64,000 bases of DNA from Mesorhizobium loti (lineage in GTDB: Bacteria > Pseudomonadota > Alphaproteobacteria > Rhizobiales > Rhizobiaceae): contig CP050293.1 in the NCBI GenBank assembly GCA_014189435.1, forward strand, positions 7,011,001-7,075,000. Reading direction: 5' to 3'. Of this stretch, positions 1-64,000 are shown piece by piece; within the stretch, counting starts at the first letter, position 1, and every line of letters starts with the position of its first letter. The notes under the pieces are model-generated. The model searched no databases, was not told where the DNA came from, and saw only the letters and a program-made list of their open reading frames with translations. The position numbers and the translations under genes were made by a program.

Positions 1-113
1 AGATGCTCCCGTGCTGGGTGGGAGCCTTCGATCCCGGCCTGCTCGCAATAGTCGTCCAAAATCCTGGTGAGTGTTGCCAACTGTATTTCGTCAGCCGTTC
101 CGCGAATGGTCAT
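1..113 (-). CDS. Hypothetical protein, 5' part only (runs off left edge)
   Basis: Only the first 37 codons lie in the window; the frame starts with ATG at 113 and leaves through the left edge. A GAGGGAG ribosome-binding site about 10 nt before the ATG decides the start. The visible part (MTIRGTADEIQLATL...) has the composition of a small soluble protein. I do not recognise a family. It is transcribed away from the DUF982 gene, with a perfect palindrome between the two. Confidence 0.5.
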   Translation of the reverse strand, partial: MTIRGTADEIQLATLTRILDDYCEQAGIEGSHPAREH

Positions 114-283
114 CTCGCATACTCCCTCAGAGGGCGAAAGCGTGATCGACTCTTTCAAGCGCTCGTTGCCGTTAAAGACCGAGCGACGGCCCAACTGTAC
201 GCTTCCGACATTCGGGTAGCGAGTCAAATCCGCAGGTACCGATGCAAAGTAAATAATCTGCAGCCCTATAGTTAATGGACGTG

Positions 284-309
284 AACTTGTTTAAGTGCTT
301 AAACAAGTT
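284..309. promoter_or_regulatory. Perfect 26-bp palindrome (candidate operator)
   Basis: AACTTGTTTAAG, a TG spacer, then its exact reverse complement: 12-bp arms. It lies between the divergent gene ending its start at 113 and the DUF982 gene, and overlaps the most upstream possible start of the latter. Symmetry and length fit a dimeric repressor site (TetR or GntR style); no cognate regulator is visible. Confidence 0.45.
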
Positions 310-642
310 TGTCATCAGCCATTGTACGGGCGCTGGTGCTTGAGAGAGCATAACATTCTCCCGCCCCAGCGGGAGCTATGCAGTGACAATCAGCCAGCCA
401 AACATATTTCGGGGATCCCGATCGCGAACAGGGACGGCACGATCTCAGTCCTTGCTACGCTGCCTCAAATGGCCGACGCCTTGGCGAACGACTGGCCATC
501 CGATGGCCCAATGTTTCTAGCCGCCCTTGCCGCCTTGGTGGGGGAACGGGCGGGATGTTGCAGCACAAGGGAAGTTCACCGAGCCTTCATAGCGGCGGCC
601 ATTGAAGCCGAATGCCTTCCCGACAGCTACATGAAGAATTGA
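295..642 (+). CDS. DUF982 domain protein
   Basis: The C-terminal two thirds (about residues 45-112) match the rhizobial DUF982 pattern: a short beta stretch, then a WP-x-DGP turn, an Ala/Leu-rich helix and the closing REVHRAFIAAAIEAECLP helix. Function of the family is unknown; it is expanded in Rhizobiales. The longest frame opens with GTG at 295 inside the palindrome, so the true start is probably downstream (TTG 322 or 340) and the first 40 residues are doubtful. It is followed by another small gene after 7 nt. Confidence 0.6.
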   Translation: MLKQVCHQPLYGRWCLREHNILPPQRELCSDNQPAKHISGIPIANRDGTISVLATLPQMADALANDWPSDGPMFLAALAALVGERAGCCSTREVHRAFIAAAIEAECLPDSYMKN

Positions 643-649
643 GCACGAA

Positions 650-1096
650 ATGCCTCTCACGCTCCGGACGACACTTTGCGAGACAAGAGATGCGCTGCAC
701 GTGCTGCGAAGGGCCTTGTTTGTCCGCGGGCATACCGCTGCAATGGAAGAGATCGATTCCCTCATCGGCGTCGCCCAAGATAAGGCGGTCCAGGCAATCG
801 GCGTCATTGATCGCGCAGCGGTTCATCCCGCGGACACGGCAGCTATTGTCCTGCCGATCGCTCAGCACGCGAACCTTGGCGAGCTTCGCGATCAAGGCAT
901 GGGCCTCAGCGTATATTGCGGCAATCCCCGATGCGGTCATCTACGTCCGCTCGATCTCGATGGTCTAATTGAGACCTACGGAACGCACTATGATTTCATC
1001 ACCGAAAAGCGGCTGGCATCGAAGCTTGTCTGCAAACGCTGCCAGAATGTTGGAGGGAGGCTGGTCGTGGTTTCCGATAAAAGGCCGCGATATTAA
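650..1096 (+). CDS. Hypothetical protein with two Cys pairs (zinc-ribbon-like)
   Basis: 148 residues. The C-terminal 65 residues carry a CX4C pair (VYCGNPRCGH) and a CX2C pair (LVCKRC), spaced like a small zinc ribbon, followed by a GGR turn. The N-terminal half is plain and could be an artefact of a long start; an internal ATG at 899 would give just the Cys-rich part. I recall similar short rhizobial proteins but no assigned function. It follows the DUF982 gene closely and could be cotranscribed. Confidence 0.55.
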   Translation: MPLTLRTTLCETRDALHVLRRALFVRGHTAAMEEIDSLIGVAQDKAVQAIGVIDRAAVHPADTAAIVLPIAQHANLGELRDQGMGLSVYCGNPRCGHLRPLDLDGLIETYGTHYDFITEKRLASKLVCKRCQNVGGRLVVVSDKRPRY

Positions 1097-1261
1097 CATC
1101 GATGGTCAGCTAGCACGCCGGTGTCGTTCCGGCACAATGCATGCGCTTGGCGACCGCGAGCCGCCGCTGGTAAGCTTGCCGTATCTTCACGCTAATCCCT
1201 GTTGGAGCTGTGTTGTCGGGAAAGGTTTCGGTGCGTGATTGGCGATGTCGAACGGCGGGCG

Positions 1262-2015
1262 TCATTTAGACATGAGCGCTCTGTTTAACATTCCTGCTAG
1301 CCATTTGAGATCACCATATCCAAGCGGCTCAAGCACCGCAGTTACAGGCAACTGACAAAGACGTCGCGCACGCCCGGCGGCCTTAGGGGCGGGCAGATTG
1401 TCCATGACGACTACGTCGCCCTCCGTCAATGTCGGGACCAGCACCTGCTCGACATAGGCCAGGAACACGTTGAGCCGTCGTAGATGAAGGGCCCAGTCAT
1501 GCCGTCAGCCGCAGCGCTCCGGTGAAGGTCGTGGTCTTCCAGTGGCCATGCGGCACGCAGGCCCGGCAGCGCTCGCCGCGCGGCGTTCTTCCACGCAGGC
1601 GGGCCATCTTTGTGAAGAGGCCGGTCTCATCGATGAACACGAGTTTCGCCGGATCCTGCTCCAGTGCGTGCGCGGACTCCTTTTTTTTGAATGTCCAGCC
1701 GTGGCCGAAGCTAGGCGCTCAAGGTGCTGCGGCTGATCCGCACCGACTGCTCGGCGACGAGCCCCTCCGCCATCTCGTTCAGCGTGATGTCCTTGCGCTC
1801 CTCGATCACTCGACGATGAAGTTCATGCGCATCGAGGCTGGCGCGGCGGCGCCGCGGCGTGGCGCCAGTTCGCCGATCTTCGCCCGCGCAATCCAGCGGA
1901 TCGCGCTGGACACCCCCACGCCGAACCGCGCCGCTTGCCGCGCCGACATGCCCTCGTCCGATGCCTTCAAGACCCGCAACCGAAGCCCCACGCTCAATGC
2001 TCTTCCCATCGTCAC
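1262..2015 (-). pseudogene. IS630-family transposase, degraded
   Basis: Pieces of one IS630 transposase are found on the minus strand in successive frames. The N-terminal helix-turn-helix (MGRALSVGLRLRVLKASDEG, 2015 downward) is followed by a central part with the FIDETG catalytic box near 1630-1650, then a C-terminal part with VVVMDNLPAPKAA (1262-1468), where the family usually has HKxx at the second carboxylate region. Several frameshifts separate the parts, so no full protein is made. I did not find clear terminal inverted repeats. The element marks this edge as accessory DNA. Confidence 0.75.
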
Positions 2016-2092
2016 ACCATCGAGGTGGATGTTGGATCAAGCACAAAACGCAGCCGTCACATCACAATCGATTCATCGATCAAGGACGTGCT

Positions 2093-2901
2093 CTAGGTGT
2101 CCACCTCTTCAGCAATAACTTCGAAGTGGGTCAGGCTCGACGACCCAAAGCTGGTCGAGAGGGCAACGTCAGTCGCGTCGCGGCCCGTCGCCATCAGGAT
2201 TCTTCCGATGCGAGGGTGGTTGTGCCGAGCGTCGAAGGTGAACCAATGACCACCGAGATAGGCTTGGAACCAAGCGCTGAAATCCATTGGATCTGGCACG
2301 GGGGAATTCCGATATCCCCGAGATAGCCGGTACAATAGCGCGCGGGAATGTTCATGCAGCGGCACAGTGTAATCGCCAGATGGGCAAAGTCACGGCAAAC
2401 ACCGGTTCGATCGATGAAGCCCCCATGGGCGGTGCGCAGCGCGTCGGCGTTCTGGTAGTTGAACGCTATGTGGTTGTGAACGAAATCGCAGATCGCCTGG
2501 ACGCGAGGCCATCCAGGCCTTGTATTGCCAAAAGTCGCCCAGGCGAAATCCCCAAGGCGATCGGTATCGCAGTATCGGCTTCCTAGAAGAAAAGTTAGCA
2601 CTTCATCCGGCAGGTCTTTTATATCGTGTTGTATGGCCTCGGGTGCGACGACGTCCGGTTTGCCACTGTCGTAGATTTCAAAGGTGGTTGAAATCCTAGT
2701 CAGTCCAGCAGGAGCCTCGATCCTCGTGCAGGCATTGCCGAAACTGTCGATGTAGCCCCTCGCTTCGATCGGCCGATCAAAACCGATCACCTGTTCCGTC
2801 AGAAGGTCGACCCGACGTGACGGGTGGATTTCCAGGACCAGCAGCATCGGCGTTGGCTTCGGACACTCGTAGGTCAGATTGTACCCTGCGCGTATCCGCA
2901 T
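2093..2901 (-). pseudogene. Transglutaminase-like family protein, frameshifted
   Basis: Cysteine-protease-fold transglutaminase-like protein of the kind often encoded next to alpha-E and ATP-grasp proteins. Start ATG 2901 (MRIRAGYNLTYEC). The catalytic Cys lies in GVCRDFAHLA and the His in DARHNHPRIGR, but the two are in different frames: a one-base shift falls in the G5 run at 2300-2304. Rejoined, the product is about 270 residues and ends ...VIAEEVDT. Everything else is well conserved, so this may be a sequencing error. It lies 92 nt downstream of a second transglutaminase on the same strand, probably one operon. Confidence 0.75.
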
Positions 2902-2993
2902 CGTCGCTCCAATGGTCTTGTTTGAGGAGACGACCAAACTCCGCTTTGACCAATCGGTTCCACGAAAATCAACGGGTGAGGATCTAGTCTGCT

Positions 2994-3866
2994 CTATTCC
3001 TTGGTAACTTTCACCTCGACGTCCATGCCCAGAAAACTCGAAGCACTTCCCGAATAGCTGCCGGAAAGTGGGATCGCCTGCCGTGGGTGTCGAGCGACTG
3101 CCACCCTGATCAGTTCACGATTACCGACAATGCCATTGGTCGGATCAAACTCGACCCAACCGGCTCCAGGCAAATAGACCTGGCACCAGGCGTGGGTCGA
3201 TCCTCCCCCTCGTACCTCCAACTTGTCTCGGGTTGGGACGTAGATATATCCGGTCACGAAACGCGCAGCGAAACCAAGCGATCGAACAGCTTCCATCATA
3301 AAGAGTGCGAAGTCACGGCATGTGCCTCGCCGCAGATGTAGCGTGACAAGAGGGGGTTGCGTCCCGGGTTCCGTTCGACGGGAATACACAAAGCTTTCGT
3401 GGATGGCATAGCAGAGTGTCATCAACAGTGTGCCCGTCTCTGTCTGGCCACCGGCGCTCAAGAATTGTCGTGCCCATTTTCCAATCTCGTCGCCTTCATC
3501 GGGATGATGACGCATGATGGTTTGGGAAAGGTCGGCTGCCTCGTCAGATTCGTAGGAGAACGGATAGCTGAGTGCCGCTTCGTCGATGCGGAAATCGGGG
3601 GCGTGCTGAGGCGTATGATCAAGCCGAATGGCTGTTTCGAAGTGCAGTGTTTTAGCCGCCCCCTTGAAATCGAGCACCGCAACGCAGTTTCCAAAAACGT
3701 CGTGGATCCACCGGAGCTCTTTCGGCTCGGGATCAATGGACATGGCGTGGTCTAGAAGTCTCTGGTCGAAGCTGTCGCGCGGTCTGAATATCAGCCGGTG
3801 TTCGCCAAACCTTACAGGTCGGCTGTAACGATAGACAGTCGAGTGCCTCACTGAAAAAATTGGCAT
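2994..3866 (-). CDS. Transglutaminase-like family protein
   Basis: 290 residues from ATG 3866 (MPIFSVRHSTVYRYS); a longer start at 3896 adds ten residues that do not look conserved. The N-terminal half is the bacterial transglutaminase N-terminal beta domain. The C-terminal half carries the catalytic triad: Cys in RRGTCRDFALFMMEAVR, His in STHAWCQVYLPG and Asp in WVEFDPTNG. No signal peptide is seen, so it is probably cytoplasmic and acts as a peptidase or amidase rather than a cross-linker. It is the first gene of a pair with the frameshifted paralogue downstream. Confidence 0.85.
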   Translation of the reverse strand: MPIFSVRHSTVYRYSRPVRFGEHRLIFRPRDSFDQRLLDHAMSIDPEPKELRWIHDVFGNCVAVLDFKGAAKTLHFETAIRLDHTPQHAPDFRIDEAALSYPFSYESDEAADLSQTIMRHHPDEGDEIGKWARQFLSAGGQTETGTLLMTLCYAIHESFVYSRRTEPGTQPPLVTLHLRRGTCRDFALFMMEAVRSLGFAARFVTGYIYVPTRDKLEVRGGGSTHAWCQVYLPGAGWVEFDPTNGIVGNRELIRVAVARHPRQAIPLSGSYSGSASSFLGMDVEVKVTKE

Positions 3867-4237
3867 GACGTCGTTTAATGCCTTCTGCATACACACACCG
3901 GTTTCTCCGGGACGATCGAATGGCCTCGGGCGCGGAGAGACTCAACGCCTGACTAAACAAATCAAAGCGGCCAAAAACCGGTCGCTAGTCGGACAATGTC
4001 GCTACTGCCGGGCTTCCTACAATGTCGATGCCGGAGGCGGCAGGGCATCAAGACCCACGCGAGATCGGGATAGGCGTTGCCTCAAACCTGCTCACCTCTC
4101 GGTTCGAACTTTCCCGCCGAGATACGTCTGATCTATGGATTTGAAATATCCTGCCCAAGGCGTAATGTCCCGCCGGTCTCTTTCGACCCCTTGCGAGCGC
4201 GCGAAGAAAACTAAGGCAGAGAAGGACGCCGAAACGT
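3867..4237. other. Gene-poor stretch
   Basis: About 370 bases between the transglutaminase start and the small gene at 4238. It must hold the transglutaminase promoter on the minus strand. I see no convincing frame, hairpin or known promoter motif. Confidence 0.4.
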
Positions 4238-4423
4238 TTGGCTTACACTGTGATTTGGTACGGCAAGCAAGGCATCGTCGAGAAAGCGTCGTTCGAGACC
4301 GAGAAAGCTGCACGGGATAACGCGCTGGCGACCTTTTCCGCTCGAAACATAGGCGGTATCGTAGCGGTCGAGGTTCGCAAGGACGACGGCACGGTTGTAT
4401 TCAGCCAAGCTGGCAGCAACTAA
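4238..4423 (+). CDS. Small conserved hypothetical protein
   Basis: 61 residues starting with TTG at 4238, preceded by GAAGGA at a good distance. The sequence (AYTVIWYGKQGIVEK... to ...VRKDDGTVVFSQAGSN) has an alternating beta pattern with a central helix and reads as a genuine small protein. I do not know its function. It stands alone, between the transglutaminase pair and a decayed DUF982-like remnant. Confidence 0.6.
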   Translation: MAYTVIWYGKQGIVEKASFETEKAARDNALATFSARNIGGIVAVEVRKDDGTVVFSQAGSN

Positions 4424-4623
4424 TCGTCCGCATCTTGTCAGGCTTAGAATGAGATTTTCCGTCCCCATCCCTGCTCCTTTGGCGAAAGCCCTCAACGGGC
4501 TAAGACGCAGCACGGCGCCGGCATCAGGCACTGAACGCCAACCTATCGAGACCTGGGGCTTAGCAGACCTTTGCCCTGGCCTGTAGACCAACGACGTATT
4601 GCTTCTGTACCGTCGAGAATTCC

Positions 4624-4750
4624 GCTGCGCCTTACAGTCGGGGTCTCCCAGCTTGATCCACGACCGGTACCGTGATGTTGATCATCTCGCGTCCGAGCTT
4701 CGGTAATCCGGGTTCGCGCGCAAGGAACGGATCGGAGTCTTCTGGCTCCT
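4624..4750 (-). pseudogene. Remnant of a DUF982-like gene (paralogue of 9801-10283)
   Basis: This stretch aligns base by base with 9812-9943, the 3' part of the intact minus-strand gene at 9801-10283, including TGATCCACGA, the GAGCTTCGGTAAT region and TTCGCGCGC. Point changes and small gaps break the frame. A separate 27-bp block at 4511-4537 matches 9701-9727 with one mismatch, in the same relative order, so the duplication covered the downstream region too. Confidence 0.6.
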
Positions 4751-4929
4751 CCCGGGCGGATCGCATGCTTTCTGAACGACGTCGGAACCCAGGGGCGTCA
4801 CGGCGCTAACCCCCCCTCGCAGGTCTGCAGGGACAGTGAGGTTCAAGTGGACGTCGATGTTAAGAGATCAGTAACCAATCCGGAAGAATGTCGCTTGCGG
4901 CCTCTTTTCGCTGCCAGGAGACACTGCAC

Positions 4930-6017
4930 ATGCGTCGCGGCCTCGGCCTACTTGTACTCACCTTCAGCACGGCGCTTGGCACTGGCACGGCAACGTTGGT
5001 CATCTCACCAGCTCACGCCGCGTCATTGCTTACCCCCGATACCGTCAACGAAGCGCCCCTCGACGCAATTTCGCCGACGTATGCGCCCCGGGATTCGAAG
5101 ATCGATCCGCTGACCACCGGTAGCACGTTCAATGTCGGTGCCGCCGCCCCTTCTACGGAATTCACCACGGCCGCCGTGAGCGACACGCCCTCACCGTCCA
5201 TTGTCCGCCTGCAGGTATTGCTGGACAGGGCAGGGGCGTCGCCAGGAGTAATTGACGGTCTTGATGGGGGCAACCTGCGGCACGCCATCGCAGCCTTTGA
5301 ATTGATGCGTGGCCTTCCGGTCGACGGAAAGATCGGGCCCCAGGTCATCGCCGCCATAGACGGGGACAAGCAGGTGATCGGCAGCTACGTCGTCACGGCG
5401 GACGATCTTTCCACGGTAGTGGGTGCCATTCCGAAGGACTACGCCAAAATGGCCGAGATGAAGTATCTCGGCTACGCTCGTCCAAGCGAGGCCCTGGCCG
5501 AGCGCTTCCACATGGACGAGGATTTTCTGAAGGCACTCAATCCGGGGGCGACCTTCGCCGAGGGCGAAACGATCTCCGTGCCCGATCTCGGCCCGGGCAA
5601 GCGCGGGAAAGCCGTCAGGCTCGAAGTGGACAAGGCCGAAGGCCAGGTTCGCGCCTACACGGAAGACGGGTCCCTTCTGGCGGCCTATCCTGCCACCATT
5701 GGCAGCGAGGAAAACCCATCGCCATCCGGAACACATACGGTCAGGGGGTAGTTTCGAACCCGACCTATACCTACAATCCCAAGCTCAATTTCAAACAGGG
5801 CAACAACGACAAGGTCCTGACCCTTCCGCCCGGCCCCAATGGCCCCGTCGGCACGGTGTGGATCGACCTGTCTGAACCGAGCTTCGGTATCCACGGGACC
5901 TCCGAGCCCGCCCGTATCGACAAGACCGGGTCCCATGGCTGTGTACGCTTGACCAATTGGGATGCTGGAGAGCTTGGCAAGCTTCTCAGACCCGGCGTGC
6001 CGGTCCAGTTCCTCTGA
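4930..6017 (+). pseudogene. L,D-transpeptidase (YkuD) with peptidoglycan-binding domain, frameshifted
   Basis: Periplasmic L,D-transpeptidase that cross-links or modifies peptidoglycan. The start ATG at 4930 has an AGGAGA site 10 nt upstream and begins a signal peptide (MRRGLGLLVLTFSTALG to AHA-ASLL). A peptidoglycan-binding-1 domain follows (LQVLLDRAGASPGVIDG), then a LysM-like linker, then the YkuD domain with HGTSEPARIDKTGSHGCVRL, where His and the SHGC cysteine are catalytic. A one-base loss in the G5 run at 5744-5748 stops the first part at 5751. The tail after 6017 (to 6103) is also protein-like and acidic in another frame, so a second shift near 6013 is possible. A sister gene lies at 28162-29162. 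Confidence 0.8.
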
Positions 6018-6337
6018 GCGGCGAAGAGAATCCGGGCGTAGACCTCGACTATCAGCCCGATGTCGAGGAGCAGGCCCCCGAAACTGCGCTGGCGCCCGAA
6101 TGATCGAGTCGAAGTCCAGTTCAATGGTACCGAGACGAAGCCAGAATTGCATTACGGCTGAACCTTGGATTCAACTTCACCACGCAGTCCGGGCCTCGCG
6201 CGACGATAGCGGGCAGTCTCCTACCGACATTATGACCAGGGTCGGTGTCGAAATCCGCGCGTCGCCGCCTTGCACCGCCGAATAAGCCGGAGATCTCGTC
6301 GCACGCTGTACACTTGTCTAAATCGCGGGGCGTTTGC

Positions 6338-6362
6338 GGAACAAGCATTACGAAGGAGCGTT
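6338..6362 (+). promoter_or_regulatory. EcfG-type general stress promoter
   Basis: GGAAC at 6338-6342, 16 bases, CGTT at 6359-6362: the exact -35/-10 pattern used by the alphaproteobacterial EcfG (sigma-E2) general stress factor. Transcription would start near 6369, about 30 nt before the small membrane protein gene at 6401, and could run on into the entericidin gene. Confidence 0.65.
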
Positions 6363-6400
6363 GCCCGCACGCCACCCACCATCATGAAAGGACCGGTGCA

Positions 6401-6597
6401 ATGCTGAAGGAACTACCTCGCAGGCGAGACGGCGCCCCCTCATGTGGGGTGCGGCGATTGCCAGTGCTTTCTTTGTCGTCCTGATAGGCTTGTTCGTTTT
6501 AGGCGTGCTCCAGTCGCAAGGTGGGGCGGAAGCCGAAAGATGTTGTTGGACCCTACGCTCGGCTTTCCGGCTGATCCTCTATTTGATTGGAACTTGA
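6401..6597 (+). pseudogene. Small single-span membrane protein, frameshifted
   Basis: ATG 6401 with AAAGGA upstream begins MLKELPRRRDGAP, then the frame is lost. One base earlier or later the frame continues as WGAAIASAFFVVLIGLFVLG, a clear membrane helix, and ends ILYLIGT at 6597. The break falls in the C5 run at 6435-6439; one extra C would give a single 65-residue protein with a basic cytoplasmic start and one span. It has an EcfG-type promoter in front and the entericidin gene behind. Function unknown. Confidence 0.5.
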
Positions 6598-6637
6598 TGG
6601 GCACCCGTGGGTTACGTCATGAAGAGGAGACATCGCC

Positions 6638-6778
6638 GTGAAATTGCTGCACCTTGCCCCCATCGCTATTCTTGCCTGCGCCCTGGCTCTGTCCGCTTGC
6701 GCTAATACCGTCCGAGGCGTCGGTAGGGACGTCAAATCGACGGCCAACGCAGTTGACGACACCGTCACAAAACCCTGA
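6638..6778 (+). CDS. Entericidin-family small lipoprotein
   Basis: 46 residues from GTG 6638, with AGGAGA about 9 nt upstream. A signal peptide ends in the lipobox LSAC, so the mature protein is a lipid-anchored peptide beginning CANTVRGVGRDVKSTANAVD, the hallmark of the entericidin A/B (EcnAB) family. Entericidins are stress-induced cell-envelope lipoproteins first described as an antidote/toxin pair in enterobacteria; in rhizobia they usually occur singly. It lies 40 nt after the small membrane protein gene and 3 nt before the next small gene, probably in one stress-induced transcript. Confidence 0.75.
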   Translation: MKLLHLAPIAILACALALSACANTVRGVGRDVKSTANAVDDTVTKP

Positions 6779-6781
6779 TCG

Positions 6782-6970
6782 ATGCAGCGGACCGTCACGG
6801 TTATCGAGAAGGCAACTGGTCGGGTGATCGGCGCACTGCCAATCGATCTTGCAGGCCAAGTTCACCAATCCTCGGATGATGAGTATTTCGCGAAGGCGTT
6901 CGAAGCTGCAGTCGACAGCGGCCTCATCAATGAGGCTGATGCGCGTTTGCTTGAATTCCGGCTCGAATAG
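6782..6970 (+). CDS. Small conserved hypothetical protein
   Basis: 62 residues from ATG 6782, only 3 nt after the entericidin stop, so probably cotranscribed and coupled. The sequence (MQRTVTVIEKATGRVIGALP..., ending ADARLLEFRLE) is acidic with a beta start and two helices. I do not recognise the family; similar short proteins occur in Mesorhizobium. Confidence 0.6.
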   Translation: MQRTVTVIEKATGRVIGALPIDLAGQVHQSSDDEYFAKAFEAAVDSGLINEADARLLEFRLE

Positions 6971-7179
6971 GTAGGCCCCACCCAGGTCAGGGATAACTTA
7001 AGCAACCCGTCTGCACCGGGCCTGTGAATTCTTGCCTCGCCGCCTGCGTGGCGTTACGAAGTCACCTATTTCGGCGGAAACTCTGTGCGGGTGTGAATGA
7101 TCTCTCTCGTCTGCGCGGCTGCATTGGCTAGGGAACAAAACGTATGGTGCGTAGTTAAATATTAGTGGAGGCTAATGTG

Positions 7180-7482
7180 ATGCTGCTGGCGTTGGGCAGT
7201 GCGCCTGAGACCGAGGCACTGTCGTCCAGGAATGCCGACGCGGAAATTCTTGGAGTGCTCGACCTCAGCAACAAAACGGAGGCCAAATTCCCCATCGCCC
7301 GCCTCGGAGAGGCAATCCAGTTCGTCGCAAATGCCTCAGTGCTCGGATATGATGTCCGCGCGGCGATGGTCTTCTATGGGGAATCAGGCACACCAAGCCT
7401 TAGGTTGATTGACTGCGAGCGGTTATGGGCCAAGTACGGCGCTGCCCTGCTCGAGCCAGAGACCTCGGCCTGTGGAAGCTGA
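7180..7482 (+). CDS. Hypothetical protein
   Basis: 100 residues from ATG 7180, chosen over GTG 7165 because GGAGG at 7166-7170 then has ideal spacing. A GGAAC-N16-AGTT sequence at 7132-7156, one base off the EcfG promoter consensus, lies upstream and would give a start near 7163. The protein (…NADAEILGVLDLSNKTEAKFPIARLGEAIQFVA…) appears soluble with alternating strands and helices and a single late Cys. Family not recognised. Confidence 0.6.
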   Translation: MLLALGSAPETEALSSRNADAEILGVLDLSNKTEAKFPIARLGEAIQFVANASVLGYDVRAAMVFYGESGTPSLRLIDCERLWAKYGAALLEPETSACGS

Positions 7483-7640
7483 GGATAAAAGGTCGGGCCG
7501 GTAACCGTCGAACTCGCATGCTACGCCATCTTGGCGCAAATCCATGCAGTGCTGGGGCCGCCGATCGGCTCACTTTTAGATCAATGGTTTGCTCGGGTCG
7601 AAGGGGAATTGACCGCGTTGATAGCGACAACCAATAAAAA

Positions 7641-7662
7641 GCCCGCCTAGGTCAGGCGGGTT
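7641..7662. terminator. Bidirectional terminator-like hairpin
   Basis: CCCGCCT and AGGCGGG around a 5-nt loop, with AAAAAG on the left and GTTTC on the right. The minus-strand reading (GGCGGGCTTTTTA) is the better intrinsic terminator. It separates the gene ending at 7482 from the response regulator. Confidence 0.55.
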
Positions 7663-7824
7663 TCGGACGCGAAGCATCACGTTATCCCAAATCCCTTGCC
7701 CGTCGACGCTAATAGGCCGCGAACTTCGGCTCTTGGCGTAAATGCTTGTATTGCAAGTTTTTGTGGAGCGATCTGGGCACAAGAGAGTTGTGGACCACCA
7801 GCATCATTTTGGCAGGAGGGTCCA

Positions 7825-8190
7825 TTGGCGCCTAGCATCTGCGTGTTGGTTGTCGAGGACGAGCCGCTAATCCGCATGGACATCGTGGATTTCCTGCTCG
7901 GCGAGGGTTTCGAGGTATTGGAGGCTGCCAATGCCGATGAGGCAATCGACTTGCTCGAAGCCAATGCCCAGATCCAAATCATGTTCACCGACATCGACAT
8001 GCCGGGGAGCATGGATGGCATAAAGCTCGCCGCTGCTGTTCGCGACCGCTGGCCACCCGTCAGAATTGTAGCGACGTCAGGCCATCGTGCGGTGTCGGTC
8101 ACGGACCTTCCGAAAGGCAGCCTGTTCTATGCCAAGCCGTATGACAACGCAGCCATAGCGGGAAGTTTACGCGACCTGGTCTCAACTTGA
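7825..8190 (+). CDS. Single-domain response regulator (CheY-like)
   Basis: 121 residues. I chose TTG 7825 because AGGAGGG sits 7 nt before it and the receiver fold begins at once (CVLVVEDEPLIRMDIVDF). Acidic pocket: ED near residue 11; phospho-acceptor Asp in MFTDIDMPGSMDG; the conserved Thr/Ser is in VATSGH and the Lys in YAKPYD. There is no output domain, so it acts by protein contact or phosphate relay. It converges with an HWE histidine kinase 92 nt away, a plausible partner. A decayed copy of its C-terminus lies near 23912. Confidence 0.85.
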   Translation: MAPSICVLVVEDEPLIRMDIVDFLLGEGFEVLEAANADEAIDLLEANAQIQIMFTDIDMPGSMDGIKLAAAVRDRWPPVRIVATSGHRAVSVTDLPKGSLFYAKPYDNAAIAGSLRDLVST

Positions 8191-8282
8191 CATGGCCAGC
8201 CAGCCAGTTCTTCCTCCTCCTCCATGGCGTGGGTAGGTCGGGTCTCGATCACTAGCTTCGGCCTTTGAAGGCGAGCGCGCGG

Positions 8283-9293
8283 TTATTGTGCGAGGCGCTG
8301 CGGCTGGATTTTCAGCGTGACGACCAGGCCATGTTTTGACCAGTCATAAGCGATCGAGCCGCGCAGATGCCCAGTTACGCTGCGCTCGACCAATCTGCTG
8401 CCGTAGCCGGGCGGACCTGCAGGTGCCTCAACGAGCGGTCCGCCACTTTCTGTCCAGACGATGGTGACGTCGTCGTCATGCGCCGAGCAGGAAACGTCCA
8501 GCGTCCCCGTCTCGGCAGACAAGGCACCGTATTTGAGAGAGTTGGTTGCAAGCTCGTGAATGATAAGCGCGAGGATAGTTGCCGAGGACTCGCCGACGCT
8601 CATCCTTGGTACCGACACTCGAATGCGCCCGCTGAACGCTCCCAGATCGTCATAAGGCGCAAGTAGTACCGTAAGCAGGTCGCCAAGCAGCGCTGAGGCG
8701 GCCTCGGTCTGGCCGGGCACAGGCCGCACCAGATCATGGGCTCGCCCCAAGGCAGTCAGCCGCTGTGTAAGCTCCCGCGCCATGTCATTGGTGGTGGTCG
8801 TCGAACGCGAGGTGATGGCAGTAAGGCCCGAGGCTATGGTCAGCAGGTTCTTGACGCGATGGCTCATTTCGCCGGCGAGAAGCTCGCGGCTTTCTTCCGC
8901 CTGTTTGCGGCCGGTCACATCAATGAAGATGCCGAACATCAGCCGCTGGACGATCCCTTCGTCGTCGCCTTGACCGCGGGCGGAGATCCATTTGAGTTCG
9001 TCGCCTATCATGATCCGGAAGTCGATCTCATAGGGGCCGACAATCGCCCGCGTGGCGTTGAAGGCCGCCCGTACTCGGTCGCGGTCGGCCGGATGGATGT
9101 GTGCGGACAGGTCTTCGAACTTGACGTCTGTGGTGCGAGGGATGCCCCACAGGTCATAGGCTCGGTCATCCATTGCCAATGCGTCGCTATCCACGTTCCA
9201 TGACCAAAGGGCGACCCCTGCGGCTTCGATGGCTCGGACCAGGTTCTTGGGTTCCCAGAGGAGGGGTTTTAGATGTTCCGCAGTTGTCGTCAT
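8283..9293 (-). CDS. PAS-domain HWE-family sensor histidine kinase
   Basis: 336 residues from ATG 9293 (MTTTAEHLKPLLWEPK); a longer start at 9374 is possible. One PAS domain (about 25-125, with HIHPADRDRV and the IDVTGRKQAEE exit) precedes the HWE dimerisation/phosphoacceptor region, with the phosphorylated His in GEMSHRVKNLLTI (about residue 145). The ATPase domain has the N-box HELATNSLKYGALS. There is no membrane segment, so it senses a cytoplasmic signal. HWE kinases in this class often feed light, redox or general stress signalling. The response regulator gene converges on it. Confidence 0.85.
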   Translation of the reverse strand: MTTTAEHLKPLLWEPKNLVRAIEAAGVALWSWNVDSDALAMDDRAYDLWGIPRTTDVKFEDLSAHIHPADRDRVRAAFNATRAIVGPYEIDFRIMIGDELKWISARGQGDDEGIVQRLMFGIFIDVTGRKQAEESRELLAGEMSHRVKNLLTIASGLTAITSRSTTTTNDMARELTQRLTALGRAHDLVRPVPGQTEAASALLGDLLTVLLAPYDDLGAFSGRIRVSVPRMSVGESSATILALIIHELATNSLKYGALSAETGTLDVSCSAHDDDVTIVWTESGGPLVEAPAGPPGYGSRLVERSVTGHLRGSIAYDWSKHGLVVTLKIQPQRLAQ

Positions 9294-9548
9294 GGAAACT
9301 CGCAAAGATGTCGAAAAAGGAACGGTTGTGACGTCATAAACAAGCAGGCTGGCGGTTCTATTAGCCCAATTCATCCGGCATATGAGAAAAAACCACAGAT
9401 CATGCCACGAGTTTTATCCCCCTGACCATACTTGAGGCACGGCTGTTTCGCCCTCAGTTTCAAATCAACCAATCCTAGCGCACGAGTGGCTATGTGGGCC
9501 TTGGGCAAGCCTCCTTGGCGAAAGCCTGCGCGCCTTCTACAAAGGGCG

Positions 9549-9695
9549 ATGAAAAATTCACAACCTGTATATGTAGTCTACCATCCGCCAATGAACGGCT
9601 TCCCATACCTGGCGGTCGTTCTGGCACCTGACGGAACTGCGATCGCAACGCGTTTCGACACAGCCGAAGAGGCCTCTGCATTCAACCGGCTATGA
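9549..9695 (+). CDS. Small hypothetical protein
   Basis: 48 residues from ATG 9549 with AAGGGCG upstream. The sequence (MKNSQPVYVVYHPPMNGFPY...) is hydrophobic-beta in character and ends EEASAFNRL. It lies upstream, in the opposite direction, of nothing obvious and is not part of a clear operon. Family not recognised. Confidence 0.5.
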   Translation: MKNSQPVYVVYHPPMNGFPYLAVVLAPDGTAIATRFDTAEEASAFNRL

Positions 9696-9800
9696 GGCTG
9701 CACGGCGACGGCATCAGGCACTGAACGTGGGGCTGTCCAGCACCCCCATCATCAGCCTAGGCGGCTCATTCCTTCCCGACCATTGCCAGATTCCGGGGTC

Positions 9801-10283
9801 TCAGCGCTGCGCCTTCAATATTCTGGCCTCTCGCAGGAGTGATCCACGATCAGTACCGACCATATTGATCAGCTCGCGCGCCTGGGCTTCCGTAATCCCG
9901 GTTTCGCGCGCTAGGAAACGGATGAGAAAGTCTTCTTGCTCCTCTCTGTGTCCACGATCCCGTCGTTTCTCGTCGGCGATGTATGACGATTTTAACTGTT
10001 CTACCGAACGCCGCGATGGAGCGTCCTCGTTGTGGTGCACGCCTTGCACGGTCAGCCCTGCCTCCTCCGCAGCCGCCAAAAACGCCTGCCGGGCATTCTC
10101 CACCTCGTCCTCCGAAGCCAGTGAGCCGGTGCAGGCCTGCAACGCGTCTCGGTATATCGATCCGTGCTCTTCCGGCCACTTCTCCATCAGCAAGATCGCA
10201 GCCTCGGAGGCACTGGACAACCTGCGAAGTTCTCCATTTGGCAACTCAATCGTTACTGGAACCCTGAAAAAAGCATCGTGCAT
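9801..10283 (-). CDS. DUF982-like N-terminus fused to a second small domain
   Basis: 160 residues from ATG 10283. Residues 5-75 follow the DUF982 layout (FRVPVTIELPNGELRRLSS, then EKWPEEHG and an AFLAAAEEAG helix). After a linker a basic/acidic helical segment (EKRRDRGHREEQEDFLIRF) leads into a compact C-terminal motif, ETGITEAQARELINMVG. Function unknown. An exact EcfG-type promoter 33-57 nt upstream marks it as a general-stress gene. A decayed copy of its 3' end is at 4624-4750. Confidence 0.7.
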   Translation of the reverse strand: MHDAFFRVPVTIELPNGELRRLSSASEAAILLMEKWPEEHGSIYRDALQACTGSLASEDEVENARQAFLAAAEEAGLTVQGVHHNEDAPSRRSVEQLKSSYIADEKRRDRGHREEQEDFLIRFLARETGITEAQARELINMVGTDRGSLLREARILKAQR

Positions 10284-10315
10284 CGCGCCACCCCTGTCCC
10301 CACCATCTCTTAGCG

Positions 10316-10340
10316 AACGAGGCGCGACGACATTCGTTCC
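10316..10340 (-). promoter_or_regulatory. EcfG-type general stress promoter
   Basis: On the minus strand: GGAAC (10340-10336), 16 bases, CGTT (10319-10316). The predicted start near 10309 gives a leader of about 25 nt before ATG 10283. Confidence 0.65.
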
Positions 10341-10578
10341 AGCGCAACATGTAATGCCGCCTATCCGTCCAACGTCAGGCAGCTGATGCCGTTCTCACAA
10401 TGAAGCCCCATGGTGTTTGGGGGCTTTGCGCCCGGTCGGCGCGGCCCCTAGTCGGCCGGGCGTGGATGAAAGGCTCAGATTCAAGCATCCATTGGCGGGT
10501 TGGGGAGTTAAGACTCACGTCAGCAGGCCTCCAAACCGAAAAGCCAAGGGCTGGCGCAATCTCGGAGAACATTCGCAC

Positions 10579-10983
10579 ATGGATATTCCTAAAGGCGCGA
10601 CCGTTGCTGTGGCCGATGGCGAGAAGCTCAATCTGTTCCGCAATTCAGGAGACGAAGCCAATCCAAAGCTGACGGCCTCGGTAGTGGACGACGTGGCAAA
10701 CGAGAACAAGGGATCCGGTGCGCGTCATCAGAGCAGCTCCGCCAATCCGGACAGCAGCCAGATCGAGGAGGACAGTTTCGCAGCCGGATCCGCCGATCTG
10801 CTCAACCGACAGGTCCTCGGCGGACAAATCGCCAACCTGATCATCATCGCCGCTCCTCGGACGCTTGGCGAACTGCGCAAGCACTATCATCAGAAATTAT
10901 CGGACGTTCTGATTGGCGAAATCGCCAAGGATCTGACCGGCCATTCGGCCCAGGAGATAGAGAAGGCAGTTGCCAGCGCCTAG
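10579..10983 (+). CDS. Host attachment family protein
   Basis: 134 residues from ATG 10579 (MDIPKGATVAVADGEKLNLF). The layout matches the family named for attachment of Agrobacterium to host cells: a first strand with VAVADG, a polar middle rich in Gly, Ser and Asn, and a C-terminal half with IIIAAPRTLGELRKHYHQKL and IAKDLTGHSAQEIEKAV. It is a cytosolic protein related to eRF1-like folds; the biochemical role is unknown. GGAG lies about 13 nt before the ATG. The next gene starts 80 nt downstream on the same strand. Confidence 0.8.
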   Translation: MDIPKGATVAVADGEKLNLFRNSGDEANPKLTASVVDDVANENKGSGARHQSSSANPDSSQIEEDSFAAGSADLLNRQVLGGQIANLIIIAAPRTLGELRKHYHQKLSDVLIGEIAKDLTGHSAQEIEKAVASA

Positions 10984-11062
10984 GGCGCATCATCGACAGA
11001 AATCTGCATCGCGCCCGCGCTACGATCGTTTTCGCGCCTGCGCCAAATTGAAGGACTTTATC

Positions 11063-11566
11063 ATGACAAAATCCATTGGATGGCTAGCCGCAGCAATGCT
11101 TTGCATTGCAGCGCCTGCTCAGGCCGCTGACGGCGCCTTTCTGAAATCGTTTGCCGGCAACTGGGTTGGCAAGGGCACGGTCAAAGTCGACGCCGATTCC
11201 CAACCCATCAAGATCAACTGCAAATTTGCATCTGACGCGACGGAAAGCTCTTTGGCGCTTAACGGCAAGTGTACAGGTTACGTGGTCTTCTCGCGGGCGA
11301 TCGGCGCCGACGTGAAGACGAATGGCAAAACCTATACGGGCATATACACCGGATCGAGCACCGGCCCGGCCGGCCTCAGTGGCGGTCGCTCGGGCAACGC
11401 ACTGGTCCTCGGCATCCATTGGGCAAAAGAAGTCAATGGCGACCGTGCCGCCCAGCTAAGGCTGGAAAAGGTTGGAGACAATGGCATGCGCTTGACGACG
11501 ATCGATAAGGACCCGGCGACCGGCAAGACCATTGTGATCAGCCGGATTGATCTCAGCCGCTCCTAG
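11063..11566 (+). CDS. Exported hypothetical protein
   Basis: 167 residues from ATG 11063 with AAGGAC upstream. A signal peptide (MTKSIGWLAAAMLCIAAPAQA-ADG) directs it to the periplasm. The mature part is a beta-rich domain starting FLKSFAGNWVGKGTVKVDADS with two Cys (about residues 53 and 72) that could form a disulfide, and ends TIVISRIDLSRS. The pattern resembles small lipocalin-like barrels, but I cannot assign a family. Confidence 0.7.
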   Translation: MTKSIGWLAAAMLCIAAPAQAADGAFLKSFAGNWVGKGTVKVDADSQPIKINCKFASDATESSLALNGKCTGYVVFSRAIGADVKTNGKTYTGIYTGSSTGPAGLSGGRSGNALVLGIHWAKEVNGDRAAQLRLEKVGDNGMRLTTIDKDPATGKTIVISRIDLSRS

Positions 11567-11628
11567 CGTGGTTGGTTGGCCAAGATCCGGCGCCTCGCTA
11601 GTGGGAAGACGGGCTGCCGCGCCGACTA

Positions 11629-11931
11629 TTACGTGAGCTCGTAGTAAAAATCGCAAATGAGGTCCGCAACTTTGACGGCTTCAAAATCCGTCATGTGCGC
11701 GGCTGTCTCCACAGCGACCGTTTCCATATCGTCCTGATCGACGGCCAGAAGATCCAGTATTTTTGCAAACTTGAACTTGAGCTCCCGGTCCCCATCGAAC
11801 TCATCGAGAGTGACGTGCAAAATGTTCAGATTCGCATCGATCAGGCGCGTTTGTATGCTGTCGGAAGAGGCTGCGAGCGTGCGGATCGCAGCGAAGAAGT
11901 GCTCTCGCGCATTGGAATATTGTCCGCCCAT
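11629..11931 (-). CDS. Small hypothetical protein
   Basis: 100 residues from ATG 11931 (MGGQYSNAREHFFAAIRTL); a longer start at 11985 is less likely. It is acidic and mostly helical (…FDGDRELKFKFAKILDLLAV…, ending ADLICDFYYELT). There is no signal peptide or known domain. It converges with the exported protein gene, 62 nt apart. Confidence 0.6.
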   Translation of the reverse strand: MGGQYSNAREHFFAAIRTLAASSDSIQTRLIDANLNILHVTLDEFDGDRELKFKFAKILDLLAVDQDDMETVAVETAAHMTDFEAVKVADLICDFYYELT

Positions 11932-12404
11932 TTTGATACCTTTGAAGGTGAAACCGTGCGCCTTTGGACGTGAGGCCTGAGCCACTTACGCTTTTGGCAT
12001 TACGGGAGTCAACGATGGAGTACGAGGGGTGGGCGGCGACACGCGGCCTTCGATTTATCGCAACGGCAAAGTAAGAAGGCGCCCGTGGAAGAGTGGGCTC
12101 TAACCGGTTCCACGAACCTTGCTCGATTTGCATTGTGACCGCCGCATCGAGGCCATGCTTGGCCTCGAGGACTAAGGCGCTTCCGCACTCGCGGCAAGAG
12201 TTCAATACCCCGCATCTCGGAATTCGAAACCATGTGCTTATCTCGGTTTTCCCATCCCTGGAAGTAACTAACGCCTCGCCTGCAGCCCGGTTGAACTGCC
12301 TAACGACCGAAAGCGCTTCGGAACGGAAATTAGCACAAGCAACCCTCCATCTGGTGAACTTTACGCCCACGAGAGCGTTGTCCGGGTGTAACGGAGAGTT
12401 TTAG
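11932..12404. other. Gene-poor stretch
   Basis: About 470 bases. A minus-strand frame (12100-12370) has a Cys pair (SCRECG) and partly protein-like composition, but no start, no matching neighbour frame and several breaks; I do not call it. The promoter of the gene at 11931 must lie here. Confidence 0.35.
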
Positions 12405-12656
12405 ATGGGCTGGGTTTTTGGGCTAGCGTTTGCGCTGGTCTTGTTGTTTGCGGTCTTGCTAATCGTTACGGCACAGATCTTCAGAGCTCTCCTACTTTTC
12501 ATCGCCTGCGGCGTTGGAGAACGGACGCGGATAGTGAATAGTACTTATCGAGGTATCGCGAGTTGCGGCACGGAGCCGAACCTATGCAGCACAGGTTCCA
12601 GCCGGATTTCGCGTCTTCGAAAACAAGAATCCCGCAGCGGCCAGCGAACCGCGTAA
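12405..12656 (+). CDS. Possible small membrane protein
   Basis: 83 codons from ATG 12405, with GGAGAG 8 nt upstream. The first 36 residues form one long hydrophobic helix (FGLAFALVLLFAVLLIVTAQ); the remainder is polar and undistinguished, so the true product may be shorter or frameshifted. No family recognised. Confidence 0.35.
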   Translation: MGWVFGLAFALVLLFAVLLIVTAQIFRALLLFIACGVGERTRIVNSTYRGIASCGTEPNLCSTGSSRISRLRKQESRSGQRTA

Positions 12657-13089
12657 GTGCCCGATTAGCGCATCTGTGCAGCCGCTGGGCAGATGCCTGC
12701 GCGGTGGCTGCGGCGCCTGTCGGCCAAGCAGAGGCGCTTGTAACTTAGATGCCTCCGAGCACCGCGAAACGGCCCGTGGACATTGAAGCTCATCTCAGCA
12801 TCCTCGGGGGCGGCTTGAGGCGGTGCCTTGCCGTAATCCAACAACCGTTGCTCGGCTGGGGCAACCAAAATCCAAGTCGCGCATTTTAGTGGATGCTGTT
12901 AGACCAATTCCCTATGTGCTGTTCTCGATGCGGTGCGCGCGACCATGGTTATGAACACTGCACGCATCTGAGCCATGGCAGCCTCTCCGAGGCGCATGAG
13001 CCTTCGAACAAGGGCGATGAACGGCACAAGCAACAGGTTCCAGTTAGCAATCCAGACCAGGTCCCCGAGCCGCCGATTTTTTTACACTG
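12657..13089. other. Gene-poor stretch
   Basis: About 430 bases with no convincing gene in either direction. Short frames exist but have odd composition and no ribosome-binding sites. The next 130 bases hold two strong hairpins (separate entry). Confidence 0.35.
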
Positions 13090-13220
13090 ATTAAAGTCGT
13101 GTGCCTGCGGCGCGCAAGTCAGATCGCGGCACCGAAGCCATTTGCCCGCTGGGTCCCTCCAAGCGGTCAAAAGGGCCGGAAGGCCCGTCGCCCGCTGGCT
13201 CCCGGCCAGCGGGCGTTTTC
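13090..13220 (+). ncRNA. Candidate small RNA or leader ending in a Rho-independent terminator
   Basis: Two hairpins in a row with no coding gene in front: GGGCCGGAAGGCCC (13173-13186) and a 9-10 bp stem GCCCGCTGG/CCAGCGGGC (13190-13214) followed by GTTTTC. That is the 3' end of a short plus-strand transcript. I cannot name a family and see no clear promoter, so this could also be the terminator of an unseen upstream gene. Confidence 0.35.
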
Positions 13221-13399
13221 GTACAATAGACCGGAACAGGCTGCGGCTTCCTCCGACGGTATCTCCGGCCCTCGGCTCGCGCCGCTTCCGAGCAATCTGC
13301 CCGTCGTCTGTCAGCAAGCGCGTCATTCGAGATTGAACGGGGAACGAATGTGGCAGTGCCCAGTTTGGATAGCGACGGGACACGACATGGAGAATTCAC

Positions 13400-14472
13400 A
13401 TGACACGCCGACCAAAGATTTTGGCCAGCACCGCACTCGGGTTGCTCATCGCCTCAGTGCCGTTCGGAGCACCGCTCAGCGCAGCATTCGGTGCCGCACG
13501 GTTCGTCGCATCCGCACCGCCAATTTTTATCAAGTTAAAGTGCAAGGAGGGCGAGAGTGCCGAACCCGCCGTGAAAAGGCGCCGGATAACCAGGCGCCGG
13601 AACGCCCCAAAGGAGCCGATGTCCTCACGGAAATTGGCGGCCGGGTGATCATCCAGTTCAACAATCAGACCATAGTCGAGAGCGACGAAGCGCGGCGAAT
13701 GAACCGTGATGCCAAGGATGTGTATTACGAGGATTTGCCGGGCGGCCGCACACGCGAGACGATCGTTCGCGGCAACGGCAACCAGATCATCACCATCCGC
13801 AACCGCTATGGCGACGTCATCCAGCGCTCCCGCATCACGCCCGACGGCCGCGAGTATGTTCTGAGCTATGTCGACGAGAGGTATTACCAGGACGTGCAGG
13901 ATTGGCGCGACCCTGGAGATGACTTGCCACCGATGCGGCTCAACATCCCACGCAAGCAATACATCTTGGAGTCCGATCTGGTAGAGGATGCTGGGGATTA
14001 TTACACCTTCCTCGAGCAACCGCCGGTGGAAAAGGTCCAGCGCCTCTACTCGGTCGACGAGGTCAAGCGCTCGGCGCGTGTGCGCGACATCGCCCGGCGT
14101 GTGGATCTGGACACGTTGAATTTCGAGTCCGGTTCGGCGGCGATCTCGGACAGCGAAGTCAAAAAACTGCAAGGCGTTGCGGACGCAATGGAGCGGCTGC
14201 TGAAGAAGAACCCGGCGGAAACATTCTTGATCGAAGGTCACACCGATGCCGTCGGCAGCGACAATGCAAACCTGGCCTTGTCCGACCAGCGAGCCGAGGC
14301 AGTTGCCGAGGCCCTCACCAACGCCTTTGGCATCGCGCCAGAGAACCTGACGACCCAAGGCTACGGCGAGCGCTATCTTAAGGTGAACACGACAGGGCCT
14401 GAACGACAGAACCGCCGCGTCGCTATTCGACGCATCACGCCGCTGGTGGCGCCCGTCGCCAGCGCCAACTGA
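13400..14472 (+). pseudogene. OmpA-family outer membrane protein, frameshifted
   Basis: Envelope protein with a C-terminal OmpA peptidoglycan-binding domain. ATG 13400 starts a signal peptide (MTRRPKILASTALGLLIASV). The frame shifts in the A4 run at 13574-13577; one more A would join GESAEPAVKK to APDNQAPERPKGADVL. The rest is intact: a central domain with repeated strands (ETIVRGNGNQIITIRNRYGD), then the OmpA domain with LNFESGSAAI, IEGHTDAVGSDNANLALSDQRA and TTQGYGERYLKVNTTGPERQNRRV, which contain the peptidoglycan-contacting Asp and Arg. GGAAC-N16-AGTT at 13341-13365 is one base off an EcfG promoter. Confidence 0.8.
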
Positions 14473-14480
14473 CCAAGACA

Positions 14481-14515
14481 TCTCGCGGTTCGGCAAAGCT
14501 CGCCGAATCGCGAGA
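14481..14515 (+). terminator. Stem-loop after the OmpA gene
   Basis: TCTCGCG-G-TTCGGC paired with GCCGAA-T-CGCGAGA around a 7-nt loop, starting 9 nt after the stop. No T-run follows, so termination may be partial. Confidence 0.5.
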
Positions 14516-14904
14516 CTTGCCAGCCAACGGACCAATGGCCGGCCGACCCATTTTTAAGACTTCATTTACCGTGCGGTTTTAGCGTCCCACTTGCGGCTAA
14601 AGTTGCAATTCCGCATTTTCAGGCAACACCGCCCGTCGTTCTCAGTCCACCTAAGAGCGACGGGTACCTGCCTTAGGCACAAGCCGCGGCTGTCAGGATT
14701 GACGCTTATGTAGGCTGGCCGCCGCCCCGGAATATGCCCCGACTGGCTGCGTGGCTCGCGCAGGGCTTAGAGCCGAAACGGCGCGCGGCCGAGCGATGTC
14801 GCCAACTAGACCACCCGCGTTAAGTACCGTATCGACTGCGAGAACTGGAGTACTGAGCGCTCGTCGAAGGCGCAGGTCCGGCCAGATTGGCCGGACCTGT
14901 ACCA
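14516..14904. other. Intergenic region with terminator-like hairpin
   Basis: No gene seen. At 14874-14898 AGGTCCGGCCA/TGGCCGGACCT closes a 3-nt loop just after the 3' end of the minus-strand gene at 14905; it is probably that gene's terminator. Confidence 0.5.
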
Positions 14905-15216
14905 TTACCTCCTGCAGATGCGAACTCGCTCGATGACGCGGTGGTGATGACGCCAATGCTTGATCAGCACGACGCGGCAATGGTGCCGATGATGCCGATG
15001 GTAATAACGGGGCCTATAGCCGTTGTCATACATGTCGTAGTATTGGGAATAGCCTTGACCGTAGTAGTCTGGATACCGATCACGACGGTAGTAGTCGTAA
15101 TCGTCGCCGTAACCACCACCAAAACCAATAATGACGCCGCCGGCGTTTGCCGGAAAGGCGGTAGCGGCACAAGTGACTGCGATCACCGATGAGAGGACTA
15201 GCTTCCTTATCATCAC
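14905..15216 (-). CDS. Exported Gly/Tyr/His-rich small protein
   Basis: 103 residues from ATG 15216 (or 15213). A signal peptide (MIRKLVLSSVIAVTCAATAF to ANA-GG) is followed by a glycine-rich start, a stretch of Tyr/Asp repeats (DDYDYYRRDRYPDYYG) and a His-rich basic segment (RYYHRHHRHHCR), ending VIERVRICRR. Such proteins are common in Mesorhizobium. The His cluster could bind metal, but that is a guess. An exact EcfG-type promoter lies upstream. Confidence 0.7.
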   Translation of the reverse strand: MMIRKLVLSSVIAVTCAATAFPANAGGVIIGFGGGYGDDYDYYRRDRYPDYYGQGYSQYYDMYDNGYRPRYYHRHHRHHCRVVLIKHWRHHHRVIERVRICRR

Positions 15217-15252
15217 AACTCTCCTGAGCTGAGAGTGTCCCGTCGGGACAAA

Positions 15253-15277
15253 AACGCTTTGGAGCGGAGGTTGTTCC
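15253..15277 (-). promoter_or_regulatory. EcfG-type general stress promoter
   Basis: Minus strand: GGAAC (15277-15273), 16 bases, CGTT (15256-15253). Predicted start near 15246, 30 nt before ATG 15216. Confidence 0.65.
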
Positions 15278-15392
15278 CTACAAAATCACCCGGTGCCGCC
15301 CTTGCCCGCGTTTTGGTCAGGAAGTGTCATTCCAGGTGCGGAGATCGACGTTCCTCTTCATTCGCCACACCCGCAACCCTGGATAGAGCATC

Positions 15393-15713
15393 GTGCCAAC
15401 CGATACGAAAGAACGCTGCGGCGGAAGCCTTGAAAGAGATGGGAACCTTTTGTCGGCGAGCCGCTTTCTGAGCATGGCCCAAGCCGTTGAAGCACCTATC
15501 TTGCCCGAGAATAGTCCAGACAGGGAGGTGAACTGCGAGGTCGCCTTGGAAGCCGCCTTCGCGGCCTTGGTGACTGCCGCAGAAGGCCAGGGGTGGACGC
15601 CCAATGAAACGGCTTTAACTCTACTCAAAATCGCTACGAACCACGCCCAAAAGACCGAGGCTGTCGTTGCGGTCCCTGATACTGACAAAACAGCGATCGA
15701 AACTCGGGCCTAG
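15393..15713 (+). CDS. Hypothetical protein
   Basis: 106 codons from ATG 15393; an internal ATG at 15474 may be the true start. The C-terminal part (EVALEAAFAALVTAAEGQGWTP and LTLLKIATNHAQ) is a two-helix acidic domain that looks genuine. Function unknown. It stands alone between two minus-strand stress genes. Confidence 0.5.
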   Translation: MPTDTKERCGGSLERDGNLLSASRFLSMAQAVEAPILPENSPDREVNCEVALEAAFAALVTAAEGQGWTPNETALTLLKIATNHAQKTEAVVAVPDTDKTAIETRA

Positions 15714-15825
15714 CCGGCAGGGACGCCCAAGCTCAGCCGGCTAATTCGCCCGCCTCAATACCCCGGTTGCCGATTGTCTGAAACCGACCTTTGGTTCGAA
15801 TTTAACATCCCGGACCGCCAAGTGA

Positions 15826-15853
15826 GGCGCGTGATCGCAACAGATCACGCGCC
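15826..15853 (-). terminator. Stem-loop after the glycine-zipper gene
   Basis: GGCGCGTGATC and GATCACGCGCC (11-bp perfect arms) around a 6-nt loop, 13 nt past the stop of the gene at 15867. There is no T-run. Confidence 0.5.
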
Positions 15854-15866
15854 GTAGGTATTGGTA

Positions 15867-16130
15867 TCAGTAGCCGTCCGGGCACCGGGCAATGTAAACG
15901 CGGCCATTACGATCGCGATACCGGCACTGGCCGGCCTCACTGGCGTGCCCGATCACCGCACCGGCGATCGCGCCGACTGCACCACCAACGACAGCCCCTT
16001 GCACGGGATCGCCGGCCACCGCTGCTCCGACCGCGGCACCTCCCAAGCCGCCTACGGCAGCGCCTTGTTCGGTACGGGAACATGCTGCGAGCGGAATGAG
16101 CAGGCTCAAAATGAGCAGTGTCTTTTTCAT
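15867..16130 (-). CDS. Glycine-zipper lipoprotein
   Basis: 87 residues from ATG 16130. The signal peptide MKKTLLILSLLIPLAAC ends in a lipobox (LAAC), so the mature protein is lipid-anchored at Cys17. A Gly/Ala-zipper follows (GAAVGGLGGAAVGAAVAG and VVGGAVGAIAGAVIG), a pattern for packing helices in membranes, then a small C-terminal CRYRDRNGRVYIARCPDG hairpin with two Cys. It belongs with the YMGG/OmpA-like glycine-zipper proteins of the envelope stress group. It lies 186 nt upstream-side of the GlsB gene on the same strand. Confidence 0.75.
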   Translation of the reverse strand: MKKTLLILSLLIPLAACSRTEQGAAVGGLGGAAVGAAVAGDPVQGAVVGGAVGAIAGAVIGHASEAGQCRYRDRNGRVYIARCPDGY

Positions 16131-16261
16131 GGGTTCTCTCCTGAAGCCTTAATTGGCCGGAGCATAAATGCGCCAACGGTTTTTTCGATCCATGGCCCTG
16201 TTGCCTTTATGGAACGGCTCGTCTCCGCTCCATGGGCGGACTGCATAGGCTGAGGCACGCC

Positions 16262-16286
16262 GAGCCCTTCGTCGGGCGAAGGGCTC
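16262..16286 (-). terminator. Stem-loop after the GlsB gene
   Basis: GAGCCCTTCG and CGAAGGGCTC (10-bp arms) around a 5-nt loop, 30 nt past the stop of the minus-strand gene at 16317. There is no T-run. Confidence 0.5.
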
Positions 16287-16316
16287 AGGTTGAGGTTGAC
16301 CGCAATAGTTCGCGGA

Positions 16317-16568
16317 TTAGCGTTTGATCGCTCGGGCCACCGCGATCAAGATACACGCGCCGATGAAGCCGGCGACGAGATAGCCGAGCCAGCCGGCCAA
16401 CGATATGCCAAGCACGCTAAGAATGAGGTTGGCGACGATCGCCCCCACGATTCCCAAAATGATGTTCATGACGACGCCCATGTTGCTTTTCATGAACATC
16501 TCGGCGAGCCATCCGGCAATGCCGCCGATGATGATCGCTGCCAGCCAGCCAACGCCAGGATTCTGCAT
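16317..16568 (-). CDS. GlsB/YeaQ/YmgE family stress membrane protein
   Basis: 83 residues from ATG 16568. Three hydrophobic helices with the family pattern: GWLAAIIIGGIAGWLAEMFM, then MGVVMNIILGIVGAIVANLI, then the GYLVAGFIGACILIAVARA helix. Inner-membrane protein of the transglycosylase-associated family, induced by stress in many bacteria but of unknown mechanism. Its own exact EcfG-type promoter lies 42-66 nt upstream. A second member is at 20983-21288. Confidence 0.85.
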   Translation of the reverse strand: MQNPGVGWLAAIIIGGIAGWLAEMFMKSNMGVVMNIILGIVGAIVANLILSVLGISLAGWLGYLVAGFIGACILIAVARAIKR

Positions 16569-16609
16569 AGTTTTCCCCTTTCCGCGAACCGCAATTGGTT
16601 CGACCGGGG

Positions 16610-16634
16610 AACGTCAAGGAGCCAATAAGGTTCC
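16610..16634 (-). promoter_or_regulatory. EcfG-type general stress promoter
   Basis: Minus strand: GGAAC (16634-16630), 16 bases, CGTT (16613-16610). It drives the GlsB gene; the next EcfG promoter, on the plus strand, begins about 100 bp away, so the two genes form a divergent stress pair. Confidence 0.65.
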
Positions 16635-16736
16635 CGCGATACAGGCGCGTGCGAGCTCGAAAAAATTGCGGAATCGCAGCAGCTTAATTGACTCTACGTC
16701 GGTCAGCGCCTCCCAGGCGCCTTCCGAATTCCAAGG

Positions 16737-16761
16737 GGAACTTCGCTTCGTGCGGCCCGTT
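16737..16761 (+). promoter_or_regulatory. EcfG-type general stress promoter
   Basis: GGAAC 16737-16741, 16 bases, CGTT 16758-16761. Predicted start near 16769, giving an 85-nt leader to the PRC-barrel gene at 16854. Confidence 0.65.
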
Positions 16762-16853
16762 GTGAGGTAGCAAACTGTGCCGCGCTCAGCCTCCCTGCGA
16801 CGGTTCGGCCGAACGCGGCGTGCATCAACACTAACGCACAAAGGAAACGTACC

Positions 16854-17723
16854 ATGATCAGCAAACTTTTGGCTACCACCGCTATTGCAACCCTGCTGTC
16901 GTCTGGCCTGTGGGTCTCGGGGGCCGCCGCTGAAGATGCCACCAAACCTGCCGCCGCTACGACCACTGCGGCGACAGCGCCGGCGGCCGTTGCAGAGGGC
17001 AGCCTCGTCACCAAGATCATAGGCGCCGACGTCTATGATAGCGCTGCAGACGATGCCGCGAAGATCGGCGACGTCAAAGACATCGTCCTCTCCAAGGACG
17101 GCAAAGCCAAGTACATCATCATCGGCGTTGGCGGGTTCCTAGGCCTGGGGGAAAAGAACGTCGCCTACGATTTCAGCAAAGCTGAGTGGGTCGAGAAGAA
17201 GGGTGAGCGCTGGTTGGTCGCGAAGACCACCAAGGAAGACCTTCAAGCGCAACAGGATTTTGACCTGAAGGTCTACGACACGGCAGCGGCCTCGAACTCC
17301 AATGATGTCGCAGCTACCACCGCCAACAATGAAGCTGCCCCAGCCACGACGGACAACACGGCCACCGCGGCAATCGACAAGTCTTCGCTGACCGAGATGC
17401 CGATAGACAAAATCAGCACCAAGGATTTCATCGGCACCACGGTCTACGGCGCCGACGATGCAAAAGTCGGCGAGATTGGAGATGTCGTCCTCAGTGGCGA
17501 TAAGAAGGTCGACGCGGTCGTCGTCGACGTGGGCGGATTCCTCGGCGTGGGGGAAAAGCCGGTGGCCGTTGGCCTGGAGAAATTGAAGTTCCTTTCCGAC
17601 AAAGACGGAAACCGGTATCTCTACACCAATTTCACCAAGGCTCAGCTTGAGGCGCAGACTGCCTATGACAAGGGCACCTACGCGCAGAATCGCGACAAGC
17701 AGCGGATCATTCTTGCCCAGTAG
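16854..17723 (+). CDS. Exported protein with two PRC-barrel domains
   Basis: 289 residues from ATG 16854. Signal peptide MISKLLATTAIATLLSSGLW to AAA-ED, then a low-complexity Ala/Thr region. PRC-barrel 1 spans about 48-130 (GADVYDSAADDAAKIGDVKD, IIIGVGGFLGLGEKNVAY). After an Ala/Thr/Asn linker, barrel 2 spans about 190-275 (GTTVYGADDAKVGEIGDVVL, VVDVGGFLGVGEKPVAVG). PRC-barrels are small beta barrels that mediate protein contacts; the exported two-domain form is typical of rhizobia and linked to stress. The EcfG promoter and a strong terminator make it a single-gene unit. Confidence 0.85.
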   Translation: MISKLLATTAIATLLSSGLWVSGAAAEDATKPAAATTTAATAPAAVAEGSLVTKIIGADVYDSAADDAAKIGDVKDIVLSKDGKAKYIIIGVGGFLGLGEKNVAYDFSKAEWVEKKGERWLVAKTTKEDLQAQQDFDLKVYDTAAASNSNDVAATTANNEAAPATTDNTATAAIDKSSLTEMPIDKISTKDFIGTTVYGADDAKVGEIGDVVLSGDKKVDAVVVDVGGFLGVGEKPVAVGLEKLKFLSDKDGNRYLYTNFTKAQLEAQTAYDKGTYAQNRDKQRIILAQ

Positions 17724-17731
17724 ACCCCAAC

Positions 17732-17767
17732 GTGGCCCGCGCTGTTAGGCGCGCGGGCCACTTTTTT
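17732..17767 (+). terminator. Rho-independent terminator of the PRC-barrel gene
   Basis: GTGGCCCGCGC and GCGCGGGCCAC (11-bp arms) around an 8-nt loop, followed by TTTTTT. It starts 9 nt after the stop codon. Confidence 0.85.
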
Positions 17768-18206
17768 CGATCGTGTATGTCGATACTGACTATCCCGGGT
17801 AGGTGAGCACGAGATCATCTCGATCTTCCGATTTGAATAACGTAGCACGTTCAGGGTTCCTTATCGGTTGCACGCAGCAGCGCTCTCGAGAAGGCCGTCC
17901 ATCGGTTCTCGGAACTACATGTAGTGCAGGCGCTGTGGGGCGGTGGTGGCCTTGGTGGCTCGCTGAGCTGGACGGACGCCTGCTACGGACAACTCAAGGA
18001 TTTCGCGACAGCCATCCTTAGGCGGTAAACTCAGGTTCAGCGTGAAATGGTAGCCGCAATCGAGATAGCGGCGTTGGAAGCGTTTGCTTGGCCAAATCAA
18101 TTTGGTGGGAGCCGAAGGCGCGTTCCTTCTGCCATCCACGCAGTGACACCGGCGCCGTGGTCACAGTTCGCTGAACTCGGCGTATTGTAGAACCAGGCCT
18201 AGGTTT
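17768..18206. other. Gene-poor stretch
   Basis: About 440 bases between the terminator and the 3' end of the HWE kinase. Short frames on both strands have no start signals or recognisable sequence. I see nothing else. Confidence 0.4.
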
Positions 18207-20000
18207 CTAAGCTCCATTGGCAACAGAGGCTTCCACGGCAGCCAGCGGCGCTTCCAGGCTCCAGGTGATGCCATGCGGACCGTACTCGAGAATTCCGTGG
18301 CCTCCAACAGCTGCAGGCGCAACCCGCTTCAGCACCACGGTTCCAAACCCACCCTGTCTGGTATCCTGAACTTGCGGCCCATCTGTTTCGGCCCAACTAA
18401 GGTGAATGAGCCTCGAGGCACCGGAACCGGTAATGTTCCATCGAACCGAAATCCGGCCCAGGTCCGCTGAGAGCACGCCGTATTTGGCTGAGTTGGTCGC
18501 GAGTTCGTGGAAGGCGATTCCAAGATACTGCACAGCATTGGGACTGAGGACCACCGGTGGCCCCGACATATCGATAACCTCACCCCGTGGGAAAGGCCGG
18601 GCTTGGGCCGCCACGAGCTCATTGATGGTGGCTCCCTTCCAGTCGGCGGATACCAACAGGTCGTGGGATCGCGACAGCGCCATGATGCGCTCGCGCACCT
18701 GGCGTTCAAACTGCTCAGGTGCCTCCGATCGTTTGTTGGTCTCCCGGATCATTGACAGGATGACCGAGTATTGATTTTTAACGCGGTGGTTGACCTCGCG
18801 CATCAGCATGCGGATACGGTGCTCGTTTTCCTTTGCCGATGTGATGTCCCGCGCGATCTTCGATGCGCCGACGATCCGCCCGGTCGCGTTGCGCATAGGC
18901 GATACGGTGAGCGAGACCGGAACAAGGCTGCCATCCTTGCGCTGACGTATTGTTTCGTACGTTTCGACCCGCTCACCACGGCGAATGCGTCCGAGGATGC
19001 GAGGTTCCTCGTCCTGGAGATTATCCGGGATCAACATGGTCACCGGCCTGCCTATCGCTTCCTCGGCGGTGTAGCCGAACAGCCTTTCGGCCCCGTTATT
19101 CCAGCTCTTGATGATGGCATTCAGATCCTTGCTGACAATTGCGTCGAACGAGGATTCCACAATCTCTGACAGATGCTGCCTGACTTCTTCGGCACGTTGG
19201 CGGTCGGTCAGGTCCAGGAGCATGTTCACGGCACCAATCAGATTGCCGTGCTCATCCCGCAGCGGTGTGGGGTAGGGCAGGAACGGAAAAAAGGATCCGT
19301 CCGGACGGCGCGCTATGGCTTCCTGGTTGCGGACCGGCCGGTTTTCCTTGAGCGCGATGGCCATGGGGCACTCGTCATGCGGCAATTCGTTGCCGTCGGG
19401 AGTGAAGAGCTTGAACGTGACGCACCATTTGTCCTTGCCGACTCTTGGCTCCCTGCCAGCAAGATCGGCGGCGGCGCGGTTGTAGTAGGTGATCGTCCCG
19501 TGCTGGTCGGTCGTATAGATGGCAACCGGAAGGGCGTCGAGAATTTGGTGATAGGTGCTTCCCTGCTGCCTTAATTCGGTGCGTGTCCGCTCCAGGTCGG
19601 TAACATCGACCGTGAAGCACCTGGTGTTGATCAGCTTGCCGTCCCGAAAATGGCCGCTCGACGTGATTTCGACATGTTTGATCGATCCGTTACAGGCTCT
19701 CAATCGCGCCGGATATCGCGTGATCTTCTCGCCACGGGTCAGACGTTCGAGAATGTCGTCGATCACGTCCCGGTCGGGGTAGAATTCTGCAATGTGGCGG
19801 CCGACATAATTTTCGGCACTAAACCCGAGAAGGTCAAGCTCAGCCTGATTTGCGTGAAGGATGACACCATCCGCGCTTACCAGATGGAGCGCGACGGCCC
19901 CGTTCTCGAAGAAATCCTGGTAGTCGAAGGCCCGACTATCCTCCCCAGACAAGTCCGGACTCTTGAGGGCGACAACGTTCGCCTGCGATACTTCCTTCAT
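18207..20000 (-). CDS. Triple-PAS HWE-family sensor histidine kinase
   Basis: 597 residues from ATG 20000. Three PAS domains in order: about 25-135 (FFENGAVALHLVSADGVILH), 145-265 (ILDALPVAIYTTDQHGTITY) and 275-390 (IVESSFDAIVSKDLNAIIKS), each followed by a PAC-like exit. The HWE region holds the phosphoacceptor His in MREVNHRVKNQYSVILSM, and the ATPase N-box is HELATNSAKYGVLS. There is no transmembrane segment. The third PAS (WNNGAERLFGYTAEEAIGRP) is the widespread FixL-like type, but I see no haem-binding proof. No response regulator gene is adjacent. Confidence 0.85.
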   Translation of the reverse strand: MKEVSQANVVALKSPDLSGEDSRAFDYQDFFENGAVALHLVSADGVILHANQAELDLLGFSAENYVGRHIAEFYPDRDVIDDILERLTRGEKITRYPARLRACNGSIKHVEITSSGHFRDGKLINTRCFTVDVTDLERTRTELRQQGSTYHQILDALPVAIYTTDQHGTITYYNRAAADLAGREPRVGKDKWCVTFKLFTPDGNELPHDECPMAIALKENRPVRNQEAIARRPDGSFFPFLPYPTPLRDEHGNLIGAVNMLLDLTDRQRAEEVRQHLSEIVESSFDAIVSKDLNAIIKSWNNGAERLFGYTAEEAIGRPVTMLIPDNLQDEEPRILGRIRRGERVETYETIRQRKDGSLVPVSLTVSPMRNATGRIVGASKIARDITSAKENEHRIRMLMREVNHRVKNQYSVILSMIRETNKRSEAPEQFERQVRERIMALSRSHDLLVSADWKGATINELVAAQARPFPRGEVIDMSGPPVVLSPNAVQYLGIAFHELATNSAKYGVLSADLGRISVRWNITGSGASRLIHLSWAETDGPQVQDTRQGGFGTVVLKRVAPAAVGGHGILEYGPHGITWSLEAPLAAVEASVANGA

Positions 20001-20147
20001 CCGAGTCCCCGATCGCGACTTAACCGACCTAAATGTGGTTCATGGCAATTCGTTCCAAAACAGTCGTTCCGTCGATGGTTCGCACGACTCCTGTCGCCGT
20101 CGTTCGTGGGAGTGCGGAAGACTTTTCCGTCATCCCGGCAAAAGCGA

Positions 20148-20453
20148 CTAGTCGGGCCAATCTCTCGACGGTAGGGATTTTGACTTCGGCCTCTTTCCGT
20201 GCGCGGTTATCGAGGCGATGTCGACCGTGACCAGACCGCCAACCTTCACGGTCACCTTGCCATCTTGGTCATCGACGCGGATGACACGCCCGACGAGACT
20301 AACCTTGTCGCCGGACCTTTTCTTCTTGGGAGCATCGATCGCGAAGGGGAAGTCATAGGTCGGAATACTGACGCTGGCGCGGCCGCTTGGCAGCACCTTT
20401 ATGATGGTCGCTGTCAACGTAATCTCATCACCGATCTCTATGTCCCACGCCAT
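20148..20453 (-). CDS. Hypothetical beta-rich protein
   Basis: 101 residues from ATG 20453. It consists of alternating strands (IEIGDEITLTATIIKVLPSG, KVSLVGRVIRVDDQDGKVTV) and a basic tail (HGKRPKSKSLPSRDW). The pattern resembles an OB or SH3-like barrel. Function unknown; it lies upstream of the kinase on the same strand with a 147-nt gap. Confidence 0.6.
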   Translation of the reverse strand: MAWDIEIGDEITLTATIIKVLPSGRASVSIPTYDFPFAIDAPKKKRSGDKVSLVGRVIRVDDQDGKVTVKVGGLVTVDIASITAHGKRPKSKSLPSRDWPD

Positions 20454-20580
20454 GGATATGACTCTGGAGCGGTCACGTCGGTCGTCAAGCGAAATTTGAT
20501 TTGAGATAACAACGAGACCGCTGCGTCACGCGTCTACGGTGATGGCGCCCTGAGCGTCGCAGGGGGCCGACCGGCTGCTT

Positions 20581-20845
20581 GATTGTGCAGGTGCGGCTGG
20601 CCGAGACGTTCCAGCGTTCGGATAGGTTTGCCGGCGTCGGCAGCCCGAGCGAGGGCTTGGCGATCGACTATCAGGTGATCGAGACCCGTTCATTCGAAGC
20701 GCGCGTCGACGGCTGCGACCATGCCCAGTCGACCTGTTCGTACGCATCCTGAACGACCGCAATGGCGAGGTTGCTTGCCTCGAAGTGCTTCACCGCTTCG
20801 GCGCCTGTCTCGGGCGGCGGCAATCAGGCCTATGTCAGCGCGATT
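20581..20845 (+). pseudogene. Remnant of an ABC-transport auxiliary lipoprotein gene
   Basis: The stretch aligns with 26680-26945 inside the intact lipoprotein gene at 26397-27005: GCGATCGACTATCAGGTGAT, GCATCCTGAACGACCGCAA and GGCCTATGTCA are shared in order. Two or more frameshifts prevent translation, and both ends of the gene are missing. It is a decayed second copy. Confidence 0.7.
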
Positions 20846-20982
20846 GTGCCGGCCGCACATTCGTTGGGTCTGTGGAACGTTGAGCGCGTCGTCTTGACCC
20901 GCCGGCTAAATGCAGACTTCGACTGAGGCCGTGCAAAATCCGATTGCCGCCGTCCGTTGGGGCGATGGGTTCGAACCCCGGG

Positions 20983-21288
20983 CTACCGCCACCGACCAGA
21001 TCGACCCCTCCATCCGCCCCCGAAACGACCGCCACCAGCAACCAACCGGATGATTAGGAGAAGTACAATCGCGCCGACGGTGGCATTGACGATCAAGCTG
21101 ATCGTTCCGCTCCCGAGATGGACGCCCAAGCGGGGCAGCAGCCAATCCCCGATAAACGCGCCGATGATTCCAATTGCGATGTCCCCGATTAGACCAAAGC
21201 CTGAGCCCCGCACGATCTTTCCGGCCAACCATCCCGCAATAAGGCCGACCACCAATATGACTATGATGCTCTCGTTCGTCAGATGCAT
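20983..21288 (-). CDS. GlsB/YeaQ/YmgE family stress membrane protein
   Basis: 101 residues from ATG 21288. Three hydrophobic helices: ESIIVILVVGLIAGWLAGKI, then GFGLIGDIAIGIIGAFIGDW, then SLIVNATVGAIVLLLIIRLV, ending in a Gly/Arg-rich tail. The GWLAGKIVRGSGFGLIGDI signature identifies the family. It is a second copy beside the one at 16317, with a longer basic tail. No exact EcfG promoter was found directly upstream. Confidence 0.85.
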   Translation of the reverse strand: MHLTNESIIVILVVGLIAGWLAGKIVRGSGFGLIGDIAIGIIGAFIGDWLLPRLGVHLGSGTISLIVNATVGAIVLLLIIRLVAGGGRFGGGWRGRSGRWR

Positions 21289-21467
21289 AGTGATCCTCCG
21301 GGCCTTCGTTTTCGCAGCGCGATTTCATGTCTGCAACCAGCGACTAGTTCCATAGCCGATCCTCTATCCCCACGAAAGCCAAAGCGCGTCTGTCGTTCGA
21401 CGCGACCGCCGCGGCGCCCCAAAGCAATAGGACAGTCGACAGCATGATCATCAATTGCGACCGCTAC

Positions 21468-22220
21468 TTATCGAACCGAGTCAGGGATCAACTTCTGGAA
21501 GATCGCATCGTTCTTCGCCCGCCATGCTTCATCTGCGAGCCACTGATATTCCTGGTCGGGCATCAACGGAACGGCTTTCACATCGGCACTGGAGATGCGC
21601 AGGTAAAAACTGTTCCGCTCCTCATCGACTTGCATATACCGAAGCGGGACGACGATGCTGTCTTTTCCGGCGATGAAAAAGCCGCCTGAGGCAATAACTG
21701 CGTAGTCCCATCGGTCCTTGGTTCCAATTACGACGTTGCGAACTTCGCCAACGATCTTGTCGTCCGAACTGCGAACCTCGGAGCCGACGATCTCGTCGAC
21801 ACGCAGACCGGGTCCAAGTTCGTCGATATTGATTAGAGGACGTGCGCCTGGAGCACCGCGATTGCCCTGAACTTCACCACCTTGATGCTGTTGTGGTTCT
21901 TCGGCGGCCACCTGTTCATCGGCAAGGTCCTCGTCGTTCCCCCCAAGCTTCGCCATTGATGGCGCGGCAATCAGCTGTCGGATATTGGCGAGCAAGCGTT
22001 CGCAGTCGTCCTGTAGGCCATACGACCACAGCAGGAAGGCGGCATCCCTAAGGGTTCGCAGGTCGCGAACGAGATAGCGATTTTCCGGATTGCGCAATTC
22101 CGGGCTCTTGAGGACAGCTTCTTCGAGCTTCGCATCGGATATATTACAGACGGCGAACGCCGGTTGGACGCCAAGCCCCAGCAACAACGCCACCGGCGCC
22201 GCGATCCAGACAAATCTCAT
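21468..22220 (-). CDS. Exported PRC-barrel protein
   Basis: 250 residues from ATG 22220. Signal peptide MRFVWIAAPVALLLGLGVQP to AFA-VC. The N-terminal mature part (about 25-110) is helical with two Cys, one at the very start and one in LQDDCERLL. After a Gln/Glu-rich linker, a PRC-barrel spans about 135-225 (VDEIVGSEVRSSDDKIVGEV, IASGGFFIAGKDSIVVPL). The C-terminus repeats a helix (YQWLADEAWRAKNDAIFQKL). An exact EcfG promoter upstream marks it as part of the stress set. The role is not known. Confidence 0.8.
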   Translation of the reverse strand: MRFVWIAAPVALLLGLGVQPAFAVCNISDAKLEEAVLKSPELRNPENRYLVRDLRTLRDAAFLLWSYGLQDDCERLLANIRQLIAAPSMAKLGGNDEDLADEQVAAEEPQQHQGGEVQGNRGAPGARPLINIDELGPGLRVDEIVGSEVRSSDDKIVGEVRNVVIGTKDRWDYAVIASGGFFIAGKDSIVVPLRYMQVDEERNSFYLRISSADVKAVPLMPDQEYQWLADEAWRAKNDAIFQKLIPDSVR

Positions 22221-22313
22221 TAAAATTCCCCATCGGCGGCTTTCCTTGACTTCGTGCTTGGAGCAGGCAAATCAGGTGGAAATGTACCGCAAGACATTTG
22301 TTCAGCTTGAAAC

Positions 22314-22338
22314 AACGGACCGAATGCATTTCGGTTCC
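22314..22338 (-). promoter_or_regulatory. EcfG-type general stress promoter
   Basis: Minus strand: GGAAC (22338-22334), 16 bases, CGTT (22317-22314). The predicted start near 22307 gives an 86-nt leader to ATG 22220. Confidence 0.65.
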
Positions 22339-22432
22339 GGCAGCTTAATCATTGAGTGACAGAACATTTACTGGCTCCGCCGTGTCACGCGGCGCGAGTC
22401 CTCGCCACTCCCTGCGCAGGAATGGACGACCC

Positions 22433-23404
22433 CTAGAACCAACCCCGCCATTTGAACCACGCCAGCGGAATAATTGCGCTGAGAGCGATGATCCCCAAAC
22501 CATAGGGATAGCCGAATGCCCAGTCGTATTCGGGCATGTGCTTGAAATTCATGCCGTAGATACTCGCCGCTAGGGTGGGAGGAATGCCGACGATCGAGAC
22601 GATGGTGAGGATTTTGAAGATGTCGTTTTGCGCAATGCCAATCAATCCAACCATGGCGTCGAGGAGGAACTGCACCTTGTCGGAGAGATGAACCTCGTAA
22701 TTGTCGAGCGACGCTACGTCGAGCTTGAGGCCGTCCATACGCGACGCGAGTTCTCCATCACCCCAGCCTGCGGTCATCCCGCATGCGAAATCGATGGCGC
22801 GTCCAAGGGCAAGCAACGCATCGCGCTTTTCCGAGAGAGCGTCACCCAGCCTGCCGACATGGCGGAGTTGGGCTCGAATAACATTGTTTGAGCGGATCGC
22901 CTTACGACCTTGGCTATCCGGGACATGAAAGGCGGTTGCAGAGAGGGTGCGCAGGTCCGTCGCCGCCTGCTCAAGGCCGTCGGCGAGGCGGTCGACAAGC
23001 TCATCACAGAGATCTAGGAACACCTCAAGGCTCGAGGTCGGCGGCTCGCCGGAATCGGTGAAGCGCCTAGCAACCGCGTCAAAGGCCGGCAAAGCCGAGA
23101 AGCGAACGGTGATCAAACGGTCGCGCGACAGCACAAAGCCGAGGGGAGCAACCAGCGGCGGGCCGCCTTCGACATGGGTGACTATCGGAACGCTCATGGT
23201 AAGCACGCCGTCGCGGGCTTTTAGTCGGCTGGAGCTTTCGATCTCGCTGAGATTTTCCCGGCTTGGGAGGGCAACGCCGGCCACCCCCTCGACCTCTTTC
23301 ACCTCGACCGTATCGGGGTCGATAAGATCCAGCCAGAGCGCCCTTATGGTCGCTTTCGGGGAGTTGCTCTGCGGATATATGCTCAACATTTCCGGAAGTG
23401 CCAT
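22433..23404 (-). CDS. CorA-family magnesium/divalent metal transporter
   Basis: 323 residues from ATG 23404. A long cytoplasmic N-terminal domain of alpha/beta fold and a stalk helix (DLCDELVDRLADGLEQAATD) lead to two C-terminal membrane helices. The selectivity motif YGMNFKHMPEYD follows the first helix (GIPPTLAASIYGMN), as in CorA and ZntB. It forms a pentameric inner-membrane channel for Mg2+ or other divalent ions. The last residues are basic (WFKWRGWF), as usual. It is on its own, in the same direction as the PRC-barrel gene 212 nt downstream. Confidence 0.9.
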   Translation of the reverse strand: MALPEMLSIYPQSNSPKATIRALWLDLIDPDTVEVKEVEGVAGVALPSRENLSEIESSSRLKARDGVLTMSVPIVTHVEGGPPLVAPLGFVLSRDRLITVRFSALPAFDAVARRFTDSGEPPTSSLEVFLDLCDELVDRLADGLEQAATDLRTLSATAFHVPDSQGRKAIRSNNVIRAQLRHVGRLGDALSEKRDALLALGRAIDFACGMTAGWGDGELASRMDGLKLDVASLDNYEVHLSDKVQFLLDAMVGLIGIAQNDIFKILTIVSIVGIPPTLAASIYGMNFKHMPEYDWAFGYPYGLGIIALSAIIPLAWFKWRGWF

Positions 23405-24159
23405 GAAAGGCCGGCTTGCGTGGACGGGACTTAGGCAGTGAGCCAGATCGAACTGAGGGTCGGTGTACGAAGCAGGCTTCTGGCCATTCCTAAGCCGTCC
23501 AGTTGGACAATCCTAACCGTTGAGCCCTCCCATTTTGAACGACTGGTTGAGGGTAATGTTCCAGACCTTCTCATCTCGGAAGTTGTAAGTGCGGCAATCG
23601 TCAGTGGAACGCGTCGATTTCTCCGATGGTGCGCCCCTCGATTCCGGGATTGCCCGCGCACTTCCCTGATCGCCGTTATGAGCCGGCATAAGCAGTAATC
23701 GGCGACTGAGTGCGCCTTTGGTGGGAGGGCAGCACGCCTGGGCTGTTGCTATGCCCTGCTCGGATCGAAAAGCCGCCTCTGCATTTGTTGGGCCGGGGCT
23801 CCCTTCGCCTCCGTGCGTACCCCGATAGTGGCAGAACGGCTACACCAGCGCTCACCGGGGATCTCCATCGTTTATGATTTCACGTACTTGTGCCGAATAG
23901 CCGAGCGCCGATTACTTTTGCGCTTTCGTAGAGAGAAGGTCGCGCAAAGATGAGGCGATCGCTGCGTGATTACGGCTTTCACAGTACAGGCCGCGCTCCA
24001 GAAGATCCGTCTCCGCCACTGCCGACGTCCAATCCTGATAGGCGCCGGTCACGAACAGCTGCGGAGAGTTTAAGCCCTCCAAGCAGTTACGAAATCGGGG
24101 AACTGGATCTGGCATTGGCTCTCGCGAGCGAAATTGCCTAGTCGGGCCGTATTCATGGC
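23405..24159. other. Gene-poor stretch with a response-regulator remnant
   Basis: About 750 bases. On the minus strand at 23912-24010 the frame GLYCESRNHAAIASSLRDLL matches the C-terminal end of the response regulator at 7825-8190 (NAAIAGSLRDLV). Nothing upstream of it remains. The rest shows no gene. Confidence 0.45.
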
Positions 24160-24275
24160 ATGAAAAACCCGCTGCCGGGAGGAGGTGGCAGCGGGCTCTA
24201 TATCAAGCTCACCACGGGAGGAGGTGTGGGTCGCTTTGCATCGGCATCGCATCTGGGAGGAGTAGATGGCCGATC
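24160..24275 (-). ncRNA. Small RNA with three anti-Shine-Dalgarno hairpins (cuckoo / alpha-r14 type)
   Basis: On the minus strand three hairpins follow each other: 24268-24250 (CATCT/AGATG stem), 24229-24212 (CCAC/GTGG stem) and 24195-24168 (CCCGCTGCC/GGCAGCGGG stem). Each loop exposes CTCCTCCC. The third hairpin is followed by TTTTTCA and is the terminator. CUCCUCCC pairs with ribosome-binding sites, and stacked hairpins displaying it are the mark of the alphaproteobacterial cuckoo RNAs, to which rhizobial alpha-r14 (NfeR1-like) RNAs belong. The 5' end is probably 5-60 nt beyond 24270. Confidence 0.7.
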
Positions 24276-24623
24276 TGCGTAACATCGAGTGATGCGAGGC
24301 ATTGTGCAATGCACAATTTTGCATGGCTGCCGTGTGGATCCAGACGCCGTTCTCTCCCAGTCACTGTCCTGAGGGTGGGAGGCCGATTTGCCTCCTCCTC
24401 GAAGAGGGCAACAAAAAGTTGAGGGCGCAATTTCCAAAACCAAAAGTTGACGCCGCCATCGAGGTAGGATATGAATAATCCTGTCGATATTGCTTGCTGA
24501 GCTTTGGTTATCGCGCGTTTGGCACCGCGCCCTGAACGAACCTTCCCTTCAAAATCGTCATCGTCACAGATCGGCAGCGCTCTCGCGTTGCCGTCGTCCA
24601 ATATTGCTATGAAAGGGTTCATC
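24276..24623. other. Spacer between the small RNA and cspA
   Basis: Holds the promoter of the minus-strand small RNA (within about 24270-24340, with a TGTGCATTGCACA palindrome at 24306-24318) and the leader of cspA on the plus strand. A minus-strand open frame across 24330-24688 has fair composition but runs into the RNA hairpins and lies antisense to the cspA start; I do not call it. Confidence 0.45.
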
Positions 24624-24833
24624 ATGACCACTGGCACAGTTAAATGGTTCAATTCCACCAAGGGCTTCGGCTTCATCCAGCCTGACAACGGCGGCGCCGA
24701 CGCCTTCGTTCATATCTCTGCCGTCGAACGCGCCGGAATGCGCGAAATCGTCGAAGGTCAGAAGATCGGCTATGAAATGGAACGCGACAACAAGTCGGGC
24801 AAAATGTCGGCCTGCAACCTGCAGGCCGTCTGA
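24624..24833 (+). CDS. Cold shock protein (CspA family)
   Basis: 69 residues from ATG 24624, preceded by AAAGGG. A single cold-shock OB-fold with RNP1 (KGFGFIQP) and RNP2 (DAFVHIS), opening MTTGTVKWFNSTKG. It binds single-stranded RNA and DNA and opens secondary structure. A long upstream leader is usual for this family and fits the gap before it. A perfect terminator follows. The neighbouring small RNA and this gene are divergent. Confidence 0.95.
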   Translation: MTTGTVKWFNSTKGFGFIQPDNGGADAFVHISAVERAGMREIVEGQKIGYEMERDNKSGKMSACNLQAV

Positions 24834-24894
24834 TCGGTTCAGCTTTCCTTTGACCACGGATGTACTGGCACTGTTGAAAGCATGAGACCAAGCG

Positions 24895-24925
24895 AGGTCA
24901 GGCAAAATTTGCCTGACCTTTTTTA
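24895..24925 (+). terminator. Rho-independent terminator of cspA
   Basis: AGGTCAGGCAAA and TTTGCCTGACCT (12-bp perfect arms) around a single base, followed by a run of T. Confidence 0.9.
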
Positions 24926-25003
24926 TGTCCGGCCGACCGACCCACTAATTTGCGCGTGTATCGCCGCCTCTTGTCGATGGCCGTCAAGATCAAGGAGATC
25001 TGG

Positions 25004-25279
25004 ATGACCGAACCAACGAGCGAGCTTCAGACTATCAATACCGCATGGCAAATCGCCATCCAGGAAATCCTGCGAATGGTCGTGCGAGATATTTACAGGA
25101 CGGGCGACGAAACGGTGTTCAAGTCGCATATCAAGCGCATAGAAGAGGCTGCGGTGGACAGCATCTACACTGGCCTCATGCTCCGAGGCACGGACGAATG
25201 GACCGAACTGCTCGTCAAGGAAAAAGCCAGCAATTTCGTCACTACGCTCCTGACATCCTTCACCTTCGATAGGGTTTGA
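25004..25279 (+). CDS. Hypothetical protein
   Basis: 91 residues from ATG 25004, with AAGGAGA 8 nt upstream, which decides against the earlier start at 24950. The sequence is helical and amphipathic (TINTAWQIAIQEILRMVV, HIKRIEEAAVDSIYTGLM, ASNFVTTLLTSFTF), like a small soluble bundle. No family recognised. Confidence 0.65.
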   Translation: MTEPTSELQTINTAWQIAIQEILRMVVRDIYRTGDETVFKSHIKRIEEAAVDSIYTGLMLRGTDEWTELLVKEKASNFVTTLLTSFTFDRV

Positions 25280-25534
25280 GACCAAAGCCAGTCTTCGCGA
25301 ACTCGCGCGAGGCGTGGCCCAGCTTTTCCTCGCCTTCGAGAATTTCCATTGGCGCGCAACCTGGCTGATCCACTCCGCCTTGGCCCTTCGGCACCACCGC
25401 AGCGCCTGCACTCGCTCCAATTGCGTTTAGGCATGTCGCCGTTCAACGAGCTGTGCGCCGCGAAGCTGGACTTCGGCTCGCCGGGAGCGCCTGACTGAAC
25501 TGGATTTGTCTGCCCTTCTCCTGCAAGAATGTAG
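25280..25534. other. Intergenic stretch
   Basis: About 250 bases. A minus-strand frame ending at 25269 (…EKLGHASREFAKTGFGLKPY) looks coding-like for some 50 residues but has no start and an upstream stop; it may be a fragment or another frameshifted gene. Confidence 0.3.
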
Positions 25535-25651
25535 CTACGCCAAATTTACCCCGCCGAGTTGCTTGGTCACCTCGCGGAAATCGTCATGCGCTTTATCAAG
25601 AGCTTCGTCGCCGCTTTCCTGCATCAAGCCGGCGGGGGTCTCTTCCACCAT
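25535..25651 (-). CDS. Small ORF overlapping the DUF2062 gene
   Basis: 38 codons from ATG 25651, which lies inside the last codons of the DUF2062 gene in another frame. The product (MVEETPAGLMQESGDEALDK, ending QLGGVNLA) is acidic and helical and protein-like. The overlap suggests translational coupling. It could equally be the shifted C-terminal tail of the DUF2062 protein if one base were missing near 25640. Confidence 0.4.
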   Translation of the reverse strand: MVEETPAGLMQESGDEALDKAHDDFREVTKQLGGVNLA

Positions 25652-26280
25652 AGCCTTCCAGGCGGCCTAGGGAGAGTGGGCAGTAGCGCGTCGTCTTCTT
25701 GCTGAAGAAGTCGACTCGCCTTTTCGGCCAACCGTTTGCTTCTCTGTTCGCGGAAGGCAGTCATGCACCAGAGCGTGATGCCATAGAACAACAGGCCAAA
25801 GATCAACCCAAGCGGCACCGCGCCGATCAGCATCGGCTTCAGCACCGGTCCCCACAATTGCGATAAGGAAAGGTTATGCAGCATCTCACTGAGATCCGCA
25901 GGCGGGCCATGACTTGGCAGGCGGTTGTGCAACATGATCTTGCCGGTCTCCCAGGATGCACCCCACAAAAAGGGGAGCGTCAACGGATTGCCGGCAACGA
26001 CTGCGCTCAGCGCTGCCGCCACCAGGTTTCCTGCAATCAGCCAGCAGAGGACGGCGGCAATGGCGAAGTGGAAACCCACCGGGAAGAATGAGGCGAAGAC
26101 CCCCGCCGCGACCCCAGCCGCCACGGCGTGTGGAGTGGCGTCCAGCCGCAGGATGCGCTTCGAAAAGTACTGAAGCGAGCGCGAGAAGGAACTGCGTGGC
26201 CACATATAGGTGCGTAAGCGCTCGAAGAGGCCATCAGGGTTGCGCCGTCGAAAGAGCACTCTCGTTCCTAACTTCGCCAA
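25624..26280 (-). CDS. DUF2062 family membrane protein
   Basis: 218 residues from ATG 26280. A basic N-terminus (MAKLGTRVLFRRRNPDGLF) leads to the DUF2062 core: TPHAVAAGVAAGVFASFFPV, FHFAIAAVLCWLIAGNLVAA and the NPLTLPFLWGASWETG box, then a last membrane helix (MLIGAVPLGLIFGLLFYGIT) and a basic C-terminus. It is an inner-membrane protein of unknown function, common in Proteobacteria. An exact EcfG promoter lies 47-71 nt upstream. Confidence 0.85.
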   Translation of the reverse strand: MAKLGTRVLFRRRNPDGLFERLRTYMWPRSSFSRSLQYFSKRILRLDATPHAVAAGVAAGVFASFFPVGFHFAIAAVLCWLIAGNLVAAALSAVVAGNPLTLPFLWGASWETGKIMLHNRLPSHGPPADLSEMLHNLSLSQLWGPVLKPMLIGAVPLGLIFGLLFYGITLWCMTAFREQRSKRLAEKASRLLQQEDDALLPTLPRPPGRLWWKRPPPA

Positions 26281-26326
26281 CGCTGCGGACTTGTCCGCCG
26301 GAATGAAATCGGCTCTAAAAACAAAA

Positions 26327-26351
26327 AACGCGGGCTGCGTTGCTTTGTTCC
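26327..26351 (-). promoter_or_regulatory. EcfG-type general stress promoter
   Basis: Minus strand: GGAAC (26351-26347), 16 bases, CGTT (26330-26327). Predicted start near 26320, 40 nt before the DUF2062 start. Confidence 0.65.
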
Positions 26352-26396
26352 GGTTTGTCAGGTTTAGAAAATATTCGGTAATAAGGGTGATCGCGT

Positions 26397-27005
26397 GTGA
26401 AATCGGTTAGGGTCAAATCGGACGCCCTCAAAGCTAGTTTGGCGTTGCTTGCGCTGGCGCTCGCCGGCTGCGCGGCATTGGGAGGCAAGCCTGCGCCGCT
26501 CGATACGTTCGAGCTGTCCGCCCCCTCGATCGATGCGCGTGGCCACAGCCGCCGCCAGATCCTGATCGCCCAGCCTTCCGCGCTCAAGGCGCTGGACAGC
26601 CAGAATATCGTCATCAAGCCGTCCGACGGCTCGATCCAGTATCTCAAGGGCGCGCAATGGGCCGATCGGCTGCCGCTGATCGTGCAGGCCAGGCTCGCCG
26701 AAACCTTCCAGCGCTCCGGCAGCTTTGCCGGTGTCGGCAAGCCGGGCGAGGGGCTGGCGATCGACTATCAGGTGATCGTCGAGGTCCGCTCCTTCGAAGT
26801 CCGCGTCAATGGCGGCGAGCATGCCGAGGTAAATCTGTTCGTGCGCATCCTGAACGACCGCAACGGCGAAGTGCGCGCTTCGAAAAACTTCACCGCATCC
26901 GCGCCCGTCGCGGGCAGCGGTAATCCGGCCTATGTCAACGCGCTGGACAGCGCTTTCGGCGAGGCGGCCAAGAATATCGTGCGCTGGACGGACACGACGA
27001 TCTGA
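26397..27005 (+). CDS. ABC-type transport auxiliary lipoprotein (PqiC/YmbA-like)
   Basis: 202 residues from GTG 26397. A signal peptide ends in the lipobox LAGC (Cys about 23), so the protein is lipid-anchored, probably in the outer membrane facing the periplasm. The mature part follows the family (PF03886-type) pattern: LDTFELSAPS, then ILIAQPSALKALDSQNIVIK, YLKGAQWADRLPLIVQARLA, and a beta sheet with DYQVIVEVRSFEVRV. It normally works with MlaE/MlaF/MlaD-like permease genes in lipid transport, but none is adjacent here. A decayed copy lies at 20581-20845. Confidence 0.8.
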   Translation: MKSVRVKSDALKASLALLALALAGCAALGGKPAPLDTFELSAPSIDARGHSRRQILIAQPSALKALDSQNIVIKPSDGSIQYLKGAQWADRLPLIVQARLAETFQRSGSFAGVGKPGEGLAIDYQVIVEVRSFEVRVNGGEHAEVNLFVRILNDRNGEVRASKNFTASAPVAGSGNPAYVNALDSAFGEAAKNIVRWTDTTI

Positions 27006-27253
27006 TCCGGATAAGCCAACGGTTGCGCTGCGTCCGATGCAAATATGCGTCGTATGAGCGGATTAGCATCTGGATTGGTAATTGAGACTCGCCTTAGCGT
27101 CAGGTGCTGCGCCAAGGTGAGGATCCAATAATCCGAAGACACCAGCGACTTTGAAGCACAAAGGGGTTTGCCCTCCCCAAAGGCGACGTAGGCAGGAGGT
27201 GCAAGTCAAGCGCAGCGTGACCGCGCGGCCGCGGACGGCTTATCGTGCAGGGT

Positions 27254-27331
27254 TTATCGCAGTCCTAGGAAGCCTAAGATAAAAAGGACAATTACGATCG
27301 CGCCAACAATCCAAATAATCCGATTCATCAT
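27254..27331 (-). CDS. Very small hydrophobic membrane protein
   Basis: 25 residues from ATG 27331 (or 27328): MMNRIIWIVGAIVIVLFILG then FLGLR. It is a single membrane helix with a short charged end; rhizobial genomes carry many near-identical copies of this kind. GAAAG precedes the start. GGAAC-N16-TGTT at 27427-27451 on this strand is one base off an EcfG promoter. Function unknown. Confidence 0.6.
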   Translation of the reverse strand: MMNRIIWIVGAIVIVLFILGFLGLR

Positions 27332-27420
27332 CTTTCGCTTTCTGCTAAAGGAGCCCGCCAAATGAGCGACGGATGGCAATGCGGGCCCGCCTCTTACGCT
27401 AAGAAGCGGCATTCGAATAA

Positions 27421-27558
27421 CTACCTCAACAGTCCACAACCACTAAGGTTCCAAAGCTCGTTCGCACTCCACACCCCTGAGTAACCACCAAATCTGAATC
27501 GCCACGCCCTGCCGGGGGCGCCAGTCGGCATTCGTCTACTGCTGATCTGATCGCTCAT
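27421..27558 (-). CDS. Possible small protein
   Basis: 45 codons from ATG 27558 with AGGAAG 9 nt before it (MSDQISSRRMPTGAPGRAWR...). Composition is Arg/Gly/Trp-rich and unlike its neighbours. No family; the good ribosome-binding site is the main support. Confidence 0.3.
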   Translation of the reverse strand: MSDQISSRRMPTGAPGRAWRFRFGGYSGVWSANELWNLSGCGLLR

Positions 27559-27649
27559 TTTTACTTCCTGCCGCTTGGAAAAGCCGGCGCCGCTCGCTGG
27601 AGGCTGCAAAGAAAGCGAGCTGAATCGGACGCCAGTCCCCGCGGTCTTA

Positions 27650-27675
27650 GGAACCTTACGCAGCCGTTGGCCGTT
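27650..27675 (+). promoter_or_regulatory. EcfG-type general stress promoter (17-bp spacer)
   Basis: GGAAC 27650-27654, 17 bases, CGTT 27672-27675. The predicted start near 27683 would leave a leader of only about 20 nt carrying AAGGAG before ATG 27703. Confidence 0.55.
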
Positions 27676-27702
27676 GAGGATTCACAATCAAGGAGTCTGA
27701 AG

Positions 27703-28059
27703 ATGGCTGATGACCCAAATGAAGCCGCGACATCCAGGCCGACGCAGCGTGAAGCTCAGGAAGCCTTGGAGAAGCAGGTTGCTCAGTTGAAGCGCGAGAT
27801 TAACAAGATCAATCGGACGCTTGCTGAGCGCGCAGAAGAGGTCGTCGAGGAAGCCACAGGCTGGTATGACAGCGCTGCCGATCGGGCCGGCCGTACAGCT
27901 CAGGCGCTTCGGAGCGGGGCTCAATCTGTTTCGGGGGCAGTCCAGGACAATCCGGGCACTGTGTCGACAGCCTTCATAATCGGCGCTGCAATGGGTCTGC
28001 TACTGGGGGTCACCCTCAACGCTAGTGGGTCTAGTAGGAACCGATGGTTCTCTAACTAG
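27703..28059 (+). CDS. DUF883/ElaB-like membrane-anchored protein
   Basis: 118 residues from ATG 27703, AAGGAG 8 nt upstream. A polar N-terminus is followed by a coiled-coil helix (EALEKQVAQLKREINKINRT, LAERAEEVVEEATGWYDSAA) and a C-terminal membrane helix (NPGTVSTAFIIGAAMGLLLG). This is the layout of ElaB/YqjD-like, ribosome- or membrane-associated stationary-phase proteins. The EcfG promoter fits that role. Confidence 0.75.
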   Translation: MADDPNEAATSRPTQREAQEALEKQVAQLKREINKINRTLAERAEEVVEEATGWYDSAADRAGRTAQALRSGAQSVSGAVQDNPGTVSTAFIIGAAMGLLLGVTLNASGSSRNRWFSN

Positions 28060-28161
28060 CCCGGAGATCGTCGCGTCGGTGCACCAAACTTGACACGGCA
28101 AAGCAGACCTCGGGGAGGCATTCTGAATCATTTCAAAATGAACCCGATTGGCGCGGTATGC

Positions 28162-29162
28162 CTATTTAGGTTTGTCGCCAGAGTCGGCCATTTCGCCCTT
28201 GAAGGTAACTTTCGTGCCCTTTTGCACCATCGAGGCGAGGTCCTCGGCATCCCAGTTCGTCAGCCTGATGCAGCCATGCGAGAAGGTCTTCCCGATCTTG
28301 CCGGGTTCGGGCGTGCCGTGAATGCCGTAGCTTTCGATCGACAGATCGATCCATATAGACCCCACCGGATTGTTAGGGCCGGCAGCAATGGTGAAGGGGC
28401 GCTTGGCCTTGACGCCCTTGAAAGCAAAGTGGGGATCATAGTGATAGGTCGGATTGTGCACCACGCGTTTGACTTCTGCCTGGCCACTCGGCGCCGGCTT
28501 TTCGTCGCTGCCGATCGAGGCGGGGTAGACTGCAAGCGCTTTACCGGAAGGATCAAGCGCGCGTAGCACGCGAGCCTCCTTGTCGACCTCAACCTCGGCA
28601 ATGGCGGGAGGATCGCCCCGACCAATATCGGGGACCAGCAACTTCGTGCCGGCCTTTCTCGAGCCGATGCCAGGATTGAGTTTTTGCAATAGCGGTTCGC
28701 TGATGTGGAAGCGTTCCGCCAGCTTCTCGACCGCATTGTGATAGCCGAGCCTCGACAGCCGGGCCATGCGCTCCAGGCGAGCCGGAATTCGCTTTGTAAA
28801 TGGTCCGCGCACATCCTTGCGCGTCAGCTCATAGGTGATCAGGACCGGGCTCGCGAGGTAGCCAGCAGCTTGTCCCAGGTTTCCTGGGTGAGCTTGCCAT
28901 CGGACGGGAATCCGTTCGCCGTCTGGAAGGCGCTGATCGCCTTGGTGAAGCTCTCACCAAGGTGGCCGTCGATCAGGCCTGGCGAGAAGCGCGCGCGGTC
29001 CAAGAGAATTTGTGCCTTCAGAACGGCGGGGCTGAAACCCTTTGGGGTGTCGGATGCAAATTGCGCCTGGTTGATGTCGGCCAGATCCTGCTTCGCCGCT
29101 TCGGCTGCCCCACAAGCGAGGAGGAACGCTGCCGCGAAAAGGAGCCTGATCATCGAGTTCAC
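28162..29162 (-). pseudogene. L,D-transpeptidase (YkuD) with peptidoglycan-binding domain, frameshifted
   Basis: ATG 29162 (or 29153) starts a signal peptide (MIRLLFAAAFLLACGAAEAA), followed by a peptidoglycan-binding-1 domain (LKAQILLDRARFSPGLIDGH ...FQTANGFPSDGKL). The frame is lost near 28846-28856, where one missing base would join WDKLLATS to SPVLITYELTRKDVRGPF. The remainder is intact: a linker, then YkuD with YGIHGTPEPGKIGKTFSHGC, where His and the SHGC Cys are catalytic. The family cross-links peptidoglycan in the periplasm. GGAAC-N16-CGTC at 29185-29209 is one base off an EcfG promoter. It is the sister of the gene at 4930-6017. Confidence 0.8.
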
Positions 29163-29395
29163 TCCGGATGGGACCTGCCTATATGACGCGGCACGCCCTG
29201 TTTGGTTCCGTCAACTCGGCCCAAGGCATTGGGATCCAAGGCTTTATCACAAGCATAACTTCGTAACGGCCCTCACATCTCAGTCGATAGATTGGTCGAC
29301 CTTCCGGACAGCGCCGCAACGACAACCAACATTAGATCTCGCGGAACTTTTGTGAAGCTGAGCCCTTCCTCTTGTGAACCGTTGAGGAGACCAAA

Positions 29396-29887
29396 ATGGC
29401 AAATCTGGGAAAATTGGCGATCGCGATGCTTGGCGTCCTGGCATACCAGAATCGCGACAAGATCGGCGACATGATCCGTGAAGCGGGAAATCGTAATCCC
29501 AACGACCCGCAAGGCGGGATTCTGGATCAGATATCGAAAGGGGTGTCCGGGACGGCCCTTGGCGACATCCTCGACCGATTCAGAGGGGCAGGGGCAGGAT
29601 CGAAAGTCGACTCTTGGGTTGGCACCGGGCCGAACGAGCCGATCCAGCCAAGCGACGTGGAAGCGGCTATTGACGAAGACACGCTCACTTCCCTTTCGAT
29701 GCAGACGGGTCTTTCGCGCGAGGACCTCATCCGCAGGATCACACGAGACTTGCCCGAGGCAGTCAACAAGATGACGCCAAATGGTGATTTGCCAGCTGAG
29801 GCAACGCAAGGCTCGGATGAGACCACCCTGCTCGACGACGTGCCCCCGCGCAGGCCGCAAGCCAAGAATTCAGGCGGCAATGTCTAG
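29396..29887 (+). CDS. YidB/DUF937-family protein
   Basis: 163 residues from ATG 29396, with TTGAGGAG upstream. It opens MANLGKLAIAMLGVLAYQNR and carries the family pattern of a Gly-rich middle (GGILDQISKGVSGTALGDIL, DSWVGTGPNEPI) followed by a helix pair (LSMQTGLSREDLIRRITRDL, PEAVNKMTPNGDLP). YidB-like proteins are small soluble proteins of unclear role. The stop overlaps the start of the next gene by 8 nt, so the two are translationally coupled. Confidence 0.8.
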   Translation: MANLGKLAIAMLGVLAYQNRDKIGDMIREAGNRNPNDPQGGILDQISKGVSGTALGDILDRFRGAGAGSKVDSWVGTGPNEPIQPSDVEAAIDEDTLTSLSMQTGLSREDLIRRITRDLPEAVNKMTPNGDLPAEATQGSDETTLLDDVPPRRPQAKNSGGNV

Positions 29888-30302
29888 AGTCACAACTCTA
29901 GACCGGGGAGGTCTGGTAAATCGCACACGCCCGGCGGCTGGGACGCGGGGGCAGGGCCATCGCGACCCTGAGGCAGAAAAAGCAATCGCCGAGCTGGATC
30001 TATTGGCCGCTTTGCTTGATTCCCGCTGGCGCATTCCGGGGACGTCAGTTCGTTATGGACTGGATGCCCTGGTGGGTCTGGTGCCCGTACTCGGAGATGT
30101 GGCGACGGGCCTGGTCTCGGCCTATATCGTCTTGCGAGCCCGAAACTGCGGGGCTGGAAATGGCTTGGTCGCCCGCATGTTAGGGAATGTACTGCTTGAT
30201 ACTGTGATAGGAAGCGTTCCTATTCTCGGCTCAATCTTCGACGTCTATTTTAAGGCGAACAATCGCAACATAAGGCTGCTTCGCCGTCACCTCCAAAGGT
30301 AA
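29880..30302 (+). CDS. DUF4112 family membrane protein
   Basis: 140 residues from ATG 29880, which overlaps the YidB stop in ATGTCTAG. Core pattern: LDLLAALLDSRWRIPGTSVR, then YGLDALVGLVPVLGDVATGL and a second repeat IGSVPILGSIFDVYFKANNR. Two hydrophobic hairpins with Gly/Pro-rich turns are typical of DUF4112. The function is unknown. Operon with the YidB-like gene. Confidence 0.8.
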   Translation: MSRVTTLDRGGLVNRTRPAAGTRGQGHRDPEAEKAIAELDLLAALLDSRWRIPGTSVRYGLDALVGLVPVLGDVATGLVSAYIVLRARNCGAGNGLVARMLGNVLLDTVIGSVPILGSIFDVYFKANNRNIRLLRRHLQR

Positions 30303-30404
30303 GGCCGAAGCTTGGAGGCTGGCCTGCCGTGAAGTGGCCTCGCGTTACGATGTCATAACTCGCTCGGTGCAATACAGCAGCCATCCCAATGGTTTAGCAC
30401 TGTG

Positions 30405-30453
30405 GCTGTCGGGCCGCTGGCAGGCTCACCAGCGCCCGTTTCGGCCCGACAGC
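30405..30453. repeat. Large inverted repeat
   Basis: GCTGTCGGGCC (30405-30415) and GGCCCGACAGC (30443-30453) are perfect 11-bp arms; inside them CGCTGG and CCAGCG pair as well. It lies between the DUF4112 gene and the 3' end of the convergent cytochrome b561 gene, so it may act as a two-way terminator. Confidence 0.5.
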
Positions 30454-30512
30454 GTGGAAGTACCTCGCGCGTCGTGGTGGCCCGCCTTGGTTTAGCGTTT
30501 AGCCCGCCAGGC

Positions 30513-31049
30513 TCAACCCTTTGGGAGCATCCTTGTCAGAACTGCATCGCGGCGGACGAAGTGATGATAGAGCGCGGCTGCAGCATGTAAGCTGGCCGCG
30601 ATCAATATCCCATTGGCGGATAACGAGTGAAGTTCTCGAATCGTGCGAGCCGTAGTTCGATCGGGTGCAAATGGTGCCGGCACTGTGAATAGGCCGAAGA
30701 AACTCAACGCATCACCCCTAAGCCATGTCAAAAGGATGCCAAGGACAGGGATCGCGATCAGCAGCGCATAGAGGACAAAGTGGCCGATCTTGGCTGCGGT
30801 CCGCTCGGGCGCCGACATTTCGTCTGGAAGACTTGGTGCCCCTCTTAGGCCGCGCAGAACAACCCGCCAAAGCAGCAATCCGGCCAACAGAAGACCAAAT
30901 GAAATGTGCAGCCGCCAGATGGCACCGACTGTCGGGTCGCCACGAGGCAACAGGTCTTCGCCGTAGGTCAGTGCGTAAAGCAGGAGGACGAGCACGAAGA
31001 GCGCCCAGTGCAGAAACTTCTGGATCGACGTGTATGCGGTAGAGGTCAT
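30513..31049 (-). CDS. Cytochrome b561 (CybB-type)
   Basis: 178 residues from ATG 31049. Four membrane helices with the haem-ligand histidines: FLHWALFVLVLLLYALTYG (helix 1), WRLHISFGLLLAGLLLWRVV (helix 2), IGHFVLYALLIAIPVLGIL (helix 3) and ELHSLSANGILIAASLHAAA (helix 4). It is a di-haem inner-membrane electron carrier that oxidises quinol or moves superoxide electrons. It stands alone. The usual length and a complete ligand set suggest it is functional. Confidence 0.9.
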   Translation of the reverse strand: MTSTAYTSIQKFLHWALFVLVLLLYALTYGEDLLPRGDPTVGAIWRLHISFGLLLAGLLLWRVVLRGLRGAPSLPDEMSAPERTAAKIGHFVLYALLIAIPVLGILLTWLRGDALSFFGLFTVPAPFAPDRTTARTIRELHSLSANGILIAASLHAAAALYHHFVRRDAVLTRMLPKG

Positions 31050-31517
31050 TCGACGACGGCTCCCGTTAAAAGGGTCTCTCCCCCTTCAGTTGGCTTCCTG
31101 GCAGACTTGTGGCCGCTAAATTACGATTTAGTAATGCCTCTCGCTTTCTCAGCCCTGCCCGCTGGCCCGTTTGTATCGCCTGCCACTCCTGCCAAGCCTG
31201 CTCCGCGTCACTTTTTCCATTTCGCCGCCTTTGCCTTCTCCGCTTCGTCGGCTTGGAGTTTCACAATCCAAAGATGCCATTGATTGCGAACTGGGTTGTC
31301 AGCAACGGGGTCGCGACTATCGCAATTGATGATTTGTCGACGAGCTTTTCTGATTGGCTCCCGAGACGTATGAACATCTCGGGAAGTTTTCTGGAAGGAG
31401 GCGCTGATCCAAGCTCAGCACATTATTATTCAGAAACCATGGGTGATGCGTTCCCTGACGGTGACCGACCGCATGCGGCGTTTCGTGCGAGATCATGGAT
31501 AGGGAATGGTAGAATCG
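31050..31517. other. Gene-poor stretch
   Basis: About 470 bases between cytochrome b561 and the Fic gene. A plus-strand open frame spans it but has no start signal and untypical composition. I see nothing else. Confidence 0.4.
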
Positions 31518-32576
31518 CTATCTGTTGGAATCGGGCACGTGGAGTGCGTAGCGCGTGTGTCTGCGTTCCCCGGTTTTTGTTAGCGCACCTTTGGCAATCA
31601 GGTTCTGCAAATCTCTGGTTGTCGTGGCGCGTGATGCCTGTGTGATGGCGATGTAATTCTCGGCGCTGAGCCCCCCTTTGAAGCCGTCGATACCTTCGCG
31701 GAACATCCGGGCAATGACCTTTTCCTGCCGCTCATTGAACTGATCCCGGTAGCGTTCGTAGAACTTGGCCTTGGCGACGGAAAATTCGACACGAGCGAGC
31801 GTTACGCGCTGCGCTTCAAGGATCGTGTTGGCGAAGTAGAGCAGCCAGTCCGTAACCGCGTTGTTCTTGTTGTTGGCCTCCAGGCTGTCGTAGTAGGCCT
31901 TGCGGTGGCGTTCGATCGTGTACGCCAAAGCGATGAGGGTGGGCTCACCCAGGTTTTGTGCCAGCGCCTTCTCGCATAGGGCGCGCCCTATGCGGCCGTT
32001 GCCATCCTCGAACGGGTGAATGCTCTCGAAATAAAGGTGAGCGATACCGGCACGCGTCAACGCAGGGAGCGGCGTCTTGCCTTTGGGTGAGGTATCGTTG
32101 AACCAAGCGGCGAAGGCGTCCATTTCGGTTTTCACCCGCGCCGACGGCGGCGCTTCGAAATGCACTTTGGCCTTATCCAGCCGATTGGAAACGATTTGCA
32201 TGGCATCGGCATGCTGGCGATAGTTGCCGATGGTCTCGATACGCCGCTCACCCGACATCACCATCTTGTGCCAAGCGTAGAGAGTGCGGTGCGAGAGGGC
32301 ATCGGCAAAATGCAAGTAAACATCGGCCATCATTTCGGCGATGCCGCGCTCGGCAGGTGGAATGCGCCTGGTCTCGCTGCCCAGCCCAAGTTGCTGGCGC
32401 AGGGATGATTGCAGACTCTCGCGGTTGAGGTATTCCCCTTCGATCGCGGATGTCTTCAAGGCTTCTTCGCTGATAAGATCAATGCGGATCTGATCACGAT
32501 CGTCGGCACCGACATGACGAAAGACGCCCAGGAACTCGCCCGATCGCAACAGGAACTCGCTTTCCAGCGGTTCCAA
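31518..32576 (-). CDS. Fic/DOC family protein (class II Fic AMP-transferase-like)
   Basis: 352 residues from TTG 32576. The Fic core motif HPFEDGNGRIGRA is complete (about residue 195-208), with the catalytic His and the phosphate-binding loop. The inhibitory helix TSAIEGEY near residue 43 lies N-terminal to the core, as in class II Fic proteins, where its Glu blocks ATP. A winged-helix domain closes the C-terminus. The family transfers AMP to a target protein. The usual N-terminus is encoded further out: ATG 32632 opens MLWNWEQADWPHFTYDKR, and a missing G near 32586-32588 separates it. An operator-like repeat array covers that start. Confidence 0.85.
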   Translation of the reverse strand: MEPLESEFLLRSGEFLGVFRHVGADDRDQIRIDLISEEALKTSAIEGEYLNRESLQSSLRQQLGLGSETRRIPPAERGIAEMMADVYLHFADALSHRTLYAWHKMVMSGERRIETIGNYRQHADAMQIVSNRLDKAKVHFEAPPSARVKTEMDAFAAWFNDTSPKGKTPLPALTRAGIAHLYFESIHPFEDGNGRIGRALCEKALAQNLGEPTLIALAYTIERHRKAYYDSLEANNKNNAVTDWLLYFANTILEAQRVTLARVEFSVAKAKFYERYRDQFNERQEKVIARMFREGIDGFKGGLSAENYIAITQASRATTTRDLQNLIAKGALTKTGERRHTRYALHVPDSNR

Positions 32577-32631
32577 TACCTTTTATCGTAGGTAAAATGC
32601 GGCCAGTCAGCCTGCTCCCAATTCCATAGCA

Positions 32632-32685
32632 TGAGTTATAGGGCACCTTTCTATAACTCATCGTGCCATAAATGGTGAGCTATAG
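32632..32685. promoter_or_regulatory. Operator-like array upstream of the Fic gene
   Basis: Three alternating half-sites: TGAGTTATAG (32632-32641), CTATAACTCA (32651-32660) and TGAGCTATAG (32676-32685). The first pair is a perfect inverted repeat directly before ATG 32632; the third matches with one change. It would cover the promoter or ribosome-binding site, so autoregulation by the Fic protein's winged helix is possible. Confidence 0.5.
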
Positions 32686-32766
32686 CAATCTTCGCTATGC
32701 CTCAGAAATCGGGTTTTACCCCGGCGTGATCCCACGACTACCATCCAGGTCAATTTTTTCGAATGC

Positions 32767-32970
32767 TTATAGCGCCGCGCGGCGAACGCTGTGGATCAGG
32801 ATGGCGAGGCAGCCGACCAGGAGCAGGATGGCGCCAAGCAATGGCGGCATAGCCAGAAACTTTACCGCCGCTGTCACCGCCGCAATCAGGATCAGCGCCA
32901 GCAACGCCAGATTGCCGTCGTCGATGAACATGTCGACGAATTCCTTGATGACAAGACGGACAATGTTCAT
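32767..32970 (-). CDS. Small membrane protein
   Basis: 67 residues from ATG 32970, whose ATGA overlaps the stop of the upstream membrane-protein gene. An acidic amphipathic start (MNIVRLVIKEFVDMFIDDGN) is followed by two hydrophobic helices (LALLALILIAAVTAAVKFLA, LLGAILLLVGCLAILIHSVR). Function unknown; coupling suggests it is a subunit of the upstream protein. Confidence 0.65.
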   Translation of the reverse strand: MNIVRLVIKEFVDMFIDDGNLALLALILIAAVTAAVKFLAMPPLLGAILLLVGCLAILIHSVRRAAL

Positions 32971-33716
32971 CGGGCGAGCCCTCCGGCGGGATAGGCGCTG
33001 CGCAGCCAGCGGACGACGGCAAAGGACGCAAGCGCAACGATAGCGAAAATGGCGGGAAGGGCGAGATCCGCGCCCGGCCAATCGGCACCGATGCCTTCGC
33101 CGGTCCAGAAGATGCCGAAGCTGGTCAGCATCAGCCCGACCACGAATTTGAGCGCATTCTCCGGCACGCGCGCCAGCGGCCGGTGCACGGCCAGGCCGAT
33201 CAGTATCACCAGAACGAACGCCGCCAGTGCGCCCAGGCTGGCGTAAAGCGTCTGCCCATGCGCGGCACCGACCGCAATAACGATGAACACGACCTCGATC
33301 CCTTCGAGCAGCACCGCCTTGAACGACGCCACTCCCGCCAGATAGTCGGCGCGCCGGTCATTGGCCTGCTGCTGCAGGCTTGCTGTTTCCCTGGAAAAAG
33401 CCGCCTCCTCGTCATGCAGGGCGATGACGCCGACGCTGCGCAGGATGGCTTTTCGCAGCCAGCGCATGCCAAACAGGATCAACAGCACACCGACGACGAA
33501 TTGCAAAATGGTGATGGGAACCAGCGCCAGCAGCGGTCCGAACGCCAGCACCAGTGCGGCCAGCAGCGCCAGCGCCAGTGCTGCGCCGGTCAGCGCCGGT
33601 CGCCAGCTGCGCGTCACCCCGACCGCGAGCACGATGGTAAAAGCTTCGACGACCTCGACGAAGGAAGCCAGGAAGGCGGCGGTGATGGTCGAAAGGATGG
33701 GGGTGAGACTGTGCAT
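32967..33716 (-). CDS. Polytopic membrane protein (COG4280-like) with two Glu-x-x-Glu motifs
   Basis: 249 residues from ATG 33716, about seven membrane helices. Helix 1 has FVEVVEAFTIVLAVG and the fourth has LLEGIEVVFIVIAVG. Two such acidic motifs in helices 1 and 4, in a seven-helix protein, recall the REGLE motifs of FTR1/EfeU iron permeases; the resemblance is mine and not proven. A cytochrome c'-type gene lies upstream and a small membrane protein overlaps downstream, so the three probably form one redox-linked unit. Confidence 0.7.
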   Translation of the reverse strand: MHSLTPILSTITAAFLASFVEVVEAFTIVLAVGVTRSWRPALTGAALALALLAALVLAFGPLLALVPITILQFVVGVLLILFGMRWLRKAILRSVGVIALHDEEAAFSRETASLQQQANDRRADYLAGVASFKAVLLEGIEVVFIVIAVGAAHGQTLYASLGALAAFVLVILIGLAVHRPLARVPENALKFVVGLMLTSFGIFWTGEGIGADWPGADLALPAIFAIVALASFAVVRWLRSAYPAGGLAR

Positions 33717-33750
33717 GAGGCATCCTGTAGTTTCAAATTATCTTCTTGTT

Positions 33751-33799
33751 TGAGCGTGATCTTTTACGAAAACCGGTTCCCACCTTGCGGGATCATGCT
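33751..33799. repeat. RIME-like dispersed intergenic repeat
   Basis: The pattern AGCGTGATC...AAAACCGGTTCCCACC...GATCATGCT, an imperfect inverted repeat, is the same as the palindromic intergenic elements scattered in Rhizobium and Mesorhizobium genomes. It lies between the cytochrome c' and membrane-protein genes and could form a hairpin in their transcript. Confidence 0.55.
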
Positions 33800-33877
33800 G
33801 TATGCGGGCGGCCAGGATGAACCATGCTACGAGAAAAGAAATCGATCGGCTGGATGAGCATTAGACGATCCTCCTCG

Positions 33878-34435
33878 TCACTCGACCTTTTGCCGGAATT
33901 TCGAATGACAGCTGGAGCAATCTTGCAGGATGAGATGCAGGACGTGCTCGGCTGGAAGCTTCGCGGGATCGGCTTCCACCGTCCCCGGCCGTTTGCCAAG
34001 TAGGCTGCCACCACCCATCACCAGGCCGGAACCCATTCGCATCTCGTCGGTAATGCGGGGCGGCGCGCGCTCGGCATCGGCAGCCAGGGTGCCCGCCAGT
34101 GTCCCGATATGATGGGCCAGCGCCTCGAACTCTGGGCGAGCGGAGTCGATATCAGGCTTGGCGCCCGACGGCGCGCCCAATGTCGCGCTGGGGAATTCCG
34201 CAATCAGGGCAGGTCCGGTGCGGGCGCGGAGGGTCTCGGCCGCCGCCTTGAAAGCGGCGGCGTCATAGGCCAACTTGCCGTCGAACATCCCGGCGATTGT
34301 CTTTGCCGATGCGGCCATCTCCTTCATCGAGGCTTGGCGAGCCTCGACGATCGCATCGCGGCTGGTGTGGGTGGCGGCGACCACGGCGGAGGCGCAAGCA
34401 AGCGACAGGATCGCTACAATAACTGATTGTGTCAT
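33878..34435 (-). CDS. Cytochrome c' family (class II) protein
   Basis: 185 residues from ATG 34435. Signal peptide MTQSVIVAILSLACASAVVA to TH. A helical bundle of the class II type follows, and the single haem site CSSCHSKFR is near the C-terminus, as in cytochromes c' and c556. It is a periplasmic haem protein for electron transfer or NO binding. The downstream neighbours are the FTR1-like membrane protein and its small partner, suggesting a shared periplasmic redox role. Confidence 0.85.
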   Translation of the reverse strand: MTQSVIVAILSLACASAVVAATHTSRDAIVEARQASMKEMAASAKTIAGMFDGKLAYDAAAFKAAAETLRARTGPALIAEFPSATLGAPSGAKPDIDSARPEFEALAHHIGTLAGTLAADAERAPPRITDEMRMGSGLVMGGGSLLGKRPGTVEADPAKLPAEHVLHLILQDCSSCHSKFRQKVE

Positions 34436-34491
34436 CGGAACGCTCCTTTCAACCGGATCGTTTTCATTTCAGCGCGAGGATCGCCGAGGGC

Positions 34492-35034
34492 CTAAAGAAT
34501 TCTTGTCACCAGATTGTCCAGCCGGGAGTTCTCCCGATAGGACAATCGCACCACAACGGCACCTAAGACGCCAGTGACGGCTCCGCCGATCACGTCGGTC
34601 AGGTAGTGGGTGCCTATGTAAATTCTCGACCAGCAGATCAGGAACGCCATGATGGAAAGCACAATCGTCCGGCGCGGCAGACCCTGCATTGCGAAGGCCG
34701 CAACAATCGCAACGGTGGCTGTTGCGTGATCGGAGGGGAAAGACCAGTCAGCGCTTGGCGAAATAAAAAGGTGCGTCACGCCGGCATCGTAGGGCCGTAT
34801 CCGGTGGGCGAACAGAAGAATGAACTGGTTGATCGCAAGACCGAGCAGGAACGCCAAGCCGGCCGACAAGGCAGCATGGCGCACATGGTAGCGGTCGGCC
34901 TTTACCCACCATTGCAGGGCAACGCCCAGCACCATCAGCGGAACGCCGATTTGTGAGGCGGCGATCATTGCCTTATCAAGAAAAGGGCTGATCCCGGCTG
35001 CCGCGTTGATCCAGTGGGTTAGAGCTGCATCCAT
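34492..35034 (-). CDS. PAP2-family membrane phosphatase
   Basis: 180 residues from ATG 35034. Five or six membrane helices with the three phosphatase motifs: a weak first (HRIRPYDAG), PSDHATATVA, and SRIYIGTHYLTDVIGG, where the two His are catalytic. Likely an undecaprenyl-diphosphate or lipid phosphate phosphatase of the BcrC type. A second PAP2 gene lies at 35567-36274, with a DUF2127 gene between them on the other strand. Confidence 0.85.
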   Translation of the reverse strand: MDAALTHWINAAAGISPFLDKAMIAASQIGVPLMVLGVALQWWVKADRYHVRHAALSAGLAFLLGLAINQFILLFAHRIRPYDAGVTHLFISPSADWSFPSDHATATVAIVAAFAMQGLPRRTIVLSIMAFLICWSRIYIGTHYLTDVIGGAVTGVLGAVVVRLSYRENSRLDNLVTRIL

Positions 35035-35066
35035 CGTTTCTCGTTTCCGCTGTTGTCGATCGCGAG

Positions 35067-35558
35067 GTGAATTTTGTGAAAGCAGTCGACGAACGCCGCA
35101 TCCATCAGATTTTCGAGGTCAGCATCTGGCTCAAAGGGGCGCATGCCCTGATCGAATGCGTCGGCGGAATCCTGCTTTATGTCGTCACCACCGACGCCAT
35201 TGCCTCCTGGGTCAATACATTCACCCAGGAGGAATTGATCGAAGATCCGAACGATTTCATAGCTGGCTATCTGTCGCAGATGGCAAGCCATTTTTCGATC
35301 GCCAGCAAGGAGTTCTACGCCTTCTACCTGCTAAGCCACGGCCTGATAAAGCTGCTGCTGGTTGTCGGGCTTCTGAGAGGCAAGCTGTGGTCGTATCCGG
35401 CTTCGCTCGCGGCGTTGGGTGCCTTCATGGTCTACCAAGTCTACCGTTACTCTTACACCCATTCATTCGGCCTGCTTGTCCTGACCGTCTTCGATGCGCT
35501 CGTCATGGTGCTGATCTGGGACGAATGGAAGTTCGTGCGACAGCAAAAGCCCACGTAA
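35067..35558 (+). CDS. DUF2127 family membrane protein
   Basis: 163 residues from GTG 35067 (or GTG 35076). It starts VKAVDERRIHQIFEVSIWLK, the usual DUF2127 opening, then has four membrane helices with HGLIKLLLVVGLLRGKLWSY and YPASLAALGAFMVYQVYRYS. Integral membrane protein of unknown function. It begins 32 nt from one PAP2 gene (divergent) and ends 8 nt from the other (convergent). Confidence 0.8.
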   Translation: MNFVKAVDERRIHQIFEVSIWLKGAHALIECVGGILLYVVTTDAIASWVNTFTQEELIEDPNDFIAGYLSQMASHFSIASKEFYAFYLLSHGLIKLLLVVGLLRGKLWSYPASLAALGAFMVYQVYRYSYTHSFGLLVLTVFDALVMVLIWDEWKFVRQQKPT

Positions 35559-35566
35559 CTGGGGAA

Positions 35567-36274
35567 TTATCGGCCGCGCCTCTGCTCAATCCACTGGACC
35601 CCAGACCAGCACAGGATGGCCCAGGCTGAACCGACGCACCAACCGGCGAGCACATCGGAGGGGTAGTGCACGCCGAGATAGAGGCGGCTCAACCCGACCA
35701 TGACGGTTAGGAATACCGCGAGTGAAACGAAATACCCTTTTACGCGGGGGTCCGGGTTCGCTTTTGCCAGCAGCGCGCCAAGGGTCAGGAAAGTAACTGC
35801 CGAAAGCATCGCGTGCCCGCTCGGAAAGCTCGCGGTGAAAACTCTTGCGGAGTGCGCAATATCGGGCCTTTGGCGATCAAAGGCGATTTTGAGAAGTGTG
35901 CTGATGGCCTCTCCGCCGGCCACGGCGGCCGCAACCAGCACGGCATATCGTCGCTTTCCCGCTATCAGCAGATATCCCACTGCGGCGACCGAGACGAAGC
36001 CCAGGAAAACAAAGCTGCCTAGGGACGTAACGTCGCGCCCCATTTCTTCTAGCCAAGGCGGACCAATTGGATTCGTCGCATCCCCGGCAGTGCGGAACGC
36101 CATAAGCACTGCCTGGTCGAAACCGCTCGTGTCGCCCTCTGAGACTTCTTCAGCCAGGAGGCCGAATCCGAGGATCAGGCCGCCGGCGACGAGCAGTGAG
36201 GCTATCATCCACATGGCGTCGCTTTGAAAACCATGCAGAAAGCGGCTGGGCGAGGAGGGTGACTTAATCGCCAT
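35567..36274 (-). CDS. PAP2-family membrane phosphatase
   Basis: 235 residues from ATG 36274. All three PAP2 motifs are clean: KIAFDRQRP, FPSGHAMLSAVTF and SRLYLGVHYPSDVLAG. Six membrane helices. Likely lipid phosphate or undecaprenyl pyrophosphate phosphatase at the outer face of the inner membrane. It is not close to the PAP2 protein at 34492 in sequence, so the two probably differ in substrate. Confidence 0.9.
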   Translation of the reverse strand: MAIKSPSSPSRFLHGFQSDAMWMIASLLVAGGLILGFGLLAEEVSEGDTSGFDQAVLMAFRTAGDATNPIGPPWLEEMGRDVTSLGSFVFLGFVSVAAVGYLLIAGKRRYAVLVAAAVAGGEAISTLLKIAFDRQRPDIAHSARVFTASFPSGHAMLSAVTFLTLGALLAKANPDPRVKGYFVSLAVFLTVMVGLSRLYLGVHYPSDVLAGWCVGSAWAILCWSGVQWIEQRRGR

Positions 36275-36386
36275 GCGTCTATGATCGACCTATTTTGTAG
36301 AGGTCACAAGCGCGACGACTCGGCGAGAGTTTCCTATAGCTGACGTCGGCAGCAAACGGTGCCGGAGGCACAGGCGACCGCCAGGA

Positions 36387-36585
36387 TCACCGTCCCGCAC
36401 AGCCCATTTCACTGCACCAAGCCTTCTCCAGCCAACCCTGTGGCGCCGCGCCCATGTCGTGGCCTGCGTGATCGCCCATGCCGGCATCCATGCCGGGCAT
36501 GTCGTCCATCTTCATTTGCGCGACTGCGCGCGGGGCTCGCAAGAACCGTCGCGAGACCTGCCGCCAGAAAGCCGCGTCGATGCAT
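36387..36585 (-). pseudogene. Exported Met/His-rich peptide, probably frameshifted
   Basis: ATG 36585 opens MHRRGFLAAGLATVLASPAR, a Tat-like or Sec signal peptide. One base over, at the AAA near 36512, the frame continues MKMDDMPGMDAGMGDHAGHD, a Met/His-rich stretch typical of copper- or nickel-binding periplasmic proteins. Removing one A would join them into one exported protein of about 65 residues. It lies next to dmeR and the metal island, divergent from it. Both the joining and the C-terminus are uncertain. Confidence 0.4.
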
Positions 36586-36706
36586 CTTTCGTCTCCTACG
36601 TCTCGCAGTGACGCTAAAGGTTCCAGCGGCCGGAAGGTCAAGGTCAAGCGTTGTTTGGTCACGGTGGCAAAGTCACCAACCAGAGGTCACTTCCAAATCG
36701 CTTGAC

Positions 36707-36728
36707 GGTATCCCCCAGGGAGGATACC
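36707..36728 (+). promoter_or_regulatory. DmeR/RcnR-type operator
   Basis: GGTATCC-CCCAGGGA-GGATACC: 7-bp inverted arms around a C/G-rich centre, ending 8 nt before the dmeR start. RcnR/CsoR-family repressors bind AT-flanked G/C tracts of this form, so DmeR probably represses its own operon until nickel or cobalt enters. A TTGACG (36702-36707) could be the -35 element. Confidence 0.6.
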
Positions 36729-36736
36729 AAGCGGAC

Positions 36737-37000
36737 ATGTCCCAAGGCATTCACCATTCGCATCCCGCTATCGTAAAGCGCCTGAAGCGCGCGCAAGGCC
36801 ACCTCGCGGCGGTGCTGTCGATGTTCGAGGCGCATCGTCCCTGCGTTGACCTGGCGCACCAACTCCACGCCGTGGAAAGCGCTATCAGCAGCGCAAAGCG
36901 CGAACTGATCCACGATCACATCGAGCATTGCCTGACGGAAACCGCAGAGTCGGGCGGCAATTCCCTGGCAGAACTCAAGCAACTGGCGAAATACCTGTGA
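36737..37000 (+). CDS. dmeR: Nickel/cobalt-sensing repressor, FrmR/RcnR family
   Basis: 87 residues from ATG 36737. It is an all-helical CsoR/RcnR-family DNA-binding tetramer. Candidate metal ligands are in place: N-terminal His (GIHHSHPAIVKRLKRAQGHL), Cys in RPCVDLAHQL, and the two His in IHDHIEHC. It is followed by a GTGA overlap with the efflux gene, as in the dmeRF operons of Rhizobium and Agrobacterium, where DmeR controls Ni/Co export. The palindrome upstream is its likely target. Confidence 0.85.
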   Translation: MSQGIHHSHPAIVKRLKRAQGHLAAVLSMFEAHRPCVDLAHQLHAVESAISSAKRELIHDHIEHCLTETAESGGNSLAELKQLAKYL

Positions 37001-38004
37001 GCAGTCTCGGGGCGCGCATTCTCGACTGGTTTGGCTTCGGGTCGCATGATCACCCCGCGCATGGTCACGACCATGGCAGCGGACCGCATGGGCATACTCA
37101 TGGTGTCATAGACGCAACGATAGCGACGACCGACCGGGGCATCTGGGCCATAAAATGGTCGTTCGTCATCCTGGCAATCACGGCGGCATTGCAGATGGTC
37201 GTGGTGGTGCTGTCGGGCAGCGTGGCACTGCTGGCCGACACGATCCACAACATCGGCGACGCCACAACCGCCATTCCGTTGTGGATCGCGTTCATGCTGG
37301 CGCGGCGCAAGCCTACCAAGACCTTCACCTACGGCCTTGGCAGGGTTGAGGATCTGGCCGGGATCATCATCGTCCTCATCATCCTGTTCAGTGCCATTGT
37401 TGCTGGCTACCAGGCCATTGAGCGGCTGATAAACCCGCAAGTGGTGACGCATCTTGGCTGGCTGACGGCGGCAGGTATCGTCGGCTTTCTCGGCAACGAG
37501 GTGGTCGCCGTGTTCCGCATCCGCGTCGGCCGCGAAATCAACAGCGCGGCACTTATCGCCGACGGCTACCATGCCCGTACCGATGGGCTTACCAGCCTTG
37601 CCGTTGTCGCCGGAGCCGTCGGCGTCTGGCTCGGCTTCCCGCTGGCCGACCCGATCGTCGGACTGCTCATCACGATTGCCATTTTCGGCATCGTCTGGCA
37701 GTCGGCGCGCTCTGTTCTCACCCGCATGCTGGACGGCATCGAGCCGGGCGTGATGGACGAAATCCAGCACGCAGCCGCGCATGTGCCGGGAGCGCATATC
37801 ATCGACGCCAAGGCGCGCTGGATCGGTCACAAACTCCACGCCGACATTGCCATCGCCGCAAACGAAACCATGCCGCTATCCGAGGCAAACAAGATTTCGG
37901 TGGCGCTCGAAGACGAGCTCTTTGGGCACATGCCAGCGCTCGCGGCGGCAAACATCCGGTTTTCAACCGAACACGAAGAGCACGATCATCCGCACCCCCC
38001 ATGA
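36997..38004 (+). CDS. dmeF: Cobalt/nickel efflux CDF transporter
   Basis: 335 residues from GTG 36997, overlapping the dmeR stop. Six-helix cation diffusion facilitator with a His-rich N-terminus (HDHPAHGHDHGSGPHGHTHG) and C-terminus (EHEEHDHPHPP). The metal sites in helices 2 and 5 appear as ADTIHNIGD and GYHARTDG. It exports Co2+ and Ni2+ across the inner membrane by proton antiport. The pairing with dmeR decides the name over other CDF types. Confidence 0.85.
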   Translation: MSSLGARILDWFGFGSHDHPAHGHDHGSGPHGHTHGVIDATIATTDRGIWAIKWSFVILAITAALQMVVVVLSGSVALLADTIHNIGDATTAIPLWIAFMLARRKPTKTFTYGLGRVEDLAGIIIVLIILFSAIVAGYQAIERLINPQVVTHLGWLTAAGIVGFLGNEVVAVFRIRVGREINSAALIADGYHARTDGLTSLAVVAGAVGVWLGFPLADPIVGLLITIAIFGIVWQSARSVLTRMLDGIEPGVMDEIQHAAAHVPGAHIIDAKARWIGHKLHADIAIAANETMPLSEANKISVALEDELFGHMPALAAANIRFSTEHEEHDHPHPP

Positions 38005-38081
38005 ACACGCTCTGGGTGAACATGACGGTCACAGGCACTGACGGTCGCTCCGGACCGGCTCGCTTCTGCTAGTCTCAGCGG

Positions 38082-38795
38082 ATGTTCCAAACGCTTGTCA
38101 AGTTTCAACGCACGATCTACCTGACGCTCGGCGGGCAGATCAAACTGCTGTCGGCTGGCGGCGACTGGCTAGCGTTCATGGCCTTCCTACCAATGGGCGT
38201 GCTGTTCGGTGCGGCGCACGCCCTGACGCCAGGGCACAGCAAGGCGGTCTTGGCGACCTATCTTGCCGGATCGGAAGCAAGGATTTTGCGCGGGCTTCTG
38301 GTGTCGCTAACACTCTCGTTTACGCACGTAACGATTGCCGTCTTAATCGCGGTTCTCTTGCTGCCATTGGTCTCCATTGCGTTAGGCAGCGTCGGCCGCG
38401 CTCCGCTTTTGGAAGATGTCAGTCGCGGACTGCTCGGCCTGATCGGCGCCTGGATGATCTGGCGGGCGCTCAGCCTCGGTCATCACCACAGACATGAAGG
38501 CGAGGCCGTGGGAGTGATAGCTGGCTTGATTCCATGCCCGCTGACGCTTTTCGTGATGACCTTCGCGATATCCAGAGGCGTTCCGGTCGCTGGCATCCTA
38601 TCTGCAATCACCATGATGGTCGGGGTGGCGCTGACGCTATCTTGCGTCGCGGTTCTGTCGATCCTGTTTCGAGAACGTCTGGTACATCTTTTTGCTAGCC
38701 AGCCGCGCCTGTTCGAGACCATCTCCCGAACCATCGAGGGGGCCGCCGGACTTGCGCTCGCCGGCGTTGCTTTCTGGCAGATCACGTCGAACTGA
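38082..38795 (+). CDS. NicO/RcnA-type nickel/cobalt exporter
   Basis: 237 residues from ATG 38082. Six membrane helices; the family motif HALTPGHSKAVLATYLAG is in the second, and IPCPLTLFVMTFAISRG is in the fourth, with a His-rich cytoplasmic loop between (LGHHHRHEGEA). Inner-membrane exporter of nickel or cobalt. It follows dmeF by 77 nt on the same strand, so the two exporters probably share the DmeR control. Confidence 0.85.
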   Translation: MFQTLVKFQRTIYLTLGGQIKLLSAGGDWLAFMAFLPMGVLFGAAHALTPGHSKAVLATYLAGSEARILRGLLVSLTLSFTHVTIAVLIAVLLLPLVSIALGSVGRAPLLEDVSRGLLGLIGAWMIWRALSLGHHHRHEGEAVGVIAGLIPCPLTLFVMTFAISRGVPVAGILSAITMMVGVALTLSCVAVLSILFRERLVHLFASQPRLFETISRTIEGAAGLALAGVAFWQITSN

Positions 38796-38809
38796 GGCTC
38801 GTGGCAAAT

Positions 38810-39376
38810 TTACATACCCCCGCCGCAGCCGTCGGAGAGGTTCCAAACATCCACGATCTGCTTGCCGGTAAAACCCTGTTCACGGATCAGGTATTTCGCC
38901 AGCCCGCCATACACTTTCCAGCGCCAGCATTGGCAGCAGCACGGGCCTTTCTCGTTGGAATTGGCCATCGCGTAGTCGTAGGCCTTCTGCTCGTCGCCGG
39001 CGAGTTGCATGTCATAATAGGCCGTTGCCTGCTGCGCGGTCGCCGCCGGAATGTCGTAAGGATCCTGCGGGATCATCGTGATGTCGCGGTACTTGGCCAA
39101 GCCATTCATCTGTTCGGCGTAGCGCTTCATTTCCATCGGACTGCAACACGAGCCCTTGATCCGCGAGATGCTCGGCATGGTCGCGATCGACTCCGTGAAC
39201 TTGGCCGAGCAGGTGCTGTTGCCATTTTGGCTGAGATCCTGGAAACGGCTCGCCAGGCCGGGGTCCTCCGCGGCGAATGCCGAATTCGAACCTTTGAGGA
39301 AGCCGACAACCGTAGCGGCGCTAAAAACGCCGCCCACAACAACCATTCGTCTGTCTGGGCACATTGTCCGTATCAT
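38810..39376 (-). CDS. Exported Cys-rich hypothetical protein
   Basis: 188 residues from ATG 39376. A signal peptide (MVVVGGVFSAATVVGFLKGS) follows a short basic start. The mature protein holds about eight Cys, including SCCSPMEMKRYAEQ and the cluster GPCCCQCWRWKVYGGL, resembling PCYCxC-type metal-associated proteins; it ends DGCGGGM. Probably a periplasmic metal or thiol protein. It is the last gene of the copper/thiol array and converges with the NicO gene 14 nt away. Confidence 0.65.
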   Translation of the reverse strand: MIRTMCPDRRMVVVGGVFSAATVVGFLKGSNSAFAAEDPGLASRFQDLSQNGNSTCSAKFTESIATMPSISRIKGSCCSPMEMKRYAEQMNGLAKYRDITMIPQDPYDIPAATAQQATAYYDMQLAGDEQKAYDYAMANSNEKGPCCCQCWRWKVYGGLAKYLIREQGFTGKQIVDVWNLSDGCGGGM

Positions 39377-39397
39377 GGCGAATTCCTTTCCCGGCCT

Positions 39398-40130
39398 TCA
39401 GCCGATGCGCGTGAAAATGGGAAACTGCTCGAGCAGCCAGAACGAGAATGTCGACATCTGTCCCGTGATCATGGCGAGCGCCATGGCCACCACGATTGCG
39501 CCGGCCGCCGGTTGCAGCAACCGGCCCACCCGGCGCATCGCCTTCAGTCGCCGAGCCAGGCCGTCGGTGAACAGCGCGGCGAGCAGGAATGGAACGCCAA
39601 GGCCGAGCGAATAGATCGCAAGCGACGCGACGCCATCTGCGACCGTAGCGGAGGCCGCACCCACGGTCAGGATCGAGCCGAGGATCGGACCGATGCAAGG
39701 CGTCCAGCCGAAGGCGAAGGCAAGGCCGAGGGCGTAAGCGGACATCACGCGTCCGCCTGGCACGGCCGCATGAAACCGCGCCTCGCGCATCATCCAGCCG
39801 GGGCGGATGAGCAAAAAGAGGCCGAAGAGGATAACCATGGCGCCGCCGACAAGATTGAGCTCGACGTGGTAGCTGAGCAGCAATCGGCCGAGCGCCGTTG
39901 CGATGGCGCCCAGCACGATGAAGACGGTCGAGAATCCGAGCACGAAGAAGAGGCCGAGGCGGGCCGTCGACAAACGGGCTGCCCGATTGGCCGGCCTGTC
40001 CGTCGGCGTCCTGCCGGCGACATAGGACACGTACCCCGGCCGGCACCAGCGGCAGCACGCAGGGCGAAAGAAACGAGACGATGCCTGCCGCAAACGCGGT
40101 CAGCACGCCGATGTTGGAGAGTACGGGCAT
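39398..40130 (-). pseudogene. ccdA: Cytochrome c biogenesis/thiol transport protein CcdA, frameshifted
   Basis: Six-helix membrane protein that moves reducing equivalents from cytoplasmic thioredoxin to periplasmic thiol proteins. The start ATG 40130 reads MPVLSNIGVLTAFAAGIVSF and SPCVLPLVPAG, the first redox Cys. The frame shifts in the C4 run at 40034-40037 and continues YVSYVAGRTPTDRP, with the second Cys in GWTPCIGPILGSILTVGA. Otherwise complete. It follows DsbA and precedes the Cys-rich exported protein; its probable partners are the TlpA-like and DsbA proteins of the same array. Confidence 0.85.
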
Positions 40131-40156
40131 CGATCAGTTGTCCGCGCTTGCCGGCT

Positions 40157-40948
40157 TCATTTCTGCAGCGTCCTCGCCTGTTCGATCAGTTTCTTAATCG
40201 TCTCGAGATCGGTGGCGCCGGGAAATATCTGGTCGCCGACGACGAAGCCCGGCGTTCCGGTGATTTTCAGCGCCTGAGCCAGATCCATGTTTCGGTCGAT
40301 CAACGCCTGGATATCCGGTTGCTGCATGTCGGTCTTCAGGCGCGGCACGTCGAGGCCGGCCTCGGCCGCGACCCTGAGCACCACCGCCTCGGTCACCCTT
40401 GTCCTGGCGCCGAACAACGCCTTATGGAACGCCGCATATTTGCCTTGCCGTTCGGCGGCGAGCGCCGCCTTGGCCGCGAACACGGAATCCGGGCCTAGGA
40501 TGGGAAATTCCTTGTAGACGATCTTGAGCTGCGGATCGTCGGCCACGGCTTGCGCCATGATCGGAGCCACCTGGCGGCAATAGGGGCAGTTGTAGTCGAA
40601 GAACTCGACCAGGGTGACGTTGCCCTGCGCGTTGCCGCCGACGGGGCTTTGCTTGTCGCGGAAGATGTCGTCGGCGCGCGACGCCAGCACCGCCTTTGCC
40701 TCGGCCGCCTCGGCGTCGCGTTGACGCCCCTCCAGACTTTGCAGAGCCTGCATGACGACTTCCGGATGGGCGAGGATATAGTCGTGCACCCGCTGGTCGA
40801 ACTGGTCCTGGGACATTTCGCCGGCCGCGATCGCCGATCGCTGCGCGCCTTGAAAGCCGATCAGGAGCCATCCTGTCACACCGGCAAGCAGAAGGGTGCG
40901 GATAAACCAGCCACAGTGTCGGTTTGCCTGTTTCGCCCTGGTAATCAT
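40157..40948 (-). CDS. DsbA-family thiol:disulfide protein
   Basis: 263 residues from ATG 40948, with an AAGGAGAGA ribosome-binding site that decides against the longer start at 40990. An N-terminal membrane anchor (TLLLAGVTGWLLIGF) is followed by a helical stretch, then the thioredoxin fold with active site DYNCPYCRQVAP, and a cis-proline loop (GTPGFVVGDQIFPGA). It is of the Com1/ScsC-like type, oxidising or isomerising disulfides in the periplasm. The SCO gene ends 38 nt upstream; both belong to the array. Confidence 0.9.
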   Translation of the reverse strand: MITRAKQANRHCGWFIRTLLLAGVTGWLLIGFQGAQRSAIAAGEMSQDQFDQRVHDYILAHPEVVMQALQSLEGRQRDAEAAEAKAVLASRADDIFRDKQSPVGGNAQGNVTLVEFFDYNCPYCRQVAPIMAQAVADDPQLKIVYKEFPILGPDSVFAAKAALAAERQGKYAAFHKALFGARTRVTEAVVLRVAAEAGLDVPRLKTDMQQPDIQALIDRNMDLAQALKITGTPGFVVGDQIFPGATDLETIKKLIEQARTLQK

Positions 40949-40986
40949 GTGTTCTCTCCTTGTGGTGTTGGCATGCCGGTGGTGCG

Positions 40987-41727
40987 TCAAAAGAGGCTTT
41001 TCAGTTTTGCCAGCCAGCCTTCTTCCGGTTCATCGTGCGGATGCTCGATGTTGTTGGTGAGGGCGTTGACCAAGGTGACGAGATTGACCGGCGCAAAATT
41101 CAGGCCGTGGAAATTCGCCCGCCAGCGGCCCTCCTTGTCGATCACATGGGTGACGGTGCCGTGCATCTGATAGCCGTCATCGGTCAGGGTGAACTTGTGG
41201 CCGAAGGCTTCCGCCAGTCGGCGGGTCGTGTCCTCCGGCTGACTCTGGGTCGTCGTCAAAAACAGCCAGTTGACGGGGTCGAGCCCGTGCGCCAGCGCAT
41301 ATTTGCGCAGCACGTCCGGCGTGTCCCTCGCAGGATCCGTGGTGATGGTCACGAAGGTGACCTGATCCTTCATCGGCGTCCCGTTCACCATCGCCTGGAC
41401 CTCGGCGATCTTCTCGGCGTGCAGGGGACACACATCGGGGCACGATGTGTAGATGAAGTGGAGGACGACGACCTTGCCGCTGAGGTCGGCCAGCCGCACG
41501 ACGCGGCCGTCGGTGGTGCGCAGCGTGAAATCGGGTGCCGGTTTGTCAATCGGCTGGAAATACTTTTCGTCCCCCTGGAGCATAGCGTCGACTTCATCCA
41601 GCGAGTGCGCTTGCGGGCCGTGGACAAAGCCGGCAATCAGCGCCGTCAGCACGATCAAACTGCGCAGCAAGCGCGCGCTTAAAGCCCGAGAATGAGACTG
41701 CGGCTCGTGTTGGACCCGGACAAGCAT
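40987..41727 (-). CDS. SCO1/SenC-family copper chaperone
   Basis: 246 residues from ATG 41727; the stop of the upstream gene overlaps it (TGATG). N-terminal anchor (LLRSLIVLTALIAGFVHG), then the thioredoxin-like fold with the copper-binding Cys pair TSCPDVCPLHA and a His in DDGYQMHGTVTHVID. It delivers copper to oxidases or acts as a thiol redox protein. Next to DsbA, CcdA and a multicopper oxidase, it is probably part of a copper-loading unit rather than cytochrome oxidase assembly. Confidence 0.85.
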   Translation of the reverse strand: MLVRVQHEPQSHSRALSARLLRSLIVLTALIAGFVHGPQAHSLDEVDAMLQGDEKYFQPIDKPAPDFTLRTTDGRVVRLADLSGKVVVLHFIYTSCPDVCPLHAEKIAEVQAMVNGTPMKDQVTFVTITTDPARDTPDVLRKYALAHGLDPVNWLFLTTTQSQPEDTTRRLAEAFGHKFTLTDDGYQMHGTVTHVIDKEGRWRANFHGLNFAPVNLVTLVNALTNNIEHPHDEPEEGWLAKLKSLF

Positions 41728-42038
41728 CAACCACTGCCTTTCATGGTGCCGTCGAAATCCGCTTTCTGGACACCGTTTTCGGTGGGGCAGGCTTGGCCCG
41801 TCATCCGGCTCATACACAGGCCAAGCGCGCACATGGCAACGCAGGGCAGGACGCTGATGAGCAGCGGCGCGATGCCCGCGACGGCCAGCCAGGTCCAGTT
41901 GAAGGCGAGGCCGGCGACGGCAATGACCGCGCCGGCAGCGATCAGCCCGCGGCGACCACTGAGATAATGGCGGACGGCAGAGCGGGCACCGCGACCGGGC
42001 GAGGCCTGCCTGGTTTGAATGAGTTCTGTCGTGGTCAT
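41727..42038 (-). CDS. Small membrane protein with Cys-rich C-terminus
   Basis: 103 residues from ATG 42038 with AAAGGAA upstream. Two hydrophobic helices (GLIAAGAVIAVAGLAFNWTW, VAGIAPLLISVLPCVAMCAL) with three to four Cys near PCVAMCALGLCMSRM and another in TGQACPTENG. The arrangement is seen beside SCO genes in metal islands, but I know no function. Its stop overlaps the SCO start, so the two are coupled. Confidence 0.7.
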   Translation of the reverse strand: MTTTELIQTRQASPGRGARSAVRHYLSGRRGLIAAGAVIAVAGLAFNWTWLAVAGIAPLLISVLPCVAMCALGLCMSRMTGQACPTENGVQKADFDGTMKGSG

Positions 42039-42051
42039 CTCTGTTCCTTTC

Positions 42052-42578
42052 TCAGTTGGCGGCGAAATGGCTGCGGATGAACGCGACCATTTCGGGCGCA
42101 TCCCATTCGGCGGGGCCGATCAGCTGGCCGATTTCCTTCCCCTCGCGGTCGATCAGCAATGTCATGGGAAGCCGAGAGCGCCGAGCACGAACATCGCCTT
42201 GCCCGATGTGTCGATGTTGAGGGCGAGATGCTCGATGCCGATCTCGGCGAAGAACTTTTTCACCTTGTCCGGGCCGCCGCGGTCCATCGACAGCGCGACG
42301 ACCTCGAAGTCCGGCCCGCCGAGTTTGGCCTGCAGCCGGTCGAGCGTCGGCATTTCCTCGCGACAAGGGAGGCACCATGTCGCCCAGATGTTGAGAAGGA
42401 TAACCTTGCCGGAAAAATCGGCGAGTGTTCTCGGCCGGCCGGCGTCGTCCTCGAAATGGATTTCCGGCACCGCGACGCGTGGCTCTTGAACGGCAAAATT
42501 CTGCGGCGGCTCCGTGGCCGATGCAGGCCACGAAACCGCCAGCAACATGGCAACCAGGACCAGTTTTCTCGTCATCAC
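42052..42578 (-). pseudogene. TlpA/ResA-like thioredoxin, frameshifted
   Basis: Exported thioredoxin with signal peptide MTRKLVLVAMLLAVSWPASA and active site IWATWCLPCREEMPTL. The ...VLGALGF end is followed by TGA at 42164-42162, but one base over (the missing C near 42169-42172) the frame continues PMTLLIDREGKEIGQLIGPA and ends FIRSHFAAN at 42052, which is the usual C-terminus. Likely about 175 residues. It receives electrons from CcdA and reduces periplasmic disulfides or copper-site cysteines. Confidence 0.8.
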
Positions 42579-42587
42579 GACTGATCC

Positions 42588-43028
42588 TCACTCCGTTGCG
42601 TAGACGGTCGGCGCCTTGCCGTCCTTGGTGAATGCGTAGACGATGAAAGGACCAGACTTCTCGCCGCCCATGCCGGGCGCACCGGTTGGCATACCGGCCA
42701 GCGTGATGCCGGTGACGGCGGGCCGTTCAGTCAGCAGTTTCTTGACGATATCGACCGGCACCAAGCCATCGACGACATAGCCGTCGACCATCAGCGTGTG
42801 GCAGCCTTCGAGGTCGGCCGGCACGCCCGCATCGCCGCTGATCTGCGAGAGATTGTTGACCGGCTTGATGTCGACCTTGAAGCCGTTGTGCTCCAGATAC
42901 TTGGCATAGGATTCGCAGCAATTGCATTGCGGGTTCTTGTACATCACCGCGTTGATGGTCGCCGCGACAGCGGGCAGCGGCGTTGCGATCAGTACAGCAA
43001 GGGCGGCGAGACGATAGGTCAGTTTCAT
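42588..43028 (-). CDS. DUF411 family metal-binding protein
   Basis: 146 residues from ATG 43028. Signal peptide MKLTYRLAALAVLIATPLPA-VA. The family motif NPQCNCCESYAKYLEHNGF has the CxCC ligands, and GCHTLMVDGYVVDGLVPVDI and GMPTGAPGMGGEKSGPFIVY are the other conserved blocks. DUF411 proteins bind copper in the periplasm and occur in metal-resistance clusters. It lies between the multicopper oxidase and the TlpA-like gene, 9 nt from the latter. Confidence 0.9.
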   Translation of the reverse strand: MKLTYRLAALAVLIATPLPAVAATINAVMYKNPQCNCCESYAKYLEHNGFKVDIKPVNNLSQISGDAGVPADLEGCHTLMVDGYVVDGLVPVDIVKKLLTERPAVTGITLAGMPTGAPGMGGEKSGPFIVYAFTKDGKAPTVYATE

Positions 43029-43058
43029 TGCGGTTCTCCTTTGGTTGAATGAAAAGGT

Positions 43059-44495
43059 TCAGGTCACTCGGAAGATGGTCATAAGGCCGGCCATCTGGTG
43101 GTCGGCGACATGGCAGTGCAGCATCCAGTCACCGGGATTGTCGGCGACGAAGGCGCATTCGATCGCGTCCCTGGGGGCGAGCAGCACCGTGTCCTGCCAT
43201 TGCCGGTGCGGCACCGGCGAACCGTTGCGCGACAGCACCAGCATGCTGAACCCATGGACATGCATCGGGTGCCACCACGCGGTTTCGTTGCGCATTGTGA
43301 GATGACAGGTAGCGCCGCGTTTCAGCGTGAACTGCGGCATCATCCCGGCGTGGCCGTCACCGGTCATCGACATGCCGTTGATCGCCCATGCCGCACCTCC
43401 GCCCATGCCGGGCGTCGCCATGCCCATCATGCCGCCGACACCGGCGAGCTTGCCGCCGCCCATCATGCCGCCTTGCAGCACGATCTCCTTGCGTTCTGCG
43501 GTGGCGAGGTCGGGTTCAGGCAAGGGATTGCGCGGCAGAGCGACAGGCGCGTCGAGCGGATGAGTCCGCAGCGGCGGTGTGGAGTCGTAGGCCAGCGTGG
43601 TGAGCGTGTAGGCGAGACCGTCATAAAAATCGTCGGTCACTGCATAACGCTTGCCCGGATCGCCCTGCATGTCGACTACGACATCGATCCTCATGGCAGG
43701 CGCCAGCACGAAGCGGCCGCCCTCCGGCTCGTGCGGGTCGCATGGCTGGCCGTCGATGGCGACAACGACCGGACGGTGGCCCTCGAAGCGCAGCGCCATC
43801 ATGCGGGCGAGGCAGGCATTGGCGAGCCGCAGCCTGATGCGCTCGCCAGCCTTCACGCTCACGTCGGCTGGCACCGTGCCGTTGAGGGTGACGACGTTGC
43901 CGACGCGGCCGGACATCGCCGCATCCATCGCGCTGCCGAAGCCGGCGGCGATCTGGCCGTCGGACGCGAGCCGCCAGTCCTGCAGCATCCAGACAAGCTC
44001 GCGGTCGACGGCAACGGGCTCGGTCTCCTCGACGATCAGCGCGCCGGCAAGCCCGCGGCCGAGCTGCACGAGACTGTCAGCATGAGGGTGATACCAGAAG
44101 GTGCCGGCATCGGGCGGTGTGAACTCATACACGAACCTTTGCCCCGGCTTGATCGGCTTCTGGGTCAGTCCCGGTACGCCATCCATGGCGTTTGGCAGCC
44201 GGATGCCGTGCCAATGGACGGTGGTGTCCTCATCCAATCCGTTCTCGACCATGATGCGAACCGGCTCACCTTGCCGCAGACGCAGCATCGGGCCGGCGAT
44301 GGTGCCGTCATAGGCCCACACCGGCGTAGGCGGAACATCTGGACCGCTGAGCCGGGCTTGGCTCGGCGCGGCCTTGATCCGCCGTTCGGCCACGGTGGAT
44401 GCCCGCACCGGGCGCACCGATGCGGACACGGCAACGCCTGCCGCCGCAATGAGAAACCTGCGGCGCGAAACAGCAAAACTGAAATCGGTATTCAC
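43059..44495 (-). CDS. Multicopper oxidase (CopA/CueO-like)
   Basis: 478 residues from ATG 44495. A Tat signal with SRRRFLIAA routes the folded protein to the periplasm. All copper-binding motifs are present: HWHGIRLPNAMDG and YHPHADSL near the start, HPMHVHGFSM and HCHVADHQMAGLM at the end (type 1, 2 and 3 sites). A Met-rich insert (GGMMGGGKLAGVGGMMGMAT) resembles the Cu(I)-binding region of CueO. It oxidises Cu(I) to less toxic Cu(II). Genes for SCO, DsbA, CcdA and DUF411 lie downstream. Confidence 0.95.
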   Translation of the reverse strand: MNTDFSFAVSRRRFLIAAAGVAVSASVRPVRASTVAERRIKAAPSQARLSGPDVPPTPVWAYDGTIAGPMLRLRQGEPVRIMVENGLDEDTTVHWHGIRLPNAMDGVPGLTQKPIKPGQRFVYEFTPPDAGTFWYHPHADSLVQLGRGLAGALIVEETEPVAVDRELVWMLQDWRLASDGQIAAGFGSAMDAAMSGRVGNVVTLNGTVPADVSVKAGERIRLRLANACLARMMALRFEGHRPVVVAIDGQPCDPHEPEGGRFVLAPAMRIDVVVDMQGDPGKRYAVTDDFYDGLAYTLTTLAYDSTPPLRTHPLDAPVALPRNPLPEPDLATAERKEIVLQGGMMGGGKLAGVGGMMGMATPGMGGGAAWAINGMSMTGDGHAGMMPQFTLKRGATCHLTMRNETAWWHPMHVHGFSMLVLSRNGSPVPHRQWQDTVLLAPRDAIECAFVADNPGDWMLHCHVADHQMAGLMTIFRVT

Positions 44496-44640
44496 GCTTG
44501 GACCCTTTTCCGAGCCACGAGACCGATGCCGTAGTCAGCCGGTTGTCGTCATGGCGATGTGCGAATTGATCTCGGCACGCCGAACGCGCGCGGAGACGAT
44601 CAGACGCGCAAGCCTCCCGCCCGGGGCAGGAGACACGGCG

Positions 44641-45048
44641 TCAGATCAGGTCGCTGGGCCTTGGAGGGGTTGGGTCGGGCAGGGAACTTCGTCCGTGCAG
44701 CAATGGGGTCGGCAGCGCCGACGGTTGCGATACAAGCGGAACCACTGTCATGGCGAGGTCTTGTGGCAGAACCGCCAGCACGGGTGCGATACAGGTCGGC
44801 GGACAGTGCATCGGGTTGCCGATGTCGCCCGCGCCTTTGAGACAGGCCTTGCAATCGCCGTCTGTTGCGGTTCCCATATCGGACATCTTGGCCATGCCGG
44901 TGTCGGTAGCCATGGCCATCTCGCTGCCGGTCATCGCCATCCTGGCCGACATCACGCTGGCCTGTGCGGCGGACAGGCTGAACCCCGCGGTCAGCAAGAC
45001 CGCGAGCAGCATGACGAGGAGGTGTTTTGGCGACAGCCGGGCCATCAT
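44641..45048 (-). CDS. Met-rich exported protein (DUF2946-like)
   Basis: 135 residues from ATG 45048 (or 45045). Signal peptide (MARLSPKHLLVMLLAVLLTA to AQA-S). The mature N-terminus is Met/Ala/Thr-rich (MSARMAMTGSEMAMATD, TGMAKMSDMGTATDGD), and a Cys-pair (GDCKACLKG, CPPTC) follows, then a Pro-rich tail. The Met runs fit a copper-binding buffer protein. It lies between the GDCCVxC gene and the multicopper oxidase. Confidence 0.7.
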   Translation of the reverse strand: MMARLSPKHLLVMLLAVLLTAGFSLSAAQASVMSARMAMTGSEMAMATDTGMAKMSDMGTATDGDCKACLKGAGDIGNPMHCPPTCIAPVLAVLPQDLAMTVVPLVSQPSALPTPLLHGRSSLPDPTPPRPSDLI

Positions 45049-45182
45049 CCGCTCAGGCTGACGGTAAAAAGAGGCATTTGCAAGCCGAATTCCTGAGCCG
45101 CGACGTTCAGGCCCATCCCTTGACCGGCATTGGGAGGGCTGCATTCGTCAGCAATAGCAAAGTCCGTCGCAGCAGGATGGCT

Positions 45183-45395
45183 CTATCCTCCTGCAGAGAC
45201 CTGCTGGACCGGCGGACACGGCACATCCCCGTAGGAGCAGAAGACGCAACAGTCCCCTGCCTTCGGCCGAAGCACTGTCCGGCACCCCTTGCACTCATAG
45301 ATGACCTGGCAGGCATCGGTAGGCATCACTTCTGAAACCTGATGTCCGCAGTGGGGACAGGTAAGGATGGATGTGAGTAGCGTCGCGCGGATCAT
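45183..45395 (-). CDS. GDCCVxC-domain small Cys-rich protein
   Basis: 70 residues from ATG 45395. Nine cysteines: TCPHCGH, a central DACQVIYECKGC, and the signature GDCCVFCSYGDVPCPP. It matches the GDCCVxC-domain family, found in mercury, copper and arsenic resistance regions, with zinc-ribbon-like spacing. Function unknown; it may carry a metal or a selenocysteine in other members. It follows the CDF transporter by 13 nt, so it is likely cotranscribed. Confidence 0.85.
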   Translation of the reverse strand: MIRATLLTSILTCPHCGHQVSEVMPTDACQVIYECKGCRTVLRPKAGDCCVFCSYGDVPCPPVQQVSAGG

Positions 45396-45408
45396 AATGC
45401 GTCGTGTC

Positions 45409-46068
45409 TCAGTTTGAAATCCGACCGGCGCTCTTTTTGTAAAGATCGCGCTCGCCCAGCTTAAGTTCGGCGCGCGACTGCTGCAGGACGACAATCGCGC
45501 CCTGGAGAGCCAAACCCGCCATGATGGCTGCGACGATGATGTCCGGCCAGCCAGCGCCTGTACCGAAAACACCTAGCGCGGCCAACAGCACCGCCAGATT
45601 GCCGAGCACGTCGTTGCGGGTGCAAATCCATGCTGAGCGCATGTTGGCGTCACCGCCCCTGTAGGCCCACAGGAGCCCGAACGAGGCAGCGTTGGCCAGC
45701 AGCGCGGCAAGCCCGACCGCCCCCATTGTAGACGCTTGCGGCAGCGTTGCGTGCATTGCGTGCCAGACGGTGACACCGATCACCCAGAGGCCGAAAACGC
45801 CCATGGTTGCGCCTTTGGCAAACGCCACAATGGCCCGGTATCGCAAAGCCATGCCGACCACAAACAGGCTGATGGCGTAGTTGCCGGCGTCGCCAAGGAA
45901 GTCGAGTGCGTCGGCCTGCAGCGAGGCCGACCCCGCCGCGACGCCAGCGCCGATTTCAACCGCAAACATTGCCACGTTGATACCCAGCACCGCCCAAAGA
46001 ACGCGCCTGTAGGATGCGTCTTCGCGCTTTGACGGTTCGTGGTCATGTCCGCAGCATTCTGCGCCCAT
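45409..46068 (-). CDS. Cation diffusion facilitator family transporter
   Basis: 219 residues from ATG 46068 (MGAECCGHDHEPSKRED); ATG 46080 is an alternative. A CC-H-H metal-binding start leads to the membrane domain. Site residues appear as QADALDFLGDAGNYAISL in helix 2 and ICTRNDVLGNLAVLLAAL in helix 5. It lacks the large C-terminal cytoplasmic domain of typical CDF proteins, ending after the sixth helix (…GERDLYKKSAGRISN). Metal specificity is unknown; the operon suggests copper, cobalt or zinc. Confidence 0.85.
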   Translation of the reverse strand: MGAECCGHDHEPSKREDASYRRVLWAVLGINVAMFAVEIGAGVAAGSASLQADALDFLGDAGNYAISLFVVGMALRYRAIVAFAKGATMGVFGLWVIGVTVWHAMHATLPQASTMGAVGLAALLANAASFGLLWAYRGGDANMRSAWICTRNDVLGNLAVLLAALGVFGTGAGWPDIIVAAIMAGLALQGAIVVLQQSRAELKLGERDLYKKSAGRISN

Positions 46069-46143
46069 TGCGACCTCCATGCCTTCTGCGAAACATACAG
46101 GAGTTCCAGGCCGGATGCGACGACAAGCCGTCCACGCGCCTGC

Positions 46144-46848
46144 CTATCGCGCGTCAAATCCGGCGTCAAAGGCCAGCGTCTCAACTGGAAGCCCGGCGGC
46201 TTTCCATTCCGGCATGCCATCTTCCAGCCGCCGCGCAGCAATCCCGCGACCGCGCAATGCGGCCACCGCTTCGAAAGACATCACACACCATGGGCCCCTG
46301 CAGTAGGCCACGACCTCCCGTGACGTATCGATCTCCCGGAGCCGGCTTTCCAGATCCCTGAGCGGAACATTGATCGCGCCGGGTACGTGGCCGAGCGCGA
46401 ACTCGTCCGGGGGGCGGACGTCGATCACGACCACCAGGCCGGCCTCCATGCGTGCGGAAAGTTCCTCGCGCGTCACCGGCTCCATATCGTCACGCGCGTC
46501 GAAATAACCGCGAATGATGCGATCGACCTCGGCGACATGGCGCTCGGCCACCGTCCGGACCGAAGCGAACGCCGACAGCACGCTGTCGTCGGCGAGGCTG
46601 TAATTGACGAACTTGCCGTCGCGTTCGGCTGTCACAAGGCCGGCGCGGCGGAGCGTCTGCAGGTGCTGCGATACATTGGCGATCGGCAGGCCGAGCTTGG
46701 TCGCCAGCAGCTCCACGCTTCGCGGTCCCTGCGCCAGATGCTCGATCAGTTCGAGGCGCTGAGGATTGCCGAACGCCTTGGCGACGGCCGCGAACTGCTC
46801 GTAGAGGGCCTGTTTCGGATTGCGGATTGACATCGCCTTCTCGATCAT
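46144..46848 (-). CDS. ArsR-family repressor fused to a rhodanese domain
   Basis: 234 residues from ATG 46848 (or MSIRNPKQ at 46833). A winged-helix ArsR/SmtB domain (about 15-100, with SVELLATKLGLPIANVSQHL) is joined to a rhodanese domain (about 125-225) whose active site reads VAYCRGPWC. Fusions of this kind sense sulfane sulfur or persulfides through the rhodanese Cys and repress sulfide detoxification genes. It heads the minus-strand metal/thiol array and is divergent from the persulfide dioxygenase, with a perfect inverted repeat between them. Confidence 0.9.
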   Translation of the reverse strand: MIEKAMSIRNPKQALYEQFAAVAKAFGNPQRLELIEHLAQGPRSVELLATKLGLPIANVSQHLQTLRRAGLVTAERDGKFVNYSLADDSVLSAFASVRTVAERHVAEVDRIIRGYFDARDDMEPVTREELSARMEAGLVVVIDVRPPDEFALGHVPGAINVPLRDLESRLREIDTSREVVAYCRGPWCVMSFEAVAALRGRGIAARRLEDGMPEWKAAGLPVETLAFDAGFDAR

Positions 46849-46855
46849 AATAAAT

Positions 46856-46879
46856 CATTCAACATAGTTATTGAATGAC
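46856..46879. promoter_or_regulatory. Inverted-repeat operator between arsR-rhodanese and the persulfide dioxygenase
   Basis: TCATTCAA (46856-46863), 8 bases, TTGAATGA (46872-46879): perfect 8-bp arms. It starts 8 nt before ATG 46848, so it covers the regulator's own promoter or leader and lies upstream of the divergent gene at 46951. ArsR-type dimers bind this size of repeat. Confidence 0.65.
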
Positions 46880-46950
46880 ATTTCGCCTGCTCTTGTCAAG
46901 CTTCGGCGGTGGTCGCCGGAGCCTGTATTCGCACATTCCGGAGAAGGGTC

Positions 46951-47691
46951 ATGATCCTCCGTCAATTCCTCCATTCCAATCCTGTCGCCGCATCCTACCT
47001 GTTCGGCTGTGGTGGCAAGTCGGCCGCCGCCGTCGTCGATCCGGTCGGCGACGTCGATCTGTATCTCGGAGTTGCCGGGGCGACCGGCATGCGCATCCTC
47101 TACGTGGTCGACACGCACATTCATGCCGACCACATTTCCGCCGGGCGCTCACTCGCCGCGGCTTCCGGCGCGCAATATGTGCTCTTCGAAGGCGCGGAAG
47201 CCGGGTTCCCGTTTCTGCGCGCCAGGGACGGTGACGTACTCGAACTCGGCAACGTGACCATGACCGTCATGCACACGCCCGGGCACACGCCGGAGCACAT
47301 ATCACTCCTGGTCACCGACAGGACACGCGCGGCCGAGCCATGGTTCGTGCTGACCGGCCACACTCTCATGGTTGGCGATCTCGGACGAACCGAACTTGCA
47401 ACCAGCGCCGAGGCCGGCGCGCGCACGCTGTTTTCCAGCGCGCGGCGTCTCAAGCAGCTGCCGGATCACGTCGAGGTGCTGCCCGGCGCCTACTCCGGCT
47501 CGGTCTGCGGGCGCTCGCTCAGCGGCAAGCCGACATCGACGATTGGCTTCGAGAAGCGCTTCAACAAGGCGTTCCGCATCGATAACGAGGAGGCTTTCGT
47601 CGCCACGATGATCGCAGACATACCGCCCCCGCCGCCGGATGCGGCGCGCAACCGCGCCGCCAATGCCGGCCTGGCCGCCGCCGCGGCCTGA
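46951..47691 (+). CDS. Persulfide dioxygenase (ETHE1/BLH-like metallo-beta-lactamase fold)
   Basis: 246 residues from ATG 46951, with AAGGGTC upstream; an earlier start at 46909 is less likely. It opens ILRQFLHSNPVAASYLFGCG, as ETHE1-type proteins do, and has the metal motif DTHIHADHISAGR, then MHTPGHTPEHISLLV and VGDLGRTELATSAEAG. It oxidises glutathione persulfide to sulfite with an iron centre. A C-terminal Ala/Pro tail is added. The divergent ArsR-rhodanese gene is the expected regulator. The MFS gene follows 3 nt later. Confidence 0.9.
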   Translation: MILRQFLHSNPVAASYLFGCGGKSAAAVVDPVGDVDLYLGVAGATGMRILYVVDTHIHADHISAGRSLAAASGAQYVLFEGAEAGFPFLRARDGDVLELGNVTMTVMHTPGHTPEHISLLVTDRTRAAEPWFVLTGHTLMVGDLGRTELATSAEAGARTLFSSARRLKQLPDHVEVLPGAYSGSVCGRSLSGKPTSTIGFEKRFNKAFRIDNEEAFVATMIADIPPPPPDAARNRAANAGLAAAAA

Positions 47692-47694
47692 GCG

Positions 47695-48951
47695 ATGATC
47701 GACACGGCATCGGTTTCGCGGCCAGCAGGCTCGACCGTCAGGCTTGGGCTCAAGGAAAACTGGCGGCAGTTTGCTCTCCTGATGCTGGTGAATGCCTTTG
47801 TCGGCGGCATGGTCGGGGTCGAACGAACGGTCGTGCCGCTCATCGGGTCGGACGAGTTCGGCATCACCTCGACGACACTCGTCGTCTCCTTCATCGTCAG
47901 CTTTGGCGTGGTCAAGGCGCTGGCCAATCTCGTCTCGGGCCAGCTCGCCGATAGCTGGGGGCGCAAGCGTGTTCTCGTCCTCGGCTGGCTCGTCGGCTTG
48001 CCGGTTCCGTTCATGATCATCTGGGCCCCGAGCTGGGGATGGGTGATTGCGGCCAATGCGCTGCTCGGCATCAACCAGGGGCTCGCCTGGTCGATGACGG
48101 TGATCATGAAGGTCGATCTCGTCGGCCCGAAGTCGCGTGGCCTCGCCGTCGGCCTCAATGAATTTGCCGGCTATCTCGCCGTCGGCGTGACGGCGTTCCT
48201 CACCGGCTATCTTGCCTCGCGATACGGATTGCGGCCGGTGCCGATCTATCTCGGCATCGGCTATGCCGTCTTCGGCACCGTGCTGTCGATCCTGCTCATC
48301 CGCGACACACGCGATCACCTCCAGCTTGAGGTATCCGCACACGCACAGCAATCCGCGCCGATCAGCTTCCGGGAGGTTTTTGCGCTGACCTCGTTCCGGA
48401 ATCGTAATCTCTTTGCGGCATCGCAAGCCGGCCTCGTCAACAACCTCAACGACGGCATGAGCTGGGGTATTTTCCCATTGTTCTTCGCGTCCTTCGGACT
48501 TGGCATCGAGCGCATTGGCATCCTGAAGGCGATCTATCCAGCGACATGGGGAATCCTTCAGATCGTCACCGGCCCCTTGAGCGATCGCTGGGGTCGCAAG
48601 GGCCTGATCGTCGCCGGAATGTGGATCCAGGCCGGCGGCCTGTTTCTCACCGCGGCCACAAGCCGGTTCGAATGGTGGCTCGTCGGCAGTCTTCTGCTCG
48701 GCCTTGGAACGGCAATGGTCTATCCAAGCCTGATCGCGGCCGTTTCCGACGCTTCGCATCCAACCTGGCGCGCCCGGTCGCTCAGCGTCTATCGGTTCTG
48801 GCGCGATCTCGGCTACGCGATCGGAGCGCTCTCCGCAGGTCTCATCGCCGATCGCTTCGGGCTCTCATGGGCGATCACATCGATCGCCGCATTGACGTTT
48901 CTCTCTGGCGCGATTGTCGCCATCACGATGCAAGAGACCGTGAAGGGTTGA
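47695..48951 (+). CDS. MFS transporter
   Basis: 418 residues from ATG 47695, 3 nt after the persulfide dioxygenase stop, so cotranscribed. Twelve membrane helices; the loop motif GQLADSWGRKRVLVLGW lies after helix 2 and its repeat GPLSDRWGRKGLIVAGM in the second half. The protein is like metabolite or drug antiporters, and I cannot name the substrate. Its position suggests export of a sulfur or metal product, for example sulfite or thiosulfate, but that is inference. Confidence 0.85.
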   Translation: MIDTASVSRPAGSTVRLGLKENWRQFALLMLVNAFVGGMVGVERTVVPLIGSDEFGITSTTLVVSFIVSFGVVKALANLVSGQLADSWGRKRVLVLGWLVGLPVPFMIIWAPSWGWVIAANALLGINQGLAWSMTVIMKVDLVGPKSRGLAVGLNEFAGYLAVGVTAFLTGYLASRYGLRPVPIYLGIGYAVFGTVLSILLIRDTRDHLQLEVSAHAQQSAPISFREVFALTSFRNRNLFAASQAGLVNNLNDGMSWGIFPLFFASFGLGIERIGILKAIYPATWGILQIVTGPLSDRWGRKGLIVAGMWIQAGGLFLTAATSRFEWWLVGSLLLGLGTAMVYPSLIAAVSDASHPTWRARSLSVYRFWRDLGYAIGALSAGLIADRFGLSWAITSIAALTFLSGAIVAITMQETVKG

Positions 48952-49024
48952 TCCCGTCCGATGGTCGGTTGTCGTGAACGGGCATGATTGGATCAGTGAA
49001 TTCGGCCCTTACAAAAAGCAGAAT

Positions 49025-49213
49025 TCAGCTAGCTTGAATGAGCTTTTTCATCTGTTGCCGGTCTTCCGGTGACCACTGCTTTGGGTTCTCCTGATGGGCG
49101 ATGGCGGCGTGAAGCTCGATGTGTTTCCACAACTCAGTCTCGGTCTCAGCCGTAAACGATCCTGGACAGGCTTCCATTCCAGGGTAGTTCTTGCACCGAT
49201 ATGAATAGGCCAT
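49025..49213 (-). CDS. DUF1059 family small protein
   Basis: 62 residues from ATG 49213. The family pattern is clear: MAYSYRCKNYPGMEACPG with two Cys, then a glutamate-rich helix TETELWKHIELHAAIAH and a C-terminal NPKQWSPEDRQQMKKLIQ. The Cys/His set could bind zinc. Function unknown. It lies apart from the metal island, in the opposite direction to the MFS gene. Confidence 0.85.
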   Translation of the reverse strand: MAYSYRCKNYPGMEACPGSFTAETETELWKHIELHAAIAHQENPKQWSPEDRQQMKKLIQAS

Positions 49214-49606
49214 ATCTACACCTCCCTAGTTTGCCCGTTAGGAGGCGAGGACGCGGCGCGCTTGTCAATTCACAGTTTTGGAATGCGCAAGGACGCGCAT
49301 TCCATCCAAATCGGATCAGCGCTGTTTCACCAAGTTGACTTGGATCGTCGCGGAAAGGCCGCCCCACGGATAGTTGGGCCGTCCGAGATCGGGGAGCCAG
49401 CGAAGGCGGTGTGTCTGGTGACGACCACAACAGGCATCACGGGTCTGTGGCCGAGGTTCTGGCCGATACCGGCGCGACGGTGCTTTGTGACCACGAACGC
49501 CATGCTACTGTTGCGCTGGAAGAGCGCTTGGGCAGGCAACTACACCCGAGAATCGCCGGCAATCCTTGGGTCAGTTTGAAATCTGCGGGACGCAACGGAT
49601 AGAAGT
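49214..49606. other. Gene-poor stretch
   Basis: About 390 bases. A plus-strand frame at 49411-49602 (MSGDDHNRHHGSVAEVLADT...) has protein-like content but no clear start and no neighbour; it may be a remnant. The DUF1059 promoter must be here. Confidence 0.35.
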
Positions 49607-49984
49607 GTGACGACTTTCGCGTCTCTCAAAACCTGGGCAAGAAGCATAAAGCGTGACGTGGTGGCGCTGTGGATAGCCGCGCGCGATCCGCGCGTCCCTT
49701 GGTATGCGAAGCTGACAGCGGGCACCGTCGCCGCTTATGCCTTAAGCCCAATTGATCTGATCCCCGACTTCATCCCAGTGATCGGATACCTTGATGACAT
49801 CATCATCGTGCCCCTCGGAATCCTACTTGCCGTCAAGCTCATTCCTGCGCCGCTCATGGATGAGTTCCGGCAAGAGGCGATCCGCCGCGAAGGCAGACCT
49901 AAAAGCTATTGGGGCATGGCGGCGATAATTGCAATTTGGTTGGCAGCTGCCGCTTGGCTGATTTGGATGTTTTGTCCGGGCTAG
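49607..49984 (+). CDS. YkvA/DUF1232 family membrane protein
   Basis: 125 residues from GTG 49607. The DUF1232 core is complete: RDVVALWIAARDPRVPWYAK, then AYALSPIDLIPDFIPVIGYL and DDIIIVPLGILLAVKLIPAP, and a second membrane helix (GMAAIIAIWLAAAAWLIWMF) at the end. Inner-membrane protein of unknown function. It is followed by the tRNA-Arg fragment. Confidence 0.85.
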   Translation: MTTFASLKTWARSIKRDVVALWIAARDPRVPWYAKLTAGTVAAYALSPIDLIPDFIPVIGYLDDIIIVPLGILLAVKLIPAPLMDEFRQEAIRREGRPKSYWGMAAIIAIWLAAAAWLIWMFCPG

Positions 49985-50171
49985 CAGCCTGATCTAATGA
50001 AGGGGAAGGGGTTGGGGCTTGCCGCCAACAATTCGCAAAAGAGTTCGGGGGTTCGAGTCGGGAGACCGCTACATCGCAACACCCACTATAAAAGAGGCGT
50101 TCTTCTGCTATCGGAGGCACGCGGCTTAGTCCAAAACTTTCCAATTTGGGGACAGAGGTTAGCCGATGCCG

Positions 50172-50215
50172 TCCGAAGGCAGAGGTCACAGGTTCGAATC
50201 CTGTCGGGTGCGCCA
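50172..50215 (+). other. 3' half of tRNA-Arg(CCG): likely attachment site (att)
   Basis: The stretch TCCGAAGGC...GGTTCGAATCC...GGGTGCGCCA is the anticodon loop 3' side, variable arm, T-arm and CCA end of tRNA-Arg with anticodon CCG. There is no matching 5' half: the bases before it do not form the acceptor or D-arm. Integrating elements use the 3' half of tRNA genes as att, and leave such a copy at their far end. The intact tRNA and an integrase are not in this window. Confidence 0.75.
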
Positions 50216-50254
50216 ATTTCGGTATATATTACAAATAGTTAGGTCGGGCACAGT

Positions 50255-51977
50255 GTAACCGGGGCAGATTACCGGGCGGTGGGGGTTTGCAGGCGCGTGC
50301 TTTCGTGATTCACCCTTTGCGTGACGCTACCACCGACTGATTCGCTTGAAGGCCTGTCGCTCGCGGAACTCCGCGGGCTGGTTTCTGCGCTGATCGGCGA
50401 AGTGCGCGGTCTTCAAGGCCGGGTCGAGAGCCTTGAGATCGAGAACCAGGCGCTACGCGCCGAGAACCAGACCCTGAAGGATGAGATCGCCCGGCTGAAG
50501 GACCTGCCGCCGCGTCCCCCGGTCAAGCCGACCAAGCCATCGGGCATGGAGAAGGCGACGCAGCCGACATCTGGCAAGGGCAAGCGCCGCCGGCGCGGCG
50601 CCAAGCGCGACGGCGGTCGCGTGAGCCGCGAGGTGACGGTTGCGGTGAGCGCTCCTGCGGGCTCTCGCTTCAAGGGGTATGAGACGATCCTGGTGCGCGA
50701 TCTGGCGTTGTCGGCCGAGGTGGTGCGCTATCGCCGCGAGCGCTGGGTGACACCGACCGGCGAAACGATGGTGGCGCCCTTGCCGGCGGGGATCATCGGC
50801 GGCTGGGGCGCGAACCTGCGCCGCTTCATTCTGGCCTGTCACATTCAAGGCCAGGTGACGACGGAGCGGTTGACGGCGTTGTTGACCGGGATCGGGGTCG
50901 ACATTTCGAAGCGCCAGGTGGTGCGGCTGATTTCGGAGGGCCTGGAGGCCTTCGCGGCGGAGGACCGTGACGTGCTGCGCGCCGGGCTGGCTACGGCGCC
51001 CTGGATCACCGTCGATGATACGTCGGCGCGCCACGCCCACCAGGACGGCTACACCACCCAGATCGGCGATCGCCGCTTCACCGCGTTCCGCACCGGGCGA
51101 TCGAAGTCACGGGAGGCGTTCCTGGCGACGCTGCGTGCCGGGCACAGCGATTACTTCATCAATGAAGAGGCCCTGGCCTATATGCGCGGCCGCAACCTCG
51201 CCGGTCCGGTGATCGCGCGGCTAGCGGCTGCGCCGCACAAGGCATTTGCCGACAGCGCCGCATGGCAGGCGCATCTGGCCGCACTCGGCCTCGACCAGCT
51301 CGCGGTTGAGCCCAACCCAGTCAGGATCGCCACCGAAGGGGCGATGTGGGGAGCGATCCGCCACCACGGCTTTCTTGGCGATACCGTGGTCGTGTCCGAT
51401 GATGCCGGCCAGTTCCGCATCGGCGACCATGCTCTGTGCTGGGTCCACGCCGAGCGGCTCGTCCACAAATTGATACCCGTGACCCCGGATCAACGTCAGG
51501 CCGTCGACATCATGCGCCAGTTGATCTGGTGGTTCTATCGCGACCTCAAGAGCTACCAGCGTGCTCCTTGTCCGCGCCACGCGGCGGCCCTGCGCGCCCG
51601 CTTCGAGCGCCTGTTCAAACGACGAACCGGCTACGTCATGCTCGACCGGCTTCTTGCCAGGCTGCATCGCCGCAAGCATGAACTCCTGCGCGTTCTCGAT
51701 CGTCCCGAGATCCCGCTCCACACCAATGGTTCGGAAAACGACATCCGCACCTTCGTCACCAAGCGCAAGATCTCCGGCGGAACCGTCAGCGAGGCAGGCA
51801 AGAACGCCCGCGACGTCCTGCTCGGCCTGATGAAGACCTGCATCAAGCTCGACGTCTCATTCTTCCGCTATCTCGGCGACCGCCTCGGCATACCAACACA
51901 AGAGTCGATTCCGCCGCTCCCGGATCTCGTTAGGCAAGCCGCTCAAGCCTGACTGCCCGGTAATCTGCCCCGGTTAC
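50255..51977. mobile_element. IS66-family insertion sequence (single-tnpC type)
   Basis: Perfect 23-bp terminal inverted repeats: the left begins GTAACCGGGGCAGATT (50255-50277) and the right is its exact complement (51955-51977). A 9-bp direct repeat GGGCACAGT flanks both ends, as expected for a target duplication. The element encodes only the large transposase, as in the ISBst12-like group, without tnpA or tnpB. It sits 39 bp after the tRNA fragment. The intact ends and gene point to a recent insertion. Confidence 0.9.
50321..51952 (+). CDS. IS66-family transposase TnpC
   Basis: 543 residues from GTG 50321. The N-terminal coiled coil (LRGLVSALIGEVRGLQGRVE, NQALRAENQTLKDEIARLKD) is followed by a basic zinc-finger-like linker, then the DDE catalytic part: TVDDTSARHAHQDGYTTQIG near residue 230, VVSDDAGQFRIGDHALCWVH near 355 and a C-terminal HTNGSENDIRTFVTKRKISG near 475. 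Full length for the family, so probably active. It is alone in the element. Confidence 0.9.
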   Translation: MTLPPTDSLEGLSLAELRGLVSALIGEVRGLQGRVESLEIENQALRAENQTLKDEIARLKDLPPRPPVKPTKPSGMEKATQPTSGKGKRRRRGAKRDGGRVSREVTVAVSAPAGSRFKGYETILVRDLALSAEVVRYRRERWVTPTGETMVAPLPAGIIGGWGANLRRFILACHIQGQVTTERLTALLTGIGVDISKRQVVRLISEGLEAFAAEDRDVLRAGLATAPWITVDDTSARHAHQDGYTTQIGDRRFTAFRTGRSKSREAFLATLRAGHSDYFINEEALAYMRGRNLAGPVIARLAAAPHKAFADSAAWQAHLAALGLDQLAVEPNPVRIATEGAMWGAIRHHGFLGDTVVVSDDAGQFRIGDHALCWVHAERLVHKLIPVTPDQRQAVDIMRQLIWWFYRDLKSYQRAPCPRHAAALRARFERLFKRRTGYVMLDRLLARLHRRKHELLRVLDRPEIPLHTNGSENDIRTFVTKRKISGGTVSEAGKNARDVLLGLMKTCIKLDVSFFRYLGDRLGIPTQESIPPLPDLVRQAAQA

Positions 51978-52475
51978 GGGCACAGTCCAGTAGCTCGATG
52001 TCGGGCAATTTGCACGTAAGCGGCAGAGCCCGTTTTTCCACTCATTGTACTGGCGCCAATCGATGCGAGTTCGTGCGGAATACGGCAAAAGCAGCCCATT
52101 TGCTCGCGAAAGCCGGCATCAAACAGACGGCAGACTGCTGACTGCTGCCCACAATGGCAGTGGTCAAAGTCGTGCGGTCTGTAGTGGATTTGGACACGTA
52201 GTTGTTAGAGGTGCTCATCATCGGAGGCGGCTGGAATTGGGCCGCAAACGGAATGACAGCTTTGCGGACACCGAGAAAGGAAAGCGGACCTTAGCTGCCA
52301 TAGGCTCAACAACCCCCCGTCCCGAGGGCAACTAGGGTGGCAGCCCGCGCCTCAATCCTTCTCCCAGAGTCCTTGCAGCGAGGGTATGCCCTGGCGCCTT
52401 AGCGCCGCTGGACGGTCAATGGCTAGTGGATAGTCGTTCGATAGCTTAGCCCGGGAAACGAGACAGCGTCGGGCA
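51978..52475. other. Gene-poor stretch
   Basis: About 500 bases after the IS. A plus-strand frame at 52045-52335 has poor composition and no start. Short segments (TGACTGCTGCCCACAATGGC, CAGTGGTC) resemble the intergenic debris also seen at 58.4-58.6 kb. I see nothing else. Confidence 0.35.
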
Positions 52476-53513
52476 TTAGCCTTGGCCTGCCGGGGGGTAG
52501 CCTTTGAGGATGTCGAGAAAGAACGCCGTGGTCAGGGCGTTCGCCTGCTTAGAGTTCATGAACATCATGTGCCCGCCACTATCGAATACGGCCAACGCCT
52601 TGTCTTGACTGCTGATTTGATCATACGCCCACAGAGCGTTGTGTTTAGGCAATACAGAGGCATCGTCGGAAGCGAACATAATGAGCGTCGGCACCTTGAC
52701 CTCCGCAATGCCCGTATCGCCAAGGGCATGCAGGTCGCCACCTGGAGCTCCGGCGACAAGAGCAGCTACGCGTTTATCCCAGATGGGCGGCATCGGGGCC
52801 GCAAACGGATCAGTGACACCATACTGCGTCGCGACCGATTGCTCATGGCCTACGAATTGGCATGTATCATTGGCGGATGGCTCGTTTTTGTTTACAGCGC
52901 ACCACGCATCGAGTTCTCTGAAGTTGACCCGGGCGCCTCCCGCCTGGAACACAGTGGTGCCGCCGCTCGAATGCCCCCAAACACCGATGCGCGAGGTGTC
53001 GATTATCCCGGCCAGCTTCCCGCCCGGGGCAGTCAATGAATCAGCGTACCCGATCACCCGGACCACGTCGGCAGGGTGATCGTAAAGCAGCCAGATCGTC
53101 CACTGATCTTCCCGGCTAACTCCTTCATCGAGCGGTCCGCGGAGTCCAGTATCATAGTCCGCGGCAGCGACGACGAAACCATTCGATGCGAGTTGCCGAC
53201 CCAACGTGCCGTATAGACCGCCAGTAGCGTCGAGCCCGTGGATCAATATCACCAACGGATAGGGACCGGTTGTTGCCGCAGGCGCATCCATCGACACCTT
53301 CAAGATTGCGGCGTTGGGATCTGGGGCGGGACCGGCGGCTGGGTACCAGACCATGGTAGCCATGGGATGCTTGCCAGAAGTGTCGGGGATAGTGAATTTC
53401 TGGAGACCAACCGCAAACGGCCCTGGCTTTGTGAAGTCTGCGGCGAACACGGGTGAGAGAACGCTCACTAGCCACAAGACAAGAGCAGCGTACGGAAGGC
53501 TCAAACGGCCCAT
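52476..53513 (-). CDS. Exported alpha/beta hydrolase (dienelactone hydrolase/PAF-AH-like)
   Basis: 345 residues from ATG 53513. Signal peptide MGRLSLPYAALVLWLVSVLS to AFA-AD. The alpha/beta-hydrolase fold shows the oxyanion strand YPLVILIHGLDATGG, the nucleophile elbow GVWGHSSGGTTVFQ, an Asp in FASDDASVLPKHN and the final His in DSGGHMMFMNSK. It resembles platelet-activating-factor acetylhydrolase/poly-ester hydrolase proteins. Likely periplasmic esterase or lipase of unknown substrate. It stands alone. Confidence 0.85.
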   Translation of the reverse strand: MGRLSLPYAALVLWLVSVLSPVFAADFTKPGPFAVGLQKFTIPDTSGKHPMATMVWYPAAGPAPDPNAAILKVSMDAPAATTGPYPLVILIHGLDATGGLYGTLGRQLASNGFVVAAADYDTGLRGPLDEGVSREDQWTIWLLYDHPADVVRVIGYADSLTAPGGKLAGIIDTSRIGVWGHSSGGTTVFQAGGARVNFRELDAWCAVNKNEPSANDTCQFVGHEQSVATQYGVTDPFAAPMPPIWDKRVAALVAGAPGGDLHALGDTGIAEVKVPTLIMFASDDASVLPKHNALWAYDQISSQDKALAVFDSGGHMMFMNSKQANALTTAFFLDILKGYPPAGQG

Positions 53514-53831
53514 GATCTCACCTCTAAGCCGGCTCCATATCGTCGGCCTTCAGACGGAAAATTGTGGCGCAGATTGGTGTCATTGACAATGCAGATTATT
53601 CCGTCTCTCGGCCATTGGCGGCAGCCTGGCCCGCCGGCCGAAGCCAGTGGGAAAGGGCTGGAGTACCAGGACCAGAGAAAGTTCCTGGCACATTGCGAAT
53701 GGTCTAACCGGGCACTTGTTTCAGATTCCTTTTGGACGACCGCCCCGGTGGCCAGATTGCCGCATCGTCGGAACGAATGCGATCAGCGGCTGTTTAGCAA
53801 TCGAAGGGACCGCAAACCCAAAGGATGCGGA

Positions 53832-54041
53832 ATGTTTGATTTTCAGAACTTGGAACTTGCCTCTGCCAGGCAACGAGTGAACCAAGCACAACTCGTCCTT
53901 GAACGTGCTGAGGAGATGCTCAACGAGGATTGCGGCGTCGGTATCAACCTAGCGCTTTGCTGCCGGATTAGGTCCGCGCGACGGCGTGTGATCGATGCAA
54001 GCGCGCGCCTAGTGAAGATCAATCCGACCAGCGCGCGCTGA
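53832..54041 (+). CDS. Small hypothetical protein
   Basis: 69 residues from ATG 53832, AAAGGATG upstream. The sequence (MFDFQNLELASARQRVNQAQ, ending VKINPTSAR) is helical with two Cys in a LALCCRIRSARRR stretch. No family recognised. A second small gene starts 13 nt later, so the two are probably one unit. Confidence 0.5.
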   Translation: MFDFQNLELASARQRVNQAQLVLERAEEMLNEDCGVGINLALCCRIRSARRRVIDASARLVKINPTSAR

Positions 54042-54054
54042 GGCCGGCAGTGCG

Positions 54055-54243
54055 ATGATAGCGACCTTTGACATTGAGACTGCGAAGCATAGCGGCATGT
54101 ACCGTGCCGCTAGGCTTGCGCTGCTGACGCACCAGGTCATGCATCACATCGAACTTACAGACTCGGCGGGAGAGAAGGTCGAGCAGGCGCTAGCGAGGCT
54201 TGCGGAGGCAAACGCTCGCGCGGACAGGTCTGCGCAGCAGTAG
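54055..54243 (+). CDS. Small hypothetical protein
   Basis: 62 residues from ATG 54055. An acidic-helical protein (MIATFDIETAKHSGMYRAAR, then EKVEQALARLAEANARADRS). Family unknown. It follows the small gene at 53832. Confidence 0.5.
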   Translation: MIATFDIETAKHSGMYRAARLALLTHQVMHHIELTDSAGEKVEQALARLAEANARADRSAQQ

Positions 54244-54631
54244 GGGCAGCATCAGCCGGCAAGAAGTTCGCGGAGCATGGTCTTCTATGGCGAGCCGGAG
54301 CCGCTGTCTCGGTTCTTCGTGTTCTTATCAAATGTAGATGGTTTGCGCCGGACCATGCCCGCCTGCCCGGCATTTCGTCCGCTTTCGGGCCTCAACAAAG
54401 TTCGGCTCTATGACCGACATTAGGCGCGTTGCAGCCCGGCTGTTTTTGGGCCGGAAGCAGGCGGTCCGGTTCTGGGACGAACTAGCCAGAAAGGTGCCAT
54501 TCCGCTGGCGCCCCCATCTAGGCCTGCCGTTGCCTGAAACAGACACTCGACTGCGGCGCCACGTTGGCCGCCTTGCGCCAGGACCTGCCTCGTGACACTT
54601 CAGGCCGCGATGCGCTCCTACCAATCGGTCA
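54244..54631. other. Gene-poor stretch
   Basis: About 390 bases. It contains a 52-bp motif (54376-54427) shared with 57204-57255 (separate entry), and a short frame with ATGGTCTTCTATGG that echoes the gene at 7180. No gene is called. Confidence 0.4.
54376..54427. repeat. Dispersed 52-bp intergenic repeat, copy 1
   Basis: Begins CGTCCGCTTTCGGG and ends GACCGACATTAGGCGC. The copy at 57204-57255 has both ends with one change and the same 52-bp length, while the middle differs. A partial copy of the left end is at 58554. Confidence 0.5.
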
Positions 54632-55735
54632 TCATGCATGTGGCCGAAGGCGTGTGACGAGCGTGGCGAGTTCGGCCTGGCGGTGTGTGTTGGTCTTGGC
54701 GAATACCGCTCTGAGCTGGGTGCGCGCGGTTTCGCGGCTGATGCCGAGGGCAATTGCCGCCGCATTGATGCCATCGCCCGACGCGAGGCGCGCGGCCAGC
54801 CTGGCCTCGGCTGCCGTCAAGCCAAATGCAGCACGCAAGCGCAGTGCATCCGGACGCTCCAGAGACCTCAGGTCGGTCAGGACGAGGACGGCGCAGCCGG
54901 CCGTGAACAGGTCACAGCCGAACGCGCTCAGCGGCATCACCTCCGCCAAAAGCCAGGGCCTTTCGCTGCGGCTGATGACCACCGGTGCGGCCGCAGGCGC
55001 TCCGTCCCGCCGACCACGCAGACCGCCGGAGAGCAGGCGCCGCAGCCGGTCGTTGCTGCTGGGGTCATCGGTCGCCGGGCGACCTCTCACAAGGTAGAAC
55101 TCCTTCCCAATCAGCTTCTGTGCCGAAACGTTCAGGTCCTTCGCGCGGCCCTTTTCGTCGAGCAGAATGGCCGCGCAGCTTGCTCGTTCAAGCGACGAGA
55201 GTTCCGAAACCTGCTGGAACGCTGCGAACCGCTTGGCGAGCCTTACGATCCTGCCAAGGTGCGGGCCAACTGCCGCGAAACAGCGGGTTTCCCCAGGAAA
55301 GAACCTGCCACGACGCGCACCGCGATAAAGAGGCATGCTCCACCGATGTTCATCGACCATGAAGGGTGTTGACGCATACCAATCCCGGTCTCCGGGACGC
55401 GCAATCTCCTGGTAATAGGGCAGCCTCCTGCGCTCCTCTTCCGTGGAGATCTGATCTTCGATGAGCGTCGTATGGCCTGCCCGGCGGAATGCGGGCGCTC
55501 TTCTGACGTGCGGATCCGGAGCATTGCATTCGTTGCGCAGCCACAATTCGTGGAATTCGGCGTGTTCGGTAGAGATCGGCATCTTGGGCGGCACCTCTTC
55601 ATCGTCTGAGAAGAAGGTGCAGCTTTCGGCGCCTAGCGACTCTGCAAGTAATTGCAAGGCGCGAGGCCACTCGGCTGGCGCCAGGACCGCATCGTAACAG
55701 GCCTCGATGGCCCGCTCAGTTCGTTCCACACGCAT
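54632..55735 (-). CDS. LuxR-type helix-turn-helix regulator
   Basis: 367 residues from ATG 55735. A long N-terminal sensory part of unknown fold (MRVERTERAIEACYDAVLAP...) is followed by a C-terminal LuxR domain (about 305-360) with LTAAEARLAARLASGDGINA and AIALGISRETARTQLRAVFA, the helix-turn-helix. It is a transcription factor, probably responding to a small molecule or a stress. It is not next to a synthase gene, so quorum sensing is not implied. Divergent from the DUF1194 gene, 175 nt away. Confidence 0.85.
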   Translation of the reverse strand: MRVERTERAIEACYDAVLAPAEWPRALQLLAESLGAESCTFFSDDEEVPPKMPISTEHAEFHELWLRNECNAPDPHVRRAPAFRRAGHTTLIEDQISTEEERRRLPYYQEIARPGDRDWYASTPFMVDEHRWSMPLYRGARRGRFFPGETRCFAAVGPHLGRIVRLAKRFAAFQQVSELSSLERASCAAILLDEKGRAKDLNVSAQKLIGKEFYLVRGRPATDDPSSNDRLRRLLSGGLRGRRDGAPAAAPVVISRSERPWLLAEVMPLSAFGCDLFTAGCAVLVLTDLRSLERPDALRLRAAFGLTAAEARLAARLASGDGINAAAIALGISRETARTQLRAVFAKTNTHRQAELATLVTRLRPHA

Positions 55736-55910
55736 CGACCAACTCCGAGGTCGGGAAGGTAAGATTCAGTAGCACGTTGTGCCTCGGAGAGACAGCGCGC
55801 TATGGCGCACACTAGCAGCAAAAGCGCAGCCCGGTTCACCCATACGGGTGATGTGAGACAAAGTCCCCGGCAGCATCCTCACGTTTGACCAACCGGATGG
55901 ACGCGCCGAG

Positions 55911-56741
55911 ATGATGTCCTTCATTCCACGCTTCGCTGGACGGGAAAAACCTGGACGGGCACGAGGCATGCCATTCGCTCTGGCGGTGAGCCTGACAACG
56001 TCGCTGTCGGCCACGGCGGAGCAGGCTTCCTCGGTGGATCTCGAACTGGTTCTTTGCGTCGATGTATCGTCTTCAATGAGCGAGGCGGAACAACGCCTGC
56101 AGAGGGAAGGATATGTCAACGCACTGCACGATGCCGCAGTGTTGCAGTCCATTGAATCCGGCCGGCGTGGCAGAATTGCCGTAGCCTACGTCGAGTGGGC
56201 CGGCCCAAATCACCAGAGCGTGCTGATACCATGGACCGTTCTCGATGGGCCCCAAGATGCGGCCTCCTTCGGCGAGGTCCTGCGGACCCAGCCCATCGCC
56301 AGAGGACGCGGCACCTCAATCTCAGGGGCGCTCTTGGCGGCGGGCAAGCTACTGGCCGAAGGGCCGGGAAGCGACCGCCGGGTAATCGATGTTTCTGGCG
56401 ACGGACCCAACAATGCCGGTCTGCCGCTTCAACCCGTGCGCGACGCACTCATCGCTGCCGGCGTGACCATCAACGGACTGGCGATCTCGCTGCACGCGGC
56501 CGATACGCTCGACAGCTTTGGTCCGCGCTTTGTCGAGCTGTATTATGAGAGTTGCGTCATCGGCGGTTCCGACGCTTTCATCGTCCAGGTCGACAGCACA
56601 GCCGAGTTTGCAACGGCAATTCGCAAGAAGCTCGTGAATGAAATAGCCGGTCTTTCAGCCGGTGTGCAGCCTGCGGCTTATCAGATCCGCTCACGAGCCG
56701 TCGTCGATTGCGTCACGATCGGACGAGCCCCTGGACGATAG
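55911..56741 (+). CDS. DUF1194 protein (von Willebrand A-like, exported)
   Basis: 276 residues from ATG 55911 (or 55968, before the signal peptide MPFALAVSLTTSLSATAEQA). The vWA-type fold has the metal site DVSSSMSEAEQRLQRE, then a second loop VSGDGPNNAGLPL, and beta strands AVAYVEWAGPNHQ. The C-terminal Cys in AVVDCVTIG is typical. DUF1194 proteins are periplasmic, of unknown function. An intact frame continues past the TAG (separate note). A broken copy lies at 58676. Confidence 0.85.
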   Translation: MMSFIPRFAGREKPGRARGMPFALAVSLTTSLSATAEQASSVDLELVLCVDVSSSMSEAEQRLQREGYVNALHDAAVLQSIESGRRGRIAVAYVEWAGPNHQSVLIPWTVLDGPQDAASFGEVLRTQPIARGRGTSISGALLAAGKLLAEGPGSDRRVIDVSGDGPNNAGLPLQPVRDALIAAGVTINGLAISLHAADTLDSFGPRFVELYYESCVIGGSDAFIVQVDSTAEFATAIRKKLVNEIAGLSAGVQPAAYQIRSRAVVDCVTIGRAPGR

Positions 56742-57419
56742 GGCTGCGCCCAAAGTCGCGATTTTGCCGCTGCAGTGGAGGCGGCAGGAAAGACGGTCGA
56801 GACAATGAAGGCACTCAATTACCACCATCAGGAGATGGCGGAATCGCTCGGCAACCCCTACGGACCCAACGGCCGAGCAGCACTGGCGCTGATGAAACTG
56901 GATTCATGATGCCTGGTTACGTGGTGATCGACAACCGAACCGTTCTCGTCGATCATCGTGACCGTTCAACCCCGCGAGGCCCGTATGCGCTATCGAGGCC
57001 AATGTTCGGCGACCAGCTCCCTGGTTGAATGTCGATCGACGGAGGCTCGGACCGCAAGATCGTATCACGGTGATACAGAAAGTTTAGTTCCATAACTGCC
57101 CGAACGACCGCGTCGAAAGTCTGCAACTGGCAGCAGTCGTCCGATTGGTTGAGACCAAGTGTCCGCTCCTTGCGCAACCGCGAACCGAACTCGCTGTCGA
57201 CGTCGTCCGCTTTCAGGCAGTGGCGACGGGATGCTCAACGACCGACATTAGGCGCAAAACTGCGGTTCACTTCACGCAATGCATGAACCGGCTTTCAAGG
57301 GAAGGGTCAGAGTGTCAAAAAGTCAGGATTTCGGCGATAACGGGCAAGATCGCTCTGCAAACCGAAACGGATCGCTTAGCTTATATTCGAGCGATTAAAT
57401 CAATTTGAAAGGTCGTGTC
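56742..57419. other. Gene-poor stretch
   Basis: About 680 bases. Immediately after the DUF1194 stop, in the same frame, 54 codons read through (GCAQSRDFAAAVEAAGKTVE to AALALMKLDS, ending 56907). An ATG at 56804 could begin a 34-residue peptide. 57204-57255 is copy 2 of the 52-bp repeat. The rest shows no gene; the proC-like promoter must be near 57300-57400. Confidence 0.4.
57204..57255. repeat. Dispersed 52-bp intergenic repeat, copy 2
   Basis: Same ends as copy 1 at 54376: CGTCCGCTTTCAGG at the left, GACCGACATTAGGCGC at the right, and the same length of 52 bp. Confidence 0.5.
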
Positions 57420-58205
57420 ATGAGACTTGGGTTTGTTGGCACAGGAACAATTTCGTCAGCTGTCATCGCAGGTTTGATGCAGTCAGACCTCAAGATCGAG
57501 CAGATCACTGTCTCTCCCCGCAATTCCGAAACTGCGGCCAAACTCGCCGAACGCTATTCGCGCGTCTCCATTGGACGTGACAATCAGGATGTCGTGGACA
57601 CATCTCAAGTCGTGTTTTTGGCCGTCAGATCTCAGGTTGCGGAGGCAATCATCAAAGAAATCCGCTTCCGGCCAGAGCAACATATCGTCAGCTTCATCCC
57701 GGTGTTTTCCATCGAGACAATTTCCGAATGGATTGGGGTGCCGGCGAAGCTCACGCGAGCGGTGCCACTTCCTTTTGTGGCGCAGGGGATGGGCGCGACG
57801 GCATTCTATCCGTCGGACGAAACGATTTCCGCGGTCTTCGCCGAGCTTGGCACCGCTGTTGCCGTCACCGACCTGCAAGAATATGAGGTGCTGACAACCA
57901 GCGGTGCTCTCATGGGCACCTATTTTGGCATTCTTGAGAATGCTGAGTTGTGGCTGACCGGGAACGGCGTTCCATCCGCTCAGGCTCATGCATATCTACG
58001 GCAATTGTTTGCAGGCCTCGCCCATGCAACATCGTCGTCACCGCATTCCTCCTTTTCGGAACTGAGAACCGAGTTCTCAACAAAGGGCGGTTTGAATGAG
58101 CAGCTCTTCGCGGATTTTCAGAAGGCCGGCGGCACGACTGCGCTGACGAACGCGTTGACTGTCGCCCTGGAGCGCATGCAAGGAAGGGTGAAGCGAGAGC
58201 AGTGA
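57420..58205 (+). CDS. Pyrroline-5-carboxylate reductase family protein
   Basis: 261 residues from ATG 57420; the earlier start at 57405 adds five residues. Rossmann fold with the dinucleotide motif LGFVGTGTISSAVIAGLMQS. Conserved blocks: VVFLAVRSQVAEAIIKEI, FVAQGMGATAFYPSDE and the C-terminal helical domain. It may reduce P5C to proline, or be an imine reductase relative, since the active-site helix (EFSTKGGLNEQLFADF) is the usual TPGG-like loop with Lys. It lies alone, without proB or proA. Confidence 0.8.
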   Translation: MRLGFVGTGTISSAVIAGLMQSDLKIEQITVSPRNSETAAKLAERYSRVSIGRDNQDVVDTSQVVFLAVRSQVAEAIIKEIRFRPEQHIVSFIPVFSIETISEWIGVPAKLTRAVPLPFVAQGMGATAFYPSDETISAVFAELGTAVAVTDLQEYEVLTTSGALMGTYFGILENAELWLTGNGVPSAQAHAYLRQLFAGLAHATSSSPHSSFSELRTEFSTKGGLNEQLFADFQKAGGTTALTNALTVALERMQGRVKREQ

Positions 58206-58675
58206 CGTGTCTGTAATCAGGCTGCGGCTGGAGTAACCTGGAGCAGACTTTTGCGGCGTCTCGGAATTCAGGATTCGCGACAGTTCGCTCCCGATCAATG
58301 TAGACGACTGTCGCTTTGTCAGGCTTTGATCCGCAGATGGGTGGTGGCAACGCATCGACGATCTGAAACGATTCTACTCCGCCATTATCGGCTCATCGAG
58401 GCGATTCCCGTCGCGGAAGCCGGCTGATCGATCCTGCTGACATTGTGGCTAGTTAAACGGCGTGCAGTGGTCACGGTTCAGAAGGACCATTAAGCGTCAG
58501 AGCGGTCGTTCACCGCCGGTTTCTCGAATGACCGGGGTTGGCCGTTTGCAGTCCGTCCGCTTTCGGGATTCAAGGCGCCAACAAGCGGTCGTTCCGCTGA
58601 CACGGAGTAGCCACGACCCGAATATGGACCTGCTGCTGGTCGCAAGGGAGGTTTTGTGTCTATAGCCTCGTCGTA
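58206..58675. other. Gene-poor stretch with repeat debris
   Basis: About 470 bases. A third, partial copy of the dispersed repeat starts at 58554 (CGTCCGCTTTCGGG). The surrounding GACCGGGGTTGG and CGGTCGTTC words are of a kind common in rhizobial intergenic DNA. No gene is seen. Confidence 0.4.
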
Positions 58676-59010
58676 TCAGTCGAAGCCTTGGACAAACTTC
58701 CTGTCAGGGCATCGCGCAGGATCATCGACATCTCCGGCGACGGAACAAACAATGACGGATCTCCAATCGAGGACAGCCGCCGGAGACCGCTCCAGAAATC
58801 GATCGTGATCAACGGCCTGCCAATCGGTCACGACGTTGAAAATGGCGAGACTATTCCGGAATATTACGAGCGGCACGTTATCGGAGGACCTGACCCCCTT
58901 CATGGTTACTGCCAACAGCGCCGCCGAATTTCAGCGGGCTATCACATATAAGCTAGCGAGAGAATTGGCATCGTTCGCGCTGCCAGTCGACGTGGCGAGC
59001 TTTCCTCCCA
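58676..59010 (+). pseudogene. DUF1194 gene remnant
   Basis: The middle and end of a DUF1194 protein, in two frames: RRIIDISGDGTNNDGSPIED then HVIGGPDP, followed one frame over by PFMVTANSAAEFQRAITYKL. They match the gene at 55911 (RRVIDVSGDGPNNAG, CVIGGSDAFIVQVDSTAEF). The N-terminus with the metal site is gone and a frameshift lies near 58885. It is a decayed second copy. Confidence 0.7.
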
Positions 59011-59047
59011 TCCACTCGACCGCACCTTGCGCTCGAAATCAGCCCAG

Positions 59048-59424
59048 TCAGGCAGAAATGATCGCCCATAGTTGCGTCACCCCTATCGCAAGAACGAAGA
59101 CGACGCTTACTCCGATGAACAGCGCCACAGGTATCTGCTTGAGGTGAGCGCCGAAGCGGCTGCCCGAGAAGTCCTCGACTGCATCGTCCAGCATTGCCTT
59201 TAAGTCATCCATGGCAGCCTTGGCTGCCAAGACACCATAAACTGTGACTGCGACCACGATCGTCGCGAGCGCGAACCTGGCGGCTAGTCCTGCTGATGGT
59301 CCGTACGCCAGTATCGCGAACATGGTCGCGATACTGGCGAAAAAATGATCGCATAAATCTGCGTCAGATGGGCAAGTCGCGCGGCCGCCGCCATCAAGTA
59401 TTGATCAACGGTGAGTTTCGCCAT
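59048..59424 (-). pseudogene. Small membrane protein, frameshifted
   Basis: ATG 59424 has a very strong AGGAGGAG ribosome-binding site and opens MAKLTVDQYLMAAAARLAHL. The frame is lost in the A6 run at 59340-59345 (a T run on this strand); one more T joins it to ...FASIATMFAILAYG and a protein with two to three membrane helices (LATIVVAVTVYGVLAAKAAM, IPVALFIGVSVVFVLAIGVT). The total would be about 125 residues. No family recognised. Confidence 0.55.
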
Positions 59425-59466
59425 GTGCTCCTCCTGTAAATGACCTGCTTGGGCACCAGCTATCCT

Positions 59467-59919
59467 TCATTTCCCGGAATCGGAGTTCCATATGTCCCGG
59501 TAGAGCTTCCAGCCGCCGTCCTGTCCTTTCTTCCAGACCACCACGTACTTCCCGGCTTGATCCACCAACTTCGAATCCTTACCCGGTGCCTTGAGGAAGA
59601 AAGTCCCGGACTCATATGCAAAATCGCCGCTTTCCTGGACCTCAAGCGTGGTGAGCTTGAGCTCGGATATGCCCATGTCGATCGCGCCCTGCCATAGTTT
59701 CTGGATATTCTGGCGGCCGTCGACTCGCGCCATATCTGGCGGGAATGCGGCCGCATCCTCCGCGTACTTCGACGCGACCCCGGCCGCATCCTTACTGTTA
59801 TATGCCTTCACGAACTCTGCATTAGCGGCTTCGATGGCCTCTTTCGCGGACTGGGCCTGGGCAGAACCCATGCAGAGTGACGTGAAAACGACGGCTAGCA
59901 GACAGTGCTTGAAAGTCAT
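59467..59919 (-). CDS. Exported SnoaL/DUF4440-like protein
   Basis: 150 residues from ATG 59919. Signal peptide [22 protein letters not shown]. The mature part is the NTF2-like fold: [20 protein letters not shown], then [20 protein letters not shown], and the sheet [40 protein letters not shown]. These are small periplasmic proteins, some with enzyme activity, most unknown. It lies next to the frameshifted membrane gene on the same strand. Confidence 0.8.
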
Positions 59920-60007
59920 TTCATCCTCCCGCGTTCCGGTTTCTGGTGGAGATCAATCGCGCGAATGGTCCGGAGCCGCATTCTAGATTAATTTAACTTT
60001 TCCTAAT

Positions 60008-60272
60008 ATGCCATGCAAATGCTGGCTGCCAATCAGTGATCTGCCCTGCCCTCACTGCGCTTTGTCGCTTCCCGTGATGGAGCTTGTGCCCATCGGCGCG
60101 AAGAATGCCGACGCGATTTTCAGCGTCCGGCTAGAATGGCTCGCTAAATGCCGCCTTGCAGGCGTAGGTTTGTGCGTGCCCGATCTGCGGCCAGGCGGTT
60201 GATTGGCGTGATCTGCGGCAAGTGATCTGGCATGAACAGCCGGGCCATAAGCCAATTGAGTTGGATGCATAG
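60008..60272 (+). pseudogene. Zinc-ribbon-like small protein, probably frameshifted
   Basis: ATG 60008 opens MPCKCWLPISDLPCPHCALS, with a CPHC pair, and continues to IFSVRLEWLAK. One base over, near 60150-60175, the frame goes on as ACPICGQAVDWRDLRQVIWH and ends HKPIELDA, adding a CPIC pair. Two Cys pairs at this distance make a zinc ribbon. The shift point is uncertain. Confidence 0.4.
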
Positions 60273-60335
60273 CGGCGGTCGCTAATGATTGGTGCGATGA
60301 CGCCACATCGAGGGCATTCGGTTTCGATCTAAGAT

Positions 60336-60499
60336 TCAGGAATGGAACACGCGGTCAATGATCTTGCTTGCATCCTGAAGACCCGCCAATGCGCTGCGCT
60401 GGCTGAAAGCCTCGCCACTGGCCTTGCCATCGGCATAGGCTTTGCGGGCTAGAACACGATCCACCACACCAAAGCCAAAACGATGGCGGAGGAGGACAT
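60336..60499 (-). pseudogene. Small single-span membrane protein, frameshifted
   Basis: ATG 60499 opens MSSSAIVLALVWWIVF, a membrane helix, and stops at TAG near 60450. One base over, with one more C in TTC, the frame continues LARKAYADGKASGEAFSQRS and ends IIDRVFHS. The joined protein would be about 54 residues: one helix and a helical tail. No family recognised. Confidence 0.45.
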
Positions 60500-60765
60500 T
60501 CCGTCGCCCAGGCGGTTGCAATCATAGAGTAACGGCGCCCGAAAACGGTCGACCGCTAGAGGTTCACTTCGAAGCGGTGCGCTGCGCACAACTGATCGGG
60601 CGCTCAGGGCATAGGTCCTTCCCCTATGCTTTAACTGGGCAAAATTCGGGGGTGGGGGCATCATTGCCCAAAGTTGGCGCTGCTCCTCGCAGAAGAGGCG
60701 CGACCCAACTTAGTGTTTGCGATATAGTGGCTGGGTAAAGCCTCCACCGCCTGAGAGGTAGGGAC
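60500..60765. other. Spacer upstream of the cyclase gene
   Basis: About 265 bases with no gene. It must carry the cyclase promoter. TTTAACTGGGCAAAATTC is the AT-richest part; no clear -10/-35 pair is visible. Confidence 0.35.
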
Positions 60766-63700
60766 GTGGATGTTCGGACATGGCTGGTGAGCCTCGGCCT
60801 CGGCGAGTATGCCGACGCCTTCCGAAGCCACGACATCGATGAAGAGGTGCTCCCAAGCCTGACCGCCGCTGACCTGACGGCGCTCGGGATTACGTCGATT
60901 GGCCATCGGCGTAAGTTGCTCAGCGGCATTGCGGCCCTGGCCGAAGATCAGATCCGGCTCACCACGCCTCAGCCCCGGCCTGCACCCTCGGAATCTCGCG
61001 CCGAGCGTCGACAGCTGACCGTCATGTTCGTGGATCTCGTCGGCTCGACGGCGCTGGCGACGCGCCTGGATCCCGAGGACCTGCGTGAGACCATCGGAGC
61101 GTATCACCGCTGTGTCGCCGATACGGTCGCCCACTTCGGCGGCTTTGTCGCCAAGTATATGGGCGACGGAGTTTTGGTGTATTTCGGCTACCCGCAGGCG
61201 CACGAGAACGCCGCCGAGCAGGCGGTGCGCGCTGGCCTTGCTCTCGTCAATGCCGTTAGGCGACTCCCAGAGCCCGAGCCATTGCGGGTTCGTATCGGCA
61301 TCGGCACCGGACAGGTCGTCGTTGGCGATCTGATCACCGCCGGCGAAGGGCAAGAGCGCGGCGTCGTGGGCGAGACGCCGAACCTCGCCGCCCGCCTGCA
61401 AGCTCTTGCCGAACCCGACGGGGTCGTGATCGGGCCGCAAACGCGGCAGTTGGTCGGCGATCTTTTCGAATATCGCGATCTTGGCGCCGTCGCGGTGAAA
61501 GGCTTTCCGGAGCCGATCCATCCCTATCAAGTGTTTCGTGAGAGCGCTGTCGAAAGCCGGTTCGAGGCGCTGCATGGGACGACGCCCACGCCGCTAGTCG
61601 GGCGTGAGGAGGAGGTCGAGCTGCTGCAGCGCCACTGGCATCGCGCGAAAAGTGGTGAAGGTCGTGTGGTGCTGCTCTCAGGCGAGCCCGGCATCGGAAA
61701 GTCGCGCCTCACCGTCACCTTGCAGGAGCGTATCCAGAATGAGCCACACACCCGCTTGCGCTATTTCTGTTCGCCGCACCATCAAGACAGCGCGCTCCAC
61801 CCGACCATTGCGCAGCTAGAGCGTGCCGCCGGGTTGGAGCGCGACGACCCGCCTGAGAGGAAGTTGGATAAGCTTGCGGCCCTGCTTGCCCCGGCCTCGC
61901 CGGAAGACCTGGCGCTGCTGGCCGAGCTGCTGTCGTTGCCGACCGAAAGCCGTTTCTCGCCTCTCCAACTGACGCCACAGCGTAAGAAAGAGAGGACCTT
62001 CGATGCGTTGCTCCGGCAGCTCGAAGACCTGGCGCGACGAGGTCCGGTGTTGATGCTCTTCGAGGATGTGCACTGGATCGACCCCAGCTCGCGCGAGCTG
62101 CTCGACCTAGTCATCGAGCGGGTGCCGCGCCTGCCAGTGCTGCTTCTCCTCACGTTTCGCCCCGAGTTTCAACCGCCGTGGACCGGGCAGGCGCACGTAA
62201 CGGTTCTTGTCCTCAATCGGCTCGACCGTCGTGAAGGCGCCGCGCTGGTCCAGCGGGTCGTCGGCACCGGAGAGCTGCCGAGCGACGTTGTCGCAGAGAT
62301 CATCGAGCGCACAGATGGGGTGCCACTGTTCGTCGAGGAGCTGACCAAGGCAGTGCTGGAGGGCGGGAACGCCACGGCAGTGCTCTCAAGAGCTGGTGCG
62401 ACGGCGTTGAACGTTCCCGCCACGCTGCATGCCTCGTTGATGGCGCGGCTCGATCGCCTCGGCTCAGCCGTTAAGGAGGTCGCACAAATCGGCGCGGTTC
62501 TCGGTCGGGAGTTCTCCTACGAATTGCTGGCAGCGGTCGCACAGCGAAATGCCGCTGAGCTAAATGGCGCACTGGATCAACTCGTCGGCGCCGGTCTGGC
62601 GTTCTGCCGCGGGACTCGGCCACTGGCCACTTACCTCTTCAAGCATGCGCTCGTTCAGGACGCAGCGTATGGCACGCTGCTGCGCGGCAAGCGCCAGGAA
62701 ATACATAAGCGTGTCGCAGATGTGTTGGAGGAAAAGTGGATCGGAATCACTGAACCGCAACCCGAGCTCCTCGCGCACCACCTTCAAGAAGCTGGGGATT
62801 GGGCGGGCGCGCTCGATCACTGGCAAAAGGCGGGAAGGGCCGCCGTGGCCAGAGCTGCCACTCGGGAAGCCGTGTCGCACTTTGCCAATGCTATCGACTG
62901 CAGCAGCAGACTTGGCGATATGTCCGGCGGCGCCGAACGGATGACACATCTCCACCTTGCGATGGCCAATGCCTTGATGCAGGCTGAAGGGTATCGTTCT
63001 GAGCGCCTTGGGAAGACGCTTGAGGATGCACGACTTGCCGCCGCGAAAACGGCATCGGTCGAATTGCAATGTGACGTTGCGCTTTCACTCGCTCCATTTT
63101 TTTATGCCACTGGGCGCAATCACGATTACCTGACCCTGGCCGAAGAGCAGCTCGCAAACGGTGCCGATCTCCTTCCGACGGCCTATCTGAGTGGTCTTTG
63201 GGCAACGAAGGGAATTGCTCATTCCAACCGAGGAGAACAACCACTGGCAGCGGAGGCTTTGCGGAATGCCTTAGATCTGATTGATCGTGTTGACCCAAGT
63301 CGTCGCATTTCGTTCGCCGGTGCGGATCAACGTGTGTCTGCCCAGGCATATTTTAGCGAATCGCTGATAATTTTGGGTCTCTTTGATGCTGCAGTCGAAG
63401 AGAAAGAGCGCCTGATGCGAGATTTTGACCAGCTCGATAAGCCCTTCGACCTCGCGTGGCATCTTCTCGTGCAGTGCCAATTGTGCGGGCTACTCGGCCA
63501 ATACAAGGAATTACTCGATAACGCTACGAAGATCGTCGAGATTTGCGAACGGCATGGCTACACGGCGCGTCGAAGCAGTGGCCTCAGGTGGCTTGGCCAT
63601 GCCCGCTCGCATCTAGGTGACCTGGATGCCGGCATCGATGATGTCCGGGAGAGTGTGGTTCTTTGGCGTGGGCAGGGCGTCGTATTTCATACCCCTGAGA

Positions 63701-64000
63701 AAGCATGCGAACTTTGTGATCTTCTCCTGCGGGCCGGTCGCATCGATGACGCATCGCAAATGCTTGATGATGTCGATACCCTCGTTTTCGATACGGACGA
63801 GGCGAGCTACCTAGCAGAATGTATTCGCCTTCGTGGCCAAATCGCCGCTGGCCGAGGTGACCTGACGGGTGCCGCTCACCTATTCGAAACAGCGATTGCC
63901 ACTGCCCGTCGGCAGCAAGCGAGACTCTTCGAGCTTCGCGCCGCTACGCAACTAGCACCAGTTCTGGCACGTCAAGGTCGTGTCCATGAGGCCGCGACGC
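60766..64000 (+). CDS. SAM-domain adenylate/guanylate cyclase with ATPase and TPR region (partial)
   Basis: The frame from GTG 60766 is open for 1,078 codons and leaves through the right edge. Domains in order: a SAM domain (about 1-60, WLVSLGLGEYADAFRSHDID); a class III cyclase domain (about 80-255) with FVDLVGSTALA and YMGDGVLVYFGYP as metal-binding Asp and VGETPNLAARLQ with the transition-state Asn/Arg; a STAND-like ATPase with Walker A GEPGIGKSRL and a LMLFEDVHWID Walker B; then helical TPR-like repeats. It makes cyclic AMP or GMP, gated by a large sensor. This architecture is widespread in rhizobia. The C-terminus lies outside. Confidence 0.9.
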   Translation, partial: MDVRTWLVSLGLGEYADAFRSHDIDEEVLPSLTAADLTALGITSIGHRRKLLSGIAALAEDQIRLTTPQPRPAPSESRAERRQLTVMFVDLVGSTALATRLDPEDLRETIGAYHRCVADTVAHFGGFVAKYMGDGVLVYFGYPQAHENAAEQAVRAGLALVNAVRRLPEPEPLRVRIGIGTGQVVVGDLITAGEGQERGVVGETPNLAARLQALAEPDGVVIGPQTRQLVGDLFEYRDLGAVAVKGFPEPIHPYQVFRESAVESRFEALHGTTPTPLVGREEEVELLQRHWHRAKSGEGRVVLLSGEPGIGKSRLTVTLQERIQNEPHTRLRYFCSPHHQDSALHPTIAQLERAAGLERDDPPERKLDKLAALLAPASPEDLALLAELLSLPTESRFSPLQLTPQRKKERTFDALLRQLEDLARRGPVLMLFEDVHWIDPSSRELLDLVIERVPRLPVLLLLTFRPEFQPPWTGQAHVTVLVLNRLDRREGAALVQRVVGTGELPSDVVAEIIERTDGVPLFVEELTKAVLEGGNATAVLSRAGATALNVPATLHASLMARLDRLGSAVKEVAQIGAVLGREFSYELLAAVAQRNAAELNGALDQLVGAGLAFCRGTRPLATYLFKHALVQDAAYGTLLRGKRQEIHKRVADVLEEKWIGITEPQPELLAHHLQEAGDWAGALDHWQKAGRAAVARAATREAVSHFANAIDCSSRLGDMSGGAERMTHLHLAMANALMQAEGYRSERLGKTLEDARLAAAKTASVELQCDVALSLAPFFYATGRNHDYLTLAEEQLANGADLLPTAYLSGLWATKGIAHSNRGEQPLAAEALRNALDLIDRVDPSRRISFAGADQRVSAQAYFSESLIILGLFDAAVEEKERLMRDFDQLDKPFDLAWHLLVQCQLCGLLGQYKELLDNATKIVEICERHGYTARRSSGLRWLGHARSHLGDLDAGIDDVRESVVLWRGQGVVFHTPEKACELCDLLLRAGRIDDASQMLDDVDTLVFDTDEASYLAECIRLRGQIAAGRGDLTGAAHLFETAIATARRQQARLFELRAATQLAPVLARQGRVHEAAT

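What the first reader, a model, noticed from the sequence alone, without database searches (positions are those of the whole stretch)
24160..24275. Three-hairpin anti-Shine-Dalgarno small RNA (cuckoo/alpha-r14 type)
Three consecutive minus-strand hairpins, otherwise unlike each other in stem sequence, each present CTCCTCCC in the loop, and the last ends in an oligo-U tract. Independent stems with a conserved loop are strong evidence for an RNA selected to pair with ribosome-binding sites. Such RNAs (cuckoo RNAs, NfeR1-like alpha-r14 RNAs) are known in alphaproteobacteria, but this locus, next to cspA and a response-regulator remnant, may be an unannotated copy.
Basis: partly seen in the sequence, partly recalled or inferred. 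Interest (0 to 1): 0.7.

Follow-up and report, generated by a model that had tools for sequence, protein, structure and literature searches.

The report
Extra αr14 anti-Shine-Dalgarno small RNA gene
This is very likely a working copy of a known rhizobial small RNA gene, whose three hairpins each display a sequence that can block the ribosome-binding site of messenger RNAs; it is a new copy of a known kind, with its own conserved promoter.

Summary
Window 24161-24278 (minus strand) matches Rfam ar14 (RF02344) over its whole length, 62.0 bits against a gathering score of 58.8. Three hairpins each expose CUCCUCCC; UUUUU follows the last. In 89 distinct same-genus sequences the loops stay fixed while stems covary: 10 of 11 pairs of hairpin 2 change on both sides.

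The genome holds nine ar14 loci over the cut-off. Three sit in tandem behind a DUF1127 gene, as published for cuckoo CIN1 loci. This copy is a single NfeR1-type gene beside cspA, in a duplicated segment partly found on a plasmid too.

Best explanation: an LsrB/VtlR-activated αr14/NfeR1-type sRNA that blocks ribosome-binding sites. No transcript was tested. New member of a known kind. The 'response-regulator remnant' got no support.

The parts
24161..24278 (-). ar14 (NfeR1-type) sRNA gene, full-length Rfam match RF02344
   Evidence: cmscan 62.0 bits, gathering score 58.8, model positions 1-123 of 123
24240..24274 (-). hairpin 1, loop CUCCUCCC at 24255-24262
   Evidence: fold; motif; 99.1% and 100% of cells paired in its two helices, 3 of 11 pairs with double changes
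24205..24236 (-). hairpin 2, loop CUCCUCCC at 24216-24223; 4+4 pairs here with an internal loop
   Evidence: fold; 10 of 11 pairs show changes on both sides among 89 sequences, 93.2% of cells paired
24163..24197 (-). hairpin 3, loop CUCCUCCC at 24177-24184, with U tract 24163-24167: terminator-like 3' end
   Evidence: fold, coordinates; helix 100% paired in 89 sequences. The simple terminator scan did not list it (its loop limit is 8, this loop has 10)
24281..24286 (-). putative -10 hexamer GATGTT (TATGAT, TAGTTT and the like in other ar14 copies)
   Evidence: 17-nt spacing to the -35; the consensus scan listed no sigma-70 site
24304..24309 (-). putative -35 hexamer TTGCAC
24302..24316 (-). 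perfect inverted repeat TTGTGCATTGCACAA overlapping the -35; contains the generic LysR-type T-N11-A
   Evidence: 6 exact places in the 8.33-Mb genome, reversed-pattern control 0; six-base arms kept at the same offset in 10 of 11 class B/C copies, L027 lacking it
24321..24333 (-). LsrB/VtlR-type box A-N3-CA-N3-ATGC (= GCAT-N3-TG-N3-T on the + strand), 59 nt upstream of the hairpin-1 base
   Evidence: exact at -59/-60 in 36 of 100 distinct ar14 promoters, 1 exact match outside -75..-40 in their 350 nt; consensus from PMC8844928
24624..24833 (+). cspA-type cold-shock gene, divergent from the sRNA
   Evidence: Pfam CSD in ORF 24504-24833; its ATG at 24624 read from the sequence
24793..24927 (+). 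ar35 (RF02346) element overlapping the cspA end and its terminator
   Evidence: cmscan 49.0 bits, gathering score 45; terminator 24894-24920
20852..27476 (.). segment with an 88-90% copy, in pieces, at C1:2.523-2.531 Mb of the same genome, carrying a second ar14-cspA pair (pieces 20852-21467, 21472-25595, 25593-27476)
   Evidence: blastn; its ar14 scores 65.0 bits

Best explanation
It is a functional, NfeR1-type member of the αr14 sRNA family. A transcript of about 112 nt starts near 24275 from its own sigma-70-like promoter, activated by a LysR-type regulator of the LsrB/VtlR kind bound at 24321-24333 and probably modulated by a factor on the inverted repeat over the -35. It ends at the third hairpin plus U tract. 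Each of the three loops offers CUCCUCCC for pairing with purine-rich Shine-Dalgarno sequences (GGGAGGAG), so the RNA blocks ribosome loading on several mRNAs, mainly of nutrient-uptake (ABC transporter) genes. Being one of nine loci, it adds dosage or a separate transcriptional input to a shared seed. Shown here: anatomy, family match, loop constancy with stem covariation, promoter conservation. Inferred: transcription, LsrB binding, target blocking.
For: Full-length ar14 match. 9 loci over cut-off in this genome; in 14 control genomes 0 over cut-off (9 of them had weak matches at E 10 or better). Covariation: 97.5% of cells paired, 15 of 33 pairs with double changes, 102 double-change cells against a shuffled mean of 31.3 (0 of 500 shuffles reach it), slid controls at most 21. 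Three loops placed in 104 of 106 loci examined, all three exact in 99. In three loci elsewhere in the genus the similarity runs from 24159 to 24334/24335 only, i.e. from the terminator to just past the LsrB-type box. LsrB/VtlR consensus at -59/-60 in 36 of 100 distinct promoters, and at -61 in 2 of 5 own-genome ar15 matches. Published mechanism for the S. meliloti homologue: redundant anti-SD loops, LsrB activation, NtrC repression, ntrB silencing (PMC10746234, passages). GGGAGGAG-N4-9-ATG occurs 28 times in this genome against 5 for the reversed pattern; 8 of those 28 ORFs are ABC-transporter parts (20 of the 28 were put to Pfam).
Against: Lowest score of the nine ar14 loci over the cut-off. 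Hairpin 2 has three consecutive non-pairs against two in its paralogue L008 (read). The -10 is poor, and a consensus scan found neither a sigma-70 site nor this terminator. In S. meliloti only one of six αr14 copies is reliably detected by Northern (PMC7143759, passage), so this copy may be silent. One class B relative, on the AR02 plasmid (L024), has a damaged loop 2. The box is in opposite orientation to that of the two ar15 promoters; 63 of 100 ar14 promoters lack the exact box in -75..-40, and 25 of 100 lack even its core, among them own copies L006 and L007. The published NfeR1 box lies further upstream (-72 to -60 or -57). I did not search for an NtrC site with a tool. The ABC-transporter count has no background rate.
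Confidence: 0.8

Rival explanations
1. A silent or decaying duplicate: the copy was carried along in a duplicated, partly plasmid-borne segment and is no longer expressed, though still recognisable.
For: Lies in a segment duplicated in the genome at 88-90%; lowest ar14 score; weakened hairpin 2; in S. meliloti only one of six copies is reliably detected by Northern (PMC7143759, passage); the CorA-cspA arrangement exists without ar14 in G019.
Against: All three loops, the U tract and the promoter block GCCATGCAAAATTGTGCATTGCACAA are intact in both own-genome cspA-linked copies, while the flank toward CorA (window 23400-24158) is only 74% identical between them.
Confidence: 0.15
2. It is a CIN1-type cuckoo RNA, processed from a DUF1127 operon.
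For: Same loop motif and same Rfam model; the genome has such a locus (three tandem ar14 hits behind a DUF1127 ORF).
Against: This copy is single, its upstream neighbour is the divergent cspA and not a DUF1127 gene, it has its own promoter block, and its hairpins resemble L004 and L006-L008, not the tandem copies.
Confidence: 0.03
3. Coding or plus-strand feature: GGGAGGAGG repeats as ribosome-binding sites, or a small protein gene.
For: Overlapping ORFs exist on both strands.
Against: No Pfam match in the two overlapping minus-strand ORFs tested, 24070-24324 and 24209-24688; loop spacing departs from 39/39 in 23 of 104 loci, 18 of them by one base, which would break a frame; stems covary as RNA pairs.
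Confidence: 0.01

Closest known systems
NfeR1 / αr14 (Rfam RF02344 ar14), Sinorhizobium meliloti
   Same: Three hairpins, the same ultraconserved loop, variable stems, sigma-70-type promoter, LysR-type box upstream, multicopy (descriptions from passages of PMC10746234 and PMC7143759).
   Different: Beside cspA in a duplicated segment; box nearer the core promoter; extra perfect inverted repeat over the -35; hairpin 2 of this clade is diverged (B+C clade, branch 0.51). I did not compare it with the S. meliloti NfeR1 letters.
Cuckoo RNAs / CcsR1-4 with DUF1127 (CIN1 locus; R. sphaeroides, SmelA075/SmelA099)
   Same: CCUCCUCCC loops in two to four hairpins (PMC3927594 section 2.7; PMC10253847 passages).
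   Different: Those of CIN1 are clustered and cotranscribed with a DUF1127 gene; this copy is single with its own promoter. The original cuckoo paper (PMC4615179) is not held and was not read.
AbcR1/AbcR2 (αr15, Rfam RF02345 ar15)
   Same: Anti-SD sRNA, AbcR1 under LsrB/VtlR; an ar15 copy in this genome has the same consensus at -61 and a one-mismatch version of the inverted repeat.
   Different: Other family; the Rfam scan of the window gave no ar15 match over the cut-off.
ar35 / SmelB053 and cold-shock 3' UTRs
   Same: Neighbouring element at the end of cspA; the link of such elements with cold-shock 3' UTRs is described in PMC3927594 (passage; that ar35 equals SmelB053 is my reading, not from a call).
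   Different: A separate element on the other strand.

Membership tests
αr14 / ar14 (RF02344) | Covariance-model score above the curated cut-off | tested here: met
   62.0 against 58.8 bits, full length; modest margin
αr14 / ar14 (RF02344) | Three hairpins, each with CCUCCUCCC unpaired | tested here: met
   loops 2 and 3 carry the full 9 letters, loop 1 reads ACUCCUCCC, i.e. 8 of 9
αr14 / ar14 (RF02344) | Stems variable but pairing kept | tested here: met
   mainly hairpin 2; hairpins 1 and 3 are nearly invariant within the genus
αr14 / ar14 (RF02344) | Terminator-like last hairpin | tested here: met
   Stem-loop plus UUUUU; not listed by the simple scan, whose loop limit is 8
αr14 / ar14 (RF02344) | Own sigma-70 promoter with conserved upstream LysR-type element | tested here: inconclusive
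   Box and 17-nt spaced hexamers present and conserved but the -10 is weak and the scan is negative
αr14 / ar14 (RF02344) | Transcript of about 115-122 nt that represses SD-containing mRNAs | not testable with these tools
   Needs RNA and reporters
NfeR1 proper (orthologue of the S. meliloti gene) | LsrB and NtrC sites and orthologous position | tested here: inconclusive
   LsrB-type box found; NtrC site and synteny with S. meliloti not tested; L004, behind a LacI-type gene, is another NfeR1-type copy of this genome
Cuckoo CIN1 locus | Cotranscribed with a DUF1127 gene, clustered copies | tested here: not met
   Divergent cspA next door, single copy; the tandem DUF1127 locus is elsewhere

The most novel reading that the evidence does not exclude
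Mesorhizobium has evolved a separate, segment- and plasmid-borne clade of αr14 RNAs (seven cspA-linked copies plus four at other loci among those examined). It keeps the same anti-SD loops but has a rewired promoter: an LsrB/VtlR box plus a perfect 15-nt operator across the -35, which an AbcR-type sRNA carries with one change and which is present at only six exact sites in the genome. One regulator would then switch two families of anti-SD sRNAs together, and the sRNA with its 177-bp promoter unit would spread as a small regulatory cassette.
Probability: 0.35. Interest if true: 0.5.

Novelty: new member of a known kind. Interest (0 to 1): 0.3.

Why it matters
αr14 RNAs tune nitrogen metabolism and symbiosis in S. 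meliloti, where one of six copies is reliably detected. A Mesorhizobium genome with nine loci, which share loops but differ in promoter, is a ready test of why bacteria keep many copies of an RNA with one and the same seed: dosage, or separate inputs. The operator shared in near-identical form with an AbcR-type sRNA gives a concrete binding site to test.

Tried and rejected
Rejected: a chance cluster of CTCCTCCC (one search gives an ordinary count but a far too tight cluster; covariation). A protein-coding reading. A plus-strand gene (promoter block and U tract belong to the minus strand). A phage origin (no match among 50,697 phage records at E 1e-5). The 'response-regulator remnant'.

Led nowhere: the consensus promoter/terminator scan (one search listed neither this promoter nor this large-loop terminator). 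The original cuckoo paper and the 2017 NfeR1 paper are not held. Among the titles and abstract starts listed by the paper searches (capped lists of 8 to 25) I saw no paper on a cspA-linked αr14 copy in Mesorhizobium; of the papers cited I read passages only, and one section of PMC3927594, and most subscription papers are missing from the library. The M. huakuii sRNA paper (PMC5596092, passages) names NfeR1, but the word ar14 does not occur in its main text.

Rows dropped: of the 106 NfeR1-type loci examined, 2 (L189, L223) gave no triple loop. They came, whose list is cut off: 30 loci given by that call (10 of them without ar14), 80 more that I chose from its list, mostly in order of E-value, two, and five own-genome loci. 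Alignment A1 holds 89 of the 95 distinct bodies; the four tandem or phasin-linked own-genome copies (L001-L003, L005) and L185 and L222 (shifted loop or hairpin) were left out. The promoter count uses 100 distinct of 105 promoters; L223 was missing. These sequences are related, so counts are not independent events, and its shuffles keep single-base composition only. A csp gene motif nearby was looked for in 28 loci only, so seven cspA-linked copies is what was found, not a census. One search scored at most 47 candidates per genome with strict filters, so its counts are lower bounds. Of the 28 SD-site ORFs 20 were put to Pfam; the 8 left out are seven short ORFs of 42-103 residues (two of them seemingly the same) and one of a single codon.

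Full report
WHAT IS THERE. The minus strand of window 24161-24278 matches the Rfam family ar14 (RF02344) over its whole length, at 62.0 bits against a gathering score of 58.8. It folds into three hairpins (24274-24240, 24236-24205, 24197-24166), each with CUCCUCCC in the loop, and UUUUU follows the third. The fold is better than all 200 dinucleotide shuffles (z -3.2). The 8-mer itself is not rare in the window (4 found, 2.47 expected); its triple clustering is.

ORGANISM AND COPIES. The nearest named relatives are Mesorhizobium: the best four loci, and 14 of 14 plasmid records. The window's genome (8.33 Mb, three contigs) has nine ar14 loci over the cut-off; this one scores lowest. In a survey of 61 genomes all 37 of the same genus, the own one included, had a match at E 0.001 or better; the own genome had nine matches, the others one to six, and 37 of 61 had a match over the cut-off (counts are lower bounds). 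The nine are: a tandem triplet behind a DUF1127 ORF (the layout described for CIN1 cuckoo loci); one behind a phasin gene; one behind a LacI-type gene (L004); one on contig C3 (L006); L007; and the two cspA-linked copies, this one (L009) and L008.

SELECTION ON THE RNA. I examined 106 NfeR1-type loci of the genus. In 104 all three loops could be placed, in 99 all three were exact. The loci were found by similarity to the sRNA, so loop presence is partly built in; pairing is not. On 89 aligned distinct sequences 97.5% of pair cells are standard pairs, 15 of 33 pairs have changes on both sides, and 102 cells carry such changes against a shuffled mean of 31.3 (0 of 500 shuffles) and at most 21 in slid controls. 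Hairpin 2 carries most of this: 10 of its 11 pairs show double changes. Hairpins 1 and 3 are nearly invariant in sequence, more than pairing alone asks for. Loop spacing departs from 39/39 in 23 of 104 loci, in 18 by one base, which argues against a conserved reading frame.

PROMOTER. Three loci elsewhere in the genus (L149, L150, L151) share with the compared window stretch only 24159 to 24334/24335, that is from the terminator to about 60 nt upstream of hairpin 1. At the edge of that block lies GCATGGCTGCCGT on the plus strand (24321-24333), an exact match to GCAT-N3-TG-N3-T, the consensus given for LsrB/VtlR and placed at -61 to -49 of the AbcR1 promoter (PMC8844928, passage). Counting either orientation, the exact consensus sits at -59 or -60 from the hairpin base in 36 of 100 distinct promoters (37 within -75..-40), and 74 of 100 fit if one A may be T; 1 exact match lies elsewhere in the 350 nt of all 100, and promoters shuffled by single bases give 0.8 on average, at most 4. 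Against it: 25 of 100, among them the own copies L006 and L007, lack even the core. All matches are in one orientation, opposite to that of two own-genome ar15 (AbcR-type) loci, which carry the consensus at -61; those are 2 of 5 ar15 matches, one of them (C1:724834, 38.4 bits, below the cut-off of 40) about 0.8 kb from a LysR-type gene. Positions here count from the hairpin base, not from a mapped start. Between box and hairpin lie TTGCAC (24304-24309) and GATGTT (24281-24286), 17 nt apart, in register with similar hexamers of other copies. The -10 is weak, and the consensus scan is negative.

A SECOND OPERATOR. In the two cspA-linked copies and their clade the -35 is embedded in TTGTGCATTGCACAA (24302-24316) or a close form. 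This perfect inverted repeat occurs exactly at six places in the genome, with 0 for the reversed pattern: the two ar14 copies and four others, upstream of a GntR-type gene (L234), of two paralogous ORFs of 324 residues (L235, without a Pfam or NCBIfam match; L237, not scanned), and at L232. A one-mismatch version lies before the strongest ar15 locus (C2:315417). Six-base arms are intact at one offset in 10 of the 11 copies of this clade. Which protein binds is not known; the core fits the generic LysR T-N11-A.

PHYLOGENY AND CONTEXT. In a tree of 98 promoter-plus-sRNA sequences the seven cspA-linked copies found (in 6 of the 146 genus genomes searched, whose list is cut off) form one group (99/94), joined with four copies from other loci on a branch with 100/100 support and length 0.51 (the bootstrap had not fully settled). 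The surrounding segment (CorA-like gene, sRNA, cspA with ar35 end, DUF2062 gene, ABC auxiliary lipoprotein gene) is duplicated in the genome, in pieces, at 88-90%. Its part 21472-25362 also lies on a 95-kb plasmid of strain AR02, in a stretch that also holds insertion-sequence and toxin-antitoxin genes. Genome G019 has CorA and cspA in the same order without the sRNA: about 737 bases between 23634 and 24371 are replaced by about 55, and no ar14 match was found in the 16 kb taken from it.

HOW IT WORKS. For the S. meliloti homologue NfeR1 the three loops act redundantly by pairing with ribosome-binding sites, LsrB activates and NtrC represses its promoter, and ntrB is a tested target (PMC10746234, passages). 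The anatomy here is the same, so I infer the same mechanism. In this genome GGGAGGAG at 4-9 nt before ATG occurs 28 times, against 5 for the reversed pattern; at 15-20 nt it occurs 15 times, against 4. Twenty of the 28 ORFs were put to Pfam; eight are ABC-transporter parts (five binding proteins, two permeases, one ATPase) and three are AMP-binding enzymes. This agrees with the published ABC-transporter targets, but no background rate was taken.

AGAINST. No transcript was tested. The copy has the lowest score of nine and the weaker hairpin 2 of the two cspA-linked own-genome copies; only one of six S. meliloti copies is reliably seen by Northern (PMC7143759, passage); and one plasmid relative has a damaged loop. 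A silent duplicate remains the main rival (0.15).

VERDICT. It is an additional, probably functional αr14/NfeR1-type gene: known kind, new member. The least expected result is the clade-specific promoter with two operator-like elements, one of which recurs with one change at an AbcR-type sRNA.

Noticed in passing
window 24793-24927 (+): ar35 (RF02346) match over the end of cspA and its terminator; cold-shock 3'-UTR elements related to a rhizobial sRNA are described in PMC3927594 (passage).
   Followed up: partly
L232, L234, L235, L237 (G000 C1:975064, C1:3178471, C1:3971453, C3:492860): Four further exact copies of the 15-nt inverted repeat TTGTGCATTGCACAA, upstream of a GntR-type gene and of two paralogous 324-residue ORFs; the one of the two that was scanned (L235) has no Pfam or NCBIfam match. 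Possibly one regulon.
   Followed up: partly
L250 (G000 C2:315291-315396) and L254 (C1:724834-724947): AbcR-type (ar15) loci with an LsrB/VtlR consensus at -61 (L254 scores below the family cut-off); the three other ar15 matches of the genome lack it.
   Followed up: partly
L137 / L001 (G000 C1:2077683-2078162): Three tandem ar14 RNAs directly behind a DUF1127 ORF, a CIN1-type cuckoo locus, next to what looks by eye like a trmFO gene.
   Followed up: partly
L135 / L005 (G000 C1:5039373-5039488): An ar14 copy behind a phasin gene, with hairpins unlike the NfeR1-type ones.
   Followed up: no
window 20852-27476 and L132: A duplicated genome segment at 88-90% identity; its part 21472-25362 also sits on plasmid pMspAR02a.
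   Followed up: partly
L143 (G019 C3): CorA-cspA arrangement without the sRNA: about 737 bases missing, about 55 in their place; insertion and loss not told apart.
   Followed up: partly
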